Source of the DNA: a virus
Virus record (IMG/VR): IMGVR_UViG_3300042486_000234
Location: 1 to 52,578 of that record
Reading direction: 5' to 3' (one strand)
Length of the DNA stretch: 52,578 bases
The position numbers and the translations under genes were made by a program. Below are positions 1 through 52,578 of the stretch, piece by piece. Within the stretch, counting starts at the first letter, position 1. Every line of letters begins with the position of its first letter. The notes beneath the pieces were generated by a model, which was given only the letters and a program-made list of their open reading frames with translations, was not told the DNA's origin and searched no databases.

Positions 1-664
1 TAGACAACTTTACAGGTGCTGGAAGAGAAAGCAACGCCTCTTCCAACATTTTTCCAATCTCTTCCTGAACAAGTTCTTCCATCTCGTAATGAACTTCTCC
101 AGTATCGTCATTTGACATTCTCTTGAAGATGTCAATCCACTTTTCATCTTCTGAGTTTGCAATGTCAATGAACGATTCAAAGAACTGACCGCCACGATAG
201 TGAGCAGTCAATCCGTAAAAACCCATGCCCATCTCTTCATATGTTTCAATGAATGCGAGAGTTGGGTAGAGAGTGCTGATGTACTGCCACAATGGTGAAC
301 AAGGTGACCACGCAGTTTGATAACTAAACTCTGCGTAGTTTCGTGTAATGAGGTTCTGGTAAATCTCTGCTGGTGACCACTTAGTTCCCCAGTTGGCAAT
401 GTTCCAGTCGTACCAATCTTTGTAACCGTACATTACAATGTTTTCTGCTTGTTTCTTCTCGTGCGCTTCTTTTTCTGGGCTACCTTCGGCGTACCATCCT
501 GAAACTGTGTTTGCCAATGCATCTGGTGTTGGGTGCAGTCTGGTGAAATCGTAGATTGATTCATCATCCGTATTGCATCCATCAATTCTGACCCAATGCA
601 AAAAGTCCGAAAGTTCGGTTGCATCTCCAACCACATTGATTGTGTTGTTGCAGTAATTAGGCAT
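1..664 (-). CDS. Api92-like ferredoxin-fold domain protein, partial (C-terminus off the window)
   Basis: The frame is open from an ATG at 662-664 to the window edge without a stop, giving 221 codons of a protein that continues off the end. The N-terminus (MPNYCNNTINVVGD) and the later YDWNIANWGTKWSP segment (about residues 90-105) match what I know of the phage/plasmid Api92-like family (DUF1281, ferredoxin-like fold), where an N-terminal MPNxCxN and a central NWGTKW are the signatures. The role of that family is unknown to me. The gene overlaps the stop of the gene upstream by 8 bases. It is easy to miss because it lacks a stop here and other frames look open on top of it. Confidence 0.75.
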   Translation of the reverse strand, partial: MPNYCNNTINVVGDATELSDFLHWVRIDGCNTDDESIYDFTRLHPTPDALANTVSGWYAEGSPEKEAHEKKQAENIVMYGYKDWYDWNIANWGTKWSPAEIYQNLITRNYAEFSYQTAWSPCSPLWQYISTLYPTLAFIETYEEMGMGFYGLTAHYRGGQFFESFIDIANSEDEKWIDIFKRMSNDDTGEVHYEMEELVQEEIGKMLEEALLSLPAPVKLS

Positions 665-974
665 TTTCCTCTTCCTCTTCTTCGTAGATATCTACTTGGA
701 TTTCCATGTACTCCTGTGTGCATGGGTTTTCGGTAACAAAGTATCCGATGCGATTGATGTAATGAAAGCCACTCATAATCCATGTGCCTTCGTCACCATC
801 TACCCATGTCCAAATGTTTGCATCTGGTTGTTTGGCAATGAAAGCCAAATCTTCTCCATAGGTTTCAAACATCGTGCCATTCCAACCCATGTCACCATTT
901 GGGTTTTGAATTGGTTTGAATGTTGTTTCCCACAACTCCAAATCCTTTTCCATTTCTGTTGTGATTCTAGCCAT
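657..974 (-). CDS. Hypothetical acidic protein
   Basis: This gene encodes 105 residues and is not recognised. It is rich in Trp, Tyr and acidic residues and ends in a run of glutamates (EEEEEE, about residues 97-102). The ATG is preceded by GGAGGAGTA, a strong ribosome-binding site. It overlaps the upstream stop in a TAATG arrangement and its own stop overlaps the start of the Api92-like gene, so it is part of a translationally coupled run. A small acidic early phage protein is the most that can be said. Confidence 0.7.
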   Translation of the reverse strand: MARITTEMEKDLELWETTFKPIQNPNGDMGWNGTMFETYGEDLAFIAKQPDANIWTWVDGDEGTWIMSGFHYINRIGYFVTENPCTQEYMEIQVDIYEEEEEENA

Positions 975-1168
975 TACTCCTCCTCCTTCAAGAGTTCAAC
1001 CATTTCGTACAACACTTGTTGTAGCACCTCGTTACCCAATTCCACAACCCGTTCGTGAACATAACCTTCAACTTCTTCCATTGCTTCAATGCACTCGGCT
1101 TTTGACCAATGTGGGTACATTGCTTTCGCATCTTCCCAAGACCACTTGACTACAACTTCACTTGCCAT
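974..1168 (-). CDS. Hypothetical small helical protein
   Basis: This gene encodes 64 residues with no family recognised. The sequence is mostly amphipathic helix with many Glu and Val residues and ends in LLKEEE. The start ATG is 7 bases after AAGGAG (GCAAAGGAGAAGCGCAATG), inside the 3' end of the upstream membrane peptide gene. Its TAA overlaps the next ATG by one base. Confidence 0.65.
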   Translation of the reverse strand: MASEVVVKWSWEDAKAMYPHWSKAECIEAMEEVEGYVHERVVELGNEVLQQVLYEMVELLKEEE

Positions 1169-1286
1169 TGCGCTTCTCCTTTGCTTTGAAATAAAAAGTT
1201 GTTTGAATTACTCCGTATGCGATACCCATCCACATATAAAGTGTTTCTGTTTTGAATGTGACTGTTACATCTGCAAGAATTGACAT
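1158..1286 (-). CDS. Small single-span membrane protein
   Basis: This is a 42-residue reading frame from ATG 1284-1286 to TGA 1158-1160. The middle (LYMWMGIAYGVIQTTFYF, about residues 16-33) is a plausible single transmembrane helix, followed by a basic tail (KAKEKRNGK). The start overlaps the stop of the upstream gene as TAATG, and the 3' end carries the ribosome-binding site of the following gene, which it overlaps by 11 bases. This tight nesting supports translation. The function is unknown; small membrane proteins in phage early regions often act on the host envelope or on superinfection, but nothing here shows that. Confidence 0.55.
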   Translation of the reverse strand: MSILADVTVTFKTETLYMWMGIAYGVIQTTFYFKAKEKRNGK

Positions 1287-1459
1287 TACAGAGTTTCTCC
1301 TTCTTCAACTGCTTCTACACTCTGAAACTCACGAGTTTCAAAAAGAAACACACCTTTGTCTGATGCGTGTTCTTGTGCTGTGAATGAACTGTCTGCTTCA
1401 ATCTCATACACATCAGTTTCAATGTATGTGTAATACACACGGTACTTCTGGAGTTTCAT
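1286..1459 (-). CDS. Hypothetical protein (57 aa)
   Basis: This is a 57-residue frame from ATG 1457-1459 to TAA 1286-1288. Its N-terminus (MKLQKYRVYYTYIETD) suggests a beta-strand start. The remainder is acidic (VEAVEEGETL at the C-terminus). Both ends use one-base TAATG overlaps with neighbours, which is the main support for it being real. No homologue is recognised. Confidence 0.6.
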   Translation of the reverse strand: MKLQKYRVYYTYIETDVYEIEADSSFTAQEHASDKGVFLFETREFQSVEAVEEGETL

Positions 1460-1695
1460 TAGAACTCACCTTCCCCTGTGATTGAGAAATAAAGAAAGTT
1501 CCACACTTGCTCGTTTATGGTTTCGTAACCACCGCTACAGTCAAACTCAGCGACTGCTTTTACCCACTCTTTTGAATCTGCTTTCAATGGTTCATCATCG
1601 TCATCCGTAAAAAGATTTGATTCCCACCATGAACACGCAATCTCTTCGTCTGGGTTGAGTTCGCTGAGTAACCCAATCACCTTGCTTACCTTCAT
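1459..1695 (-). CDS. Hypothetical acidic protein
   Basis: I place the start at ATG 1693-1695, directly after AAAGGAGAAGAC, giving 78 residues. An in-frame ATG at 1737 has no ribosome-binding site and would only add 14 residues. The N-terminal MKVSKVIGLLSELNPDEE resembles the start of many small phage proteins in which a short helix is followed by a conserved N-P-D. The centre holds DDDDE. The function is unknown. It is the first gene of its run after a 75-base gap downstream of the HTH gene. Confidence 0.65.
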   Translation of the reverse strand: MKVSKVIGLLSELNPDEEIACSWWESNLFTDDDDEPLKADSKEWVKAVAEFDCSGGYETINEQVWNFLYFSITGEGEF

Positions 1696-1770
1696 GTCTT
1701 CTCCTTTGGTTGTTCGTGTATGGAACACTACAGACATCTGAATGGAATAGCAACCACCATTTCAAACTTT

Positions 1771-2205
1771 TTATCCAGCCTTACCCCGTGTGGCTTTTCC
1801 AAGAAACCCGTTTGCTCTGGCAAGCATTACTCGCTTGGCTGATGTGGACTTAGAGATACTGAATGCTTTAGCAACAGCCTCAATAGGTGACACTCCATAG
1901 TTCAATGCATCTTTGTAGATTCGGGCAACTTCTTCCAGAAGGTCATCTGGCAATGTTGCGCCACGCTGTGCGCCTTTGAGTGTTGCTTTGAAATCTGGTT
2001 TAGGAAGAATACTTGCGAGAGCATCTTTTGCTAATTGCACGATTGGTACTCGTCTGTAAATCTCCACCGTAATGGTGTTGTTATCAACTGATGTAATGCC
2101 GACACCTGTGAAGCGAAGCATTCCTCCAATTTTTGTGAACTTGATATTGACATCAAATTGCTGTTTGGTAACTGGGTCAATCCATGTGAAAGTTTCTGAG
2201 TTCAT
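1771..2205 (-). CDS. DNA-binding protein with C-terminal helix-turn-helix
   Basis: This gene encodes 144 residues. The N-terminal half looks like a small beta domain. The C-terminal part (about residues 85-140) reads as a helix-turn-helix: LEEVARIYKDAL, then SPIEAVAKAFSISKSTSAKR, then VMLARANGFL. The pattern P-x-E-A-V-A ... S-x-S-T-A-x-R ... A-R-x-x-G-x-L is one I know from actinobacterial and actinophage small regulators. The C-terminus is basic (GKATRGKAG). It follows the first WhiB gene with an ATGA overlap, so both regulators are probably made together. The target is unknown. Confidence 0.65.
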   Translation of the reverse strand: MNSETFTWIDPVTKQQFDVNIKFTKIGGMLRFTGVGITSVDNNTITVEIYRRVPIVQLAKDALASILPKPDFKATLKGAQRGATLPDDLLEEVARIYKDALNYGVSPIEAVAKAFSISKSTSAKRVMLARANGFLGKATRGKAG

Positions 2206-2504
2206 TGTTTGTTCCTCTTACTGCGAAGGTCTTTTCGCTTTCGTGCTGTAGTACCGCCCCAGATACCTAATTCGTAATTATCTAATGCAAAGTTGAGACA
2301 ACTTTGTTTGACAGAGCAGACATTACAAAACTGTTCAATAACAACTTTGTAGTGACCACCAGCAGAACCTTTTTCTGGGAAGAATTGGTCTGCATCAACT
2401 CCTCTGCAAGCACCTTTCTCCATCCATGTCATTGGTTCACGAAGAATAAGTGTTTTGCGAATCTCTTCTTGTTGATTGATGTAAATGCTCTGTGCTGAAC
2501 TCAA
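2202..2504 (-). CDS. whiB: WhiB-like iron-sulfur transcription regulator (first copy)
   Basis: With a TTG start at 2502-2504 the product is 100 residues. Four cysteines at about C33, C60, C63 and C69 (ACRG ... FCNVCSVKQSC) form the WhiB cluster-binding pattern C-Xn-C-X2-C-X5-C. GIWGG at 80-84 is the conserved turn before a basic C-terminal DNA-binding tail (KRKDLRSKRNKQ). The TTG lies 6 bases after GGAGG and overlaps the TGA of the gene upstream. The frame stays open further upstream, but only in sequence overlapping that gene. WhiB proteins are confined to Actinobacteria and their phages, and act by binding the principal sigma factor. This protein probably redirects host or phage transcription. 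Confidence 0.88.
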   Translation of the reverse strand: MSSAQSIYINQQEEIRKTLILREPMTWMEKGACRGVDADQFFPEKGSAGGHYKVVIEQFCNVCSVKQSCLNFALDNYELGIWGGTTARKRKDLRSKRNKQ

Positions 2505-2833
2505 ACTGCTTCCTCCATTTCCCAGAAGCCAAAGCAAGCACCATCGGAATCTAATGTTCCAAAGGTGCATCCTTCTGGTGCGATTGCATCCATCACATTG
2601 AAGAGATGGTCTACGAGAAACATTTCTTGTTCCTCGTCACGGACTGCTTTGGGGTCAATCATTGCGAACAGGACATCGTTCCAATCGTCAAGGATTGCTT
2701 CTTTGATTTTTGGGTCGTGTTCCCCGATGACTGCAAGGAAGGCTTTTGCCAAATCCTCGGTACGGAGTGTTCCTTCAGAAACGATGGAGTTTACCCACAC
2801 ATCTCCCAAAGGCTTGATGTTTTCGTAAGACAT
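2501..2833 (-). CDS. Hypothetical acidic protein upstream of WhiB
   Basis: This gene encodes 110 residues and is not recognised. It is strongly acidic and mainly helical in the first 80 residues (DLAKAFLAVIGEHDPKIKEA), ending FGFWEMEEAV. The ATG follows AGGAGCAAGT, but that ribosome-binding site sits inside a perfect 7-bp hairpin (2837-2855). It is coupled to the WhiB gene through a TGA/TTG overlap. Confidence 0.7.
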   Translation of the reverse strand: MSYENIKPLGDVWVNSIVSEGTLRTEDLAKAFLAVIGEHDPKIKEAILDDWNDVLFAMIDPKAVRDEEQEMFLVDHLFNVMDAIAPEGCTFGTLDSDGACFGFWEMEEAV

Positions 2834-2837
2834 ACTT

Positions 2838-2854
2838 GCTCCTTCTGTAGGAGC
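2838..2854 (-). promoter_or_regulatory. Hairpin enclosing the ribosome-binding site of the gene at 2501-2833
   Basis: GCTCCT at 2838-2843 and AGGAGC at 2849-2854 pair perfectly around a 5-base loop, and one more T-A pair can extend the stem. In the minus-strand transcript the downstream arm contains the AGGAG of the next gene, a few bases ahead of its ATG. Folding would hide the Shine-Dalgarno sequence. Two other early genes (starts at 5103 and 5386) have the same design. Confidence 0.55.
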
Positions 2855-2888
2855 ATCACATTACAGGTTCAGAACGGAAGTGGCAACT

Positions 2889-3044
2889 CTATTCTGAGTC
2901 TTTTTTGCCGTGTTGAATCATGGGCAAATACTTTTCAGGAAGGGTACTTCCACCGCATTGGTGCATCGGTGGGTAATTAGTTTTCACATACAAAATTACT
3001 TTGTGGTCACACCAAGGACAAAGATATGTCGTACCTTTATTCAC
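2889..3044 (-). CDS. Small zinc-ribbon protein
   Basis: This is a 51-residue frame from GTG 3042-3044 to TAG 2889-2891. It contains YLCPWCDHKVI near the N-terminus and HQCGG at about residue 29, so three cysteines and nearby histidines could bind zinc. GGAG lies 8 bases before the GTG, and the GTG overlaps the lysozyme stop codon (TAGTG), which decides the start. Small zinc-ribbon proteins are common in actinophages; the role is unknown. Confidence 0.6.
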   Translation of the reverse strand: MNKGTTYLCPWCDHKVILYVKTNYPPMHQCGGSTLPEKYLPMIQHGKKDSE

Positions 3045-3577
3045 TATAAACTCCAATGCCTCAATCCACCGTTATCAAGTAAATACTTGCTCACTTTTAG
3101 GTTACAGTCAAGTGTTCTCAAAAGTTTGATTCCACCACCACAAATGTTCTTTGTTACGGTCTGCCATGAAGAATTGACCTGTAGCAAGCCACTATCGTAT
3201 GAGCCGTTCTTGTTCAATGTCCAAATGATTTTGCCATTGGCATTCCACTTAGCATTTACTGCATCTGGGTTGCATCCGCTTTCACGCCATGCAATGTACG
3301 AAAACACCTGCACAGGGAGCAAACCGTAGTCACGGAATGCCTGCTCAAATTGAGGGCATCGCCTGGTTTTATCTGAAGGGATGCGCTTATCTTCAGGTTC
3401 TGGAATTGTTGTAGTTGTAGTTGGCACAATCAAGTAAGGCTCAACTGAAATTGGGTGCTTTGGGTAAACAGATTCTGGTGTATTTGCTGTGCTTGGGGAC
3501 ATTACAGAAAAGATGGAGGCGAGAACAAGATTCCCTGTCAGCGCAACCGTTTTGAGTATTTCCGACAATCTAAGCAT
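3044..3577 (-). CDS. Secreted lysozyme / lytic transglycosylase-like protein
   Basis: This gene encodes 177 residues. The N-terminus is basic, then hydrophobic from about 9 to 28 (LTGNLVLASIFSVM), with a likely cleavage near STA-N, so it looks secreted. A Thr/Pro linker (TTTTTIPEPE, 53-62) leads to a goose-type/SLT lysozyme-like domain from about residue 75. SYIAWRESGCNP carries the probable catalytic Glu at 99, and SGLLQVNSSW (129-138) matches the GLxQ(V/I)N motif. Four cysteines in the domain could form disulfides. It could be the endolysin exported by the Sec route, or a wall-remodelling enzyme. The ATG follows AAAGGATA. A strong terminator lies just upstream, so expression must come from read-through or from a promoter inside the preceding WhiB gene. 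Confidence 0.75.
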   Translation of the reverse strand: MLRLSEILKTVALTGNLVLASIFSVMSPSTANTPESVYPKHPISVEPYLIVPTTTTTIPEPEDKRIPSDKTRRCPQFEQAFRDYGLLPVQVFSYIAWRESGCNPDAVNAKWNANGKIIWTLNKNGSYDSGLLQVNSSWQTVTKNICGGGIKLLRTLDCNLKVSKYLLDNGGLRHWSL

Positions 3578-3600
3578 TCATTATCCTTTGTTCGGGTAAT

Positions 3601-3630
3601 AAAAAAGCCCCATCCATTGAAGTATGGGGC
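3601..3630 (-). terminator. Rho-independent terminator between the second WhiB gene and the lysozyme gene
   Basis: Read on the minus strand, GCCCCAT (3630-3624) pairs perfectly with ATGGGGC (3613-3607) around a 10-base loop and is followed immediately by six Ts (3606-3601). This is the clearest intrinsic terminator in the window. It ends transcripts coming from the second WhiB gene, 23 bases before the lysozyme ATG. Confidence 0.85.
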
Positions 3631-3670
3631 GCAAGGCTCGGTATGGGGAGCACTACAAGTTTACACCAAA

Positions 3671-4084
3671 TTAGCCTTCTAGCAACCTCTGGAGCAGTAT
3701 TTTTAGGTCAGGAAGTTCTTCTCCTATAAGGGGAATAATATCTACATCTATTTCATTGCGTAATGGGCGTGTTGTGTGAGCCCAATCACAATCATCACAA
3801 GCACAGCCTTGACGAAAGCGTACAACTGTTCCATGTTCAGCAAGATTGTTTGTTGTGTCCTTCTGTAGCGGTACACGCTCTTGTGGTGTTAGTCCACCCC
3901 ACACTCCATATGTTTCTTTTCTTCCTATTGAGAGACACTCATCCCAAACAGGGCAGACATTACAAACTTGTTTTGCAATGAGATAATTTATTTCTGGAGT
4001 TTGTGCGTCAAATGGTGGAAAGAAAATATCTCCATGCATTTTTCTGCACAGAGCATCCGACATCCATTCGGGAGTTTCTATCAC
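3671..4084 (-). CDS. whiB: WhiB-like regulator with extra C-terminal Cys motif (second copy)
   Basis: With a GTG start at 4082-4084 the product is 137 residues. The cluster cysteines are C13, C41, C44 and C50 (CNVCPVWDEC), with GVWGG at 60-64 as the conserved turn. Unlike the first copy it has a ~70-residue extension with HGTVVRFRQGCACDDC (84-99), a His/Cys motif I associate with actinophage WhiB proteins. The GTG overlaps the upstream TAG by one base. A strong terminator follows 40 bases after the stop. It probably modulates transcription through the sigma factor, and the extension may bind a second metal or DNA. Confidence 0.88.
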   Translation of the reverse strand: MIETPEWMSDALCRKMHGDIFFPPFDAQTPEINYLIAKQVCNVCPVWDECLSIGRKETYGVWGGLTPQERVPLQKDTTNNLAEHGTVVRFRQGCACDDCDWAHTTRPLRNEIDVDIIPLIGEELPDLKILLQRLLEG

Positions 4085-4380
4085 TAGTGTTTCTCTCGGT
4101 ACAAAACAAGAGCAATGATTGCGTATGACGCTAGGTCAATAAGAGAATCTTCAATTCCTTCGTTGCGAAGTTTGCTACCTTTCGCTGCGGATTGCAGACG
4201 AATCACTTTGTCGTTTGCACGAATGAGTGTTCCAACCCAAGCAGGTACTCCCCAGTCAGTTGATGCACGAACATTTGCAAGAGGGTCTTCACCTGTTCCG
4301 TAATCACTACCTTTTTTTTCATGCATCTCTCCCAACTCTTGGAGTATGCGATAAAACTCTGGGTGTCCTGTTCTGTCCAC
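4084..4380 (-). CDS. DUF1599-like small alpha-helical protein (MazG-type fold suspected)
   Basis: I choose GTG 4378-4380, which sits 10 bases after GGAGC and 2 bases after the upstream stop, giving 98 residues. An in-frame GTG at 4407 lacks a good ribosome-binding site. The sequence has KGSDYGTGEDPLANV (early), then LIRANDKVIRLQ, then EGIEDSLIDLASYAIIAL near the C-terminus. The DYG...E ... E-D-x-x-D-L-A-x-Y pattern is that of the DUF1599 family found in phages and related in layout to all-alpha NTP pyrophosphohydrolases. A nucleotide-related role beside the deoxyribosyltransferase-like gene is plausible but inferred. Confidence 0.6.
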   Translation of the reverse strand: MDRTGHPEFYRILQELGEMHEKKGSDYGTGEDPLANVRASTDWGVPAWVGTLIRANDKVIRLQSAAKGSKLRNEGIEDSLIDLASYAIIALVLYREKH

Positions 4381-4382
4381 GA

Positions 4383-4805
4383 TTATTCTGCTCCGTTTTC
4401 TGTCCACTCTTCAAGACTGTCCATACCGTAAAAAATTGGCATTTCCAACCTTTCTGCTTCTTTTATTTCTTCAATCGCTTCGTAGGCTTCAAACACCAGA
4501 ACAGCGTCACAACGCTTCATTACTTGAAAGCAATACTCATTCCAAAACTCTGTACTGTTGGGGTACTTTTGATTCCAGAAACCACAGGTAAGCACAGGAA
4601 TTACTGGTAGACATATTCCAGAGGTGTACAACTCTTCTGCTAGGTCAATAGCATCTTGGTAATTGTCATCTATATTGTCACGGTGATATGGCCCAACAAC
4701 ATACACATGAGGAAGAAGAATGTGAGCCAAGGTTCTCATAAACTCTTTGTTTACTCCTTCTACCATGATGTCTTCGGAGTAGTTTCTTAGAACGAAATCC
4801 CCCAT
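4383..4805 (-). CDS. Nucleoside 2-deoxyribosyltransferase-like (DUF4406-type) protein
   Basis: This gene encodes 140 residues. The core VYVVGPYHRD (from about residue 34), the helix DAIDLAEELYTSG, PVIPVLTCGFW, and CDAVLVFEA then EIKEAERLEMPIFYG follow the Rossmann-like order of the nucleoside deoxyribosyltransferase/DUF4406 family: GPY/GPM loop, P-x-P after strand 2, C/S-D-x-x-x-V in strand 4, and a conserved Glu before the last strand (E-x-x-x-A). Such proteins cleave or exchange the base of deoxynucleosides. The first 25 residues are extra compared with the family and may be non-catalytic. The ATG overlaps the upstream 25-codon frame as TAATG, which supports this start. Confidence 0.6.
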   Translation of the reverse strand: MGDFVLRNYSEDIMVEGVNKEFMRTLAHILLPHVYVVGPYHRDNIDDNYQDAIDLAEELYTSGICLPVIPVLTCGFWNQKYPNSTEFWNEYCFQVMKRCDAVLVFEAYEAIEEIKEAERLEMPIFYGMDSLEEWTENGAE

Positions 4806-4882
4806 TACGAATGCCTGTTCATATTAGAACGAATAGCCATGTAGTAGCAAGCAAGTGCGAGAACAATGAATACCTTTGTCAT
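4805..4882 (-). CDS. 25-residue hydrophobic peptide
   Basis: This is a 25-codon frame from ATG 4880-4882 to TAA 4805-4807 encoding one hydrophobic stretch (VFIVLALACYYMAI) and a polar tail. The evidence for it is positional: its start overlaps the previous stop (TGATG) and its stop overlaps the next start (TAATG), so it fills exactly the space between two coupled genes. GCAGGAAAAGTG upstream offers an AGGA ribosome-binding site. It is probably a tiny membrane peptide. Confidence 0.45.
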   Translation of the reverse strand: MTKVFIVLALACYYMAIRSNMNRHS

Positions 4883-5103
4883 CACTTTTCCTGCAACCAC
4901 TTCAGACCATTACGAAGATATACGGTGGCATAACAGAACGCCATGAATATAAATCCGTATTGTTTGGTTTGGATGGCAAAAATAATCCAAAGCAATTCAT
5001 TGACTGAAAGAAAAAAGAATGCGTGGGCGTGTTTTTTGCCAACATACCACATCCCTGTAACGCCGAAGATGGCAAGCACCCACGACCATATTTGTTCACT
5101 CAT
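4882..5103 (-). CDS. Small multi-span membrane protein
   Basis: This gene encodes 73 residues with three hydrophobic segments (about 6-22, 29-45 and 49-64) and conserved-looking features: WSWVLAIFGVTG at the start, NELLWIIFAIQTKQYG in the middle and YLRNGLKW near the end. The arrangement resembles small actinophage membrane proteins that look like half of a PnuC-type transporter; that is a weak impression only. The ribosome-binding site AGGAG before the ATG is buried in a perfect 13-bp hairpin. Confidence 0.65.
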   Translation of the reverse strand: MSEQIWSWVLAIFGVTGMWYVGKKHAHAFFFLSVNELLWIIFAIQTKQYGFIFMAFCYATVYLRNGLKWLQEK

Positions 5104-5105
5104 TT

Positions 5106-5135
5106 TGTACTCCTAATATCCGTATTAGGAGTACA
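5106..5135 (-). promoter_or_regulatory. Perfect 13-bp inverted repeat covering the ribosome-binding site of the gene at 4882-5103
   Basis: Positions 5106-5118 and 5123-5135 are exact reverse complements around a 4-base loop (TCCG on the plus strand). The arm nearest the gene contains TATTAGGAG, whose AGGAG is 7 bases from the ATG at 5103. In RNA this stem would be very stable and would block ribosome binding. As DNA it could also be a symmetric repressor site. No T-run follows, so it is not a normal terminator. Confidence 0.65.
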
Positions 5136-5146
5136 TTAGTACAGAT

Positions 5147-5386
5147 TTACTTGTCTGTACTCCAAGCGTGAACTGATTGAATCAGAACACCCAAAACATC
5201 GTCAGGGTTTTCATCCTCATTGACCAAAGACTGGCAATAGGTGGAAGCGGACTTAGCAACACTTTCTGCTTTTTCCAACTTCTTAGCCATTGATTCAATC
5301 ATCTGGCGAAGGGCTTGCTTGTCATCGTATGCACGAGCAAGTGATACCTGTAGGTCTTGAATTACTGCAAACTCAAATGACTCCAT
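5147..5386 (-). CDS. Hypothetical coiled-coil protein
   Basis: This gene encodes 79 residues and is not recognised. Residues about 8-55 read as one long amphipathic helix (QDLQVSLARAYDDKQALR, then MIESMAKKLEKAESVAKS), so a coiled-coil dimer is likely. The ATG follows AGAGAGGTTTT. It has its own candidate promoter (5414-5442) and a small hairpin over the ribosome-binding site. Confidence 0.65.
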   Translation of the reverse strand: MESFEFAVIQDLQVSLARAYDDKQALRQMIESMAKKLEKAESVAKSASTYCQSLVNEDENPDDVLGVLIQSVHAWSTDK

Positions 5387-5388
5387 AA

Positions 5389-5406
5389 AACCTCTCTTTT
5401 TAGGTT
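5389..5406 (-). promoter_or_regulatory. Small hairpin over the ribosome-binding site of the gene at 5147-5386
   Basis: AACCT at 5389-5393 pairs with AGGTT at 5402-5406 around an 8-base loop. In the transcript the downstream arm is the AGGTT immediately 3' of the AGAG ribosome-binding site. The upstream AACC can alternatively pair with GGTT at 5421-5424, giving two mutually exclusive folds. The stem is short, so this is weaker evidence than the hairpins at 2838 and 5106. Confidence 0.35.
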
Positions 5407-5413
5407 ATACACA

Positions 5414-5442
5414 AGCGTACAACCTATGAATGGTCTTGTCAA
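5414..5442 (-). promoter_or_regulatory. Candidate sigma70-type promoter with overlapping dyad
   Basis: On the minus strand TTGACA (5442-5437) is followed after exactly 17 bases by TACGCT (5419-5414), a perfect -35 and an actinobacterial-type -10 (TAnnnT). The -35 overlaps the stop of the gene at 5439-6875. A near-palindrome, GGTTATAC/GTACAACC (5403-5410 and 5417-5424, one mismatch), covers the -10 and the expected start of transcription near 5407 and could be an operator. The promoter would drive the early block from the coiled-coil gene onward. Confidence 0.55.
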
Positions 5443-6875
5443 GCCTCATCCGATAGGTCAATGACATCCTGATACATACGGTCAGTCTGCTGGGCATTCA
5501 ACCCACCTCCAGACAGTTGCCTCGTAGATTCCCCGACTGCTTGACCAAATATACGACTAAGCACCCCACTGCTTCCTCTGGCTTCTACCTCTAAGCGCAT
5601 GACATCACGAGTATCCGATATGTCTTTGAACTTCTCTACCAAGTTGAACAGGCGTTCTACCTCATTGGACAACGCTGGGTCAAGACCTTGACCTTCTAGT
5701 TCTTCGGCAAAGCGAGCGAACAATACACGGCTCACTTGCATCTCCAGAAGAGCCCTCATCGCAGCCTGTAACTGGTCTTTAGTTTTGATTTCTACAGGCA
5801 ACTTGAATCCACATTCTGAGTTCTCCTTGAATGCAGGACATCTGGCACTCAAATAGCAACTATTACATTGTCTGAAAAGACTACTTTGGTACTGAATTAC
5901 AGGTACTTTTTCAATACCTATTTCTTCAGATTCTCCTTCTCCTGCAAGGGTTTGCGCTAATGGAGGAGTGTACTGCTCAATACCCATTACTGGTAGCAAT
6001 ACTTTGTCACCCTCGTGCCTCTTCTCAGACCCCCTAATAGTAATACTTGTACCCCCTGAAACCACATTTGGTGAAGTAGGCAAATTACTCAAATAGTTAC
6101 TATTATCTTCATTTTCCGATAGACCTATTTCTTCTTCATCGTTGTCTTCTGATGGGTCATAGACCCCAAAAGCACCCTGCTCCCATGCTTGCCAAGACTT
6201 GATTGCCAACTTCGCAACTTCAGCGTTATCGTCTTGAACTATCTGTTCATAGTCAATTCCTAAACGAATAATGTCTGCTCGGTGTTTCTTTCGGGCAGAA
6301 TCTTTTTGCTGTGCTGGGTAACGGCGTAAACCGTGACCATCCCATACTTGTGTTTCCCCGTAGCGAACTGCCGATGTCCATGAACCAACAAGAACAGAAT
6401 CCCAAGGAAGGGATTCAATAATCTCTGGCTTTGACGACAAACCAATGAGTTTGGCATCCCACCTCTGAATGAGGTTTCGTATTCTGGAGATAGTTTTACC
6501 GTTTACAGCCTTGTCACTAATCGCAGCCCGACCATATCGCTGGCACAGGTAGGCAAGCCTTTCCATGTCATCTGGGTCATTCCATACTGGGATGTACCTC
6601 TCATTTAGCCATGCACCGTCATAATCAGGTCTTCCTATGATTGCAGTTAGGCTTTCGTAATGCTGGCGAATGAAATCGTCATAGCGAGTAACATCTTCAT
6701 CATTCTCGGAAGTGTAAAGAATTACCTCGTTCCCACCGAACATTACAGATAAATCAAGTTCTTTTTTCTTGGGAACAGCCAAATGAGTCAGATTTATAGC
6801 AAAGCGAGTTACACCAGCATTCTGGAGAAGCGACCTGTGGGATGACTTTTCGGCATTAGCAAAGTAAATCTTCAT
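5439..6875 (-). CDS. TIM-barrel-like protein with Cys cluster (TGT/DpdA-like N-terminal half suspected)
   Basis: This gene encodes 478 residues. The N-terminal ~230 residues alternate strands and helices (MKIYFANAE, TRFAINLTHL, EVILYTSEND, YIPVWND, AKLIGLSS, WDSVLVGSWTSAVRYG). The last segment resembles the D-S-x-x-W ... A-R-Y-G stretch I know from phage proteins related to queuine tRNA-guanine transglycosylases (DpdA-type DNA transglycosylases). A low-complexity acidic linker follows (~235-300). A zinc or Fe-S type cluster (CNSCYLSARCP then C) comes around 335-355, and a helical C-terminal region ends in a Gly/Ser stretch. No 7-deazaguanine biosynthesis gene is in the window, so DNA modification is only a hypothesis. 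It overlaps the HAD-like gene by an ATGA. Confidence 0.5.
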   Translation of the reverse strand: MKIYFANAEKSSHRSLLQNAGVTRFAINLTHLAVPKKKELDLSVMFGGNEVILYTSENDEDVTRYDDFIRQHYESLTAIIGRPDYDGAWLNERYIPVWNDPDDMERLAYLCQRYGRAAISDKAVNGKTISRIRNLIQRWDAKLIGLSSKPEIIESLPWDSVLVGSWTSAVRYGETQVWDGHGLRRYPAQQKDSARKKHRADIIRLGIDYEQIVQDDNAEVAKLAIKSWQAWEQGAFGVYDPSEDNDEEEIGLSENEDNSNYLSNLPTSPNVVSGGTSITIRGSEKRHEGDKVLLPVMGIEQYTPPLAQTLAGEGESEEIGIEKVPVIQYQSSLFRQCNSCYLSARCPAFKENSECGFKLPVEIKTKDQLQAAMRALLEMQVSRVLFARFAEELEGQGLDPALSNEVERLFNLVEKFKDISDTRDVMRLEVEARGSSGVLSRIFGQAVGESTRQLSGGGLNAQQTDRMYQDVIDLSDEA

Positions 6876-7357
6876 TCTGGCTCTTTCGTAGTCCTATACA
6901 GCGACTGTACTTCAATTTCACGAGTCAGGTCTGTCCACATCTGTTTTTCACGAGGTTTATCCTCACGCCATTCTGGGCGAACAAAGTTAGGCAACCCAAC
7001 GAGAAGACATGGGATTGCTTCTTTCATAACGAGGGTTACTGCTTCTGGATTGGTATCTACATACCAGTCAATCTTTCCATAGGCGGCGTGAAGAGCCTTT
7101 ACACGGTCACAAAGAGCCTTAGCCCCTGTACCACTTGCGACATCAACATGAGCAAACTTATACCCTTCACGCTTTGCCCACGATTCCAACATTTCTGCTG
7201 AAATACCATTATCGGCAAGAAGAATAACTCTTCCGTGGTATCGGGCAAATAACGCCTCATACAATTTTTGACCATCTGGAATGGGTTGTCGTGCGCCTGG
7301 AACTTGTGCTTTGTCAGTCTGTGCATATGCTACGACATCAAAAGTAACGATAAGCAT
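6872..7357 (-). CDS. Rossmann/HAD-like protein
   Basis: This gene encodes 161 residues. Strands at MLIVTFDVV, GRVILLADNG, YKFAHVDVA, DWYVDTNPEAV and PCLLVGLPNF alternate with helices. The order of a first Asp-containing strand, a helix before a second strand, and a late VDTNP...IPCLLV resembles small HAD-type phage proteins, but the usual D-x-D nucleophile pair is not present (D-V-V), so activity is uncertain. The C-terminal RPEWR ... QMWTDLTREIE would be a lid or partner-binding helix. It is sandwiched between a zinc protein and the TIM-barrel-like gene with ATGA overlaps on both sides, so the three probably work together. Confidence 0.45.
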   Translation of the reverse strand: MLIVTFDVVAYAQTDKAQVPGARQPIPDGQKLYEALFARYHGRVILLADNGISAEMLESWAKREGYKFAHVDVASGTGAKALCDRVKALHAAYGKIDWYVDTNPEAVTLVMKEAIPCLLVGLPNFVRPEWREDKPREKQMWTDLTREIEVQSLYRTTKEPE

Positions 7358-7815
7358 CAGTCGTACATGCCCAACGCTTTACGCTCTTGTGTTGCTACAT
7401 AGCCAGAACCTACTGGGCAGAAATGACAAAGGTACTGCCATTGTTCTTTAGGTACACCGACTTTGCGACCAATTGTTTTAGATTCGTCTTCCCAGTCAAT
7501 GCAACTTCCTTTAGGCGCACCATGTCGCTGAAAACACTTAAGTGCCTCTACTTTGAGGTCATCACGAACTTCACGAACCTCAATCTCGTTCTTCATCAAC
7601 TCTTTTTTGATTCCAGTCTCACCATCAAGGGCATCATAGGTGGCTTGGTCACAACGGAAGATTTGAGACATGTGTGCTTCAGGGGCAGGATTTTGAGCAC
7701 GAGCAAGGTGCATCTTAATGATTTCCTGCAACTCCATGTCATTGTCAGCGTTACCGTCATAATCACGCATTTTGTGCATTGTTCCACAGGAATTGCAAAC
7801 TAGAAGTCTTGGCAT
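7357..7815 (-). CDS. Zinc-binding protein of the same operon
   Basis: This gene encodes 152 residues. It begins with a CNSCG zinc knuckle (residues 7-11) and ends with LCHFCPVGSGYV about 20 residues from the C-terminus. Together with CFQRHG and the Cys in GSCIDW this offers metal sites at both ends. The central part is helical and charged. The late C-H-F-C-P...G-Y motif is one I have seen in actinophage proteins without an assigned role. It is the first gene of a coupled three-gene set (TGATG overlap with the HAD-like gene). Confidence 0.55.
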   Translation of the reverse strand: MPRLLVCNSCGTMHKMRDYDGNADNDMELQEIIKMHLARAQNPAPEAHMSQIFRCDQATYDALDGETGIKKELMKNEIEVREVRDDLKVEALKCFQRHGAPKGSCIDWEDESKTIGRKVGVPKEQWQYLCHFCPVGSGYVATQERKALGMYD

Positions 7816-7860
7816 GTTGTACTACTTTCTATGAACTTGTTATTTGCTGTAGTCTAGCAG

Positions 7861-8025
7861 TTACTTCTTACCTTTTTTAGACACAGCCATATTGTCCACA
7901 AGGTTTGGGTAGGGGCGACCAGCAGACTTAGCACGAGCCTTTGCCTCTGCTTTTTGGTCAGGAGTCAATTTAGTTGATTTCTTTTTAGGGTTTGGTTTAT
8001 CCCAAACGTCTTTTTTAGAAGCCAT
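7861..8025 (-). CDS. DUF6321-like small basic protein
   Basis: This is a 54-residue frame from ATG 8023-8025 to TAA 7861-7863. The sequence KLTPDQKAEAKARAKSAG followed by RPYPNLVDNM matches a short conserved phage/bacterial domain I know as DUF6321, in which K-L-x-P-x-x-K-A-x-A-K-A-R-A-x-x-A-G-R-P-Y-P-N-L-x-D-N is nearly invariant. It has a Lys-rich start and end. The function is unknown. The TAATG overlap with the gene upstream supports the start. Confidence 0.8.
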   Translation of the reverse strand: MASKKDVWDKPNPKKKSTKLTPDQKAEAKARAKSAGRPYPNLVDNMAVSKKGKK

Positions 8026-8192
8026 TATTTCTTCTTCTTTTCTTTAGATTGACCTGCTTCGGACAAAGCGATTGCTATTGCTTGTTTCTTATCTACAACA
8101 GTTGGGCCGTTCTTAGAGCCTGAACGGAGTTCACCGTGAGCGTACTCTCTCATTACTTTTGCTACTTTTTTAGCACCTTTTTTATCAGCCAT
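8025..8192 (-). CDS. DUF6496-like small basic protein
   Basis: This is a 55-residue frame from ATG 8190-8192 to TAA 8025-8027. KVMREYAHGELRSGSKNG and KQAIAIALSEAGQS match the family known as DUF6496 (K-V-M-x-E-Y-x-x-G-x-L-x-S-G-S-x-x-G-P-x-V...K-Q-A-I-A-I-A-L-S-E-A), found in phages and environmental bacteria. The function is unknown. It lies in one translationally coupled chain with the DUF6321-like gene, an association that may be meaningful. Confidence 0.8.
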   Translation of the reverse strand: MADKKGAKKVAKVMREYAHGELRSGSKNGPTVVDKKQAIAIALSEAGQSKEKKKK

Positions 8193-8530
8193 TATTCCTC
8201 TGGTTTATCCATTGCGTCTTTTAGTGAAGAATGAAAATCTGTATCATTGGCTAGTTTCCAACGAACTTCATCATAGTTTACATCTTTCAGGTCAAAGATG
8301 TCAATCTGTCTTGGAAGGTGACCAAAAGAAACAGCAAGTTCGTGCAGTTTTTGGTCTGGTATTTTCTTCAAGACATCAAAAACAGGTTTGTTGGCGGTGC
8401 GCTTAGTCATCTCATCATTAGCGTCAGCAAACAATCCTTTTTTTGCTACAGATGGATGGAACTGTTGCTGTTCCCCACGTTTCGCCATTTTCTTACGGCG
8501 AAACTCCGCCATGTCAATGATTTCGCCCAC
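8192..8530 (-). CDS. Hypothetical protein (112 aa)
   Basis: The start is a GTG at 8528-8530 preceded by AAAGG; an internal ATG six codons later has no ribosome-binding site. The N-terminus is basic (MAEFRRKKMAKRGEQQQ), and the rest is helical and acidic toward the C-terminus (MDKPEE). There is no recognised family. It is coupled by TAATG to the DUF6496-like gene. Confidence 0.6.
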   Translation of the reverse strand: MGEIIDMAEFRRKKMAKRGEQQQFHPSVAKKGLFADANDEMTKRTANKPVFDVLKKIPDQKLHELAVSFGHLPRQIDIFDLKDVNYDEVRWKLANDTDFHSSLKDAMDKPEE

Positions 8531-8540
8531 ATTACAACCT

Positions 8541-8741
8541 TTAGAGGCTAATTACTGGTTCAGTTGCCTCAGCCATTGGGCTCTTTGGGGTAATGCCGTA
8601 CTGAGGTGGAGCAACAAGACTGCGCTTGATTGATGTACTTTCGTCTACCTCACCACCACGACTTGGGGTCAGCGACTTGTATGTACCATCCATGATTCCC
8701 AAGCGGAGGTCTTGGTTCTGTGAGCGTGAAGTATTTTGCAT
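8541..8741 (-). CDS. Hypothetical small protein (66 aa)
   Basis: This gene encodes 66 residues, polar and proline/serine-rich, with no predicted core, so it is probably disordered. It ends PKSPMAEATEPVISL. AAGG precedes the ATG. It is one of a run of small disordered proteins between 7.8 and 14.5 kb. The function is unknown. Confidence 0.55.
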   Translation of the reverse strand: MQNTSRSQNQDLRLGIMDGTYKSLTPSRGGEVDESTSIKRSLVAPPQYGITPKSPMAEATEPVISL

Positions 8742-8780
8742 ATCAATCCTTATCGGTTGTGGGCAGATGCACCCATTTTA

Positions 8781-9608
8781 TCATCTACGGTTTTGTGCAT
8801 TTCCTGCTGTAGAAATAACCATACCTTCAATGTTTCCAGCGTTCATAAAACCAGGTGCTGGAGAACCGTCACCACCGCCACCAAAAGTGTTGTCATTACC
8901 TTGGAATGCATTGGCTGAAGAAGCATCATTGATAACTGAACCAGTTTTTGAAGGCTTTGCAGGAGGTTTAGCAGCAGGCTTTGGCTTTACAGGTTTAGGA
9001 GTTCTGTTTGGGTTACGAGTTCCATAGGCAGGGTTTTCAGCCTTTTTCTGCGCTCGTTTTTCTGCTGTTGCCTTCTTTTGTTCATCGGTGCGTGGGGCTC
9101 TTGGGGCTCGTGAAGGTTGGGCAGGTTCAGCAGAACCACCCATAACACTGTCACCATAATTTTTAGCGGTGGTTTGTGGAGCAAAAACAGTACCCTGTGC
9201 GTTTTGTGGTGGTTGCCAGTTATCGGTAACTCGTGGTTTACTGACCGCAGAGTCACCATAATACTTACCTGTGTCTTGTGGAGCAAAAGTAGTATTTACA
9301 GGAGGGAGAGCGCCAACAATCTTGGTAATGTCATCGGCGTTAAAACCACCGCCACCGCCACCACCGCCTGAACCACCACCGCCAGTATTGCGGTCACCAT
9401 ATCTGCGGTTCATTTGGCTGATGCTTTCAAAGGCATCTGGGAATGGGCTTTGTGCTTGTTTTGGTCTTCTCATAGCAGACCAGTCACGCTGAGTACCAGC
9501 GTTGGCAGGGCTAAAAGGTGCTACCTGTGGGGCTTCGCCTCGGTTGATACGCCCTGTAGCGTTATACAAAGGAGTTGTATTTACTTCACCAAAGCGGTTT
9601 GTAGGCAT
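8781..9608 (-). CDS. Disordered Gly/Pro/Lys-rich protein with shared C-terminal VIND module
   Basis: This gene encodes 275 residues of low-complexity sequence. A poly-glycine tract lies near residue 75-90. Two copies of an APQ repeat follow (TTFAPQDTGKYYGDS and TVFAPQTTAKNYGDS). Then comes a Lys/Pro/Ala-rich stretch, and a C-terminal module at about 223-275: GSVINDASSANAFQGNDNTF, then FMNAGNIEGMVISTAGNA. The same APQ and VIND...NAGNI...ISTxGNA modules recur at the C-terminus of the gene at 10966-12573, and the VIND core recurs in the tape measure. It is probably a virion-associated or assembly protein; the role is unknown. Confidence 0.6.
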   Translation of the reverse strand: MPTNRFGEVNTTPLYNATGRINRGEAPQVAPFSPANAGTQRDWSAMRRPKQAQSPFPDAFESISQMNRRYGDRNTGGGGSGGGGGGGGFNADDITKIVGALPPVNTTFAPQDTGKYYGDSAVSKPRVTDNWQPPQNAQGTVFAPQTTAKNYGDSVMGGSAEPAQPSRAPRAPRTDEQKKATAEKRAQKKAENPAYGTRNPNRTPKPVKPKPAAKPPAKPSKTGSVINDASSANAFQGNDNTFGGGGDGSPAPGFMNAGNIEGMVISTAGNAQNRR

Positions 9609-9614
9609 GTTCTA

Positions 9615-9935
9615 TTATACCCACAGACTTTGCATTGAGTATCTACCACTACCACCGTAGGTATCGTCATTCATTTGTGCTCGGCGGAACATTACAGGAG
9701 CACCAGAAACCCATGAACGGTATGTTGGGGCGTAACGGTCTACAGATAGAACATCCATAACACCAAGTTCTTGTTTTAAGAACCCACGACTCTCTGGCAT
9801 TAACTGCTGAGGAACAACAGGGCGAGTAGCACGGATAGTTTCTGGGTCAGAAATAGCATTCTGCAATGCAATATCCACCAGCATCTCTTCACGAGATTGC
9901 CAAGGTCTGCGAGTGCGCTGGTTATCTACAGGCAT
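9615..9935 (-). CDS. Hypothetical protein (106 aa)
   Basis: This gene encodes 106 residues. It begins MPVDNQRTRRPWQSREEM, then helical sequence, then a Tyr/Ser/Gly-rich end (SVDRYAPTYRSWVSGAP and GGSGRYSMQSLWV). It is not recognised. The arrangement (a folded helix followed by aromatic-rich tail) is typical of small structural proteins, but there is no direct evidence. Confidence 0.55.
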   Translation of the reverse strand: MPVDNQRTRRPWQSREEMLVDIALQNAISDPETIRATRPVVPQQLMPESRGFLKQELGVMDVLSVDRYAPTYRSWVSGAPVMFRRAQMNDDTYGGSGRYSMQSLWV

Positions 9936-9937
9936 TG

Positions 9938-10126
9938 TTACTGACCGTAACTTGCAGGAGTTTGTTGCGAGGGTAGCAACTCACTACTATCTGTTTTGTC
10001 ACTAAGTTTACCAATGTCTTCTTTATTATGTTTGTCTGCTAACTCATCACTGCGAGTGTCACCGCCAAAAAATTGACGACCAACCTTACGGTTTGGGTGA
10101 TGTCGGGTGTCTTCTCCGTTAGGCAT
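9938..10126 (-). CDS. DTRHH-tag protein 1
   Basis: This gene encodes 62 residues. It starts with MPNGEDTRHHPNRKVG, one of four proteins here sharing an MP-x-G-[EQ]-DTRH N-terminal tag. The rest is polar and charged with no visible fold. The ATG follows GAGGAGTAAAT, a strong ribosome-binding site. Its function is unknown; the tag suggests a common docking or targeting role for this group. Confidence 0.6.
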   Translation of the reverse strand: MPNGEDTRHHPNRKVGRQFFGGDTRSDELADKHNKEDIGKLSDKTDSSELLPSQQTPASYGQ

Positions 10127-10128
10127 AT

Positions 10129-10464
10129 TTACTCCTCGTAATAATGTGCTGTGCTGTGTGGGTTACTGCGGTCAGGCATATCTATGTCAGTGTTGTGGGT
10201 GTATTGGTCACGATACATCTCATCTACATCTCCGTGGAACCTTTTCACATTTTGTATAATCTGTTCCATTGAAGCAGGTGTACCATCAAGATTGGTTCCA
10301 AAGTGTTTATGCATTTCACCATCTGTCATCGCCTCAGCCACAATTCCGTGTGATTCCGTTTGTGGCTTTAAATACGTAGGCATGCTCTTAACTACTCCTG
10401 CGGTAAATGAAACTGCGTTAAGGTGATTGTCACCTATTTCGTTATTACGATGGTCACGTGCCAT
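10129..10464 (-). CDS. Hypothetical His-rich protein (111 aa)
   Basis: This gene encodes 111 residues, polar, with an unusual number of histidines and acidic residues (MHKHFG, RFHGDVDEMYRDQYTH, HSTAHYYEE). It has no recognised family. It sits between two DTRHH-tag genes and overlaps the upstream one by TAATG, so it belongs to the same expression unit. Metal binding through the histidines is possible but unproven. Confidence 0.55.
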   Translation of the reverse strand: MARDHRNNEIGDNHLNAVSFTAGVVKSMPTYLKPQTESHGIVAEAMTDGEMHKHFGTNLDGTPASMEQIIQNVKRFHGDVDEMYRDQYTHNTDIDMPDRSNPHSTAHYYEE

Positions 10465-10658
10465 TAGTCTCTCATTTCTCTTTCGCTGAATCCAGAATCT
10501 GGGGTTAGACCGTCATTACCACGAGCATCTTCCATCGCTTCGTAAGCATCACGGTCTTCCTGTTCCATCTGCTTTTCACGCATTTCGTTGTGCATATCCA
10601 TAATGTCACGACCAACACGGCGACCCATGTGATGACGAGTGTCTTGTCCTCTAGGCAT
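10464..10658 (-). CDS. DTRHH-tag protein 2
   Basis: This gene encodes 64 residues. The N-terminus MPRGQDTRHHMGRRVG is the shared tag, followed by a highly charged Met/Glu-rich helix (about residues 17-48) and an acidic end. Its first 26 bases are identical to those of the tag gene at 13548, which suggests duplication or strong constraint on the tag. One-base overlaps link it to both neighbours. Confidence 0.6.
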   Translation of the reverse strand: MPRGQDTRHHMGRRVGRDIMDMHNEMREKQMEQEDRDAYEAMEDARGNDGLTPDSGFSEREMRD

Positions 10659-10966
10659 TACTTAATCGGCTTTCCTCTAAATGATGGATTGTTGTTTTCA
10701 TCCCATGAGAATAGCGGTTTCTTTTCTACTCTTCCAGTACCGCCTTTAGCCTTATCAATGAGGTTACGAGGGGCAATGTCAGACAGACGGGCTTCTTGAC
10801 CCGTGTACTCAGGTGTGTTTGGGTCATCCAAGTCAGGATTTCCTGGTCCACCAATCATTGCATCTTTAATGCGAGACATCATTGAAGGCTTTGCCTTCTT
10901 AGCACGATGTGCATCAAGACTTACAATGCGAGCACCGTGATGACGGGTGTCTTCACCTTTAGGCAT
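10658..10966 (-). CDS. DTRHH-tag protein 3
   Basis: This gene encodes 102 residues. MPKGEDTRHHGARIVS is the shared N-terminal tag. It then has a Lys-rich helix (HRAKKAKPSMMSRIKDAM), a Pro/Asp/Gly linker and a C-terminal WDENNNPSFRGKP. There is no known fold. The start overlaps the upstream stop by one base (TAATG). Confidence 0.6.
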   Translation of the reverse strand: MPKGEDTRHHGARIVSLDAHRAKKAKPSMMSRIKDAMIGGPGNPDLDDPNTPEYTGQEARLSDIAPRNLIDKAKGGTGRVEKKPLFSWDENNNPSFRGKPIK

Positions 10967-12573
10967 TATGGTTGCTGAGTTCTTGGATTGTTAGTTGTTG
11001 GGCGACCTTGGCGTGTTGCGTTATGTCCACGAACATGTGCATTTCCACCAGTTGAAACAGCCATACCAGGACCATCAGTAGTTGCGTTTCCACCAGTTGA
11101 GATAGCCATACCGCCACCACCAATGTTGCCAGCGTTGAAAGAGTTGTTACCAAAGGTGTTGTTGTTACCTTGGAAAGCGTTGTTGCTTGATGTGTCGTTA
11201 ATGACCGCACCATTCATGCTTCTGTTGTAGTTCTTACTGGTGTTTTGTGGTGCGTATGTGTTACCGCCACCACCGCCTGAGCCACCGCTTGGAGGAGTAC
11301 TTCCACCTGCGCCACCACCAGTTGGAGGTGTTGGAGGAGGGAAACCTGCACCAGGAGTTACATAACCACCACCAGGAGGTGGAGGTGGAGGTGTTCCACC
11401 GCCAGAACCAGATGTTGGGCGTGGAGGACTTGGAGGTGCTCCAGCGCCAGCAGTTGGTGCTCCACCTTTACCGCCAGAACCTGAAATCCATCCACGAATA
11501 CGTGAACCAAAACTTGGCTTAGTTGGCTCTGCTTCAGGAGCAGAAACAGGTTCACTTGCAGGCGCAGACTGTGGTTTTGGAGTGGTGTCTCGGCTACCAG
11601 TTTCTTTCATGTCACGAAGTTTGCGAATGCGTTCAGCGTTAGCCTTAGCCTCTTCAGCAGTTCCGTAAACAGGTTCACTCTTACCAGACTTGTCAGTGTT
11701 CAAAATAAAACGCCGACCATCACCTCGTGGTTTTGGTGAAGAAGTATCGGGAGCAGAATCTTCATCAGAAGAACCATAGGTGATTACACCTACATCCTCG
11801 GAAGATTCTGACTTTCTTGGGCTAATTTCTCGGTAGCCTTGTGCTGCCAAATCGTCATATTCTGTTTTTTGTTCTGGGGTTAGTTTGTCATACCCAGGTG
11901 TTGTTTTCTTAGCCTCTGGCTTCTTGGTGAAGCGGTTAAGGTCAACAGTGTTACCTGAACTATCTGAACGAGGAACTTGTGGAGGGACAGTAGAACCCTT
12001 ACCAGCAAGTGCGCTGTCATCATTAACTACTGGACCACTTGTTGGAGTTCCTTTACCCTTTGGCATCCCACCATCATCGTTAACTACTGGTGTAGATTTT
12101 GGTGTTGGCGTTTTCTTATTAGCACCTGGCTTCTTGCTCTTAGGCTTTGCCTTTTCCTTTTCAGCAGTCTCGTTCATGCGCTCTACTGCGGCATCAGTTG
12201 CATTCTTTTTCTTAGCAGTAGGCTTCTTAGTATCTTTTTTAGTTGCCACGGTGTCTTCTCCTGACGAAAGTAGTGGTGATGTGCGCCATGCGCCTTCTGA
12301 AACTAGTTTTTTCTTGCGCTCTTCATTAGAAGCAAGGGCTTCTGTTGGACCAGCCGCTTCACGCTTTTCTTTACGGTCAGCAAGTCTGCGACCTTTAAGT
12401 CCTGACGCTTGGTCTTCTGCGCTTACTGCTTTACGAGCAGCAGAAACAGCATCACGCATTTCCTTTTCTTCTTCTGGCAATTTATATTCGCCAGCAAGAG
12501 GACCACTAACTACCTCAGCACGACCACCACGACCACCTTTTGAGTAGTAATTCTTATCTTTTTTAGAAGCCAT
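10966..12573 (-). CDS. Large disordered Lys/Pro/Gly-rich protein with VIND module
   Basis: I start at ATG 12571-12573, which follows GGAGATAATC (an upstream in-frame TTG has no ribosome-binding site), giving 535 residues. The N-terminal half is Lys/Ala/Pro-rich and very basic. The middle contains three short repeats with VVNDDG/VVNDDS. About residues 370-440 are Gly/Pro-rich (PPPPPPGGG). The C-terminal ~96 residues carry YAPQNTSKNY, AVINDTSSNNAFQGNNNTFG, NAGNI and two MA[IV]STGGNA repeats, parallel to the C-terminus of the gene at 8781. The beta-solenoid-like repeat spacing (N-G-N, S-T-G-G-N) suggests a folded end on a disordered stem. It is probably structural. Confidence 0.6.
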   Translation of the reverse strand: MASKKDKNYYSKGGRGGRAEVVSGPLAGEYKLPEEEKEMRDAVSAARKAVSAEDQASGLKGRRLADRKEKREAAGPTEALASNEERKKKLVSEGAWRTSPLLSSGEDTVATKKDTKKPTAKKKNATDAAVERMNETAEKEKAKPKSKKPGANKKTPTPKSTPVVNDDGGMPKGKGTPTSGPVVNDDSALAGKGSTVPPQVPRSDSSGNTVDLNRFTKKPEAKKTTPGYDKLTPEQKTEYDDLAAQGYREISPRKSESSEDVGVITYGSSDEDSAPDTSSPKPRGDGRRFILNTDKSGKSEPVYGTAEEAKANAERIRKLRDMKETGSRDTTPKPQSAPASEPVSAPEAEPTKPSFGSRIRGWISGSGGKGGAPTAGAGAPPSPPRPTSGSGGGTPPPPPPGGGYVTPGAGFPPPTPPTGGGAGGSTPPSGGSGGGGGNTYAPQNTSKNYNRSMNGAVINDTSSNNAFQGNNNTFGNNSFNAGNIGGGGMAISTGGNATTDGPGMAVSTGGNAHVRGHNATRQGRPTTNNPRTQQP

Positions 12574-12575
12574 GA

Positions 12576-13076
12576 TTATCTCCAAGTAGGGCGAAGCGTT
12601 TGCAAGGATGCACGGCGCTCTGCGTCAATATAATCTTGGTTAGGTTGGTCCATGACACGAGGAATGCCTTTAGGTCCAACTTTACCGTCATTCGTCAATT
12701 GTACAGGAACTGCGCCTGGAGGTGCGAACTTCCTACCTTTTGATTCATATGCGATACCAGTCCACATATTGAACTCATCAGGCCAAATGTAATCGCCTGG
12801 ATTGATTCGCTCACCTTTGTGTACTCCACGAGAGTATTGACGAGCATTCATTCGGCTTAGTGAGCCAAGAATCTTGTCCTGTCTACGATTAGACGACATT
12901 GTGCCAAGGTATCCATCTGGATACGTGGTGTCTTGTAATGTCCTGTAACCAGCAAGTTGGTAATCCTTGTTGTTACGGAAAACAGGAGCAGGGCCAAATT
13001 GCGCCTGCGTAGCAGCGCCTGGAGGGTCGGAAGGACTATTCCAATGTGTAAATGCGGTTTGAGAAGAACCAGCCAT
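12576..13076 (-). CDS. Hypothetical protein of the small-protein cluster (166 aa)
   Basis: This gene encodes 166 residues. The N-terminus is Ser/Pro/Ala-rich, and the centre is better ordered with aromatic residues (YPDGYLGTMSSNRRQDKI, GERINPGDYIWPDEFNMW). The C-terminus contains PNQDYIDAERRASLQTL. It is not recognised. It overlaps the upstream short Lys-rich frame as TGATG. It may be a minor virion component, judged only from company. Confidence 0.55.
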   Translation of the reverse strand: MAGSSQTAFTHWNSPSDPPGAATQAQFGPAPVFRNNKDYQLAGYRTLQDTTYPDGYLGTMSSNRRQDKILGSLSRMNARQYSRGVHKGERINPGDYIWPDEFNMWTGIAYESKGRKFAPPGAVPVQLTNDGKVGPKGIPRVMDQPNQDYIDAERRASLQTLRPTWR

Positions 13077-13201
13077 CAGCCATTACCAGCCATACCTGCA
13101 TTCATACCCGTGAGAAAACCACCTTGTGCGCCAGCCACAGCAGTGATTGGGCGTGGTTTAGCCTTTTTAGTTGCTTTCTTCTTCTTCTTTTTAGCAGCCA
13201 C
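13076..13201 (-). CDS. Small Lys-rich protein (41 aa)
   Basis: This is a 41-residue frame from GTG 13199-13201 to TGA 13076-13078. It begins AAKKKKKKATKKAKPRP and ends in a Gly/Ala/Met-rich segment (GGFLTGMNAGMAGNG). The GTG overlaps the upstream TAG (TAGTG) and the TGA overlaps the next ATG, so translation by coupling is likely even though the ribosome-binding site is weak. The Lys run suggests nucleic-acid binding. Confidence 0.5.
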   Translation of the reverse strand: MAAKKKKKKATKKAKPRPITAVAGAQGGFLTGMNAGMAGNG

Positions 13202-13548
13202 TAGTTATACCAACCGTTCCTATATCTTTCTTCACGCTCTTCTTTTGGTGGCATTGGTTTTTCTTTTTTAGGGGCAGGCTTTGACTTTTCTTTATTAGGG
13301 GCAGGCTTTGGAGGGTAACTGTTGTAGTCATCCCTCTTCTTCTGTGGACCATACGGGTCGTTTGGACCACCAGGACCATTAGGACCGCTACCACCACCAG
13401 CGCCAGCAATCTTCTTTTTAGGTGGTTTTTGTCCAGCGCCACCACCACCTGTGCTTGTTTGTGGGGCAGGTGGGTAAAACTTTTCGTTTATTTCACGAAC
13501 ACCTACTTTGCGAGCAGGGTTGTGACGAGTGTCTTGTCCTCTAGGCAT
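13201..13548 (-). CDS. DTRHH-tag protein 4, Pro/Gly/Lys-rich
   Basis: This gene encodes 115 residues. The tag here reads MPRGQDTRHNPARKVG. The remainder is low complexity: a Gly tract, PPKKKIAGAGGGSGPNGPGG, then repeated KP-rich segments (APNKEKSKPAPKKEKPMPPK) and a C-terminal ERYRNGWYN. It is disordered and basic. The tag is the same as in the genes starting at 10126, 10658 and 10966. Confidence 0.6.
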   Translation of the reverse strand: MPRGQDTRHNPARKVGVREINEKFYPPAPQTSTGGGGAGQKPPKKKIAGAGGGSGPNGPGGPNDPYGPQKKRDDYNSYPPKPAPNKEKSKPAPKKEKPMPPKEEREERYRNGWYN

Positions 13549-13550
13549 GG

Positions 13551-13718
13551 TTACTTCCTATCTTGCTTAACTTTAACTTTTACGCCACTCTTTTTACGAG
13601 AAACGCCAACATCAAAACCATCGCCATCGTAAGTAATGGTCCCGTAAAGAGGGTTACCTCCAGCAGACTTGCTCTTATCTCGCTTGTATGAAAACTTTCC
13701 AAATTGGAATTCGTTCAT
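13551..13718 (-). CDS. Small basic beta-rich protein (55 aa)
   Basis: This is a 55-residue frame from ATG 13716-13718 to TAA 13551-13553. Strand-like segments (FQFGKFSYKR, NPLYGTITYDGDGFDVGVS) end in a basic GVKVKVKQDRK. It fits exactly between its neighbours, three bases before the ATG of the next gene. The function is unknown. Confidence 0.55.
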   Translation of the reverse strand: MNEFQFGKFSYKRDKSKSAGGNPLYGTITYDGDGFDVGVSRKKSGVKVKVKQDRK

Positions 13719-13720
13719 AA

Positions 13721-13924
13721 CTAACTCCAGCGTTGGTCAAGCCAAACTTTGATTTTTCCAGCACCAGTTGGTCGTGGTGGGCGAATAATGGCAACACTAT
13801 CCTCACCATTTGGAACAAACCGTGAAGATGATGGATTATGCATAGCATCTACTTGTTTGCGGTTTGCACGACCACCATATACTGGTTCACTGTAGACTTT
13901 AGAAGATTTGCGAATGTATCCCAT
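13721..13924 (-). CDS. Hypothetical basic protein (67 aa)
   Basis: This gene encodes 67 residues, basic, with EPVYGGRANRKQ and a segment SRFVPNGEDSVAIIRPPRP. NGEDS is reminiscent of the [NKR]-G-[EQ]-D-T of the tag proteins nearby but lies internally. There is no recognised family. It ends IKVWLDQRWS. The start is 3 bases after the stop of the gene upstream. Confidence 0.5.
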   Translation of the reverse strand: MGYIRKSSKVYSEPVYGGRANRKQVDAMHNPSSSRFVPNGEDSVAIIRPPRPTGAGKIKVWLDQRWS

Positions 13925-13926
13925 AA

Positions 13927-14493
13927 TCAGTAAGGCATATCCTTATCCATGTCAGCCCTCATTTTGTTTTCTTTTTGGCGGTAGGCTTGTTCGCCTTTAG
14001 CACCACCTTCAAGGTATGCCTTCTCACTTCTTTCTGGTTGAATGGCAAATGGGCCTGTTTGACTACGAGCAACTGATTCGTTAGTCTTCATGCGGTCTGT
14101 TTCTTGCTTTTTAGCAACATCAAACGATTGTCCTGCGGCTTTTGACTCAGCCATTACTTTAGGGCTGTTTACTTTTTTCAAAGCCTTTGCAGACTTCTTC
14201 TTATCCTTAAGAATTGCTTTACCTTCTGGGGATGAAGGCTCATGGTAAGTGGTGTATTCAGCACCAATCTTTACACGCTTACGGGCTGTATCAGACTGAA
14301 GGATACTTGGACCACCATTACCTGTAGAAGCAGCATCACGGTCTGCTCGGCGCTGGGTCATTGCCTGTGTAGTGTTGCCACTATCGTCACGAACCGTGTG
14401 GGTGTCTGGCTTTGCGCCAACTCGTGGCTTATGTGCGCCACTGTTTGCAAACGGGGTGATACTGTTCACCTTGTCACGATTAAACCAGCCCAT
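13927..14493 (-). CDS. Hypothetical charged protein (188 aa)
   Basis: This gene encodes 188 residues, very polar, Lys/Ala/Ser-rich. It starts MGWFNRDKVNSITPF and has a Lys-rich helix at the centre (KAILKDKKKSAKALKKV) and a C-terminal QKENKMRADMDKDMPY. It is probably extended or disordered and not recognised. It opens the cluster of small disordered proteins, right after the SpoVS-like gene. Confidence 0.55.
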   Translation of the reverse strand: MGWFNRDKVNSITPFANSGAHKPRVGAKPDTHTVRDDSGNTTQAMTQRRADRDAASTGNGGPSILQSDTARKRVKIGAEYTTYHEPSSPEGKAILKDKKKSAKALKKVNSPKVMAESKAAGQSFDVAKKQETDRMKTNESVARSQTGPFAIQPERSEKAYLEGGAKGEQAYRQKENKMRADMDKDMPY

Positions 14494-14496
14494 GTT

Positions 14497-14787
14497 TTAC
14501 CTCACTACGGGTTTGAAGGATATAGCGGAGATATTCTCTCCATTCTCTCCAATAATATCATCAAAGCCAATAACAAAAGATAGGTCAATACCACGTGGGG
14601 CAACAAAGCCTCTTGCAATGGCTGAGGCTTTAGCGGCTTGGTTCACAGCGCTTGCGCCAATGGCACGAATCTTAGGCAATTGACCAGCCACGATTGAACG
14701 GGCAAGGATAGAACCCACGCTTTGGGGGTTACTTGAGCCTGATACTTTCAGGACATCTTCAACTTTTGTATTCAGTTCTTGGGACAT
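14497..14787 (-). CDS. SpoVS-like (stage V sporulation protein S family) protein
   Basis: This gene encodes 96 residues. VLKVSGSSNPQSVGSILA, then LPKIRAIGASAVNQAAKASA, then IARGFVAPRGIDLSFVIGFD follow bacterial SpoVS almost block for block (L-K-V-S-x-x-S-x-P-x-S-V-A-x-A-L ... I-x-A-I-G-A-x-A-x-N-Q-A-x-K-A-x-A-I-A-R-G-x-x-A-P). SpoVS is an Alba-like fold protein, about 86 residues, tied to sporulation and cell-division control in Firmicutes and probably nucleic-acid binding. Here it may coat or compact phage DNA or RNA, or interfere with host division. The start has no close overlap; GAGTCAATATG gives a modest ribosome-binding site. Confidence 0.8.
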   Translation of the reverse strand: MSQELNTKVEDVLKVSGSSNPQSVGSILARSIVAGQLPKIRAIGASAVNQAAKASAIARGFVAPRGIDLSFVIGFDDIIGENGENISAISFKPVVR

Positions 14788-14829
14788 ATTGACTCCTAGT
14801 TAGGTAAACAGTTGTCCCAATAATATCAT

Positions 14830-15201
14830 TTATACGTAACCAGCATCCTTGAGCAACTTAAGCATGTCTTCTAACGGCATAATTGCATAGGATTCACCAA
14901 TTGCAGCAGCACCTTTTCCTGGTCGCTTTACCACCAGCAAAGGTACTCCACGCTTTAACTTGGAAGCCTGCTCCACAGTGGCATTGAGCCATTCGCTTAG
15001 TTTAAAAGACTTCTGGTTCTTGCATTGGATGGCAATCTCTTTAGGAGGAATGTCACGAGCCTGAACTACTCCGTGAATATCCCCAGCATCGTTCTCACCA
15101 GCGAGGGCAGTACGGCGAGCATTACAGAAATCTTGCTCCTTGAGGTAGTTGACAATTAAGGTTTCAAACGAAGTGCCTTTGGCTTTGTGTTTATTTCCCA
15201 T
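14830..15201 (-). CDS. PD-(D/E)XK Holliday-junction-resolvase-like nuclease
   Basis: This gene encodes 123 residues. The order E13 in KGTSFETLIVNYL, D41 in AGDIHG, and IAIQCKNQ (Q59-x-K61 in place of E-x-K) matches small archaeal-Hjc/phage-type nucleases with the restriction-endonuclease fold. VPLLVVKRPGKG follows as the usual strand after the active site. It probably cuts branched DNA before packaging. The Gln in the E-x-K position is seen in some active members. It is coupled to the winged-helix gene upstream by an 11-base overlap. Confidence 0.65.
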   Translation of the reverse strand: MGNKHKAKGTSFETLIVNYLKEQDFCNARRTALAGENDAGDIHGVVQARDIPPKEIAIQCKNQKSFKLSEWLNATVEQASKLKRGVPLLVVKRPGKGAAAIGESYAIMPLEDMLKLLKDAGYV

Positions 15202-15604
15202 AACCTAACTCTTCCATAATCCTTTTACCTTTTTCCGTAATAGCGTAGACACCGTTAGGGTGACCTACCATGCTTAACCTGGTTTCTTTAGTGGCAAACA
15301 AGAAATCTGAGCCAGCCAAAGCACTCACATAACGGCGATGGTTGTACTTACTACCTTCATCATTCATGCCTGTAAGTTCCCCAACTTCATCTGCTGTTAA
15401 ATCCTTGTGGTCATAGAAACAACGCAAGACAGGGTAGTAAGGGGAACTTTCAGTAAGCGTTCCAATTATTTGTTTCTTTGTTTGTTTGTGGGCTATTCCA
15501 CCTGTGTCAAGTAGGTTACGAAGACGGACAATTTCTTCAGCCGCTTCTACGCAATCTGCCTTTTTGGGAAAATTCCCACGAAGCCTCTCAACAATATCTT
15601 TCAT
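15191..15604 (-). CDS. Winged-helix protein
   Basis: This gene encodes 137 residues. A short N-terminal heptad region (VEAAEEIVRLRNLLD, about 18-33) could dimerise it. Residues ~60-135 look like a winged helix: LTADEVGELTGM as the helix-turn-helix, NHRRYVSALAGSDFLF, then VYAITEKGKRIMEEL. It would bind DNA or act as an adaptor for the recombination genes around it. No specific family is recognised. Confidence 0.55.
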   Translation of the reverse strand: MKDIVERLRGNFPKKADCVEAAEEIVRLRNLLDTGGIAHKQTKKQIIGTLTESSPYYPVLRCFYDHKDLTADEVGELTGMNDEGSKYNHRRYVSALAGSDFLFATKETRLSMVGHPNGVYAITEKGKRIMEELGYGK

Positions 15605-16074
15605 TAAGGGGTGAACCTGTGTTGGCGAAGTTCTTTACCTGACATACCAATACGGCGTGACAACTCACGAGAAACTACCTGAGCACCACGCTCGCAACGG
15701 TCAAACACTGTGTCTACCAGTTTTCGGTAAGCACGTTTCTGTGTGTAGATTTCCAACTGCTCGGTAATCTTTGGGTCAATGTCACGCTTGGCTTTAGCCA
15801 CGGTAACCAAGTCACCCTTGGTCTTGTTTCCCCACTGCTCAATCAAGATGGATGACTGGAGGTATTCAAACTCGTTACGGGTGCGTTCCTCAGCAATCTC
15901 AGCCTGAACAAGTTGTGCTTTGGCGTAAACCAACCAAGCCATGAAGTCGGTGTACAACTCCATCAAGTCATGGTCACCGATGTCTCCAATGTTACGAGGA
16001 AGTTCTGGGAGTAGTCCTTTTGGCTTTTCTGGTAACGGGAAGTTTTGTTTGAACAGTTCCATCTCTGGATTCAT
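15604..16074 (-). CDS. Hypothetical helical protein (156 aa)
   Basis: This gene encodes 156 residues, almost entirely helical, charged, with a Trp at position 47 (MAWLVYAKAQLVQAE). The ATG 16072-16074 is 8 bases after GGAG and lies 83 bases inside the end of the nuclease gene, an unusually long overlap; the ribosome-binding site supports it. I believe similar proteins occur next to RecB/Cas4-type nucleases in actinophages, but I cannot name the family. It may be a nuclease partner. Confidence 0.55.
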   Translation of the reverse strand: MNPEMELFKQNFPLPEKPKGLLPELPRNIGDIGDHDLMELYTDFMAWLVYAKAQLVQAEIAEERTRNEFEYLQSSILIEQWGNKTKGDLVTVAKAKRDIDPKITEQLEIYTQKRAYRKLVDTVFDRCERGAQVVSRELSRRIGMSGKELRQHRFTP

Positions 16075-16942
16075 CGTCTAGTCTCCAACATGTGTTTTTA
16101 TAAGGACAGTATTTGCAACCATTGCATGTGGGTTCTTCTGCCCACATTGGTCGCATTGGTGGAATGTCTCCGTTCAATGCTGACATAAGACGCTTGCAAT
16201 TGTCAAGCATTGGTTGCACTAATTCTGGGGTAAACCCAACTACAAACTCTTTAACTTCTTGTGTTGGTTTCCATTCGTACAAGAAAGTCATCTGGTGAAT
16301 GCCAGTGCAATACATGTACAACAAACCTTGCCTAATGTGGCTTGGGAAAGGCTGGCGCACTTTCTTCCACATACCATCAAGTGTTAACTCACCTTTTTGG
16401 TATTGCTTATATAAGTCAATCGCTTCAAACCTAAGAGTCCCCATACCAATTGATTTAATCTCAATAAGTGTTCGGCCCTTCTTGTCATTGACGATACCGT
16501 CAGCGTGACCAAGAATGTGGTGCTCTTCATTTCTAATTGGTACTTCACGATAAATAGGTTTAGGAGTGCCACATGACGGACATTTCTCTGGGCTTACTGC
16601 TTCCCATTTATGGTTACAGATGTCGCTCTTACATTGCCACAGCCCCTCAAGAACACCTGCATTATTTAGCCAGTCCTGCCACTTGGCATGAATGTAATGT
16701 CCCTCAGCAAACACGTTCAGTCGTTGGAACGAGAAGTCTTCTGGGTCTTTAGGATGCTTTTTAATTGTGTACCAATTAGCCCGTGGACACCAATCTCGTT
16801 TTGCTAAGTCACTAGGGTGAATGTGGTCAGTATCTCGTGTTGATTCTCTAACATCACGGTCTTTAAGAATTTGCATAGCCACAGTTGGAAGAATACGACC
16901 ATCCATAGTGAGTAACTTTTTGTAACTACTTAGTTCACTCAT
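15992..16942 (-). CDS. Cas4/RecB-like exonuclease with Fe-S cluster motif
   Basis: I use ATG 16940-16942 (8 bases after GGAG) rather than the TTG one codon upstream, giving 316 residues. The nuclease core is GHADGIV (145-151) and LIEIKS (159-164), the D-(E)xK motif of the PD-(D/E)XK fold. Cys52 together with C273, C276, C279 and C285 (CNGCKYCPYKNTC) makes the four-to-five Cys cluster of Cas4/AddB-type nucleases. A second zinc ribbon (C104, C109, C121, C124) is inserted before the core. It probably resects DNA ends for RecA-driven recombination. No Cas1/Cas2 or CRISPR is nearby. Confidence 0.75.
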   Translation of the reverse strand: MSELSSYKKLLTMDGRILPTVAMQILKDRDVRESTRDTDHIHPSDLAKRDWCPRANWYTIKKHPKDPEDFSFQRLNVFAEGHYIHAKWQDWLNNAGVLEGLWQCKSDICNHKWEAVSPEKCPSCGTPKPIYREVPIRNEEHHILGHADGIVNDKKGRTLIEIKSIGMGTLRFEAIDLYKQYQKGELTLDGMWKKVRQPFPSHIRQGLLYMYCTGIHQMTFLYEWKPTQEVKEFVVGFTPELVQPMLDNCKRLMSALNGDIPPMRPMWAEEPTCNGCKYCPYKNTCWRLDDESRDGTVQTKLPVTRKAKRTTPRTSS

Positions 16943-17273
16943 CAATCATCTCCAGGAAATCGTCTTCAGGAATAACAACATACCGTCTTCCACCAATGTC
17001 AAACTGCAATACTGGAAGTCTGTTCTCAATGATGGCTCGTTCTCGCAACTCAACAAGGTCAAGAGCCTTGATAGTTATTTGTGTTAATCCTGTCGTGAGT
17101 TTGTTTTCAATGAGGAAACTTTCCGCACGAACATCATTCTTGCGAAGCCAACCAGCACCAGAGCGAGCATTACGGCTTCCCTTGTACGAATTAGCGGTTC
17201 GCTTCTCTTGTTTAACAGACGCTTTATTAATGTTCCTTCTGTCATCTGCTGGGTCCTTTCCTATAATCCTCAC
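16935..17273 (-). CDS. PD-(D/E)XK nuclease, probable resolvase
   Basis: This gene encodes 112 residues from GTG 17271-17273, which overlaps the RecA stop (GTGA). The basic N-terminus (~35 residues) leads to GAGWLRKNDV (D47) and FLIENKLT (E56-x-K58), the catalytic set of this fold, then a helix (LDLVELRERAIIENRLP) and YVVIPEDDFLEM. This layout is common in phage nucleases that resolve junctions or trim ends. With the gene at 14830 and the Cas4-like gene it makes three such nucleases within 3 kb. Confidence 0.6.
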   Translation of the reverse strand: MRIIGKDPADDRRNINKASVKQEKRTANSYKGSRNARSGAGWLRKNDVRAESFLIENKLTTGLTQITIKALDLVELRERAIIENRLPVLQFDIGGRRYVVIPEDDFLEMIDE

Positions 17274-18292
17274 CGTGCCACACCGTAGTGTGCTTCAACT
17301 TTGGCAATTAAATCCTTCTGCATATCAAGGTCTTCACGGAATGCGTCAAGCATCTTGTCTTTACCTTGCCAGCGACCTTCCCCAAATGAGTAGTACGCAC
17401 CAGCACGAGTAATGATGTCTACCGCAATACCAATGTTCAACATGTCCTTGAGAGTATCGTAATCACCCTTCGCAAACCCTTGTGTTTGGGCAAAATAGAA
17501 ATCAATGACAGCGCTTTGGTTAGGGCGATATGTCTTGTTCTTGAGTGTACGAGCCTTAATGGTCTGCCCTACTACTTCATCTTTCTCTTTCAACCACTCG
17601 TCACGCTTTACTTCAACACGGCAGAAGTATGCAAAGTTCTTTGCAAGACCACCTGGGGTAGTACGTGGGTCACCCCACATAACACCAATCTTTTGTCTCC
17701 ACTGGTTAATCATCAAGCCAGTGCAGTTGCGTTCCTCCGTAATAAGTGAACGCTTCTGAGCCTCTGATGACTTACGGAAAAACTTAGATGTAAGACGAGC
17801 ACCAAGACCTACGGTGAACTCTTCCATCATCTTCTCGGACTCATCATCTGGAACAAGCGCAGGTAGTGAGTCAATAACAATCATGTCAACAGCACGGTTA
17901 GCCATGACGTTGATAACCAAGTTATACGCCTGTTCCATAATGTTGGTTTCAACAATCCACAAACGGTCTAGGTCAACACCAATTGACTCTGCGTACTCAG
18001 GAACAAACTCTTCGGCAGCAATCCACAGACAAATAAAGTCTGGGTTAGTTGCTTGGTTAGTTGCAATGGTTTTAAACGCAAGTGCAGTCTTACCAGAAGA
18101 CTCTTCACCAATGATTTCACTCCATTGGTTTACAGGCCAGCCACCACCAAGCATCAAGTCATATGACAAAATGCCCGTGGAAATACGGTCTAATTTGCCA
18201 CGGGTTTCACTACCCTTAACAATTGTTCCTGCACCGTATTGTTTGTTTACTGAATTAATGATTGAAGACAGACTGTCCCAATTGTTTTCCAC
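17270..18292 (-). CDS. recA: RecA-like recombinase
   Basis: This gene encodes 340 residues, close to bacterial RecA length. The start is a GTG (18290-18292) after AGGAGAACAA. Walker A is GEESSGKT (62-69), AEE follows on the next strand, and MIVIDSLPALVP is Walker B. INQWRQKIGVMWGDPRTTPGG is the loop-2 region with the conserved Q-W/N...P-x-x-x-P-G-G. It forms filaments on single-stranded DNA and exchanges strands. The nucleases just downstream and PolI upstream give a self-sufficient recombination/repair set. Confidence 0.93.
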   Translation of the reverse strand: MENNWDSLSSIINSVNKQYGAGTIVKGSETRGKLDRISTGILSYDLMLGGGWPVNQWSEIIGEESSGKTALAFKTIATNQATNPDFICLWIAAEEFVPEYAESIGVDLDRLWIVETNIMEQAYNLVINVMANRAVDMIVIDSLPALVPDDESEKMMEEFTVGLGARLTSKFFRKSSEAQKRSLITEERNCTGLMINQWRQKIGVMWGDPRTTPGGLAKNFAYFCRVEVKRDEWLKEKDEVVGQTIKARTLKNKTYRPNQSAVIDFYFAQTQGFAKGDYDTLKDMLNIGIAVDIITRAGAYYSFGEGRWQGKDKMLDAFREDLDMQKDLIAKVEAHYGVAR

Positions 18293-18300
18293 TTGTTCTC

Positions 18301-18678
18301 CTATACCCAGTTAGATTGTTCACCTTGGTCGTAAAGTGAGTTCCACCCACATTCAAAACATCTTGGTGCAGGTACTTTACCACCTGCTGATGCATTTGAG
18401 CGACTAAAAACTTTATTACCTCCACAACGTGGACAAGTTTGATTTCCGTCTACACGATGTGCTTCTCCACCCTTCCAATTCCTAATAGCACTGCCCATAT
18501 CTGTTTGACCATTGGGGTCAACCTGCTGTGCCACATTAGTTTGGTGCTGTAACGGTGACTGCATCACACGCTGTTGTGCTTGCTGTTGTAATGCTGGAAG
18601 CACCACACGTTCTGTAGGCAATGACCTACGCTCTTCTTGGGGTGCGTTGCTTAGTTTTCTATCCCACCAACTACTCAT
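18301..18678 (-). CDS. Zinc-ribbon protein next to RecA
   Basis: This gene encodes 125 residues. A conserved-looking start (MSSWWDRKLSN) is followed by a Gln-rich disordered stretch (ALQQQAQQRVMQSPLQHQ). The C-terminal zinc ribbon has NQTCPRCGG and RCFECGW 25-30 residues apart. The four Cys (C-x2-C ... C-x2-C) should bind one zinc. The association with RecA and PolI genes suggests a DNA-binding accessory; the function is unknown. Confidence 0.6.
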   Translation of the reverse strand: MSSWWDRKLSNAPQEERRSLPTERVVLPALQQQAQQRVMQSPLQHQTNVAQQVDPNGQTDMGSAIRNWKGGEAHRVDGNQTCPRCGGNKVFSRSNASAGGKVPAPRCFECGWNSLYDQGEQSNWV

Positions 18679-18687
18679 TGTTCTTCC

Positions 18688-19038
18688 TTATTCTACAGGT
18701 GATATTAACGCAATAACTTGGTTTTCTAACATCTTTTGTACGAGAGCCATACCAAATGCTACTAGTACCCCCTTGGAGCCTTCAAGCATAGCAGGGGGTG
18801 GTAATTCTTCATCATCCATTGTTTTGGACAACACCTCAGTAAACCATTCTACTGACTCTTCAATCTCATCATAGATACCAAAGTCATGTAGTAATTCCCA
18901 TTGGTCGTCAATAAGTTGTTCTTCTAATTCCTGTACTTCTTGAGAAGGTGGAGTCATCCCAACACTTTGAGCAATCTGTTGTCCACCAGGAAAGGAAAGC
19001 ATCAGGCAAAAGTTTCTCTTTTCTGCAATATCGTTCAT
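18688..19038 (-). CDS. Hypothetical protein (116 aa)
   Basis: I place the start at ATG 19036-19038, which overlaps the polymerase stop (ATGA) and follows AAAGGAAA; an upstream start would extend into the polymerase gene. The product is 116 residues, acidic and helical (PSQEVQELEEQLIDDQWELL), ending in a hydrophobic segment (GVLVAFGMALVQKML). It is not recognised. Confidence 0.6.
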   Translation of the reverse strand: MNDIAEKRNFCLMLSFPGGQQIAQSVGMTPPSQEVQELEEQLIDDQWELLHDFGIYDEIEESVEWFTEVLSKTMDDEELPPPAMLEGSKGVLVAFGMALVQKMLENQVIALISPVE

Positions 19039-21086
19039 TTTCCTTTTGCCTCCGACCAGTTCGTTGCTGCATGACAAGACACCTTAAGTGTGACTCCCAT
19101 AATACTCCTATCGTGGCCCATAGCAGTAACTAGGGTGGACATTGCAGAGTTTTCATCTTCTTCTGGGGCAACTGCAACAAGTTCGTCATGTACTTGTACC
19201 AGCATCTTGGCATTAGTTCCTACAAAGGCTTTGTTTACGTCAATCATGGCTTGCTTACAAATATCTGCGGCACTTCCCTGAATGATGGCGTTAATAGCCT
19301 GCCGTTGTGCTCGTGACTGTGTGAACGAGTCTTTGGACAAAAGGTCTGGAAGTCTGCGCCTACGACCAGTCAAGGTAGTTACATACCCAACTCGTGCGGC
19401 TTTGGTAATAGCAAGTTGCTTCCAACGTGTCAGTTCTGCAAAACTCTTATAGTAATTATTCAAAATTTCCATAGCATGCTCATCGTCAATGCCTGTAGTA
19501 CGGGCAAGTTTTGCATAACCACCACCGTATGCGGTAAGAAAGTTTACTCCCTTACCAATCTGTCGTTCTTCTGATGACACTTCGCCTACGGGTTTCTTAA
19601 ATACAGCAGCCGCAGTTGCGGCGTGAATGTCCTCGTTGTTTCTAAAAATGCGAAGCAACTGCTGGTCTTGGCTAAACATAGCCATTACTCGGAGTTCAAT
19701 CTGGTCATAGTCAGCCACAAGCATTGTGTACCCATCTGGTGGAACAAACAAACTACGAATAGTTGAATCTCGTGGGATGTTCTGCAAGTTCGGGTTAGAC
19801 GAAGACAAACGACCAGTTGCGGCTCGGTGCAAGTTAAAAGACGGATGTAACTTACCGTTGTTCAACTTAGGCAAAAGACCATCAACATATGTTGACTTCA
19901 TCTTTTGGATTTCCGCATAGTTCAACAACAGTGGGATTAGTGGATGCTTATCTTTTAACTTCTCCAAAGCCTCGTTGTCTACAGACGGAGCACCCTTGTT
20001 AGTTTTCTTAGTTGGTTTAAGACCAAGCCCACCTGCTCGTTTACCCGTAAACAAATAGGTTTGTTTGTCCTTGTTAGAGTCTGGGTTAAACCCAGCATAA
20101 GAGTTGTCCACAATGTCTAAGAGACACTCTCTAATCTTGTTGTCTAACTCTTTGCGAAGCAGTTTAAGTGAGGCTGTGTTTACTGTAATGCCCTCATCTT
20201 CCATCAGCATGAGTACACGAAGCACTTCCATATCCTGTTTAATTGCAGGCTGGAGTTCTTCATGCATATTAAGTTTTGCTCGTAACTTTGAGTACAGCAT
20301 CCATGTCCAACGAGCATCTAAGTGAACGTACTTAGCCGCAGAACTAAAGGGTACTGTGTTAATGACAGCACCAAGTTTTCCTTCTTTGGCGTAAGCGTCA
20401 TGCCCACCAAAGTTTTGAGCAATTAAGTTGGTTAACGAAAATGATTGAGAGTTCTCATCTTCCAGATGTTGGAGAATCATTGTGTCAACATATGGGCCTG
20501 GAGGTAACTCTCCGTAATACTTCTTTATAGAACGAGCGTCAAACTTTACGTTGTGTCCTACCTTTGTAAGTTCACTAAAGAATATAGGGCGAAGCGCTTC
20601 AAACACTTCGTATTTAGATAACTGTTGTGGTGGTTCTGAGTACACGCCAGGAATCACATACTTGGCTTTAGCCATTGACTCCTTACCGCTTACAGTTACC
20701 TTGCGATATCCAGGTGGTGGAATGGTTGTACCATCACCACGCTCTTCTGGAACAATAATCTCGCCAAGAAGGTGACCCATTGGAATAGCCCATGAGCGAC
20801 CATACGTAGCAATCCCAATCCAAAAGACTTCGTTGCGTAACGGGTCTAATGCCAAATCTTTGAGGTAACGCTGGCGAATTGCTTCTGTTGATGAAGCGAC
20901 AATAGAGTCCGTAGGGTTCTTGAGTGTTGCGATGTGGTCTTTGCACTCTTTTGTAAAAAGTGCATTGATATCATCATGGCGCTCAATCACCCCACGGGAC
21001 TCAATGTCAAAGGCGAACTCCCCTGCCTTTGTAACTACCTCAACAAGTTCATGCAACTCTTCAACGGTGTGTACCGTTTGTTGCAT
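19035..21086 (-). CDS. polA: Family A DNA polymerase with 3'-5' exonuclease
   Basis: This gene encodes 683 residues with no 5'-nuclease domain, as in phage PolA enzymes. Exonuclease motifs are FDIES (D27, E29), GHNVKFDARS (D183) and Y253-x3-D257, all complete, so proofreading should work. Polymerase motif A is VADYDQIELR (D459), motif B is RQIGKGVNFLTAY (R508, K512, F516, Y520) and motif C is VQVHDEL (H633, D634, E635). Phe at 516 is the residue that discriminates against dideoxynucleotides in most bacterial enzymes, unlike T7. It should be the phage replicase together with DnaB, primase and the ssDNA-binding-like protein. Confidence 0.95.
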   Translation of the reverse strand: MQQTVHTVEELHELVEVVTKAGEFAFDIESRGVIERHDDINALFTKECKDHIATLKNPTDSIVASSTEAIRQRYLKDLALDPLRNEVFWIGIATYGRSWAIPMGHLLGEIIVPEERGDGTTIPPPGYRKVTVSGKESMAKAKYVIPGVYSEPPQQLSKYEVFEALRPIFFSELTKVGHNVKFDARSIKKYYGELPPGPYVDTMILQHLEDENSQSFSLTNLIAQNFGGHDAYAKEGKLGAVINTVPFSSAAKYVHLDARWTWMLYSKLRAKLNMHEELQPAIKQDMEVLRVLMLMEDEGITVNTASLKLLRKELDNKIRECLLDIVDNSYAGFNPDSNKDKQTYLFTGKRAGGLGLKPTKKTNKGAPSVDNEALEKLKDKHPLIPLLLNYAEIQKMKSTYVDGLLPKLNNGKLHPSFNLHRAATGRLSSSNPNLQNIPRDSTIRSLFVPPDGYTMLVADYDQIELRVMAMFSQDQQLLRIFRNNEDIHAATAAAVFKKPVGEVSSEERQIGKGVNFLTAYGGGYAKLARTTGIDDEHAMEILNNYYKSFAELTRWKQLAITKAARVGYVTTLTGRRRRLPDLLSKDSFTQSRAQRQAINAIIQGSAADICKQAMIDVNKAFVGTNAKMLVQVHDELVAVAPEEDENSAMSTLVTAMGHDRSIMGVTLKVSCHAATNWSEAKGK

Positions 21087-21091
21087 GAATC

Positions 21092-21760
21092 CTACTGAGC
21101 GTCAAGAATGTCTGTTGCTACTTCCAACAGTTCTGTGCGAGTAGGAATCTTGATAATGCTTGGGTCGTAAGCATTATTCTTCAACACCTTCATAGTGTCT
21201 TCGTCAAATGCTTTGAGGTTCCACTCTTCAAGGTCACGCTCACGCACCATCTGCAAAATGGTTTGTGTCTGTGCTCCCTTACCAGTCTTGGATACTGCCC
21301 AGTAGTTCTTGGACAAAGGTCCTTGGCGTGGGTCAAGGTGGAAGTTCTTAAGTTGGTCAATCAAACGAACGCCAACTTCAAACGACTTAACAATTGCTTC
21401 TTCTTCGTTGCTGAGTACAGCAATGTTGAATGCAAACTTGGTGCTTGGGCGATTGCCTGCATCACAAAGTGGGCAACCGTTTGGGTCATCGTGCAGACAA
21501 ACAAATGACTTCTGGCCTTGGCGACCATCAATCCAGTGTGTGCGGAACGATGCATACGGCTCGTCTTCCAAGAACTTAATGACTTGTGTGTCTTCAGTTA
21601 CCTTAAATCGTTGTGCGTATGGAGATGCTGCTTCTTGTACACGGTCTGCTGCACCCCAACCACGCTTAATGGTTTTAGATGCAGTAGGTGCGCTAACAGC
21701 CTCTGTTTTCTTCGGTGTGATTTCTTGCTCGTCATCTTCGTAATCGTCATAATTTGACAT
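21092..21760 (-). CDS. ssDNA-binding-like protein
   Basis: This gene encodes 222 residues. The N-terminus is acidic and disordered (YDDYEDDEQE). A conserved block VIKFLEDEPYASFRTHWI, FVCLHDDPNGCPLCDAGNRP and FAFNIAVLS follows. C-x-H...C-x2-C forms a zinc site, and the surrounding strands are compatible with an OB fold. I associate this layout with single-stranded DNA-binding proteins next to actinophage polymerases. An acidic tail, usual in such proteins, is at the N-terminus here rather than the C-terminus, so the call is moderate. It lies 5 bases upstream of the polymerase gene. Confidence 0.5.
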   Translation of the reverse strand: MSNYDDYEDDEQEITPKKTEAVSAPTASKTIKRGWGAADRVQEAASPYAQRFKVTEDTQVIKFLEDEPYASFRTHWIDGRQGQKSFVCLHDDPNGCPLCDAGNRPSTKFAFNIAVLSNEEEAIVKSFEVGVRLIDQLKNFHLDPRQGPLSKNYWAVSKTGKGAQTQTILQMVRERDLEEWNLKAFDEDTMKVLKNNAYDPSIIKIPTRTELLEVATDILDAQ

Positions 21761-21782
21761 GATGTACCTTGCTCTTTCAGTG

Positions 21783-22223
21783 TTAATTTGACCAGTGTTC
21801 TTTTATGTGTTTTTTAAAGCCTACCCAATCTGCACCTTTTCCTCGTGGATTGTTGAGTCCAAAGTGTTCAACTGAGTAGAGCAATAACTCTACCTGCTTC
21901 TTGCTGTATAACCTACGCCCTTTCAAAGGTTTTCCAGGAATTTGTTCCCCATCTGGGGTAGCGGTTCTAAATGAAGGAGTAGGTATAAACCCACGTTCTT
22001 CCCACTTCCTGATGGTTCCTGGTTTCCTATCTAGGGCTTTAGCCACCTCACCTACGGTGTAGAAGGCTGTCTTCTCTCCACGAACCGTGTAATAGGTTGC
22101 GTGAAGAAAAACAAATGGGTCATCGTTAACTGCTGGTTTACTGCCTGCCCTGTTTTTGGGCGGCTTCTTACCAGGGTAGTTAGGCAAGTCCCCAAGGAAA
22201 TCGTCTATGCCTTTAATGCCCAA
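21783..22223 (-). CDS. MerR-type helix-turn-helix protein
   Basis: This gene encodes 146 residues from a TTG at 22221-22223, overlapping the gene upstream by 19 bases; the start is uncertain because no ATG lies near. Residues ~54-115 are a MerR-like winged helix: FYTVGEVAKALDRKPGTIRK, WEERGFIPTPSFR and GRRLYSKKQVELLL. The loop between strand and wing (ATPDGEQIPGKPLK) is long. The N-terminus is basic and Pro/Lys-rich. MerR folds bind DNA operators, or serve as excisionase/recombination factors in phages. It sits between helicase and ssDNA-binding genes, so a replication role is as likely as transcription control. Confidence 0.65.
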   Translation of the reverse strand: MGIKGIDDFLGDLPNYPGKKPPKNRAGSKPAVNDDPFVFLHATYYTVRGEKTAFYTVGEVAKALDRKPGTIRKWEERGFIPTPSFRTATPDGEQIPGKPLKGRRLYSKKQVELLLYSVEHFGLNNPRGKGADWVGFKKHIKEHWSN

Positions 22224-22624
22224 GTTTCTTTCTCAACATAAAAGGTTTTAACTTTTTCTTGAATGTCTTCGTCATTCCAAGCAAGACCAAGCAACTTGTC
22301 CTCACTAAGAACTTCAATCACTTCTTTAACTGTATCCCAGTGACCATTCTCTTTAGCCCATGCTTCAGCAGCACTGGTATTGAATGACTTGGAGATACGG
22401 CGTTCACGCTTAAGTTCTACATCACCAAGGTCAATCCAGATGTTTCCTTTTTCGTCTGGCTTACCATGTGCGACCAACATGTCTGTCAATTGTGCCTTAA
22501 GAGCGTCTGTTCGTTTTTGGGTTTGGTCAAGTAGCGACTTGTGGTTTTTATAGTCTTCAACTACTCGCCGTGCATGCGCTTCATCAAATTCTGATGCTGG
22601 TGTTTCTCGTACAATCTTTGCCAT
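22205..22624 (-). CDS. Hypothetical coiled-coil protein (139 aa)
   Basis: This gene encodes 139 residues. The first 70 form a long helix (DEAHARRVVEDYKNHKSL, then LLDQTQKRTDALKAQLTDML), followed by WIDLGDVELKRERRISKSF and a C-terminal FYVEKETWALKA. The layout, a helical hairpin then a small beta unit, resembles single-stranded DNA-annealing or nucleic-acid accessory proteins, but I recognise no family. It starts 2 bases after the SNF2 helicase stop. Confidence 0.55.
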   Translation of the reverse strand: MAKIVRETPASEFDEAHARRVVEDYKNHKSLLDQTQKRTDALKAQLTDMLVAHGKPDEKGNIWIDLGDVELKRERRISKSFNTSAAEAWAKENGHWDTVKEVIEVLSEDKLLGLAWNDEDIQEKVKTFYVEKETWALKA

Positions 22625-22625
22625 G

Positions 22626-24170
22626 TTATACCTCGCTGTTTGTTAAGAACGAAGACAGTGCGCCTAAGTTCAGTTGAAAGTTTCCCTTACTGTCGTACCC
22701 ACCGTCAACAAAGGCTTTATTGATGTTTCTCTTCTCTTGCAACATTTCGTATTGTCTTTCCTCAATACTGCCCTTCATAACGAATGACACGATATTAACG
22801 TGTGGAAACTCAGATGACAACCTGATAATTCTGGCTTCTCTTTGGTCCAATTTTCCAGCACTCCAAGGAAGGTCATAGGAAATCAAGTAGTTAGCCACGG
22901 GTAAGTCTACGCCGTAACCACCAGCATCAGATGACAAGAACAGCCTTGTGTTCTGGTCTGTAGCAAATTGTTGCTTGGCTTTATCTCTAGATAAAGTATC
23001 CATTCCACCCATAAACAATACGCTGTTAGTAAGGTGTTTAGTTGCTTCTTGAATAAGTTTAAGATTGTTCTTAAAAAATGAAAACAATACAATTTTGTTT
23101 TTAGGGTCTTCATTAAGAACATCTTCAATGTACTGAAGTACAGCATCTAACTTAGGAGTGTTGTACTTACCTGAAAGCATTCCACGAGAAATAATGTCTG
23201 CGGAATAGCGACTTCCTCCAGCAGTCTTATCATCCATAAACAAACAAGCAGATATATGTACTAATTGTGGGTTATCGCAGAACATGCGAAGAGTTGTAAG
23301 TTTGGACATAATGTCACCTTGTGCATCACCTGCACCAGCATTACCGTAGTAGTTAGCCCACAAATCAAAACTACGACCATGTTGTGTAACTGCTTTCTGA
23401 ATTGCTTGTAACAACTCTTCAGCAATTACCTTGTATGTTGCTGCACCTGCTGAATCAAATGGAACAGGAATGAAGTGGTTAATAACCTGGGGTAACTGGT
23501 CTTGAATGTCCTCACGGGTTTTACGAACCATTACATCTTTCATGCTCTCATGTAATGATTTGAGGTTTCGGTATCTGCTTGGCTTGCCAAAGTGGTCACG
23601 GACAATAAAGGTTCGGTCAAACACTTCGTACTTACCCAATACTGCTGGGTCAACAAACTCCATAATTGAAAACAACTCTTCTGGTCTGTTCTCAATTGGT
23701 TGACCCGTAAGTGCAAATCTGTAATGGTACTTTTTACCTATGCGCTTGATTAACCTTGAGCGCTTGGTTCTTGGTGTTTTAATCATTGTTGCTTCGTCAA
23801 CCACAATGGCATCAAACTTATGTTTTTCAAAATCTGCAAGGTCGTTAGCCAGTGACTCTGGGTTTACAATTACATATTGAGAACTCAATGCTGTACGCCA
23901 CAGTTTCTTGCGAGCAGCAACAGTCCCATCAATCACAATAGAAGATGAATCAGTAAACTTTTTAATTTCACGGTCCCATTGATATTTAAGAGATGACGGA
24001 ACAACAACAAGAACTTTGGTCACTTCTTTGGATGCCAACAATGTTTCTAGTGCGGAGATGGTGGTTACTGTTTTACCAGCACCCATCACAAGAGCAAGAA
24101 GCATTTGACCACGGTCAATCATCAACTCGGTGGCCTCTTCTTGAAACGGATACAACTTACCCTTAAACAC
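22626..24170 (-). CDS. SNF2-family DEAD-like helicase/translocase
   Basis: This gene encodes 514 residues from GTG 24168-24170, overlapping the primase end by 8 bases. The first RecA-like half has LYPFQEEA (Q motif), MGAGKT (29-34), VVVPSSLKYQW, VVDEAT (123-128) and LTGQPIENRPEELF. The second half has KIVLFSFFKNN, RLFLSSDAGGYGVDLPVA and a final IIRLSSEF with Q-R-E-A-R-I-I-R. These are the standard motifs I-VI of SNF2 proteins in a compact form, as in phage enzymes that remodel forks or displace proteins. Confidence 0.85.
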   Translation of the reverse strand: MFKGKLYPFQEEATELMIDRGQMLLALVMGAGKTVTTISALETLLASKEVTKVLVVVPSSLKYQWDREIKKFTDSSSIVIDGTVAARKKLWRTALSSQYVIVNPESLANDLADFEKHKFDAIVVDEATMIKTPRTKRSRLIKRIGKKYHYRFALTGQPIENRPEELFSIMEFVDPAVLGKYEVFDRTFIVRDHFGKPSRYRNLKSLHESMKDVMVRKTREDIQDQLPQVINHFIPVPFDSAGAATYKVIAEELLQAIQKAVTQHGRSFDLWANYYGNAGAGDAQGDIMSKLTTLRMFCDNPQLVHISACLFMDDKTAGGSRYSADIISRGMLSGKYNTPKLDAVLQYIEDVLNEDPKNKIVLFSFFKNNLKLIQEATKHLTNSVLFMGGMDTLSRDKAKQQFATDQNTRLFLSSDAGGYGVDLPVANYLISYDLPWSAGKLDQREARIIRLSSEFPHVNIVSFVMKGSIEERQYEMLQEKRNINKAFVDGGYDSKGNFQLNLGALSSFLTNSEV

Positions 24171-25089
24171 TTAACCACCAGGGAAATACTGAGGCGTTTT
24201 TAAGTGCTGTGATAATTTCGTCTTGAGTCATGTCACCGATGTCTTTTGCGTTCGTGTGTGCGTAGTGTATATATTTTATACCATTCCTGAAGGATGGTAG
24301 TTGCTTTTTAAGCCTTTTTGCGGAGTCAATACCTGCATCGTCATTGTCCATTGCAATGATAAGAGTGTCCACATGGTCTGAAAGAATCCTAATCTGTTCT
24401 TTACTAACCGCAGCACCAAAGGTAGCCAAACCACGAACACCGTTAGCAACTGTGTGAATACGAGCAACGTCTAACGGGGACTCAACAAGAACCGCAGTCT
24501 TCTTGTCCAGTTTGTCAATACCGAACAATGTCGCAGATTTCTTTACACCAATTGGATAGTTGCGAACCTTTGATGGTTCTTTCTCTTGCCAGCCAAGCAA
24601 CTCTCCCATTGGAGAAACAATCGGCAAAATCCAAGCCTGCTTCTTTTCGTCAAACCTGATGCCATACTTTCGTGCAGACTCTCGGTCAATGCCACGAGTC
24701 CATAACCAATCGTCAGATGGTGCAGAGAATGCACTAAACATCTTCCAATCAACTTCTGGCTTTACTACCTCAACTGGTTCTGCTGTGAGTCTCTCTAACC
24801 CAGTCTCAATGAGAAAAGAATGTACTGCAATAATGCTGTCAGGTTCACCTGTCAATTCAGAAACAAGCGTGGACAAAGTTCCTTTAGCACCGCATGAGTA
24901 ACAAATCCACAAACCGCTACGTGCGTTCATGGACCATGATGGTGAGTTGTCTGCTTTACCTGTGGTCTTTTCATGCACAGGGCAACACGCAGAAATCTCT
25001 TTCTCACCTACACGCTTTACCTTGACACCTAAACGTGACAAGACATCAGCAATGTCAGTAATACCAGTTGTCCCTGTCGCTGTCATCAT
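24163..25089 (-). CDS. dnaG: DnaG-type DNA primase
   Basis: This gene encodes 308 residues. The zinc-binding start has CCPVHEK (C36, H39) and WICYSCGAKG (C63, C66). A TOPRIM core follows: AVLVESPLDVAR with E203, FGAAVS, and IIAMDNDDAG (D248, D250). It is shorter than bacterial primase and lacks the C-terminal helicase-binding domain, as expected for a phage primase that works with DnaB. It overlaps the DnaB gene by 35 bases, a strong hint of joint synthesis. Confidence 0.85.
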   Translation of the reverse strand: MMTATGTTGITDIADVLSRLGVKVKRVGEKEISACCPVHEKTTGKADNSPSWSMNARSGLWICYSCGAKGTLSTLVSELTGEPDSIIAVHSFLIETGLERLTAEPVEVVKPEVDWKMFSAFSAPSDDWLWTRGIDRESARKYGIRFDEKKQAWILPIVSPMGELLGWQEKEPSKVRNYPIGVKKSATLFGIDKLDKKTAVLVESPLDVARIHTVANGVRGLATFGAAVSKEQIRILSDHVDTLIIAMDNDDAGIDSAKRLKKQLPSFRNGIKYIHYAHTNAKDIGDMTQDEIITALKNASVFPWWLSV

Positions 25090-26320
25090 TCTCTCCCTCT
25101 TCTCCTACTTCTGTAAAGTCCATGTTGTTCCAGTCCCAGTTAATTCGGATTTCTCCAGATGGGGCAGAACGAGCAATAACTACACGAATGATTCCTTGGT
25201 TCTCAATGTCTGGGTCAGACTCAACAGCAAGTACCAAGTCAGAGTCTTGAGCAAACGATGAGGTGTAACCGATTGAGTCAACAGTTACTCTGCGTGACTT
25301 CTTGTTACCTAACTTCCACGAAAGAACCTGTGTAGTACCAACAATTGGAATGTCAGCATTTTGAGCAAGTCGCTTTAACGAACGAGTGATGTTAGTCAAG
25401 GCTTGTGGCGAACCTTTTGGTTCTCCCTGCTCGTCATCCATGAGGTACACACCGTCAACAAACAAAATGTCTGGTTTGTATTCCTGAACTTTTGCCGCTA
25501 GTGAACTTACTGTAGTAAGTGACGAGGTGTCTTCAGTAATGATAAATGGGTGCATGTTCTTGCGTAGTCGCAATGACTCACGCACTTTTTCAAACTCCTG
25601 GTCAGAAAGACTTGCTCTCAAGATATTGCTGTATGGAACTTTGGCAACAATCGCATCGTAACGTGCGGCTTGTTCTTCAGCCGACATTTCAAATGAAACA
25701 AACAGTGGTCGCTTACCGTGAATGTGGGCAGCGTTAGCCATCATCAAGGTCATCAATGATTTACCCTTCTTTGCTTCACCAACGAATGTAATTAACTGTT
25801 GAGGGCGAAGACCTGAAGTAATGCGGTCAAGTCCGTTAATCCCAGTGGGGATACCACGCAGAGAGTTTGGCATCTTGCGAAGTTCGTCATACTTTTCTAA
25901 TCGTGCTTCCCAAGTCTCAATAAGGTTTACATCTCGTAGGCGAGCAACATCTGCTCCAGCCTTTTGAACGCCTGCGGCAAGCAACTTAAATGCTTCACTT
26001 GTATCACCAGCGTTAAGTGCAGGCATCGCTGCTGACATGGCTTCAACAAGGTTGCGTTGTCGGTAGCCAGCGTAGAGTTCATCAACCAATGCAGTGAATG
26101 GTTCTTGTTTGGCATCAACTACTTTTACTTCACCAAACTCCAAACTGAGCGCACGTTCAGTTGGAACTGAACCATGATTACGCCAGTAGGTAATTACCCA
26201 TGACCAAATCTGGCCCCACTCTTTAGTGAAGTGGTCGGCTTTTACACCGTGCTTTAATGGGTATGAAACGTCTTGCTCATTGATTACTTTGCTGATTAAG
26301 AGTTGTTCTGCACTAGCCAT
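25055..26320 (-). CDS. dnaB: DnaB-like replicative helicase
   Basis: This gene encodes 421 residues. The N-terminal helical domain (LLISKVINEQDVSYPLK...) is the DnaB N-domain type. The RecA-like motor starts at GIPTGINGLDRITSGL. Walker A is GEAKKGKS (181-188), VSFEMSAEEQAARYDAI is the H1a region, and DILFVDGVYLMDD is Walker B. GTTQVLSWK is motif H3, and the late RSAPSGEI motif with an acidic tail is typical. It unwinds the fork as a hexamer. The neighbouring DnaC-like ATPase should load it. Confidence 0.9.
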   Translation of the reverse strand: MASAEQLLISKVINEQDVSYPLKHGVKADHFTKEWGQIWSWVITYWRNHGSVPTERALSLEFGEVKVVDAKQEPFTALVDELYAGYRQRNLVEAMSAAMPALNAGDTSEAFKLLAAGVQKAGADVARLRDVNLIETWEARLEKYDELRKMPNSLRGIPTGINGLDRITSGLRPQQLITFVGEAKKGKSLMTLMMANAAHIHGKRPLFVSFEMSAEEQAARYDAIVAKVPYSNILRASLSDQEFEKVRESLRLRKNMHPFIITEDTSSLTTVSSLAAKVQEYKPDILFVDGVYLMDDEQGEPKGSPQALTNITRSLKRLAQNADIPIVGTTQVLSWKLGNKKSRRVTVDSIGYTSSFAQDSDLVLAVESDPDIENQGIIRVVIARSAPSGEIRINWDWNNMDFTEVGEEGENDDSDRDNWYY

Positions 26321-26760
26321 CAGTTATTCCACGCAGTCTTTGATGAGACTACGGTTGCCCTGAGTCCAATTAATTTGTAATGCTCTTGGTCTGCAACATA
26401 AATCTGAGTGATACCACGATTGATGCTGAGGTCATAAGCAAGTTCTTTGATGTCTTGATATGCAACCACGTTTGTTGAAATCCCCTTTTTGAGTAACCAC
26501 CTGTCTATCGCATCAGCGACTTGAGGTGGAAGCAGTGTATAAACCTCTGTACCTATTCCCAACCTGTTTACTGCGTCACTCAAAGATTTTATGGGAAGAG
26601 TATTTGGTTCCCACAGACGGAGGTACGAATCCCATTTCTCATTGCGTAAATAATAAGATGCCTTAACTTTTGCCAAGCCTTCTGGAGGATTAGCAAGCAC
26701 ACCCTCAAACATGGTTGCTTGAGAACGAGCAGTAAACGAAGACAGGTCATTACCTTGCAT
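26320..26760 (-). CDS. Hypothetical protein between DnaB and its loader (146 aa)
   Basis: I choose ATG 26758-26760 (AGGACTAGTCAAC upstream); a TTG ten codons earlier is in frame but overlaps the loader gene more deeply. The product is 146 residues, with a VKASYYLRNEKWDSYLRLWE motif and alternating strands and helices in the second half (NVVAYQDIKELAYDLS, ITQIYVADQEHYKLIGLRAT). It is unknown to me. Conservation of position next to DnaB/DnaC suggests a replication accessory role. Confidence 0.55.
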   Translation of the reverse strand: MQGNDLSSFTARSQATMFEGVLANPPEGLAKVKASYYLRNEKWDSYLRLWEPNTLPIKSLSDAVNRLGIGTEVYTLLPPQVADAIDRWLLKKGISTNVVAYQDIKELAYDLSINRGITQIYVADQEHYKLIGLRATVVSSKTAWNN

Positions 26761-27391
26761 GTTGACTAGTCCTGTAATCCTTTCCTTCAAACGGAATCTG
26801 AAGCGTTGAGTCTTGAAGAATTGATGACAAGCGTGGTCCGTAAACTTTTGCTAAAGATGCAATGGTGTATTCGGAAGTAACGATAGTAATCAACTTCTGT
26901 TCATACCGACTGTTCAACAATGATACAAGAGCACCTTTTGTAAAATCAGTTTTCTTCTCAGCACCAAGACCGTCAAGCACCACAATGTCGTAAACCGAAT
27001 TGAGGTACTTAAGCATGTACTCATCGCCGTACTCTTCTGGCAACTCCCCGTCATTACGAATCTCATCGTAAGAGGCTTCAACAAACTTTTCGGTAGTGAT
27101 AAAGAAACCACCAACTTGTTTAGTTGCCAGTAACTCTGTCAACATTGCAGAAGCAAGGTGAGTTTTTCCTGTGCCAGTTGTTCCGCATAAATACAAACCT
27201 TCTCCGTTTGTACGGTTGTCATCAAAGTTCCCCATCCATCCACGAATGGCCTTGACAACACCCCAACTACCAACTTCTTCGTTGTAGTTTTCTAAAGTCT
27301 TATCTGCATACCTACGAGGAATGTGTGCGTTGGATACACGCTCTTTTGGTTGGCGGTTGCGCCAGTAACGAGGACCATGCCAATCAGTCAT
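26750..27391 (-). CDS. DnaC-like helicase-loader ATPase
   Basis: I use ATG 27389-27391 (GGAG ten bases upstream); an in-frame ATG nine codons earlier lies inside the previous gene. The product is 213 residues. CGTTGTGKTHLASAML is Walker A with the following helix, DIVVLDGLG is Walker B (Gly in place of the second acidic residue), and ITIVTSEYTIASL is sensor I. The N-terminus is basic (WRNRQPKER). DnaC/DnaI-type proteins deliver DnaB to origins. With the initiator gene upstream this mirrors lambda O-P. Confidence 0.8.
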   Translation of the reverse strand: MTDWHGPRYWRNRQPKERVSNAHIPRRYADKTLENYNEEVGSWGVVKAIRGWMGNFDDNRTNGEGLYLCGTTGTGKTHLASAMLTELLATKQVGGFFITTEKFVEASYDEIRNDGELPEEYGDEYMLKYLNSVYDIVVLDGLGAEKKTDFTKGALVSLLNSRYEQKLITIVTSEYTIASLAKVYGPRLSSILQDSTLQIPFEGKDYRTSQHAR

Positions 27392-27791
27392 TAAGGTACT
27401 TCTCCAATCGTGGGTCAAACTTCATCTGGTCTTGTGCGGTCTGCACTGTACTGCCCTGAACACGTGCGAACAACTCACCTCTTCTTGCAGCAAATGCTCG
27501 CCACGGAGTTTCTTGTTCTTTTAATGGTGTTCGTTTAATATCATCAGCAAACAAGTCAATCATTTGGTAAATCTGTTCATGTGTTACCGAGTCTGCAACC
27601 ATTGTGCTAAAGATTTTCATCATGGCTGGACCGTTAACAGGGGCGTTTAAAGACATAGACATACCAGAAGTCCTATCGTGAAGGTATGCAACTAAATCTT
27701 TAAGGTTCTTCTTCTTTGTTGGTTCAGCCTTCGGCTTGTCTTCATCAGCGCCGATTACTTTGACATCCCAGTCATCGTGTTTCTTTTTCAC
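27384..27791 (-). CDS. Replication accessory protein (135 aa), unidentified
   Basis: This gene encodes 135 residues from GTG 27789-27791, overlapping the initiator stop (GTGA) and itself overlapping the loader gene. The N-terminus is Lys-rich and disordered. The rest is helical, with MSMSLNAPVNGPAMMKIFST and ETPWRAFAARRGELFARV. Its position, between initiator and loader, suggests a bridging role. No family is recognised. Confidence 0.5.
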   Translation of the reverse strand: MKKKHDDWDVKVIGADEDKPKAEPTKKKNLKDLVAYLHDRTSGMSMSLNAPVNGPAMMKIFSTMVADSVTHEQIYQMIDLFADDIKRTPLKEQETPWRAFAARRGELFARVQGSTVQTAQDQMKFDPRLEKYLND

Positions 27792-28303
27792 TCCGCCTCC
27801 AAGTTTTTAATCTGGCGCATCCACCTAGGGTCTTGAAGCATAAAAGTAGGAATTTTTCTATCTTTCTTTTTGGCTCCCTCTAGGGAATGATTAGTCTCTA
27901 TAGATTGGGTGTCAGGGGTGACACCCTCCGAGGGTGTCGCTGGTGACACTAGGGGGGTGTCACTGCTGACACTATGGGGGGTGTCGCTGGTGACACCCTC
28001 CCTGGATTTCGGGTTGTTAAAGTCAACGGTGTACAAGTTTGTTTTGTTGTTTCCAGCCGAGGCTTTACGAATAGTTTTTCGGAGCACCCCAGCAGACTCA
28101 ATCCGCTTCATGGCACGGATAATCGTGCTCCTACCCAAACCTGTCTTTTCAGCAAGGTGGTCGTAAGACGTAGTGAATTGCTGTGTGTCATTGTCCATGT
28201 ACTTCAAAGCGTTTACTAGTACGCATAGGGCTACTGGGTCGTTTCCGATGTACTCCATGACCCAACTTGGAATCGGGATAAAGGTTCCACTGAACTTTGC
28301 CAT
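27788..28303 (-). CDS. Winged-helix replication initiator (lambda O-like), iterons inside the gene
   Basis: This gene encodes 171 residues. Residues ~20-95 form a winged helix: DPVALCVLVNALKYMD, TTSYDHLAEKTGLGRSTIIR, MKRIESAGVLRKTIRK, TNLYTVDF. A Ser/Thr/Pro linker (about 100-133), made of near-repeats such as GVTSDTP, VSSDTP and GVTPDTQ, is encoded by four DNA iterons. The C-terminus (KDRKIPTFMLQDPRWMRQ, ~147-164) may contact the loader. An N-terminal DNA-binding domain, a linker encoded by its own binding sites and a short C-terminal partner-binding part is the design of lambda O. The ATG follows GAGGAGAAATTCAAAC. Confidence 0.75.
   Translation of the reverse strand: MAKFSGTFIPIPSWVMEYIGNDPVALCVLVNALKYMDNDTQQFTTSYDHLAEKTGLGRSTIIRAMKRIESAGVLRKTIRKASAGNNKTNLYTVDFNNPKSREGVTSDTPHSVSSDTPLVSPATPSEGVTPDTQSIETNHSLEGAKKKDRKIPTFMLQDPRWMRQIKNLEAE
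27907..28004. repeat. Four ~18-bp dyad iterons, candidate replication origin
   Basis: On the plus strand GGGTGTC-N3-G[GC]TGACAC[CT] begins at 27907, 27932, 27955 and 27979 (steps of 25, 23 and 24 bases). GGTGTC and GACACC are inverted, so each unit is an interrupted palindrome. The lower-coordinate flank (27841-27900) is about two-thirds A/T and could melt. The repeats lie inside the initiator gene and encode its Ser/Thr/Pro linker, as in lambda ori. Confidence 0.75.
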
Positions 28304-28342
28304 GTTTGAATTTCTCCTCTTTGTGTGTTAACATTTGGTTAT

Positions 28343-28442
28343 GAGAAGGACTTCTTCCTTCTCTGCCATCCCTGGTTTCCCCTTTCTACAGGGTTGGCTT
28401 TTAGGATTGAGGGTGGCAGGGTTTCCTTCTTTGACCTGCCAC
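28343..28442 (-). promoter_or_regulatory. Three hairpins in the leader of the initiator gene
   Basis: The 145-base gap before the initiator gene holds three stems. GTGGCAGG/CCTGCCAC is at 28413-28420 and 28435-28442. GCCAtCCCTG/CAGGGtTGGC is at 28365-28374 and 28389-28398. GAGAAGGA/TCCTTCTC is at 28343-28350 and 28356-28363. The first two have 14-base loops with matching sequence (transcript TCAAAGAAGGAAAC and TAGAAAGGGGAAAC, identical at nine of 14 positions). No T-run follows any of them. A regulated leader or protein-binding RNA is likely; a conventional promoter could not be picked out. Confidence 0.6.
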
Positions 28443-28448
28443 TCTCTC

Positions 28449-29027
28449 CTATAACTGTTTGGTCTGAATAGACCCGTCAGAATAGACTGTAATCTGCATT
28501 ACAGGCTTTACAACGGTCAAAACCTTCTCCATGCGTGGGGTAGACACTACTTCAGGTTTTGGCTCATCCTGGGGCTTCCTAGTGGCCTCTGAGGGGGTAT
28601 GACCAGGGTCTACCGCTAGTGGAGCAAGCCCATTGGTCAGTTCCAAGCATTCAAGGTTTCGGTCACTTGCCCCAAAAACCAGTTCTTTGGTCAGTTCCGT
28701 AGGTTCTCCAGACTCGTCTGTATCAAACAATACAAGGACTTTAAGTGTGTTCTCTGAGATGGTTTGGGCTTGTGCAAAAGCATCTTCTACAAGATTCTCC
28801 ATGTGGTAGACAATCAAAGAAGCGTCAAGAACTGACGGGTGTACTTTTCCTGTTGAGTACACAATGAATTTTTCATTGCGAGTAATAAGCCAGTCAAGGA
28901 CTCGTGCTTGACCTGCGGTTGGTTTACCTGTCCAAATGACATGGAAGCAAGTTCCTTGTGTGTCGTTCAGCCCAGTTTCAATTACGTTTGCGGAAGCGTT
29001 TCCTGTTCCACCGATTAAGTATTCCAT
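28449..29027 (-). CDS. Hypothetical protein (192 aa)
   Basis: This gene encodes 192 residues. Alternating strands and helices (MEYLIGGTGNASANVIE, TCFHVIWTG, EKFIVYSTG, ASLIVYHMENL, TLKVLVLFDTDES) give a Rossmann-like impression for residues 1-135. A Pro/Glu linker (~138-162) and a C-terminal beta strand pair (MQITVYSDGSIQTKQL) follow. It is not recognised. It is the last gene before the structured leader of the initiator and the first after the tail module. Confidence 0.55.
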   Translation of the reverse strand: MEYLIGGTGNASANVIETGLNDTQGTCFHVIWTGKPTAGQARVLDWLITRNEKFIVYSTGKVHPSVLDASLIVYHMENLVEDAFAQAQTISENTLKVLVLFDTDESGEPTELTKELVFGASDRNLECLELTNGLAPLAVDPGHTPSEATRKPQDEPKPEVVSTPRMEKVLTVVKPVMQITVYSDGSIQTKQL

Positions 29028-29036
29028 GTTGTTTCC

Positions 29037-29291
29037 TTATTTGATTGATTTTTTATGTGCCATATCTCCAGTTAGGGTGAGTAAGCGTAGCAGAGTGTGT
29101 ACTGCTCCTGCAAGTGTCGCTACCACTAAACCTGACAACCATCGTTCATCAAAAGGAACAATAAAGATTGTAATGTAAGACAATATTGTTCCTGTAGTCA
29201 CTTTAACCCAAGGCATTACTTCTTTTGGTAATAATGATTCAATAATTTGTAACGCTTTGTAAACGGCTAATGCACAGATTATGTAGTTCAT
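29037..29291 (-). CDS. Small membrane protein, holin candidate
   Basis: I start at ATG 29289-29291, which overlaps the tail gene stop and follows AGGACTTAC; the product is 84 residues. Three hydrophobic segments (about 1-18, 34-51 and 57-76) and a Lys-rich C-terminus (MAHKKSIK) fit a class I holin-like layout. Its place at the end of the tail module also fits, but no lysin lies beside it (the lysozyme is 25 kb away), so the holin label is inference. Confidence 0.5.
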   Translation of the reverse strand: MNYIICALAVYKALQIIESLLPKEVMPWVKVTTGTILSYITIFIVPFDERWLSGLVVATLAGAVHTLLRLLTLTGDMAHKKSIK

Positions 29292-30916
29292 GTAAGTCCT
29301 GGAATCCAATCGTAAACAATCTCGTAGTCAATGTTTGTGTCAAGTAGCATGGTAACGGGTAGCAACTGCGGAATCAACTTTTCTATAGCAAGTTCTGTCT
29401 TGCCTTTGTTAGTTGAGTATGTAGAGTAAGAAGCATATTGTGCTCCATCCCACTGGGAATCCGAAAAGTTATCTTGGTAAATAAATCCACCAAAGTCTGA
29501 ATCACCATTAAAGAATGTTCCATAAGTTTTTGGTTCAACCATCCACTGGTTTACCAATACAGAGTCATTTGCATCAAGTGCGTAAATGAGTACTGGGTAT
29601 GCCATAGCACTAGCACTATCTGGCATCAGAATTACACGGCGTTCACTTGGTGATATTTCAACAGGGATTAAATTGTCTGTCTGTTCATCTGTGTTCCACT
29701 CAGTCCAAGCGGCTGATGCTGACCAATATGAACCCCAGATATCGCCATCACCATCAACCATTATTGAGTTCCAATAGTCAATGTCATTGTCTACTGGTAC
29801 AGCAGTTTTTGAGACAAGGGCAAATTGTGCAGAAGCAGAACTTGCATTTGTTACAAACAAACCACCTTCAACAGATGCGTAAGTGCAAGATGCACTTGAC
29901 GAACTGAAATCCCATTTTTTAGTTCCAGATGTAACAACAAACTCAGAGTCAGCAATGAGGTTTACTTTTTCTGCATACACACGAAATGTATACCGTGGTG
30001 AAGAGTAGTTCTCAATAATTTCTACTTGGCAACCAGTAACAGCAATTAAATATTGTTTGATTGCAGACAATGTTCCTTTACGTTGTCGGTAGTATCCAAT
30101 GTCTTGAATTATTTGTCGGATGCGAGAAATACCAATGTCATCTGGTGTTACTTCCAGCCCAAACATGTCTGCAAGTAGCGTAAGTGATTGTGATTCAGTT
30201 ACGTTTGGGTCATAGTGTTGCATTACAGAATCAAACAAAGTTCGTGTTCTGTTTAACTCAAAACCAAATGTGCTGAGGTATCTTTCCAACTGACCACGGT
30301 CTAGCCCTTGTGGGTCTAGGTTGCGCCCATACGTGTCATTTACACGGTGATGAGTAGGTATGCGTGACCAAATTTGCTCTTCGGAACCATAATTATATGG
30401 AACAAGTTCTTGTAGGTAAGCCACACGTTCGTACCAGTTGACTGCACTGATTCCAGTACCACCCTGGTTCCAATGTAAGAACATTGAGTAGTACGCCCAT
30501 TGACCTGTAGGAACACCATTATGTTCAACTGAGTAAACTGAGTCGTATGAATACTGCGTTTTGATTATTGCACCGTCACGAACTGTTTCTGGTGGTCCAG
30601 TTGGCGAATACACAATAACAATGTCAGTAACTACCGAACTCTCACTTAAGTTTTCTTCTGCTGGTGTGATTGTAAAGTTTGTCCACTCAAGAAGTACTGA
30701 AGAGTAGGAGTTAGAAATTGCTGTAAATGAAGCAGTTGTTGTTAAGTTTTCTGTAACAAAAACAATTCCATCGGAACGTATTGCTGAGTCACTGTCTAGT
30801 CTGGTAAGACCAGTAGGTGTTGTGGTACTAATACCACGAACATAAGAACCAAACGGGTTTGCATCTGGACTTAACTCTAAGTCAGTCCTTCGTACTCTAA
30901 AGGATACTCTTGCCAT
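29288..30916 (-). CDS. Baseplate gpI-like tail protein, probably with receptor-binding part
   Basis: This gene encodes 542 residues. The central region (~155-300), with RIPTHHRVND, DRGQLERYLSTFGFELNRTR, LLADMFGLEVTPDD and GYYRQRKGTLSAIKQYLIAV, has the form of the P2 tail protein I/phage baseplate gpI family. An N-terminal beta domain (~1-150) and a Ser/Thr-rich C-terminal half (~310-540) with no recognised fold flank it. The extra domains may contact the host or a fibre. It follows the J-like gene as in P2-like baseplate operons. Confidence 0.7.
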   Translation of the reverse strand: MARVSFRVRRTDLELSPDANPFGSYVRGISTTTPTGLTRLDSDSAIRSDGIVFVTENLTTTASFTAISNSYSSVLLEWTNFTITPAEENLSESSVVTDIVIVYSPTGPPETVRDGAIIKTQYSYDSVYSVEHNGVPTGQWAYYSMFLHWNQGGTGISAVNWYERVAYLQELVPYNYGSEEQIWSRIPTHHRVNDTYGRNLDPQGLDRGQLERYLSTFGFELNRTRTLFDSVMQHYDPNVTESQSLTLLADMFGLEVTPDDIGISRIRQIIQDIGYYRQRKGTLSAIKQYLIAVTGCQVEIIENYSSPRYTFRVYAEKVNLIADSEFVVTSGTKKWDFSSSSASCTYASVEGGLFVTNASSASAQFALVSKTAVPVDNDIDYWNSIMVDGDGDIWGSYWSASAAWTEWNTDEQTDNLIPVEISPSERRVILMPDSASAMAYPVLIYALDANDSVLVNQWMVEPKTYGTFFNGDSDFGGFIYQDNFSDSQWDGAQYASYSTYSTNKGKTELAIEKLIPQLLPVTMLLDTNIDYEIVYDWIPGLT

Positions 30917-30918
30917 AA

Positions 30919-32718
30919 TTAAACGGTGATTCCTCCGCTAGAAGTAATAACAATGTTCTTTAACAAAAGAAGAGATGCTTCTCCAGAACGCACTCCAGAT
31001 ACAACAGGGTCCGAGCCAACTACGTCAATAACATCGTCAACTAAACCAGTTGTAAATTCTTGTACAGTTGTGTACTGAACTCCATCTACGGCAAGAATTG
31101 TTTGGTACAACTCTCCAAGTGTTATCGTTTGGTTGAAATCAACATTTTCAAATGAGAACATGTCTTTAACCGCAAGAGCAACATCTTCTTCAATTGCATC
31201 ACGAACATAGTTAGGCAACACACTTAAAGTAAATTTAATAGAAACTTCGTCAAGTTCAACTTCAGGCATTACGACCATGTTTACCCCCACCATGCTTCGT
31301 GGGTCAATGTAATCGTAAATTGTGTCTCGCACTTCTGTATCTAATGCAAGTGGCCCAGTAGTAGGGTCAACAGACACGGTTCCGTCATAATCGTTAATGT
31401 TTCCCAACGCATAGATTTTTACTTGAGCGTTTCTAACATAACCATCAGAAACAGATGCTGAAGCAACACTTGCTGATGCTAAATCATAGCGAAGTGTGGT
31501 TCCACTGCTACCTGTTTTTACTACATAAGTACCATTGAATGTGTCGTCAATATTGAACACTGCGATTGTTTCTCCCACAGAAAAAGTGTGTGAAGAATCG
31601 GTAGTTAGTTGTGCAACACTTGCTGACAATTGTTTGTTTGTAATGCTTACTTGTTTAGCAGCAACATTATTTAATACCGCTTTTGCTTTAACAACACCAG
31701 AGGTACGAAGTGTGAGGTCTTGGTAGTCCGTCAATGACACAGCACGGTCTTGCGACCTAAATGAAGATGTAATGTTTTTACGTAAGATTTCAATGCTTTC
31801 AGGATTTGCACCACCAAATGCTTTAACTGTGTTTGGGATAATAACAAGACCGTCATACCCTGCACCAATACTTGAATCTAGTGATTCAAATTCAGTAATG
31901 GTATTAGCGGATACGTTTCCTTCAGCGCCTCGTGAAGTCCTGTAAGTAACAGTAATTACAGAGTTAGTGGTTGGTACTTTTCCGTTTGCGTTGTTACCAA
32001 AGGTAAGAATCGTGTAGTCATCCGATGTAATGCGTGTTGAATATACAAGGTCTGTTCCAGTAGCATCAATCAGTCGCTCAATTTGAGAATAAGAAACAGA
32101 AGAGCCACCAGGTCCTTCATTTACAGTAACTGTAATTGACCTACCTACTACGTTTGGTTGGTTAAGAATAATCTGTTGATTTGAACCATTAATGCTTGTG
32201 TAGGACTCAGTATAAATTTCACCCTCAGTAAGTGGGACTCGGATGTTTCCGTCTGATTTTGAGTACGTAACATAGTTAGGAACATTTGTTCCACTTACGT
32301 TTATAGCAATTGGTGCTTGACTTAAAAAGATAACGTCAGAATTATCATATGGAGATTTACCAACAAACCTAGTATTTCTAGGAATAAGAACTGGCGCTTC
32401 ATCTGTGCAGATAGAATCAGAAGGATTAATGAAGATAATCGCAGTTGCGTTACTTACTCCTTGTGCTTTGTAGTCTAAGAGGCTTGCTAAAGCCAAAACG
32501 CTTGACCGTTGTGTAGCGGTTTCCAAAAATGCTTCCTGTGCAACCCTGTCAAGGTAGTAGTGGAGTGTGTCGCCAAGGTATGCCCATAGGTCAACAAACA
32601 CCATGCCAAAGTCCGTTGCTTCACGAGATGTCCATTCGGGGATAGTTTCTGAAGCACGTGAAAGCAGGTCTTCACGAATAGACGCATAGTCCCTATTGGT
32701 ATAGTCAAATTTCATCAT
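30919..32718 (-). CDS. Baseplate J-like / gp6-like wedge protein
   Basis: This gene encodes 599 residues. The N-terminal DYTNRDYASIREDLLSRA, then PEWTSREATDFGMVFVDLWA and GDTLHYYLDRVAQEAFL, are the hallmark opening of the baseplate J/gp6 family. A central YQDLTLRTSGVVKAKAV and a C-terminal VRDAIEEDVALAVKDMF with LGELYQTILAVDGVQYT complete the pattern. It forms the ring of the baseplate that responds to host binding. It overlaps the gp25-like gene stop by 4 bases. Confidence 0.88.
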   Translation of the reverse strand: MMKFDYTNRDYASIREDLLSRASETIPEWTSREATDFGMVFVDLWAYLGDTLHYYLDRVAQEAFLETATQRSSVLALASLLDYKAQGVSNATAIIFINPSDSICTDEAPVLIPRNTRFVGKSPYDNSDVIFLSQAPIAINVSGTNVPNYVTYSKSDGNIRVPLTEGEIYTESYTSINGSNQQIILNQPNVVGRSITVTVNEGPGGSSVSYSQIERLIDATGTDLVYSTRITSDDYTILTFGNNANGKVPTTNSVITVTYRTSRGAEGNVSANTITEFESLDSSIGAGYDGLVIIPNTVKAFGGANPESIEILRKNITSSFRSQDRAVSLTDYQDLTLRTSGVVKAKAVLNNVAAKQVSITNKQLSASVAQLTTDSSHTFSVGETIAVFNIDDTFNGTYVVKTGSSGTTLRYDLASASVASASVSDGYVRNAQVKIYALGNINDYDGTVSVDPTTGPLALDTEVRDTIYDYIDPRSMVGVNMVVMPEVELDEVSIKFTLSVLPNYVRDAIEEDVALAVKDMFSFENVDFNQTITLGELYQTILAVDGVQYTTVQEFTTGLVDDVIDVVGSDPVVSGVRSGEASLLLLKNIVITSSGGITV

Positions 32719-33128
32719 AATGGGGCATCCTCAGTTAACTGGAGTGGATTATTAATTGTATATGTAGTGGTCTTTACCATGTTTGTATATGGAAACTGGT
32801 AAGTAACCCTAATCCCAAGACTGTTTGGAAGACCAGTGGATATGTCTCCCTGTTCTATTTCCTGAACATCTATAGAAATAATGGTTATTGATGGTATTAA
32901 GGTGCGTAGTTCAGCAAGAGACTCCATCTTAAACTCTTCAAAAACAAGTGGGTCAAACGACTCAAAGAGAAGGCTGTAGGAGTTTGAGCCAAATAACTGA
33001 CTCATCGGGCGTTGACCTTGTTGAGAAAGTAGATATTCTCCTATCTGCTGTTCAACATTAGTCTCAACATCCAATACGGCTTCTGTCTTTCCGTACTGAT
33101 TAATTTGGAATGGGTATTTAAGAATCAT
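32715..33128 (-). CDS. Baseplate wedge gp25-like protein
   Basis: This gene encodes 137 residues. VEQQIGEYLLSQQGQRPMSQ and FGSNSYSLLFESFDPLVFEE are the GPW/gp25 signature: a loop ending G-x-R-P, then F-G-S, then L-F-E. It nucleates sheath assembly at the baseplate in T4 and P2. Its position between the gpV-like and J-like genes is canonical. Confidence 0.88.
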   Translation of the reverse strand: MILKYPFQINQYGKTEAVLDVETNVEQQIGEYLLSQQGQRPMSQLFGSNSYSLLFESFDPLVFEEFKMESLAELRTLIPSITIISIDVQEIEQGDISTGLPNSLGIRVTYQFPYTNMVKTTTYTINNPLQLTEDAPL

Positions 33129-33135
33129 AAGACAG

Positions 33136-33372
33136 TCATCCTTGTGGGTTTACATTAAGAATAAAAACATTAGTAAAAGATTCATCATCAGCAGTTACAA
33201 CTACTTGTTCTCCGTTTTGTGGCATAGGCCAAACTCCATCAATTTTCTTTCTACCAATTTTAGAAATTGTTATTGATTTATCATTACCAAACTTGGTAGG
33301 AATACGAACCCGTATCTCCCCAGTCTCTGAGTTAGTATAAGAAACAATTGCTCTGTAAATGTTAGTAAACAT
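33136..33372 (-). CDS. Baseplate spike-type OB-fold protein (gpV/gp5-like, short)
   Basis: This gene encodes 78 residues of beta-rich sequence (TNIYRAIVSYTNSETGEIRV, PTKFGNDKSITIS, GVWPMPQNGEQVVV), typical of the OB domain at the N-terminus of baseplate assembly protein V/VgrG gp5. The usual triangular beta-helix needle is missing, so this is a truncated or split spike. It overlaps the gpD-like gene by 11 bases. Confidence 0.6.
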   Translation of the reverse strand: MFTNIYRAIVSYTNSETGEIRVRIPTKFGNDKSITISKIGRKKIDGVWPMPQNGEQVVVTADDESFTNVFILNVNPQG

Positions 33373-34525
33373 AAGCCATCTCTTTTTCTGTTACCCATCG
33401 TGCTTGGATTAAATTTGATTTGGGAGGTTTCTTATACTGCGGCTCGTTTATAAATGTTCCAGCAACATCAATTGTTGAATCTGTTTTAATACAAAGTTTT
33501 GTAATGTAGTGGTCTGTGTTAATAGAGTGTTCAACATTTTCTACAATCCAGTAACCATCAAACCTTGAATCATAGTTTTTAACTAGAACTAAAGAACCAG
33601 GAACTGGGGTTGAAATACCAGCGACTGTTACTTCTGCATAATAAGGAAAACTGTTTAATTTATAACCTTTTGTCATCTGGTTTAAATGCGCTTTAGATTG
33701 AGATTGAGTAGATATGCTATGCGTAAATCTGTTCTTTACTTTTTTTCCTAAACGTGTTCCTGCCAAAGCAGAGGTAGAACTTGTAATGGTTTTTCCTCTT
33801 TTATCAAGCGTGTTGATGTCATAGTTATGACTATTGCCGTATGGTGTGACATCTCCAAATGTTCCTTTAAACTCTAAGATGCTTCCAGGTTTTCTATTCT
33901 TACCTGCTGCTCTCCCTGGAGACTCCAACTCCGTAATAGGTTGATTATGAAAATATCCAGAGAATGGGTCATACACATTAATGTGTGAACTAGTAGCGGT
34001 AACACGGTATCCAAACTTGTTTACCTCAGTTACAAGTAGTTCCCAATCAGATTGATTCTGTTGTGAAATAACTGGAATAACAAAGTCATTATTAGGAACT
34101 GAGTACGAGGCGTTGTATTTTTTTGCCAGAGTTTTTACCAACTTAGATATTGTTGTGTTTTTATATACAGTGTTACCAATTGTTTTCATTTCGTAACTAG
34201 TACCCATACACACAATCTTTGCTTCTTGTATTAATGAGTTGTTTACAGAACCCATTCTGCTATAAGCACCAGCATCTACATAAGCCACATACCCATAGAA
34301 TGCTTTTTTATTTGCGGAATTATTACCAAGAGAAATGTATACGGGTAAACCAACATAGCCAGTGATTGAAGAGGCTGGAAAACCTGCATAAGTAATTACT
34401 GCCATGTCGTGCTTGTCTTCGGCATATGAAACTTCTACAGCAACAATACTTGAGTCACTCACGTTTCCACCGAAGACAGATACATCAAGGAGTACCCCTT
34501 CATTAAAAAAGTCTTTTCTAATCAT
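33362..34525 (-). CDS. Baseplate hub gpD-like protein (late control D family)
   Basis: This gene encodes 387 residues. Features of the gp27/gpD hub are an early beta-barrel region (VAVEVSYAEDKHDMAVITYA), FYGYVAYVDAG, TISKLVKTLAKKYNASY and SDWELLVTEVNKFGYRV, followed later by GYWIVENVEHSIN. This is the D-type hub that joins tube and spike. It lies between the LysM and gpV-like genes with 4- and 11-base overlaps, a standard contractile-tail order. Confidence 0.78.
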   Translation of the reverse strand: MIRKDFFNEGVLLDVSVFGGNVSDSSIVAVEVSYAEDKHDMAVITYAGFPASSITGYVGLPVYISLGNNSANKKAFYGYVAYVDAGAYSRMGSVNNSLIQEAKIVCMGTSYEMKTIGNTVYKNTTISKLVKTLAKKYNASYSVPNNDFVIPVISQQNQSDWELLVTEVNKFGYRVTATSSHINVYDPFSGYFHNQPITELESPGRAAGKNRKPGSILEFKGTFGDVTPYGNSHNYDINTLDKRGKTITSSTSALAGTRLGKKVKNRFTHSISTQSQSKAHLNQMTKGYKLNSFPYYAEVTVAGISTPVPGSLVLVKNYDSRFDGYWIVENVEHSINTDHYITKLCIKTDSTIDVAGTFINEPQYKKPPKSNLIQARWVTEKEMAYVY

Positions 34526-34773
34526 TGTGGTATACGTATTTCCATTCCAGGAGCAAGGTCTAATGGAAAAGAAATCTGTGGGTTTACATCAGCAATACGC
34601 CACCATTGTGATGCATCTCCAAATAACTTAAACGCCATGTTTTCAATAGTGTCTCCCGATGTGACTAAGTAACGAGAAACTCTTACTGGGTCTGAGTCTT
34701 TACGTGTAGCAATAATTTTTCCATCTGCACCAATCTCAGAACTTACAGCGTATCTAGATAGACCATTAATCAT
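34522..34773 (-). CDS. LysM baseplate protein
   Basis: This gene encodes 83 residues. The C-terminal half is a LysM-like unit: RYLVTSGDTIENMAFKLFGD, then WWRIADVNPQISFPLDLAPG and MEIRIP. In contractile tails a LysM protein sits between tube initiator and hub (gp53/Afp7-type). It may bind peptidoglycan or act only in baseplate assembly. One-base and four-base overlaps link it to its neighbours. Confidence 0.8.
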   Translation of the reverse strand: MINGLSRYAVSSEIGADGKIIATRKDSDPVRVSRYLVTSGDTIENMAFKLFGDASQWWRIADVNPQISFPLDLAPGMEIRIPQ

Positions 34774-36902
34774 TACATACCTACTGACTTAAAGAAAGAA
34801 ACACCTTCACCAGATACGTTTGCACCTGCACCAGTTATATCACGATAGCCACCGTTATTCCATGCGTAAAACCATTCATTGTTATCCATAAAAGCATTAT
34901 GAACTTCAACTGTTTGTTTTTTATAGTGCCAGTCGTACAAAAATATTGACTGTCCTGGCATCACATCATCTTCAATTCTCCAACGAATACCTAATTCAAC
35001 AGTAAACTTGTCTTGTTCAAACGGTTTAAGCAGTGTTCCTGCTGTGATGTCTGTTCTATTTGTAGTATCAAATGTCCAGTCAGTACCCTCACCTTCGGTA
35101 AAAAACCACCGATTAGTGGATGTTCCACCTTTGTTGGTGTGCATCAGGTCTTGACCAAATCTTCCAGTATCTGCTGTGGCTAACTGACCCTCTACCTTAA
35201 ACACCCACGGGTCTTTTTCAGTTCCCCATTGGGCAAAATCGGTTGAAGATTGTTTTGGTGGTGCTCCTGGTTTATAGATGTAACTTCCAGGTGCATCAGC
35301 AACGAATGTTTGACGAGTCTTTGCAGTTCCATTTGTATTTACTACGTGGGAATCCCAGTATATTTTTAACACTCCATCCCAATAAAAACTAAAGTTCTTT
35401 CCCTCACTCTTCCATTGGTTTATCCAGTCTTCACCGTTTTTACCAATGCGTGTTTCTTCACTTATCCAAAACATTACTGATGCTTCATCTGTCTGTTCAA
35501 ACAAATGTTTAAACAAAAGAGCAGGTTGTTCTGGTCCACTTGGTGCGGGTGGTATTTGTGTGTATAGATACTTACCGTTTCTAGGTACGTGGTTTATAGA
35601 ATAAATTCTGTTAAAGAAGTCTTTTTTCTTTAACAAGTCATCGTATTCTTTATACCTATCAAACTCAGGAGTGTTTGGAGATGGTGTTGTTACAATTGGT
35701 GCATTATTATCACCAACACCAATGTCTGGCAACTGAGTAAGGAACGTGTTCTGTTGAGCAAAGCCCATGTACAAAGCCTGCATTTGAATCATTACAGTTG
35801 CTTGTGTTGGAATCATGTCAGAAGAGAACTTATTAAACGTAACTTGAATTGATTGGACAAATCCTTCAACCATCATCCACTTAGTAAATAGAATACGAAC
35901 AGGTGTAGGTGTAAGAAATGCTTTGTTACCAATGTTCATTGAGTATGCGTTATACCTATTTTGGTCAATTTTCTTAGTGTCTTCACCCGTTGGGTTAGTT
36001 GGAGAACTAGGTGAGTCTTTAGAAAATCCCCACTTGTTGCCAGCAGCATCAGCCTCTTGCTCACTTTGTATGGCATTATAAATATCTTTTGCAAGACCTT
36101 GACCAATAACGTCATCCAAAATTAAAATGTCAGCGAGTACACCAATACGTGTTACCCATGAAGGGTCATATGGTTTTGATGGGTCTAAATAATCTATTGT
36201 GTTTGTTATGTTTTCTCTAAAGTTTGCTTTTACTGTTTTATCCCCAACAAGGTATCTTTGTGAGGCAACCTCTGCTTCTCGGTTAAACAAAAGTTCAAAA
36301 GCAAAACCAGCCTTACCAGGAATTGGTTGGGCTAACTGAGATGGGTCTTGGTTAAAGAAGAACTGCATATCGCTTTCAGCAGTAACCATTCTTGTAATGT
36401 TGTCAGGGTTAAATTGAAAGTTACATTTCATATTTCTAATTGTTGAAGCAGTTGACTTACCAGTAGTCTGCGCTTGTTTATTTTCTTTATCGTAAAACTC
36501 AGTAAGTCTACGAATATAACCACGTTCTACTGTTACTGTTTTATTGTTTACCGCATCACGATTTGTGTAACCTGGATAAATAAATCTAGGGTTTTGGATA
36601 CCACCATTAGGGGTATTCCATGATTTGTTTAAAGCACTGTTTGGGTCATAGTCATAAGCACCTTTTAATGACGAGTCAGGTCCGTCAGCAGTAGTACCAG
36701 TACTAGATGTAACACCAAAACCACTTCTACCGTTAGCGTCAGTACGTTTAATAGCACCAGCCGATGCCTGTTTTTTAGTATTGACTTTTACTATTGGAGT
36801 ATTAACATTTGCATTCAAAGTTTGCAAACGAACTTGTTGCGCTTTTTTAGAAGCATAAGCATCAGCCTTTGCTCGTGCTTCTGGGCTATTTTCTCCAGCC
36901 AT
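34773..36902 (-). CDS. Large tail/baseplate protein, tube-initiator-like
   Basis: This gene encodes 709 residues. A polar N-terminus (~1-130) is followed by NMKCNFQFNPDNITRMVTAE, FELLFNREAEV, VLADILILDDVIGQ, TPVRILFTKWMMVEGFVQSI and MIPTQATVMIQMQAL. This run resembles the CIS-tube/tube-initiator proteins that sit below the tail tube, in which F-x-F-N-P-D starts the fold and a LysM follows; here the LysM is a separate gene next door. The C-terminal ~250 residues contain aromatic-rich beta sequence (RWFFTEGEGTDWTF, YDWHYKKQTVEVHNAF) of unknown role. Confidence 0.55.
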   Translation of the reverse strand: MAGENSPEARAKADAYASKKAQQVRLQTLNANVNTPIVKVNTKKQASAGAIKRTDANGRSGFGVTSSTGTTADGPDSSLKGAYDYDPNSALNKSWNTPNGGIQNPRFIYPGYTNRDAVNNKTVTVERGYIRRLTEFYDKENKQAQTTGKSTASTIRNMKCNFQFNPDNITRMVTAESDMQFFFNQDPSQLAQPIPGKAGFAFELLFNREAEVASQRYLVGDKTVKANFRENITNTIDYLDPSKPYDPSWVTRIGVLADILILDDVIGQGLAKDIYNAIQSEQEADAAGNKWGFSKDSPSSPTNPTGEDTKKIDQNRYNAYSMNIGNKAFLTPTPVRILFTKWMMVEGFVQSIQVTFNKFSSDMIPTQATVMIQMQALYMGFAQQNTFLTQLPDIGVGDNNAPIVTTPSPNTPEFDRYKEYDDLLKKKDFFNRIYSINHVPRNGKYLYTQIPPAPSGPEQPALLFKHLFEQTDEASVMFWISEETRIGKNGEDWINQWKSEGKNFSFYWDGVLKIYWDSHVVNTNGTAKTRQTFVADAPGSYIYKPGAPPKQSSTDFAQWGTEKDPWVFKVEGQLATADTGRFGQDLMHTNKGGTSTNRWFFTEGEGTDWTFDTTNRTDITAGTLLKPFEQDKFTVELGIRWRIEDDVMPGQSIFLYDWHYKKQTVEVHNAFMDNNEWFYAWNNGGYRDITGAGANVSGEGVSFFKSVGM

Positions 36903-39667
36903 TATTTACTCCTCAACAATTCTCTACGTAATTCTTTGTCTAGCATTTGGGCAATTTGATGAGCCATTGCTCGTGCATCTTGAACATTGTTACCAGTAGA
37001 TGTCACGTGAATAGTTGGCGCAATAGTCACATTAGTTCCACCAGTAACGGTCAAGTTACTGGTTCCACCACGAGTAGGTGAACTAAATTGTGGGTCACCA
37101 CGATTAAGCCCAAGTTCTGCTACGGCTGCTTGAGCCTTTGGCATCCACTCCGATGTTCTTGCCATTGGTCCACCTTCTGTGTTCCAAGGTGTGTAGTTGC
37201 CACCACCAAACTCCAAACGTGCAGCCTTGATATTTGTTAGTGGGTCCCAAAGTTCTTCATCGTTAGAAATACCATAACGCTTTCTACGAACAGTACCCAT
37301 AGGGTTTGTTGGTGTATCAAGCATATTGATTTGGAAAAGGCCATATGACTTATCTGGTGGTTTACCGTTGAACACTCCAGGAATCCAGTTAGATTCACGA
37401 CCAGCAATAGCAAGCATGTTTACTAAGTCTTGTCCTTTAAACCCACGCTTGTACATCATCTGAGCAATTGTTCGTGGGTCCATTGCCTTCATGCTTCTAG
37501 TACCCTTTGGTGGCGGTGTACTTGACACACGTGTTTGTGACACACCATTGACACTTGGGGATGATGAAGAACCAGTAGAAGTGTCATACATAACGTGGTT
37601 TACACCCATAGCAGAAACTTGGTCAGATAAAGACATGCCTTGGAGGTTTACATAACCACTTCCTTCTACTCCTCCAGCAGAAACATATTTGTCACCAACA
37701 AAGTCAGGGCCAATTCCATCCCAACTACCTTTTTGTACACCAGCAGGAGTACCCCACGGTGAGCCTTGTTTTTCATATTCATAGCGTGAGTTAGGGATGT
37801 CATTAGGTTGAATGTGCCATTTTTCTCCGTTGACATCTTTAAATGTCTTAAGACCAAACCGTGCTGCGTTAGCAACAACCCAATCAAGGTCACCAACAAG
37901 GTCGGCAGCCAAACCAAGTTCGTGCATAGAACGACCTGGAGGTGCTGCTGGAGCACCTGTCATAAGTTTGTATTCTTTACCGTTCCAAGTAACATCGCCC
38001 TTGCTTCCATCTGTTACTTCTCTGTAGCGAGAGTTAAACAGTTGGCTTTGTGTTTCTTGACTACGGAAACCTTCACCAATACCTACGTTAGGGTTTTCTG
38101 CAAACATACGAAGTAATCGGTCTTTAAATGTTGCATTAAGTTTTCCAAACGTGGGAACATTACCTAATGATGAAAGAGGTACACGGTTTCCTTTTCCGTA
38201 ACCAACAGGAACACTCTTACCATTAGAGGCTGCTTGGTTTCCAGCAGAGCCTGGTTCAACAGCAGGGTCACCTCGGAACATTGAGCCACCAAGCATTGTC
38301 ATTGCCATTCCTAGTGGAAAGGTAGCAGGATTGCTCATGCTCATAGCACCAATTCCCATCAATGCTCCACCAATACCTTTTTCTACCATCCCTCCTTTAA
38401 AGTCCATACGTTTTCCAATTAATGGAGAAAGTACTTCTTCAAGTTTTCCTAATGCTTTAGTTACAGCCTGAGTATTCTTTTCCATTTGTGCAAAGTTGTC
38501 AGACTGACGCTTATAGAAGTCTTCATCCCTTCCTTCTTTTGTTCGGGCAGTTTCTTCAGCCTGTGTAGCAAAGTTGTCTTCAATTCCCATCATCTTTCGT
38601 TGTGACTTTTTGGAAGGGTCATACATTCCCTTCCCACCCTTTTTCTGATACTGCACATTTGATTCTGCGTAATCAAGAACAAGGTCAACCATGTCTTCAG
38701 GAACACCAGATGCCAACAAACGAGCACGTGTGGCAGAACCTTGTTGACGAGCACCTGCCAACATCTTTTCGTTAGTAAGACCAGTACGTTGTGTAATGTC
38801 CTTGATTACTTGGTCCATTGACCGTTGTTGCCCACCAGGGCCATAAAGACCAGTACCAAGCATCATGGTCATTCGGTTGTTTACTTGAGCAGAACCAAGT
38901 GTTTGAGCCATTGATGCCATATCACCTGTGCTCAATGAGTAACCAGATACTGCACGAAGACCTGCCATACCTGCGGCATTCTTTTGGGCATCAATACCAG
39001 TGCTTGCCTGCAACGCAAGAAGTTCGTTAATACCGCCGTATCCTAAACGCTCACCTTGTAGAGGTTTACGCATTTGATGGTAGTACTGGTTTTGAGTAAT
39101 ACCCATGCGCTGTTGGTAGGACACAGCCAGTTTGTCAGCGCTTAATGAACGGTCATAGTTAGAAGTAATACGGTTATCTAATGCTTGAATAGCAGCATTA
39201 ACAGCAGTTAATGCTTGTGCTGTCCTAAGACCCTTAACTGGTGTTAGTCCTCCCCCGTCACCATCACCGCCACGACCACCACCACCACCAATGATTATGG
39301 TGTGGCCTTTAGCGCTTTGAATTGCGTTGGCTGCTGAAGCGTCATTGATTACTGAGCCAGTTAATGCAGGTACTGGGTTGTCTGGGATAGCACCAGTTGC
39401 TGGGTTTGCGCCTCCACCAGCGCCAAGAGCCCCAGGATTAATCTTAGAAATACCTTGAAGAAGTTTTAGTGTCTTCTCTAACTTGGTATTAATGTTTGGG
39501 AGTTGTTGGTTAAGATACTGGAAGGAGGCTTTCATCTCCTTGATACCAGCACTTATTTTATTAAACTCAGTTGTATCTAATTTGAAGCGAGCACGAACGT
39601 CAGCAGTAGCACTGCCTTTAGGGATACCCTTACCGTTGCCTGAGAGGTCAGGTTCGTTCTTAGCCAT
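36902..39667 (-). CDS. Tape measure protein with D,D-peptidase and SLT lysozyme domains
   Basis: This gene encodes 921 residues. A helical N-terminus (~30-75) is followed by a Gly-rich stretch with GSVINDASAANAIQ at 104-117, and a helical middle with a hydrophobic Gly/Met segment (~430-465). Residues ~500-625 form an M15-type D,D-peptidase: GRSMHELGLAADL (H582, D589) and EKWHIQP (E615, H618). Residues ~735-850 form a soluble lytic transglycosylase: AGRESNW (E758) and YGLFQINM (775-782). The enzymes probably open the host wall during DNA entry. The tape measure sets tail length. Confidence 0.85.
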   Translation of the reverse strand: MAKNEPDLSGNGKGIPKGSATADVRARFKLDTTEFNKISAGIKEMKASFQYLNQQLPNINTKLEKTLKLLQGISKINPGALGAGGGANPATGAIPDNPVPALTGSVINDASAANAIQSAKGHTIIIGGGGGRGGDGDGGGLTPVKGLRTAQALTAVNAAIQALDNRITSNYDRSLSADKLAVSYQQRMGITQNQYYHQMRKPLQGERLGYGGINELLALQASTGIDAQKNAAGMAGLRAVSGYSLSTGDMASMAQTLGSAQVNNRMTMMLGTGLYGPGGQQRSMDQVIKDITQRTGLTNEKMLAGARQQGSATRARLLASGVPEDMVDLVLDYAESNVQYQKKGGKGMYDPSKKSQRKMMGIEDNFATQAEETARTKEGRDEDFYKRQSDNFAQMEKNTQAVTKALGKLEEVLSPLIGKRMDFKGGMVEKGIGGALMGIGAMSMSNPATFPLGMAMTMLGGSMFRGDPAVEPGSAGNQAASNGKSVPVGYGKGNRVPLSSLGNVPTFGKLNATFKDRLLRMFAENPNVGIGEGFRSQETQSQLFNSRYREVTDGSKGDVTWNGKEYKLMTGAPAAPPGRSMHELGLAADLVGDLDWVVANAARFGLKTFKDVNGEKWHIQPNDIPNSRYEYEKQGSPWGTPAGVQKGSWDGIGPDFVGDKYVSAGGVEGSGYVNLQGMSLSDQVSAMGVNHVMYDTSTGSSSSPSVNGVSQTRVSSTPPPKGTRSMKAMDPRTIAQMMYKRGFKGQDLVNMLAIAGRESNWIPGVFNGKPPDKSYGLFQINMLDTPTNPMGTVRRKRYGISNDEELWDPLTNIKAARLEFGGGNYTPWNTEGGPMARTSEWMPKAQAAVAELGLNRGDPQFSSPTRGGTSNLTVTGGTNVTIAPTIHVTSTGNNVQDARAMAHQIAQMLDKELRRELLRSK

Positions 39668-39669
39668 GA

Positions 39670-39927
39670 TTACTCCTGTTTACGCCATTTGCTCATTGCT
39701 GACCAATACGCTCTTTGGCGTACTGTCATCGTCTTAATATCCTTGAGCGTGAAGCCCTTGTAAACCGTGGCAATCGTATCGTACTCCCAATATAGTACTA
39801 CTAAATCAGCCGAATAAAAGTGCGGCCCAGTTGAGCATGATTGGGAATGGTTGCTCGCAATGGGCGCAGAGGGCTTCCACCTCCTTGATTTCTGGCCCTG
39901 GTTGTGCTTCAGATAGTGCTTCAACAA
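39670..39927 (-). CDS. Frameshifted C-terminal extension of the tail-assembly protein
   Basis: This frame overlaps the end of the gene at 39806-40600 in the +1 register and ends 2 bases before the tape-measure ATG. Only the part after the upstream stop looks like protein: VVLYWEYDTIATVYKGFTL, KDIKTMTVRQRAYWSAMSKW. No start codon with a ribosome-binding site lies at its beginning, so a programmed +1 or -2 frameshift near 39808-39840 best explains it. Tail-assembly chaperones upstream of tape measures typically use such shifts. The exact slip site cannot be identified by eye. Confidence 0.5.
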   Translation of the reverse strand: MLKHYLKHNQGQKSRRWKPSAPIASNHSQSCSTGPHFYSADLVVLYWEYDTIATVYKGFTLKDIKTMTVRQRAYWSAMSKWRKQE

Positions 39928-40600
39928 TCTTTGCTCGGTCTTTCATACCCAATTTTTTAGCCCATGCAACAGGGTCAGCAGGCTTTTTACCTTCTTCCCA
40001 AACAGCACAACGAGCAATTAAAAACGTATTTTGCTCAGGAATGCTTCTTGCTTTTAGTCCTACAAACTGACTGTCACTTGCAGTAACAAGATTGAACTGC
40101 ATAATTGTTCCATCTTTTAGAGTTACCTTAAGCGGTTCCTTTGGGTCTTTATCTGACTTCTTTACTGGGAAGTCATTCAAGTCAATTTGTACATCGTTTG
40201 ATTTAACGCAATGTGGGCAAATAATTTGGTATTCACGAAAGATTCCGTAAGTAGCACGAACTGTTTCCAAAAATAAAGCATCTCGGTCACCAATAATTAG
40301 GTTGTCAACCAACCCTGGATTCTTTGTAATGTCTATATTTCCAATGGAAACAACACTGCGCTTGAGCAGATGGGACATGTACTGTGCGTACAAAAGGTCG
40401 TCATCAGACTCAAGCGCAGCAAGTGCTTCTTCGTCTTCACCGTTTAATTCTTTTACAAATGCAGTTGTTTCCCACTCCCCTGTTTCCTGGTTTTTAAGTC
40501 CACGAAACAGTTCAATTTTTCCGTATGGAACTATTTCCATACGGGGTGTTGGGTCAGTAATTGCAGCGTTAAGCGACATTGCTTGTGCGTTGTTATCCAT
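39806..40600 (-). CDS. Tail assembly / baseplate zinc protein (T4 gp26-like, chaperone position)
   Basis: This gene encodes 264 residues. RMEIVPYGKIELFRGLKNQ and FVKELNGEDEEALAALES begin it. CPHCVKSNDVQIDLNDFPV and CAHCEQPFPIML carry two zinc knuckles late in the protein, a layout I associate with T4-type baseplate assembly proteins (gp26/gp51). It occupies the place of tail-assembly chaperones, between tube and tape measure, and its end overlaps an open +1 frame. RBS: TAGGAGAAAAC. Confidence 0.65.
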   Translation of the reverse strand: MDNNAQAMSLNAAITDPTPRMEIVPYGKIELFRGLKNQETGEWETTAFVKELNGEDEEALAALESDDDLLYAQYMSHLLKRSVVSIGNIDITKNPGLVDNLIIGDRDALFLETVRATYGIFREYQIICPHCVKSNDVQIDLNDFPVKKSDKDPKEPLKVTLKDGTIMQFNLVTASDSQFVGLKARSIPEQNTFLIARCAVWEEGKKPADPVAWAKKLGMKDRAKIVEALSEAQPGPEIKEVEALCAHCEQPFPIMLNWAALLFG

Positions 40601-40641
40601 GTTTTCTCCTACTTGTATTTTTTTTAATTACTTAAGTTTAA

Positions 40642-41277
40642 TTATGCTAGCAGTGCCTGCTCACCAGTCAATGCAGAGATTTCTTCAGGTTGCCATGCAA
40701 TTTGGAAACCCTCATGGTGAAGGTTCATTTGCTGAATCATAATTCCGTTGTCTCCAGCGTTCAGGTCACTTAGACCGTATGCACCAGGCCAGCAGTTGTA
40801 CAACCTAAATGCCAACTTTACGTTTCCTGGTATTACGTTTCTGTCTGCTGTGTTGTCGTACTGGTACTGAACACCAGATGCTGTGTATGGGTGGTCGTAA
40901 ACTTTAACGGTTACGTCACAACGGTAGTTAGTTTCGTCACCCTTAGCACCTTGGTCAAAACCTTCTGTACCTGTTCCACCAACCCATGCATGCATGAACT
41001 TGGTCCACTTCCAAAGTTGGTCTTGTGACGCAAAAGCACCACGAGCAAATGACACTGCTGGGAAGTCTGACTGCCCAACCATCTTGTGTGGGTGAGTATT
41101 CATCCCACCTTCACGGTAAGCAATCAGTTCGTTCTGAACTGAGAGTCCACCTACTTGAGCAAAGCCAAGGTCACCAATACCAGTTAGGTAGTTAGTCAAG
41201 GCTGGACCAATAGGTGTAAAGCGTACTGTGAATTTAAAGTTGCGTAGAGGGTCGGTCCTCTGTGTTCTTGTTGCCAT
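40642..41277 (-). CDS. Tail tube protein (gp19-like)
   Basis: This gene encodes 211 residues. NFKFTVRFTPIG, FAQVGGLSVQNELIAYREGG and HKMVGQSDFPAVSFARGAF follow the T4 gp19/phage tube pattern: F-x-V, V-x-G-L, E-x-x-x-Y-R-E-G-G, then L/F-x-R-G. The C-terminal part (IMIQQMNLHHEGFQIAW) matches the conserved last strands. It stacks as the inner tube of the contractile tail. It follows the sheath gene by 9 bases. Confidence 0.88.
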   Translation of the reverse strand: MATRTQRTDPLRNFKFTVRFTPIGPALTNYLTGIGDLGFAQVGGLSVQNELIAYREGGMNTHPHKMVGQSDFPAVSFARGAFASQDQLWKWTKFMHAWVGGTGTEGFDQGAKGDETNYRCDVTVKVYDHPYTASGVQYQYDNTADRNVIPGNVKLAFRLYNCWPGAYGLSDLNAGDNGIMIQQMNLHHEGFQIAWQPEEISALTGEQALLA

Positions 41278-41286
41278 TGATATCTC

Positions 41287-42834
41287 CTAGATATTCGTGG
41301 TGACGGTGCTTCCACCAGTCCATTGACTGATGGTGATTACGATGAATTCGGCTGGTGACTGCAATGCAACTCCAACCTCAATGTTTACTGTTCCGTTTTC
41401 AATATCGTTTTGCGTGTTGTTAGTTGAGTTACAACGGACAAAGAATGCTTCCGTTGAAGTACGGCCCTTCAAACCACCTGAAGCCCAGAAGGTGTTCAGG
41501 AGTGAAGAAACACGCACCGTAAGGTCTGCCCACAAACGCTCATCGTTTGGTTCAAACAAAGCGCTTTGAGTGCTTTCCTTAAGAAGGTCCTTAAGGTAAT
41601 TAAGTGAACGGCGAACTGTGATGTACTTCTCAGAAGTATTACGTGCCAAGGTGCGAGAACCATTGATAATTACTCCAACGCCTGGAACTACGTTAAAGAG
41701 GTTTAATTGGCTATCCTTGTACAAGTTACCTTGTTCGGTTTCTGTAAGGTTTGCTACCAAACCATACACGTTTCGGATGTCCAAACTATAGCCAGCAGGT
41801 GCTTTAGCAACACCACGGGTTACTTCTGAACGAACCATTGCACCAAGAACCGCACCACCTGGGTAGGTATTGCGGATAGCGGCAGCACCAGTTTTTGTTG
41901 GGTCAAACATTTTCATTGCTGGACCGTAAACTGCTGCGAAACCAGACTTGGTGTAAGGCTGTACTGCGTCAGCAAGTGCTTGCTTGTTTGTTGCGTTTAG
42001 TGGGGTATCAACAATCAACAACGAGTTTCCACGAGTTGACATCACCGTAATGGCATTGTTAATAATTGTTGATGAGGTTTGCCCAACAAGGTTAAACAAG
42101 AGTCCCGATGTAATGGTTTCGTGACGGGTAAGAGCAGTAGCCCAATCAACGGAATCAATTGCACCCACTCCCTCAGAACCGTTGGAGAACGTAGTAGTTG
42201 TTACGTAGTCATCAACACCAATACCAGTTACGGTAAGAGTTGCATTGCTAGCCACAGTTGCTACAGTTGAAGCACTAACATATGACGAGTAAAGGTCAAG
42301 AACGGTTGAAACATAACGGTAGTTAGCAGGGTCAACAGAAAGATTTGACCAGCGTTCTACTTCGCTACCATCAAGTTTAACTGTCAAAGTAAACAGCGAA
42401 TTCTTGGTAATCTTCGGTGCTGATGACAGGTCTGTCAGTGTTTCTGTGTCAAAGGTGTAATCAACAGACAAGTCATTACCCCAGGTTCCAGGTGATTTGG
42501 TAATCAAGAGGATAAGGTTTGCACTACTTCCACCAGTTGGCGTTGCTGTCAAGGCGCTGTAAGCGTATGTTGACGTTGCATCAATTACACGGGTAACATA
42601 GGCTGCTTGACCACCGTTTGCAAAGTAGTGGTAGACAGCATAACCAAGGTCGTAGTTGATGTCTAATGCACCAAACAAACTGGTGTACTGTGACCATGTA
42701 GTCACAAGGGTTGGTGTCGTTGGTCCACGCTCTGCTGTGCCAATAAATGCAGCAGAAGTAGGTCCATTCGCAGTTGTCAAATTGGTTGCAAACGTACCTT
42801 CCTGTACGTAAACTCCTGGGCGTTCGTATGCCAT
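41287..42834 (-). CDS. Tail sheath protein
   Basis: This gene encodes 515 residues. ERPGVYVQEGTF opens the sheath N-terminus, and SAAFIGTAERGPTTPTLVTT with YTSLFG are the conserved second block. AVYHYFANGGQAAYVTRV follows. The C-terminal part has GVGVIINGSRTLA, EKYITVRRSLNYLKDLL and VEVGVALQSPAEFIVITI-type sequence as in phage sheaths (the last handshake strands). It is the contractile element. Confidence 0.93.
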   Translation of the reverse strand: MAYERPGVYVQEGTFATNLTTANGPTSAAFIGTAERGPTTPTLVTTWSQYTSLFGALDINYDLGYAVYHYFANGGQAAYVTRVIDATSTYAYSALTATPTGGSSANLILLITKSPGTWGNDLSVDYTFDTETLTDLSSAPKITKNSLFTLTVKLDGSEVERWSNLSVDPANYRYVSTVLDLYSSYVSASTVATVASNATLTVTGIGVDDYVTTTTFSNGSEGVGAIDSVDWATALTRHETITSGLLFNLVGQTSSTIINNAITVMSTRGNSLLIVDTPLNATNKQALADAVQPYTKSGFAAVYGPAMKMFDPTKTGAAAIRNTYPGGAVLGAMVRSEVTRGVAKAPAGYSLDIRNVYGLVANLTETEQGNLYKDSQLNLFNVVPGVGVIINGSRTLARNTSEKYITVRRSLNYLKDLLKESTQSALFEPNDERLWADLTVRVSSLLNTFWASGGLKGRTSTEAFFVRCNSTNNTQNDIENGTVNIEVGVALQSPAEFIVITISQWTGGSTVTTNI

Positions 42835-42870
42835 TATTACTCCTAAAGTGTAAAGGGGATTGGAAAAAAC

Positions 42871-43539
42871 TTACTCATTGAAAACATGCAGTTGAGATGT
42901 AATTGTACTATTAATTTGGGTAACGGGTTCTGTACCTGTCAGAGCATCAAGGTCTTGACCTGTGATTTCTGCGGACATTTTGAGAGTTAATACCTTACGG
43001 AATATGCGCTTTCGGTAACCCGATTCCATATCCAGCAAGTCTGCGTTGGTCCAGTCCAGCATGTCAAAACGGCGTACCGTTCCGTCTGCTGGTATGTTTA
43101 TGGAGTTCCAACGAAATGGGGCGACTTTTCTAATAATCCCAGAAGTCAATTGTCTGTCATGTAGGGCAGACCGTGTATAAATAGATACCTGATAAAGCAG
43201 GTCTACTGGGATAAAGTCGTCAAAACTAAGGATGCTGGTGCTTGCTGAAACACTGGCGCTTTCGCTAGGCCAGTAGTCAATAAATGCAGGTCGGTCTTCA
43301 TATAGACCACTACCTGTGGTGTCTATGTACGCACCTTGGTCAGACAACTGGCGTTCTGTAGCATGAAGAACGTCAATAAGTTCTACCGTAATAAATGGGT
43401 AGTCTCGCTCTGTTTCTCCTTCTGGGTAACGGAAAAAGACCTTTACTGGGCGGCGTTCATTACGGTCATCGGTGACATACAGCCCACTAAAACGTGCTTT
43501 AATAGCCTCGTCTTCGGCAAGGAGAAACCCAGTCCGCAT
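42871..43539 (-). CDS. Neck/tail terminator-like protein
   Basis: This gene encodes 222 residues. The segment RDYPFITVELIDVLHATERQ resembles the start of tail-completion proteins in contractile phages, and the rest is beta-rich with PVDLLYQVSIYTRSALHDRQ. Located immediately before the sheath gene, it is most likely the tail terminator or sheath stabiliser (gp15-like). The identification is by position and general look. Confidence 0.5.
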   Translation of the reverse strand: MRTGFLLAEDEAIKARFSGLYVTDDRNERRPVKVFFRYPEGETERDYPFITVELIDVLHATERQLSDQGAYIDTTGSGLYEDRPAFIDYWPSESASVSASTSILSFDDFIPVDLLYQVSIYTRSALHDRQLTSGIIRKVAPFRWNSINIPADGTVRRFDMLDWTNADLLDMESGYRKRIFRKVLTLKMSAEITGQDLDALTGTEPVTQINSTITSQLHVFNE

Positions 43540-43955
43540 TAGTTCAACCCACCTTTTCCAGTGAGTTTGTCAAGTTTTTTGTTAAGGCTTAACTCTAAGC
43601 GTTTAGCACCCTTCATACATTCTTTGCGAAGAATGGATTGCGCTGGAGGACCATACTCTATTTGGACAGCCTTTGGTCCAGATTTACCATCAACCAAGTA
43701 GGAGATGGTTTCATCTGAGTTATTGTAATTAAGTTTAAAGTCTTTTACTAATGCTTTGTACTTAGGGTCACTTAACACAAGACCTTCTTTGGCAATCTTA
43801 TGCTCTTCGGCTAGGCTGGCGTTTACAGCGTCTTCAAGGTATTCCTGAAGGTTCATTATTAAATCACCAAAGAAAAGAATTGGGGAAGGGACACCTTCAA
43901 TAATCTTTCTAGAACTGGAGACAGAAATAGGCGCAGATGCACGTTTGCCAACCAT
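43539..43955 (-). CDS. Small head-tail joining protein
   Basis: I use ATG 43953-43955, five bases after AGGAG (the GTG two codons earlier overlaps the ribosome-binding site), giving 138 residues. It is basic at both ends, with LQEYLEDAVNASLAEEHKIA, and KAVQIEYGPPAQSILRKECM in the second half, close in feel to the HK97 gp10/minor neck protein group. It overlaps the next gene by one base. The role is by position between capsid and sheath. Confidence 0.45.
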   Translation of the reverse strand: MVGKRASAPISVSSSRKIIEGVPSPILFFGDLIMNLQEYLEDAVNASLAEEHKIAKEGLVLSDPKYKALVKDFKLNYNNSDETISYLVDGKSGPKAVQIEYGPPAQSILRKECMKGAKRLELSLNKKLDKLTGKGGLN

Positions 43956-44005
43956 TGGCACTCCTTAGTTCTAGGCGATGTTTGCATGCCGCACGGCATA
44001 CATAT

Positions 44006-44539
44006 TTAGTTTACCAGGAATGTTGGAAGCGTAGAAGGCCAAGGCAAATCATGGATTTCCATTTGTTCTGGACCTGGGTCGTTTGGCATTTCTTGGTCAA
44101 CATAAACTTCAATACCTTCAACAACGATGAGCACATCATCTGTTGCACGACCACGAACACGGTACATAGATACAGCGTAGTAACGAGCATCATAAAAGAA
44201 CATGTCATTTAAATGCCTCTGATACTCAAACGGTTCAGTCATACCAGCATCACGACAGTCTTCAATTGACAAAACAGCGTTGACAACCTGCACTGGTTGA
44301 CGACCTTCTGGAATTGCTCGCTTGGTATCTTCAGTCTCAGTAATCATCAACACAGGTAGAGTTACCCCTGATTTATATGCTTTACCACCAGAACCGTATG
44401 GCGCTTCATCGTAAACATCATCTATCACGCTGCCAGCGCCAAATGGTAGAAACTCAAACCACGTAATATGTTCACCTACGCTGCGATGGTGCTTACGATA
44501 CTGCTTCCGTATTTGTGCTAATTCTCTACGGGGGTCCAC
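44006..44539 (-). CDS. Neck/connector protein (177 aa)
   Basis: This gene encodes 177 residues from GTG 44537-44539. Basic helical start (PRRELAQIRKQYRKHHRS), WFEFLPFGAGSVIDDVYDEA, then a beta region with LPVLMITETEDT and VLIVVEGIEVYVDQEMPNDP. In actinophage myovirus maps a protein of this kind lies between adaptor and terminator; I recognise no domain. It starts 3 bases after the preceding stop. Confidence 0.5.
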   Translation of the reverse strand: MDPRRELAQIRKQYRKHHRSVGEHITWFEFLPFGAGSVIDDVYDEAPYGSGGKAYKSGVTLPVLMITETEDTKRAIPEGRQPVQVVNAVLSIEDCRDAGMTEPFEYQRHLNDMFFYDARYYAVSMYRVRGRATDDVLIVVEGIEVYVDQEMPNDPGPEQMEIHDLPWPSTLPTFLVN

Positions 44540-44542
44540 GGG

Positions 44543-45379
44543 TTACCAACCAGTAATCGGTGCGGTTGAATACCCTTGTTGAGGCTCAAGGTCAAGGTAC
44601 ACATCTTCACGAAGTGGTTCATCGTGGTCTTCAATCTTAATGTCGCCTGGGTTAATTTCAGGGAATTGTCTTTCTATTGGACCGTAATCACCCAACTCAC
44701 GTGCTTTATAAATCGGAACAAGGTATCCAGTTGTTCTAGAAACACGGCGAAGATTCATTATTTCAATGCGTTCAATACCAATATTTAGAGCACGAGCCTG
44801 TGCTTGGTAGTTGCGAGTCCAGTAATCCAACATGGATTGAACCATTCGGAAACGCTGACTGGCAGGGATATGCACAGACTCTGATGTCGTTACGTCAATG
44901 TCACGACTGTACTCAGTTAATAGACCCCACAAAGTTTCAACCACTGTACCCATACCAATTGTGTCTAAAACAATTGGGGCAACAAGTTCTAGTGGGGTGT
45001 CTAAGTTGTATGTATGTTGCTCAATAGAGTGACCAGCAAAGTACTCTAAGTCTTTTGGAAGAACCCATTCGTAATAATAACCTTCTACCATTATCTTTGT
45101 AGTAGAAGAAAAAGAACGATTAAATCTTATAATCCCATTTCTATCATCCAGTGAATAGTATGTAGACGCAGATGTATCGGATGTAATCTCAGTTGGGCTG
45201 CCGCCTGTTGGGTATGAGGCTATCCACAAAGAACTTTGTTCAATATTAGGGTTACCTAATTCATAGGTTCTACCCACAGCGTCAAAAGATACCTGAAAGA
45301 ATTTAGGGTAATCACGAAGATATGTGCGAGCAATCTCCACAATCTTTTCAACTATTGCGTGTGAGTGGTTAGCATGCAT
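44543..45379 (-). CDS. Head-tail adaptor-like protein (278 aa)
   Basis: This gene encodes 278 residues. An N-terminal helix (HAIVEKIVEIARTYLRDYPK) is followed by a beta-rich region (FFQVSFDAVGRTYELGNP, SLDDRNGIIRFNRSFSSTTK) and a helical segment (RFRMVQSMLDYWTRNYQAQA) with RRVSRTTGYLVPIY. The order fits connector proteins that sit on the portal, but this is inferred from location. The C-terminus is acidic and Pro-rich. Confidence 0.5.
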   Translation of the reverse strand: MHANHSHAIVEKIVEIARTYLRDYPKFFQVSFDAVGRTYELGNPNIEQSSLWIASYPTGGSPTEITSDTSASTYYSLDDRNGIIRFNRSFSSTTKIMVEGYYYEWVLPKDLEYFAGHSIEQHTYNLDTPLELVAPIVLDTIGMGTVVETLWGLLTEYSRDIDVTTSESVHIPASQRFRMVQSMLDYWTRNYQAQARALNIGIERIEIMNLRRVSRTTGYLVPIYKARELGDYGPIERQFPEINPGDIKIEDHDEPLREDVYLDLEPQQGYSTAPITGW

Positions 45380-45396
45380 AGATATAGTTTACTTTA

Positions 45397-45564
45397 CTAT
45401 TGGTCGCCAGAACCAGAGCCAGGAACTGTGTCTTGTAAATCTTGACCAATAGCAGGTTGTTGTTCACGAAAACGTGGAATATGAACTCTACGAATTCTTG
45501 TAATGTCTGCTACTGAACCAGTTGGTTTAGTTAACCGTACTGCGTAGGGTGTTGTTTCAGCCAT
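45397..45564 (-). CDS. Small structural-region protein (55 aa)
   Basis: This is a 55-residue frame from ATG 45562-45564 to TAG 45397-45399. The sequence TTPYAVRLTKPTGSVADITR and IRRVHIPRF suggests one short beta unit, with a Gly/Ser/Asp tail. It overlaps the stop of the upstream gene as TAATG, which supports it. The function is unknown; a small neck or decoration component is possible. Confidence 0.55.
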   Translation of the reverse strand: MAETTPYAVRLTKPTGSVADITRIRRVHIPRFREQQPAIGQDLQDTVPGSGSGDQ

Positions 45565-46208
45565 TAAATACCAGCAAATAAAAATGGGTGAAGTGCTTCT
45601 TCACGTGCTCCTTCATACTTAGCAAGGTTTTGCCAAGCGCTATCTACGTATACGTATAACGATGATTGGTCAGTAGCAGGCACTGTCCCTGTACGAATGT
45701 ATAAGTCACCTTGGTCTGCTGCTTCAGATGGGATAGCAGTACCAGTTCTGTGCGCCATGTTTAAGAACATGCGCTTATCAACAACACTTAATGCGCTAAA
45801 TGCCACTCCAGATTTTCTATAAAGTGCATAAAGTGGAAGTTGGCTAGATAAAGGTGTTGGGAAAATAGGGTTGGTTGCGCTAGGCGTTCCTTTAACTACA
45901 CCGTACTGATACGTTGACGCATCAACACGAGTTACAACAAGAAGGTCAAAACGTGCATCTGTTTCAGGTGCATCAAAAAGAACAGTGCTTGCAGATACAT
46001 AACCATAGTGGTTATTTACATAAACATAGGATGCTGTCAGCGCAGCAGAACCGTCACCTGCTGAGTAAACAGTAATGTCTGCTCCCGAAAGAACACCATA
46101 GTTGTGATTACCTAGGATTTGAAAATCAAGCGAATCTGGTTCTGCTTGGTCAAGGCTCTGGATTGTTACTCCGTACTCGCTTGCATTAGGTACTGTAAAT
46201 CCAGCCAT
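45564..46208 (-). CDS. Beta-rich structural protein, decoration/fibre-like
   Basis: This gene encodes 214 residues of Ala/Ser/Tyr-rich beta sequence: TVPNASEYGVTIQSLDQAEP, SAALTASYVYVNNHYGYVSA, ARFDLLVVTRVDASTYQYGV, and a late GDLYIRTGTVPATDQSSLYV. The last stretch resembles the attachment repeat found near the ends of fibre and decoration proteins. Position just after the capsid gene suggests head decoration; a short fibre on the neck is an alternative. Confidence 0.5.
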   Translation of the reverse strand: MAGFTVPNASEYGVTIQSLDQAEPDSLDFQILGNHNYGVLSGADITVYSAGDGSAALTASYVYVNNHYGYVSASTVLFDAPETDARFDLLVVTRVDASTYQYGVVKGTPSATNPIFPTPLSSQLPLYALYRKSGVAFSALSVVDKRMFLNMAHRTGTAIPSEAADQGDLYIRTGTVPATDQSSLYVYVDSAWQNLAKYEGAREEALHPFLFAGI

Positions 46209-46215
46209 TTAAACC

Positions 46216-46473
46216 TCAGAGGGTGTCGTAGATGTTGCCGTTCTTCTTCAAATATTCAAACAAACCACGTGGAAGTTTGTAACGCTTACCGTCATTAAAC
46301 AACCATGTGTCTTGACCCCAAAACATTGTCCATGAACCTTTTACACGAGCACTAACAGTGTCGCTCTTTACTTCAGATTCAAGTTCTTCTGCTTGAGGAA
46401 TTTCTGATACAAAAAGAATCTCATCTTCTTGCTCTACAAATTCTTTGATAACTGATTTCTTTTTTACTGCCAC
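46216..46473 (-). CDS. Small conserved head-region protein (85 aa)
   Basis: I place the start at GTG 46471-46473, seven bases after GGAG; the in-frame TTG four codons earlier overlaps the ribosome-binding site. The product is 85 residues. The C-terminal half WTMFWGQDTWLFNDGKRYKL and LPRGLFEYLKKNGNIYDTL reads as a compact conserved domain I believe is common after capsid genes in actinophages, with no known role. The N-terminal half is acidic and flexible. A strong hairpin precedes it. Confidence 0.6.
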   Translation of the reverse strand: MAVKKKSVIKEFVEQEDEILFVSEIPQAEELESEVKSDTVSARVKGSWTMFWGQDTWLFNDGKRYKLPRGLFEYLKKNGNIYDTL

Positions 46474-46498
46474 ATTATTCTCCAATTGTGAAAGGGTT

Positions 46499-46527
46499 GG
46501 GGGAGTCGGGTTTTACCCCGACCCCCC
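46499..46527 (-). promoter_or_regulatory. Strong G/C hairpin after the capsid gene
   Basis: On the minus strand GGGG-G-GTCGGG pairs with CCCGAC-T-CCCC (11 pairs including one G-U in RNA) around a short A-rich loop. It starts about 18 bases after the major capsid stop codon. No T-run follows, so it is not a standard intrinsic terminator. A role as a 3' barrier stabilising the abundant capsid mRNA or as a partial terminator is plausible. Confidence 0.6.
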
Positions 46528-46544
46528 AATACTAGTTGACTTAA

Positions 46545-47624
46545 TTACGAGGAAGCGATTGCTCCACCCTTGGTGTTCAGCAACACACGTGATTCGTGTG
46601 TAATCATGCCGAAGCCCCAAATGGCGTACCAAGCGAGTCCATGCTCACGACCAAAGTCAATTACGCCACCGTCACGGAGTTCAACTGGCAATGCGATTGC
46701 ATGTCCAAATGCGTTGTCTCCAATCATGATTGCGTTGTACGACTCTGCGTTCATTGCTTGCGTACCCGATGCTGACGAGTCAATGTCTGCTGGACCTACG
46801 TTCTTCTTAACCTGAGTGGTTTCAATGAACACAACGTCATACAGACGACCAATTTCACCAAGCATGAAGTTGCCAGGTGCAGCGTACTTGGATACTTCAA
46901 TGAATTCAGGCCAGTCACGGAGCGCACGGCTCTGTGATGGGTGAACGAAGCAAACGTAAGTGTCGCCAAGGCGTGGGATGTTCTGACCAGCGAGGATTTC
47001 AACAGCATCCTTGATGGTTGCAGGTGAGAGGTAACCTGGGTTACTTGCGTCACCCAAAGTGCCTGCATCGTAAGGAGCAATTGAACCACGGGTTGCACCG
47101 AGGGTCTTGCGACCAAACACTAGGTTTGGAGGAACTGCTGCGCCGCCACCAAATGGAATTGCGGTCTGGTAGAGGGTGTTGCGAGCCTGAATGTCCATGC
47201 TTTGTGCCATGTGACGACCAAGCAAACGGCTTGACGATGCCATAACGTCATCAAACGATGCGTTAAGGAGCAATTCGGTAACTGCAAGAGCCTGACCTTG
47301 TTCACCTACGGTGATTTGAATCTGTGATGCTGACAGAGCAACTGGCTCCATACGCACACCTTCATCAAGGGTTGCTCCTTCTGTTTCGTCTACAGCAAGG
47401 TTGCTGTAGCGCATGAAGTTGATGGTCAAACCAGGTTGTACACCAAGTTCGGTCTTCTTCACTGCAAACTGTTCAAAGCGAAGAACAGGCATTGCCTGGA
47501 ACAAGATTTCCTTGGACCAGATAGTTTGAATTGCTGGGGATAAAGCGGTGTCGCTACTGTAACCAGTTGAACTAATGTTCGCTGTTGCAGTAATCGCACC
47601 ACCTGTTGGTGCTGGAAATGCCAT
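46545..47624 (-). CDS. Major capsid protein, N4-gp56 (HK97-fold) type
   Basis: This gene encodes 359 residues. LRFEQFAVKKTELGVQPGLT, then INFMRYSNLAVDETEGATL and DEGVRMEPVALSASQIQITV, match the N4-gp56 family capsid start. HPSQSRALRDWPEFIEVSKY and GEIGRLYDVVFIETT are the later conserved blocks, and AFGHAIALPVELRDG the end region. It follows the coiled-coil scaffold gene. No long N-terminal scaffold or delta domain is visible, so scaffolding is supplied separately. GGAGACATC precedes the ATG. Confidence 0.9.
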   Translation of the reverse strand: MAFPAPTGGAITATANISSTGYSSDTALSPAIQTIWSKEILFQAMPVLRFEQFAVKKTELGVQPGLTINFMRYSNLAVDETEGATLDEGVRMEPVALSASQIQITVGEQGQALAVTELLLNASFDDVMASSSRLLGRHMAQSMDIQARNTLYQTAIPFGGGAAVPPNLVFGRKTLGATRGSIAPYDAGTLGDASNPGYLSPATIKDAVEILAGQNIPRLGDTYVCFVHPSQSRALRDWPEFIEVSKYAAPGNFMLGEIGRLYDVVFIETTQVKKNVGPADIDSSASGTQAMNAESYNAIMIGDNAFGHAIALPVELRDGGVIDFGREHGLAWYAIWGFGMITHESRVLLNTKGGAIASS

Positions 47625-47656
47625 GATGTCTCCTTAAGTGACTATGGATAGATTAT

Positions 47657-48436
47657 TTAAAAACGACCTTTAGGTCGTGAACTTAAAAGCCTGTCTCGCA
47701 TTTTAACATACTGGTCCATTGTCATATTACGGATATCATCCGCATTCAATGTTTGGTATTCCGTTTGAGTTTCCATTGGCCCAACGGATGGTGACGTTAC
47801 CGCCACACCCTTAACACGACTTGGTTGAGTCGCTTGTTGGATACTCTCAATAATAGCAGCACTCCGTTGACGAAGGATTTCCACTGATGCTTCAACCTCT
47901 TCTGGGGTGTTGCCTGCGACCAAATCAATCAGTTCAGGAATGATTTCGTCTTGAGACTCGTGTACACGGCGCTGGCGGTAGGTTTCAACCTCACGCAACT
48001 GGCGCTCTTTATCTAGCAATGCTTGTTGTGCAGAACGCTCTGCTTCAATTTGGGCAAAGCGGTTTTGCCATTCAGCGTCAACATTTTTAATCTTGACGTT
48101 AAATTCATCTTCAGTTCGCTTGAGAAGTTCTTTTGCGCTCAACTCATCAAACTCACGCTGACGGCGAATTTCTTCTTCCTTACGGGCAATTTCTTGCGCC
48201 TCACGGATAGCCTTCTCACGGTCTTGAGCAAGAGATGTAACTTGCTCTTCCATGCTCTTGTATCGGCTTTCAGCCTCTTCAATGCGCTTGTAGAGTTTGT
48301 CTTTCTCTTGCTTACGGATGTTTTCTACTTCGTCTTCTGTGAAGACTTTGCCCTTTGGGGCAACTGTGTTTGCCTCCGCATGAAAGGCTTCTGTAGCCTC
48401 CACAGGGATGACAATTTCGTCATTACCTTTTGCCAT
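47657..48436 (-). CDS. Capsid scaffold protein
   Basis: This gene encodes 259 residues. Residues ~35-155 are one long charged coiled coil (EDEVENIRKQEKDKLYKRIE, REAQEIARKEEEIRRQREFD), followed by helical PELIDLVAGNTPEEVEASVE and a conserved-looking end (MTMDQYVKMRDRLLSSRPKG), the part that usually contacts the capsid protein. It is located between portal and capsid genes. It would be expected to be removed or cleaved after assembly. Confidence 0.8.
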   Translation of the reverse strand: MAKGNDEIVIPVEATEAFHAEANTVAPKGKVFTEDEVENIRKQEKDKLYKRIEEAESRYKSMEEQVTSLAQDREKAIREAQEIARKEEEIRRQREFDELSAKELLKRTEDEFNVKIKNVDAEWQNRFAQIEAERSAQQALLDKERQLREVETYRQRRVHESQDEIIPELIDLVAGNTPEEVEASVEILRQRSAAIIESIQQATQPSRVKGVAVTSPSVGPMETQTEYQTLNADDIRNMTMDQYVKMRDRLLSSRPKGRF

Positions 48437-48489
48437 GATTTTCTCCTAAGTGTTGTTTAGCAAATATTGACTTGTGTTATTAATACGTT

Positions 48490-50181
48490 TTATTTGTCTT
48501 CGTCAGGTATACGGCGCTGGGCGAACCTTGCTCCGTATGCCTTACTAGTCATTTGGTTCATCAATTCCATTTCTACTGGTGGGATACCAGCACCTGGAAG
48601 CACTCCGCCCCCTTGAGGGCTTCCTGCACTAGTTACATTACCATCTCCTGAAGGAGCAGGTTCAAGACCCCCTCCATTAGGAAGTAGCCCTGTAGCCATC
48701 ATTACTGCTTGACCAATTTGAGCACGAATCATATCCAATGCTCCTTGGTCAACAGCGTCATCTCGTAGTTCCTCAAAGACTTCAATCATCTTCTCATTCG
48801 GGAACTCTTCACCTAGGGCTCGTAGTGCGCCCTTCTTAGATTCAATACCCAAAGCCATCTTTGCCTGCACTTCGTTGAGTTTGATAAGAGCATCAACAGG
48901 AAGTGGGTCGGGCCAGTGAATGGTTGTCTTGTATGTATTTGGGTCATTAGGGTCTAACTGTGTGAGCATGTCTGGCTCAGGCATTGCAGACTGTGACGGG
49001 TTATAAATCAACAGTTCAGGAACAAACACAGCACAAGTTTTGATAATGATTTCGTTCAGACGTTCAAGACCCTGTGTAAAGTGAATCTTCTTCATCTGGT
49101 AACGGTTCATCAAAGGCTGGTACTGAATAGCCAAAGCAACACCTGAAGTATTAGATACTGGCTGGAATTGACCAAGAGCAGTTTCAGGTACGCCAGTGAT
49201 TTCATGCATTGCTCGTTTAATCATTTGCACGTATTCAATAGCACCAGACATTTCGCCACGTGACTCAAGGTTAAACACTTGTGCTTCTTTAGGAAGACCA
49301 GCCCAAACCTTCTTAGGACCACGCTCTAGTTGTGAAGCCTTAGCACCAGTGATGATAGTTACTGGGGCAGCGTGGTAGTTGATGATGTCTGAGATTTCAG
49401 TCATCTTCTCGTTGAGTTCACGGTTCAATTGGATAATGTCCCAAATGTCTGACTGACCCCAAGGTGATGAAGTTATTGTAATGTTCGGAATGTGAACAAT
49501 TGGAACAACACCAATTGGGTTTTCATACTCATCAATCAACTCATCATTGATAAATTGCTGTACGGTATTGTCCGTAAGAATTTCAGTAAATGTGTAAACC
49601 TGACGAGTTCCTTCTGGCGATGTTCCCCAGAAACGATACTTAAGTTTAAATCTGATTAAGCGCTCACGGTCATGTGGGTGATACTCAGGGAAACAATGCG
49701 CTGGGTTTAGTGGAAGAATGCGGACACGACCTGGGTGCTGTAGCCCAACACCATCAACGTAAGGTTCATCATATGCAACTTTTACAAAGCAGTCTCCAGT
49801 GATACTTGCAAGTTGCCCCATTTGCCACAACAAATAATGTTTGTTGTTGTGGTTGTCCCACACTTCGTGAAGCAGTTGTGGAATGATTGCTTCGTTTTGC
49901 TCAGGTACTTTAAATTGAATACCTTTACCAAAGCAGAAGTTTGTAATGAAATCCGACATGGTTTTCACATAATTCATGGTGACGTTGTTGTCACCCATCT
50001 CACGGCGGTGTGACCAGTGATGACCTAGATACCAAGCCCAAGCAGCAGAATACCTGTTGAGTCTTGGTCCATGAACTTCAAACTCTTCGTCAGCAAGTTC
50101 AACCAATCCAAGTGGACTAATCGCTACGGTTAAGTCACTAGATGCCGCCCTATAAGACGGTGACCAAAAATCAACAGGCAT
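48490..50181 (-). CDS. Portal protein
   Basis: This gene encodes 563 residues. Typical portal features are MNYVKTMSDFITNFCFGKGI, QMGQLASITGDCFVKVAYDE, and VRILPLNPAHCFPEYHPHDR. Further on are GQSDIWDIIQLNRELNEKM with ISDIINYHAAPVTIITG, and an MHEITGVPETALGQFQPVSN helix-turn region with SGVALAIQYQPLM. The C-terminal ~60 residues are Gly/Pro-rich. It forms the dodecameric DNA channel and lies two genes from the Thr peptidase. Confidence 0.9.
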   Translation of the reverse strand: MPVDFWSPSYRAASSDLTVAISPLGLVELADEEFEVHGPRLNRYSAAWAWYLGHHWSHRREMGDNNVTMNYVKTMSDFITNFCFGKGIQFKVPEQNEAIIPQLLHEVWDNHNNKHYLLWQMGQLASITGDCFVKVAYDEPYVDGVGLQHPGRVRILPLNPAHCFPEYHPHDRERLIRFKLKYRFWGTSPEGTRQVYTFTEILTDNTVQQFINDELIDEYENPIGVVPIVHIPNITITSSPWGQSDIWDIIQLNRELNEKMTEISDIINYHAAPVTIITGAKASQLERGPKKVWAGLPKEAQVFNLESRGEMSGAIEYVQMIKRAMHEITGVPETALGQFQPVSNTSGVALAIQYQPLMNRYQMKKIHFTQGLERLNEIIIKTCAVFVPELLIYNPSQSAMPEPDMLTQLDPNDPNTYKTTIHWPDPLPVDALIKLNEVQAKMALGIESKKGALRALGEEFPNEKMIEVFEELRDDAVDQGALDMIRAQIGQAVMMATGLLPNGGGLEPAPSGDGNVTSAGSPQGGGVLPGAGIPPVEMELMNQMTSKAYGARFAQRRIPDEDK

Positions 50182-50218
50182 TCGTTACACCTTTTCTGAA
50201 AAGAAGAATACTAAGATA

Positions 50219-50488
50219 TTACTTCTTTTTTGCAGGGGCGGCTTTTTTGGCTGGTGCTTTCTTAGCAACAGGTGCTGCTTCCATAGCCTTGGTTGCTACG
50301 CTCAAAAGAAGAGCAGTGTTTTTTGGACCAATTTTGGTTGATACAACCGAGACAAGTGCTGCTACCGCAGGCAATGCGATTGCAATTACTTCTGGGGTCA
50401 AGTCCAACTTGGCTCCTGCATAGGTAAGTGCGCCCAAAACTGCGCCCTTAATTGCTGCGTCTGTTGTTTCTACTTTTGCTTGATTCAT
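50219..50488 (-). CDS. Holin-like membrane protein with Lys/Ala tail
   Basis: This gene encodes 89 residues. An N-terminal AAIKGAVLGALTYAGAKLDL and a central VIAIALPAVAALVSVVSTKI are hydrophobic and could make two helices. The C-terminus is KKAPAKKAAPAKKK, a histone-H1-like basic tail often seen in actinophage holins. AAGGAG precedes the ATG. The location between the peptidase and the portal is unusual for a holin, so a membrane or DNA-binding role remains open. Confidence 0.55.
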   Translation of the reverse strand: MNQAKVETTDAAIKGAVLGALTYAGAKLDLTPEVIAIALPAVAALVSVVSTKIGPKNTALLLSVATKAMEAAPVAKKAPAKKAAPAKKK

Positions 50489-50515
50489 ATTAACTCCTTA
50501 ATAGGGGATACCCGA

Positions 50516-51148
50516 TTATACAGGCTTACGGGTTTTGCTTTGTTCGTACTCCTGAATGTACGTGTGATACGGAGGTCCCGTATGAGGGTCAAACTTAGCA
50601 CTAACGGCGAGAGCCTTCAGCGCATGGTTTTTAGCCTGTTGCACAGTTTGTTTCTTGTTGTGCGTAAGTACATGCATAGCACCTAGGGCGTACTCGCCAC
50701 CAGACCCAATCACGTACAGACCACTGGCTTCAGAAGCCCAAGCGTAATCTCCATCAACTATATAGATAGTGCCGTTAATGGCTACAAGAATTAATGACCC
50801 TTGCTCTGCAATGTGTTGCTTGTTTTCGTTAAGGTCGGGGATTGAGTATCCTTGTGCATCAAAGCATTCACGGAGTGCTGGTATAAACTTCGCCGTAAAG
50901 AACTGGTCAAGTTTCTTCCCTTTAAGGTTTGGCGGTGGGGTCGGCGGTTGGAATACATGATGGAGAATGTTGATGGCCCGTACATCTCCAGCAGCACCAA
51001 GTAAATATTTTCCATTAGTTGATACCTTGCTACTTCCTTCACGAAGAGTTCCTATTTGCGTGGCAATGCCCCCATCAATAGACGAGATGCGAGAGTCCAC
51101 GCAGACGACTGCGAACCCATCACCTTGGACAGCGACAATAGTAGTCAT
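50516..51148 (-). CDS. HslV/proteasome beta-like N-terminal Thr peptidase
   Basis: This gene encodes 210 residues. MTTIVAVQGDGFAVVCVDSR gives, after Met removal, the catalytic Thr1 and the conserved D (T2 and D18 in the numbering here). GSSKVST carries the active-site Lys (K41), AGDVRAIN follows, and YVIGSGGEYALGAMHVL (146-162) has the conserved Ser/Gly-Gly. These are the catalytic residues of the Ntn-hydrolase proteasome family. There is no propeptide, as in HslV. A loop at ~68-78 (PPTPPP) is an insertion. No HslU/ATPase partner is present, so it may be a free ring-forming peptidase. It lies in the head module, where a prohead protease is missing. Confidence 0.85.
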   Translation of the reverse strand: MTTIVAVQGDGFAVVCVDSRISSIDGGIATQIGTLREGSSKVSTNGKYLLGAAGDVRAINILHHVFQPPTPPPNLKGKKLDQFFTAKFIPALRECFDAQGYSIPDLNENKQHIAEQGSLILVAINGTIYIVDGDYAWASEASGLYVIGSGGEYALGAMHVLTHNKKQTVQQAKNHALKALAVSAKFDPHTGPPYHTYIQEYEQSKTRKPV

Positions 51149-51150
51149 GG

Positions 51151-52308
51151 CTATTCAGCGATGAATTCCTTCCCATGATACAACGCCCAACCGTTGTAGA
51201 TGGGAATAACATCGTATGCGAACCTGTGATTTCCGTCATCCTCGTAAGTGACAACACCGATACCTTGTTGCCAATTCTCGTGACGAGTTAGAGGGCGACC
51301 ATCAAGGTCTACACCACCACGTGTAGAAGGAATAGCACCGTCAATTCTAGCAAGGCAACCAGGAGAAGCAGCCATAATGGTTCTCGGACCATCAAAGTCT
51401 TCACGTGTTTTAAACGCTGTTTCAATGCGATGAATATGCCCATAGATAACACTCGTCTTCTCTTGGTTAAGGTATACGTGTGCAGTAGAACCTGATGATT
51501 TCACACGGTCACCGTGGATGATGCGAAGTTTTTCATTGACCCAATAGTCAGATGCTGGATAACCTGGTCGGTACTCAATACCAAACTCATCCATACGGCA
51601 AAGGTATGGGACTGAAAGAACAGGCCACGAGTCTGGTGTGTTACCTTTGCGAAGACCGTAAGCAGCACCTGCGTTTTGTACGAGGTACTTAGGCATACGT
51701 TCTTCGTGATTTCCTGCAAGCCAAATGATTTTTGCATTTGGAGCAGCAGCACGAAGTTGAGCGCAGAACAAAGTTGCACGGTCAATTGATGCTTGTGTAG
51801 TTTGTGCATACGCAGGATATGTCACATACTTGCCCATCTCAGGAAGGTCAAGGTTGTCACCAACAAGTGCAATAACTTCAGGTTGTAAATCTTCTATAAC
51901 CTTAATGCAGATGTCAAGAGCCTTTTCGTCATGTGTTGCTTCCAAGTTTCCTTCACGGTTGCGGTAATAACCAATCTGAATATCTGGAGGAACTACACAG
52001 GTCTTAAACCCTGTTGCTTTTTTCTTAGTTACTTTTGGTGTTGGTAACTTGATAGCAGGACCTTGTTGTACAACAGGCCATTCAGGACCAGACTCCCATT
52101 TAGGTGAGAACTTAAATTGCACACCAGCAAGGTCGTGAATCTCTGCTTCACCTTCTTCGTTTTTGGTAAGTGATTGATAGAGAGATACTCGTTGTATTTG
52201 ACCAATTTCGTCTACATCAATTCCTTGACGAGCAAATAGGTCAGCAAGTTTTCCAAGCACTTCTTTAGGACTCTGTGGTCCAGCAGTTAGTTCTTCTTTA
52301 ATGGACAT
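51151..52308 (-). CDS. Calcineurin-like metallophosphoesterase
   Basis: This gene encodes 385 residues. VVPPDIQIGYY (motif I, D-x-Q instead of D-x-H, a variant I have seen in phage members), ALVGDNLDLP (G-D-x-x-D), WLAGNHEERM (G-N-H-E), IIHGDRV and YGHIHRIET (G-H-x-H) supply the two-metal site. The N-terminal ~110 residues are an added helical/beta domain. The family includes phosphodiesterases, phosphatases and nucleases; phage members often lie near terminase genes. Its start lies 11 bases inside the upstream partial gene. Confidence 0.82.
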   Translation of the reverse strand: MSIKEELTAGPQSPKEVLGKLADLFARQGIDVDEIGQIQRVSLYQSLTKNEEGEAEIHDLAGVQFKFSPKWESGPEWPVVQQGPAIKLPTPKVTKKKATGFKTCVVPPDIQIGYYRNREGNLEATHDEKALDICIKVIEDLQPEVIALVGDNLDLPEMGKYVTYPAYAQTTQASIDRATLFCAQLRAAAPNAKIIWLAGNHEERMPKYLVQNAGAAYGLRKGNTPDSWPVLSVPYLCRMDEFGIEYRPGYPASDYWVNEKLRIIHGDRVKSSGSTAHVYLNQEKTSVIYGHIHRIETAFKTREDFDGPRTIMAASPGCLARIDGAIPSTRGGVDLDGRPLTRHENWQQGIGVVTYEDDGNHRFAYDVIPIYNGWALYHGKEFIAE

Positions 52309-52578
52309 CGCAACTACACATCTTTCTACTATGTTTTTCTACCATTCGGATTGTTACATCATGCCCATGTTTTTTAAGCAAATCAGAAAGCCACTTATAC
52401 GTGTAGCCACTAGTTTGGATTGAGCGAGGTGAAGCGTTCTTTTCTCGTATTTTAACGAAAGCATCATCTAATGCTGCCTGTTCTTCAACAGACATTTCAT
52501 TACGGACTTTGCCAATACCGCAAAGTTTTAGAGGAGCAGAACCTGCTTTAAGTTCGTCTAATAAACTATTTTTTGACA
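52298..52578 (-). CDS. Small helical protein, partial at the window edge (HTH-like)
   Basis: The frame is open to the window end; the last two bases would complete an ATG with one base outside (TG-TCA on the minus strand), giving a ~93-residue protein starting near 52579. Residues NSLLDELKAGSAPLKLCGIG and EEQAALDDAFVKIREKNASP, then YKWLSDLLKKHGHDVTIRMV, look like two or three helices with a helix-turn-helix ending in a Cys-rich tail (KMCSCDVH). Being upstream of phosphoesterase and portal genes, it could be a small terminase-type DNA-binding protein, but this is only inference. Confidence 0.5.
   Translation of the reverse strand, partial: SKNSLLDELKAGSAPLKLCGIGKVRNEMSVEEQAALDDAFVKIREKNASPRSIQTSGYTYKWLSDLLKKHGHDVTIRMVEKHSRKMCSCDVH

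Follow-up and report, generated by a model that had tools for sequence, protein, structure and literature searches.

In bacteriophage lambda, four iterons and an AT-rich tract lie in the middle of the O gene and are bound by dimers of the O protein (PMC7466680), while on the plasmid pSK41 four Rep boxes lie midway along the gene of a RepA_N initiator and are bound by the winged helix of that initiator, and the linker that they encode can be deleted (PMC5703833). The chimeric plasmid pPR9, whose rep carries an HTH_36 N-terminal domain, replicates autonomously (PMC5703833), and RepA_N domain and origin vary together among the replicons of phage satellites (PMC8263062). With lambda, pSK41 and pPR9 as precedents, the plan of an origin inside an initiator gene is therefore already known. 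The TGACACC repeats of pWTY27 were considered as a further described precedent and set aside, as they are conjugation sites and not an origin. To our knowledge, mapped replication origins exist for few phages beyond the classic models, and the isolate collection yielded no mapped origin in phages related to the one described here.

The present locus lies in a window of 52,578 bases, by which we mean the whole stretch of viral DNA that was analysed. A search of the open-access literature for a described GTGTC/GACAC iteron found none; subscription journals may hold one. Measured against that literature, we did not find described the common GTGTC site, its four-copy geometry throughout a family or the co-variation of recognition helix and half-site, and we regard as equally new the A-rich, strand-asymmetric stretch after the last site, with AAGARTA in most relatives, and the kept gene order.

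Four iterons within the gene of a winged-helix initiator

The window carries four exact copies of GGGTGTCNNNGSTGACACY with steps of 25, 23 and 24 bases (Table 1), each of them a GTGTC-N6-GACAC palindrome and all lying within the linker part of the gene for a 171-aa initiator. When up to three mismatches are allowed, GGGTGTCNNNGSTGACACY gives 8 matches in the window against 1.14 expected from shuffles, and none of 100 shuffles reaches 8. No further exact copy of GGGTGTCNNNGSTGACACY occurs in the window outside the array, and GTGTCN5TGACAC is absent from the rest of the 52,578-base record.

Table 1 Iterons, A-rich stretch and genes of the replication module, in coordinates of the window
Feature	Position	Strand	Sequence or remarks
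Iteron 1 (first in gene direction)	27979..27997	+	GGGTGTCGCTGGTGACACC
Iteron 2	27955..27973	+	GGGTGTCACTGCTGACACT
Iteron 3	27932..27950	+	GGGTGTCGCTGGTGACACT; other reading frame
Iteron 4 (adjoins A-rich stretch)	27907..27925	+	GGGTGTCAGGGGTGACACC
Presumed DNA-unwinding stretch	27848..27906	-	A-rich on coding strand; AT 0.65, low synonymous change
Initiator gene, 171 aa	27788..28303	-	HTH_36 and PHROG 270 matches, AlphaFold model
135-aa gene between initiator and loader	27384..27791	-	Same place in relatives; all-helical; proposed adaptor
DnaC-like AAA+ helicase loader	26750..27418	-	PHROG 50, E 2.8e-41
156-aa conserved gene between loader and DnaB	26320..26790	-	Conserved order
DnaB-like replicative helicase	25055..26320	-	PHROG 19, E 2.9e-62; DnaB_C, E 4e-31
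DnaG-like primase (zinc ribbon and Toprim)	24163..25089	-	PHROG 47, E 1.3e-49

The initiator comprises a winged-helix HTH_36 domain (residues ~8-100), the iteron-encoded linker (~103-132), a stretch encoded by the A-rich DNA and a C-terminal helix with a DPRW motif (~153-170). It matches the Pfam profile HTH_36 (PF13730) at 31.7 bits, above the curated cutoff of 25 (E 1.4e-7), and PHROG 270 'replication initiation' at E 2.3e-15; initiators of the HTH_36 type are found in the 'replication initiation' PHROG families 270, 391 and 428, and by its profile match the window protein is a member. At E <= 0.1 there is no Pfam match to Phage_rep_O (PF04492), nor is there a Pfam match to RepA_N (PF06970). 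The AlphaFold model is confident over residues ~11-100 and disordered over 103-148, and the DPRW-bearing helix is the one helix predicted in the ~40 residues that follow the iteron-coded linker, where a C-terminal domain of the size found in lambda O, which in lambda binds the loader P, is not present. A Foldseek search with this model places the RepA_N domains 5kbj, 4pql and 4pt7 among the top matches (E ~1e-3, probability 1.00) and the DnaD N-terminal domain 2v79 at a lower rank; whole-model TM scores against RepA_N are low (0.37-0.47) because the linker and tail of the initiator are disordered. As modelled, the winged-helix fold resembles the RepA N-terminal domain, and the nearest solved initiator folds are those of plasmid RepA_N proteins.

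The initial annotation had described a lambda-O-like initiator, built of a winged-helix domain, a linker and a short C terminus, with four palindromic copies at 27907-28004 that encode residues ~100-133. The copies, their start, their steps and their location in the linker are as it described them, and so is the domain layout of the protein, while the end of the array moves to 27997 and the encoded residues to those given above. The likeness to lambda O and its origin lies in the plan, in which four iterons sit in the initiator gene between the DNA-binding domain and the C terminus, an AT-rich stretch adjoins them and a loader gene follows downstream; an initiator dimer on each iteron, as in lambda, is probable here too. 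It does not extend to the protein family, given the missing Phage_rep_O match, the few residues after the linker and the RepA_N proteins as nearest folds, and the iteron sequence is likewise unrelated. Furthermore, lambda uses P and the host DnaB, whereas the window phage has a DnaC-like AAA+ loader, its own DnaB and primase, and an extra 135-aa gene between initiator and loader.

With the RepA_N plasmid initiators (pSK41 and pTZ2162 RepA) the window protein shares four boxes inside the gene as well as the structural matches, but these belong to another Pfam family, their C-terminal domain recruits host factors such as primase, and they have no phage loader and helicase operon. The Rep of pPR9 is of the same DNA-binding family, HTH_36.

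Conservation of the array and of the adjoining A-rich stretch

Nine IMG/VR loci encode the initiator at 82-100% identity, and their DNA alignment keeps the register of all four sites with zero gaps. In L007, L008, L009 and L011 both codons and amino acids are altered while the half-sites remain GTGWC (or GTRTC). The synonymous-difference fraction among the near relatives, i.e., the share of differing sequence pairs among codons that encode an identical residue, is 0.343 over codons 1-99, 0.072 over codons 100-133, which hold the array, and 0.142 over codons 134-144; synonymous change thus drops about fivefold over the array, and none of 20,000 permutations gave a value as low as that of codons 100-144.

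With an alignment of sixteen initiators as the seed, a search by protein alone yielded 80 loci, the most distant at ~40% identity. These hold 56 distinct genes, two of which lack a complete linker at contig ends, and each of the other 54 carries four sites. The spacing of the sites in distant relatives is 22-33 bp, with step sets of 24/23/25, 22/24/24, 24/22/24, 30/23/25, 26/22/24, 33/22/24 and 22/24/23. Over 130 distinct sites the half-site consensus is RGTGWC, in which G1, T2 and C5 are practically invariant, G3 is nearly so and position 4 is T or A. A search for the iteron in relatives, and a test of whether its spacing is kept while codons vary, had been suggested at the outset, and both come out in favour of the array: it is kept in every homolog found by protein alone, and its register holds where codons and even amino acids differ, with synonymous change suppressed over the array and the stretch that follows. 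The initial view that the plan is unusual in such a phage has to be given up, since every one of the 54 complete homologs has the same array, as do many HTH_36 initiators that are unrelated to them. The window phage belongs to a large family of uncultured phages and is no oddity.

On the 3' side of the gene, the 60 bases past the last site have an AT content of 0.65 in the window, in line with the two-thirds first estimated, and of up to 75% in relatives. The first ~30 bases of this stretch, CAATCTATAGAGACTAATCATTCYCTAGAGG in the coding direction (27907 down to ~27877), are nearly unchanged at the DNA level in close relatives. Its coding strand is strongly asymmetric across the family, with A:T = 1223:423, and the stretch after the last site contains AAGARTA 52 times where shuffles give 2.5, the usual step being 13 or 16. 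These AAGARTA repeats belong to most, more distant relatives, while the close group of the window is without them and has CAATCTATAGAGACTAATCATTCYCTAGAGG instead.

The replication module

The initiator gene sits in a module with genes for the loader, the helicase and the primase. The order of initiator, 135-aa gene, DnaC-like loader, 156-aa gene and DnaB is kept in all 46 loci tested, as far as each locus extends, and BLAST located the 135-aa gene in 45 of these. The neighbourhood had been read at first as one 135-aa gene followed by a DnaC-like ATPase, DnaB and primase, to which the 156-aa gene between loader and DnaB has to be added. Members of the 135-aa family have a conserved DDWG...G.D start and an all-helical core, with no match among Pfam, PHROG, PDB sequences or PDB folds; the top PDB sequence matches are designed helical proteins and composition-like, and two lambda P loader chains at E 2.9-4.7 are not significant. 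We also considered that the 135-aa protein might be a split-off C-terminal domain of the initiator, an idea rejected because its profile matches its own orthologs only, among all ORFs of the fetched loci. The 156-aa family has no match in Pfam or PHROG. Both products are promising primosome-adaptor candidates.

In some relatives, further genes lie between the initiator and the 135-aa gene (L174:3565-5103, with gaps also in L143, L147 and L154), and the insert in L174 includes a 278-aa ORF with a KIDGSNG motif that, judged by eye, is like that of RNA/DNA ligase nucleotidyltransferases. Elsewhere in the window, matches to WhiB, tail sheath and baseplate wedge bear out the description of a contractile-tailed, WhiB-carrying phage. 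Near large late ORFs, at least four small neighbouring genes on the minus strand (9938-10126, 10464-10658, 10658-10966 and 13201-13548) have the common start MP[NRK]G[EQ]DTRHxxxRxVG, which suggests a small paralogous family.

A proposed in-gene origin and its alternatives

We propose that the array at 27907-27997 and the adjoining A-rich stretch are, in all probability, the theta-type replication origin of the phage, placed inside the coding sequence for its initiator. Each GTGTC-N6-GACAC palindrome would be bound by the 171-aa winged-helix protein as a dimer, so that every GTGTC half-site meets a recognition helix; in that helix, Arg58 and Arg63 would recognise the two G's, and residue 59 would recognise base pair 3. 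Four such dimers, ~24 bp apart, could assemble into a complex resembling the lambda O-some, which would strain and open the A-rich stretch on its 3' side. The DnaC-like ATPase would then deliver DnaB to the single strand, perhaps via the C-terminal helix of the initiator and/or the 135-aa protein, and primase would come after DnaB.

The sites could instead bind the winged-helix protein for autoregulation, i.e., for transcription control of the replication operon and not as an origin. Palindromic winged-helix sites in the first gene of an operon could act as a roadblock, and HTH domains of this type are also found in repressors, but we consider this explanation unlikely: the sites lie ~300-400 bp inside the gene and not at a promoter, they always come in fours, the A-rich asymmetric stretch is always next to them, and loader and DnaB are always downstream. 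The two roles can also coexist. It is less likely still, to the point of being very improbable, that the array is an initiator-bound control element, acting by titration, handcuffing or incompatibility, with initiation elsewhere in the genome. Plasmid iterons do both, and the window represents about half of a ~95 kb genome; the conserved A-rich stretch beside the array and the order of loader and helicase genes nevertheless speak for initiation at this place. The GC3 skew of the coding strands also differs across the array, at ~28 kb, with -0.019 to the left and -0.119 to the right (permutation p 0.006), fitting a bidirectional origin near 28 kb but confounded with the early and late gene blocks, and for this reason we rejected GC skew as independent evidence of the origin.

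We give hardly any credence to the explanation that the repeat is a feature of the protein, a Ser/Thr/Pro linker with a repeated VTxDTP motif, of which the DNA repeat would be a by-product. Three of the four copies in the window do lie in one frame and encode similar peptides, but the steps are not multiples of 3, the copies occupy two frames, and the linker is predicted to be disordered. Across the relatives, the sites use frames 0 and 1 and never frame 2, which is unused because the common TGACAC would there give a TGA stop; such varied frame use points to a DNA signal that is accommodated by the reading frame and not to a peptide repeat. Synonymous sites are frozen and amino acids differ where GTGWC stays, and we rejected the protein repeat on frame use and synonymous constraint. 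Equally improbable are mRNA hairpins or DNA cruciforms, since, although each site can form a stem of 5-6 bp with a loop of 4-6 nt, position-4 changes affect one arm only in 34 of 38 sites and so break the would-be pairing, as expected of DNA half-sites, and AA doubles at this position number 4 against the ~2.8 predicted by independence, with no excess of compensatory changes, on which grounds the RNA hairpin was rejected.

If the in-gene origin is right, the family would provide a natural experiment in which initiator and origin are coded by the same bases and change together. Its short (~170-aa) initiators would also make convenient subjects for structural studies of origin opening and of loading by DnaC-type proteins.

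Recognition helix and half-site

The recognition helix of the initiator, G-R-S-T-I-I-R (residues 57-63), aligns with its E. coli CRP counterpart, R180-E-T-V-G-R185. In CRP, G2 of TGTGA is contacted by R180, and the G4:C4 pair is read by R185 together with E181 (PMC11253593). In this register the GTGWC half-site corresponds to G2-T3-G4-A5 of the CRP site. Substitutions of Glu181 in CRP change specificity at the equivalent base pair. Residue 63 is Arg in 56 of 56 genes and residue 58 is Arg or Lys, which, on the alignment, would match the invariant GTG.

The counterpart of CRP Glu181, residue 59, is Arg or Ser in all 56 genes except L169 (Ile) and L007 (Thr), which are far apart in the tree. Base 3 is A (GTATC) in 10 of the 16 half-sites of the Ile59 and Thr59 genes and in 2 of 422 half-sites of the others; half-sites within one gene are not independent, and the base-3 rule therefore rests on two contrasts, from two independent lineages. 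Base 4 is A in 64 of 364 half-sites with Arg59 and in 0 of 58 with Ser59. An apparent protein-to-DNA reading rule links residue 59 to base 3 of the half-site. The position of residue 63 is Arg in 42, Lys in one and unaligned in one of the 44 array-bearing ORFs obtained by the DNA search below, and it is Ala (ZF40) or Gln (MD8) in initiators with other in-gene repeats. In every complete member of the family, a single gene is enough to locate the probable origin, and apparently it also reveals the contact between protein and DNA.

Distribution of the site beyond the family

Viral contigs were searched at the DNA level with a gapped pattern of one and a half sites, the reversed pattern serving as control, and at least 119 contigs were found against 10 for the reversed pattern. 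Among 38 representatives, hand-picked from the ORFs that cover two or more sites, 36 match PHROG 270 'replication initiation protein', 33 HTH_36, two DnaT and one Phage_rep_O. A stricter two-site pattern, run over 84,980 bacterial and archaeal genomes, returned 32 loci, of which about half are initiator genes. Those of the HTH_36 type lie on contigs assigned to Delta-, Beta- and Alphaproteobacteria, Actinobacteria and Terriglobia, and on a planctomycete contig the pattern is found in the gene of a Phage_rep_O-like protein. The same GTGTC-N6-GACAC site is also present in RepA_N initiator genes of two Ruminococcus genomes (L205:5794-5881 and L210:6003-6138), in 4-8 copies at steps of exactly 24 bp. 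The remaining loci are isolated site pairs within unrelated genes. One Tannerellaceae locus (L207:3052-3730) has a ~21 bp repeat with GTGTC, open in several frames, in a gene that is not initiator-like, and looks like a simple tandem repeat.

It is conceivable, if somewhat short of probable, that four or more copies of GTGTC-N6-GACAC, about two and a quarter helical turns apart in an initiator gene, are a single ancient origin signature, common to the HTH_36 and RepA_N types of initiator in phages and plasmids from different bacterial phyla, and that its recognition follows a CRP-like rule in which residues 58, 59 and 63 specify bases 1, 3 and 4. If this were true, the origin of many uncultured phages could be read, and the half-site predicted, from the initiator gene alone, giving an origin finder for such phages and for mobile elements that works from sequence only. 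The wider value of the locus lies in a site and a rule by which an initiator gene may reveal where the origin is.

The window protein and L014, used as queries, have essentially no homologs in isolated phages, and no GTGTC array was found near the DnaC and DnaB genes of Streptomyces phage Alone3, which was chosen by its related DnaB. With the more distant L182 as query, lambdoid-like temperate phages are recovered, and these have other in-gene repeats. ZF40, Serratia BZS1, Klebsiella RAH1, Stenotrophomonas BUCT708 and Pseudomonas MD8, temperate phages with O-like genes, resemble the window phage in having repeats midway through an HTH initiator gene, mostly at steps of ~21-25 bp, but the repeat is of the TATGCC/TGTGCC type or, in MD8, consists of 17-nt units. 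In the first four of these (L264, L265, L266 and L268) the TATGCC/TGTGCC-type repeats lie mid-gene at 24-bp steps, and they apparently form a separate family of in-gene iterons, paired with a recognition helix of another kind.
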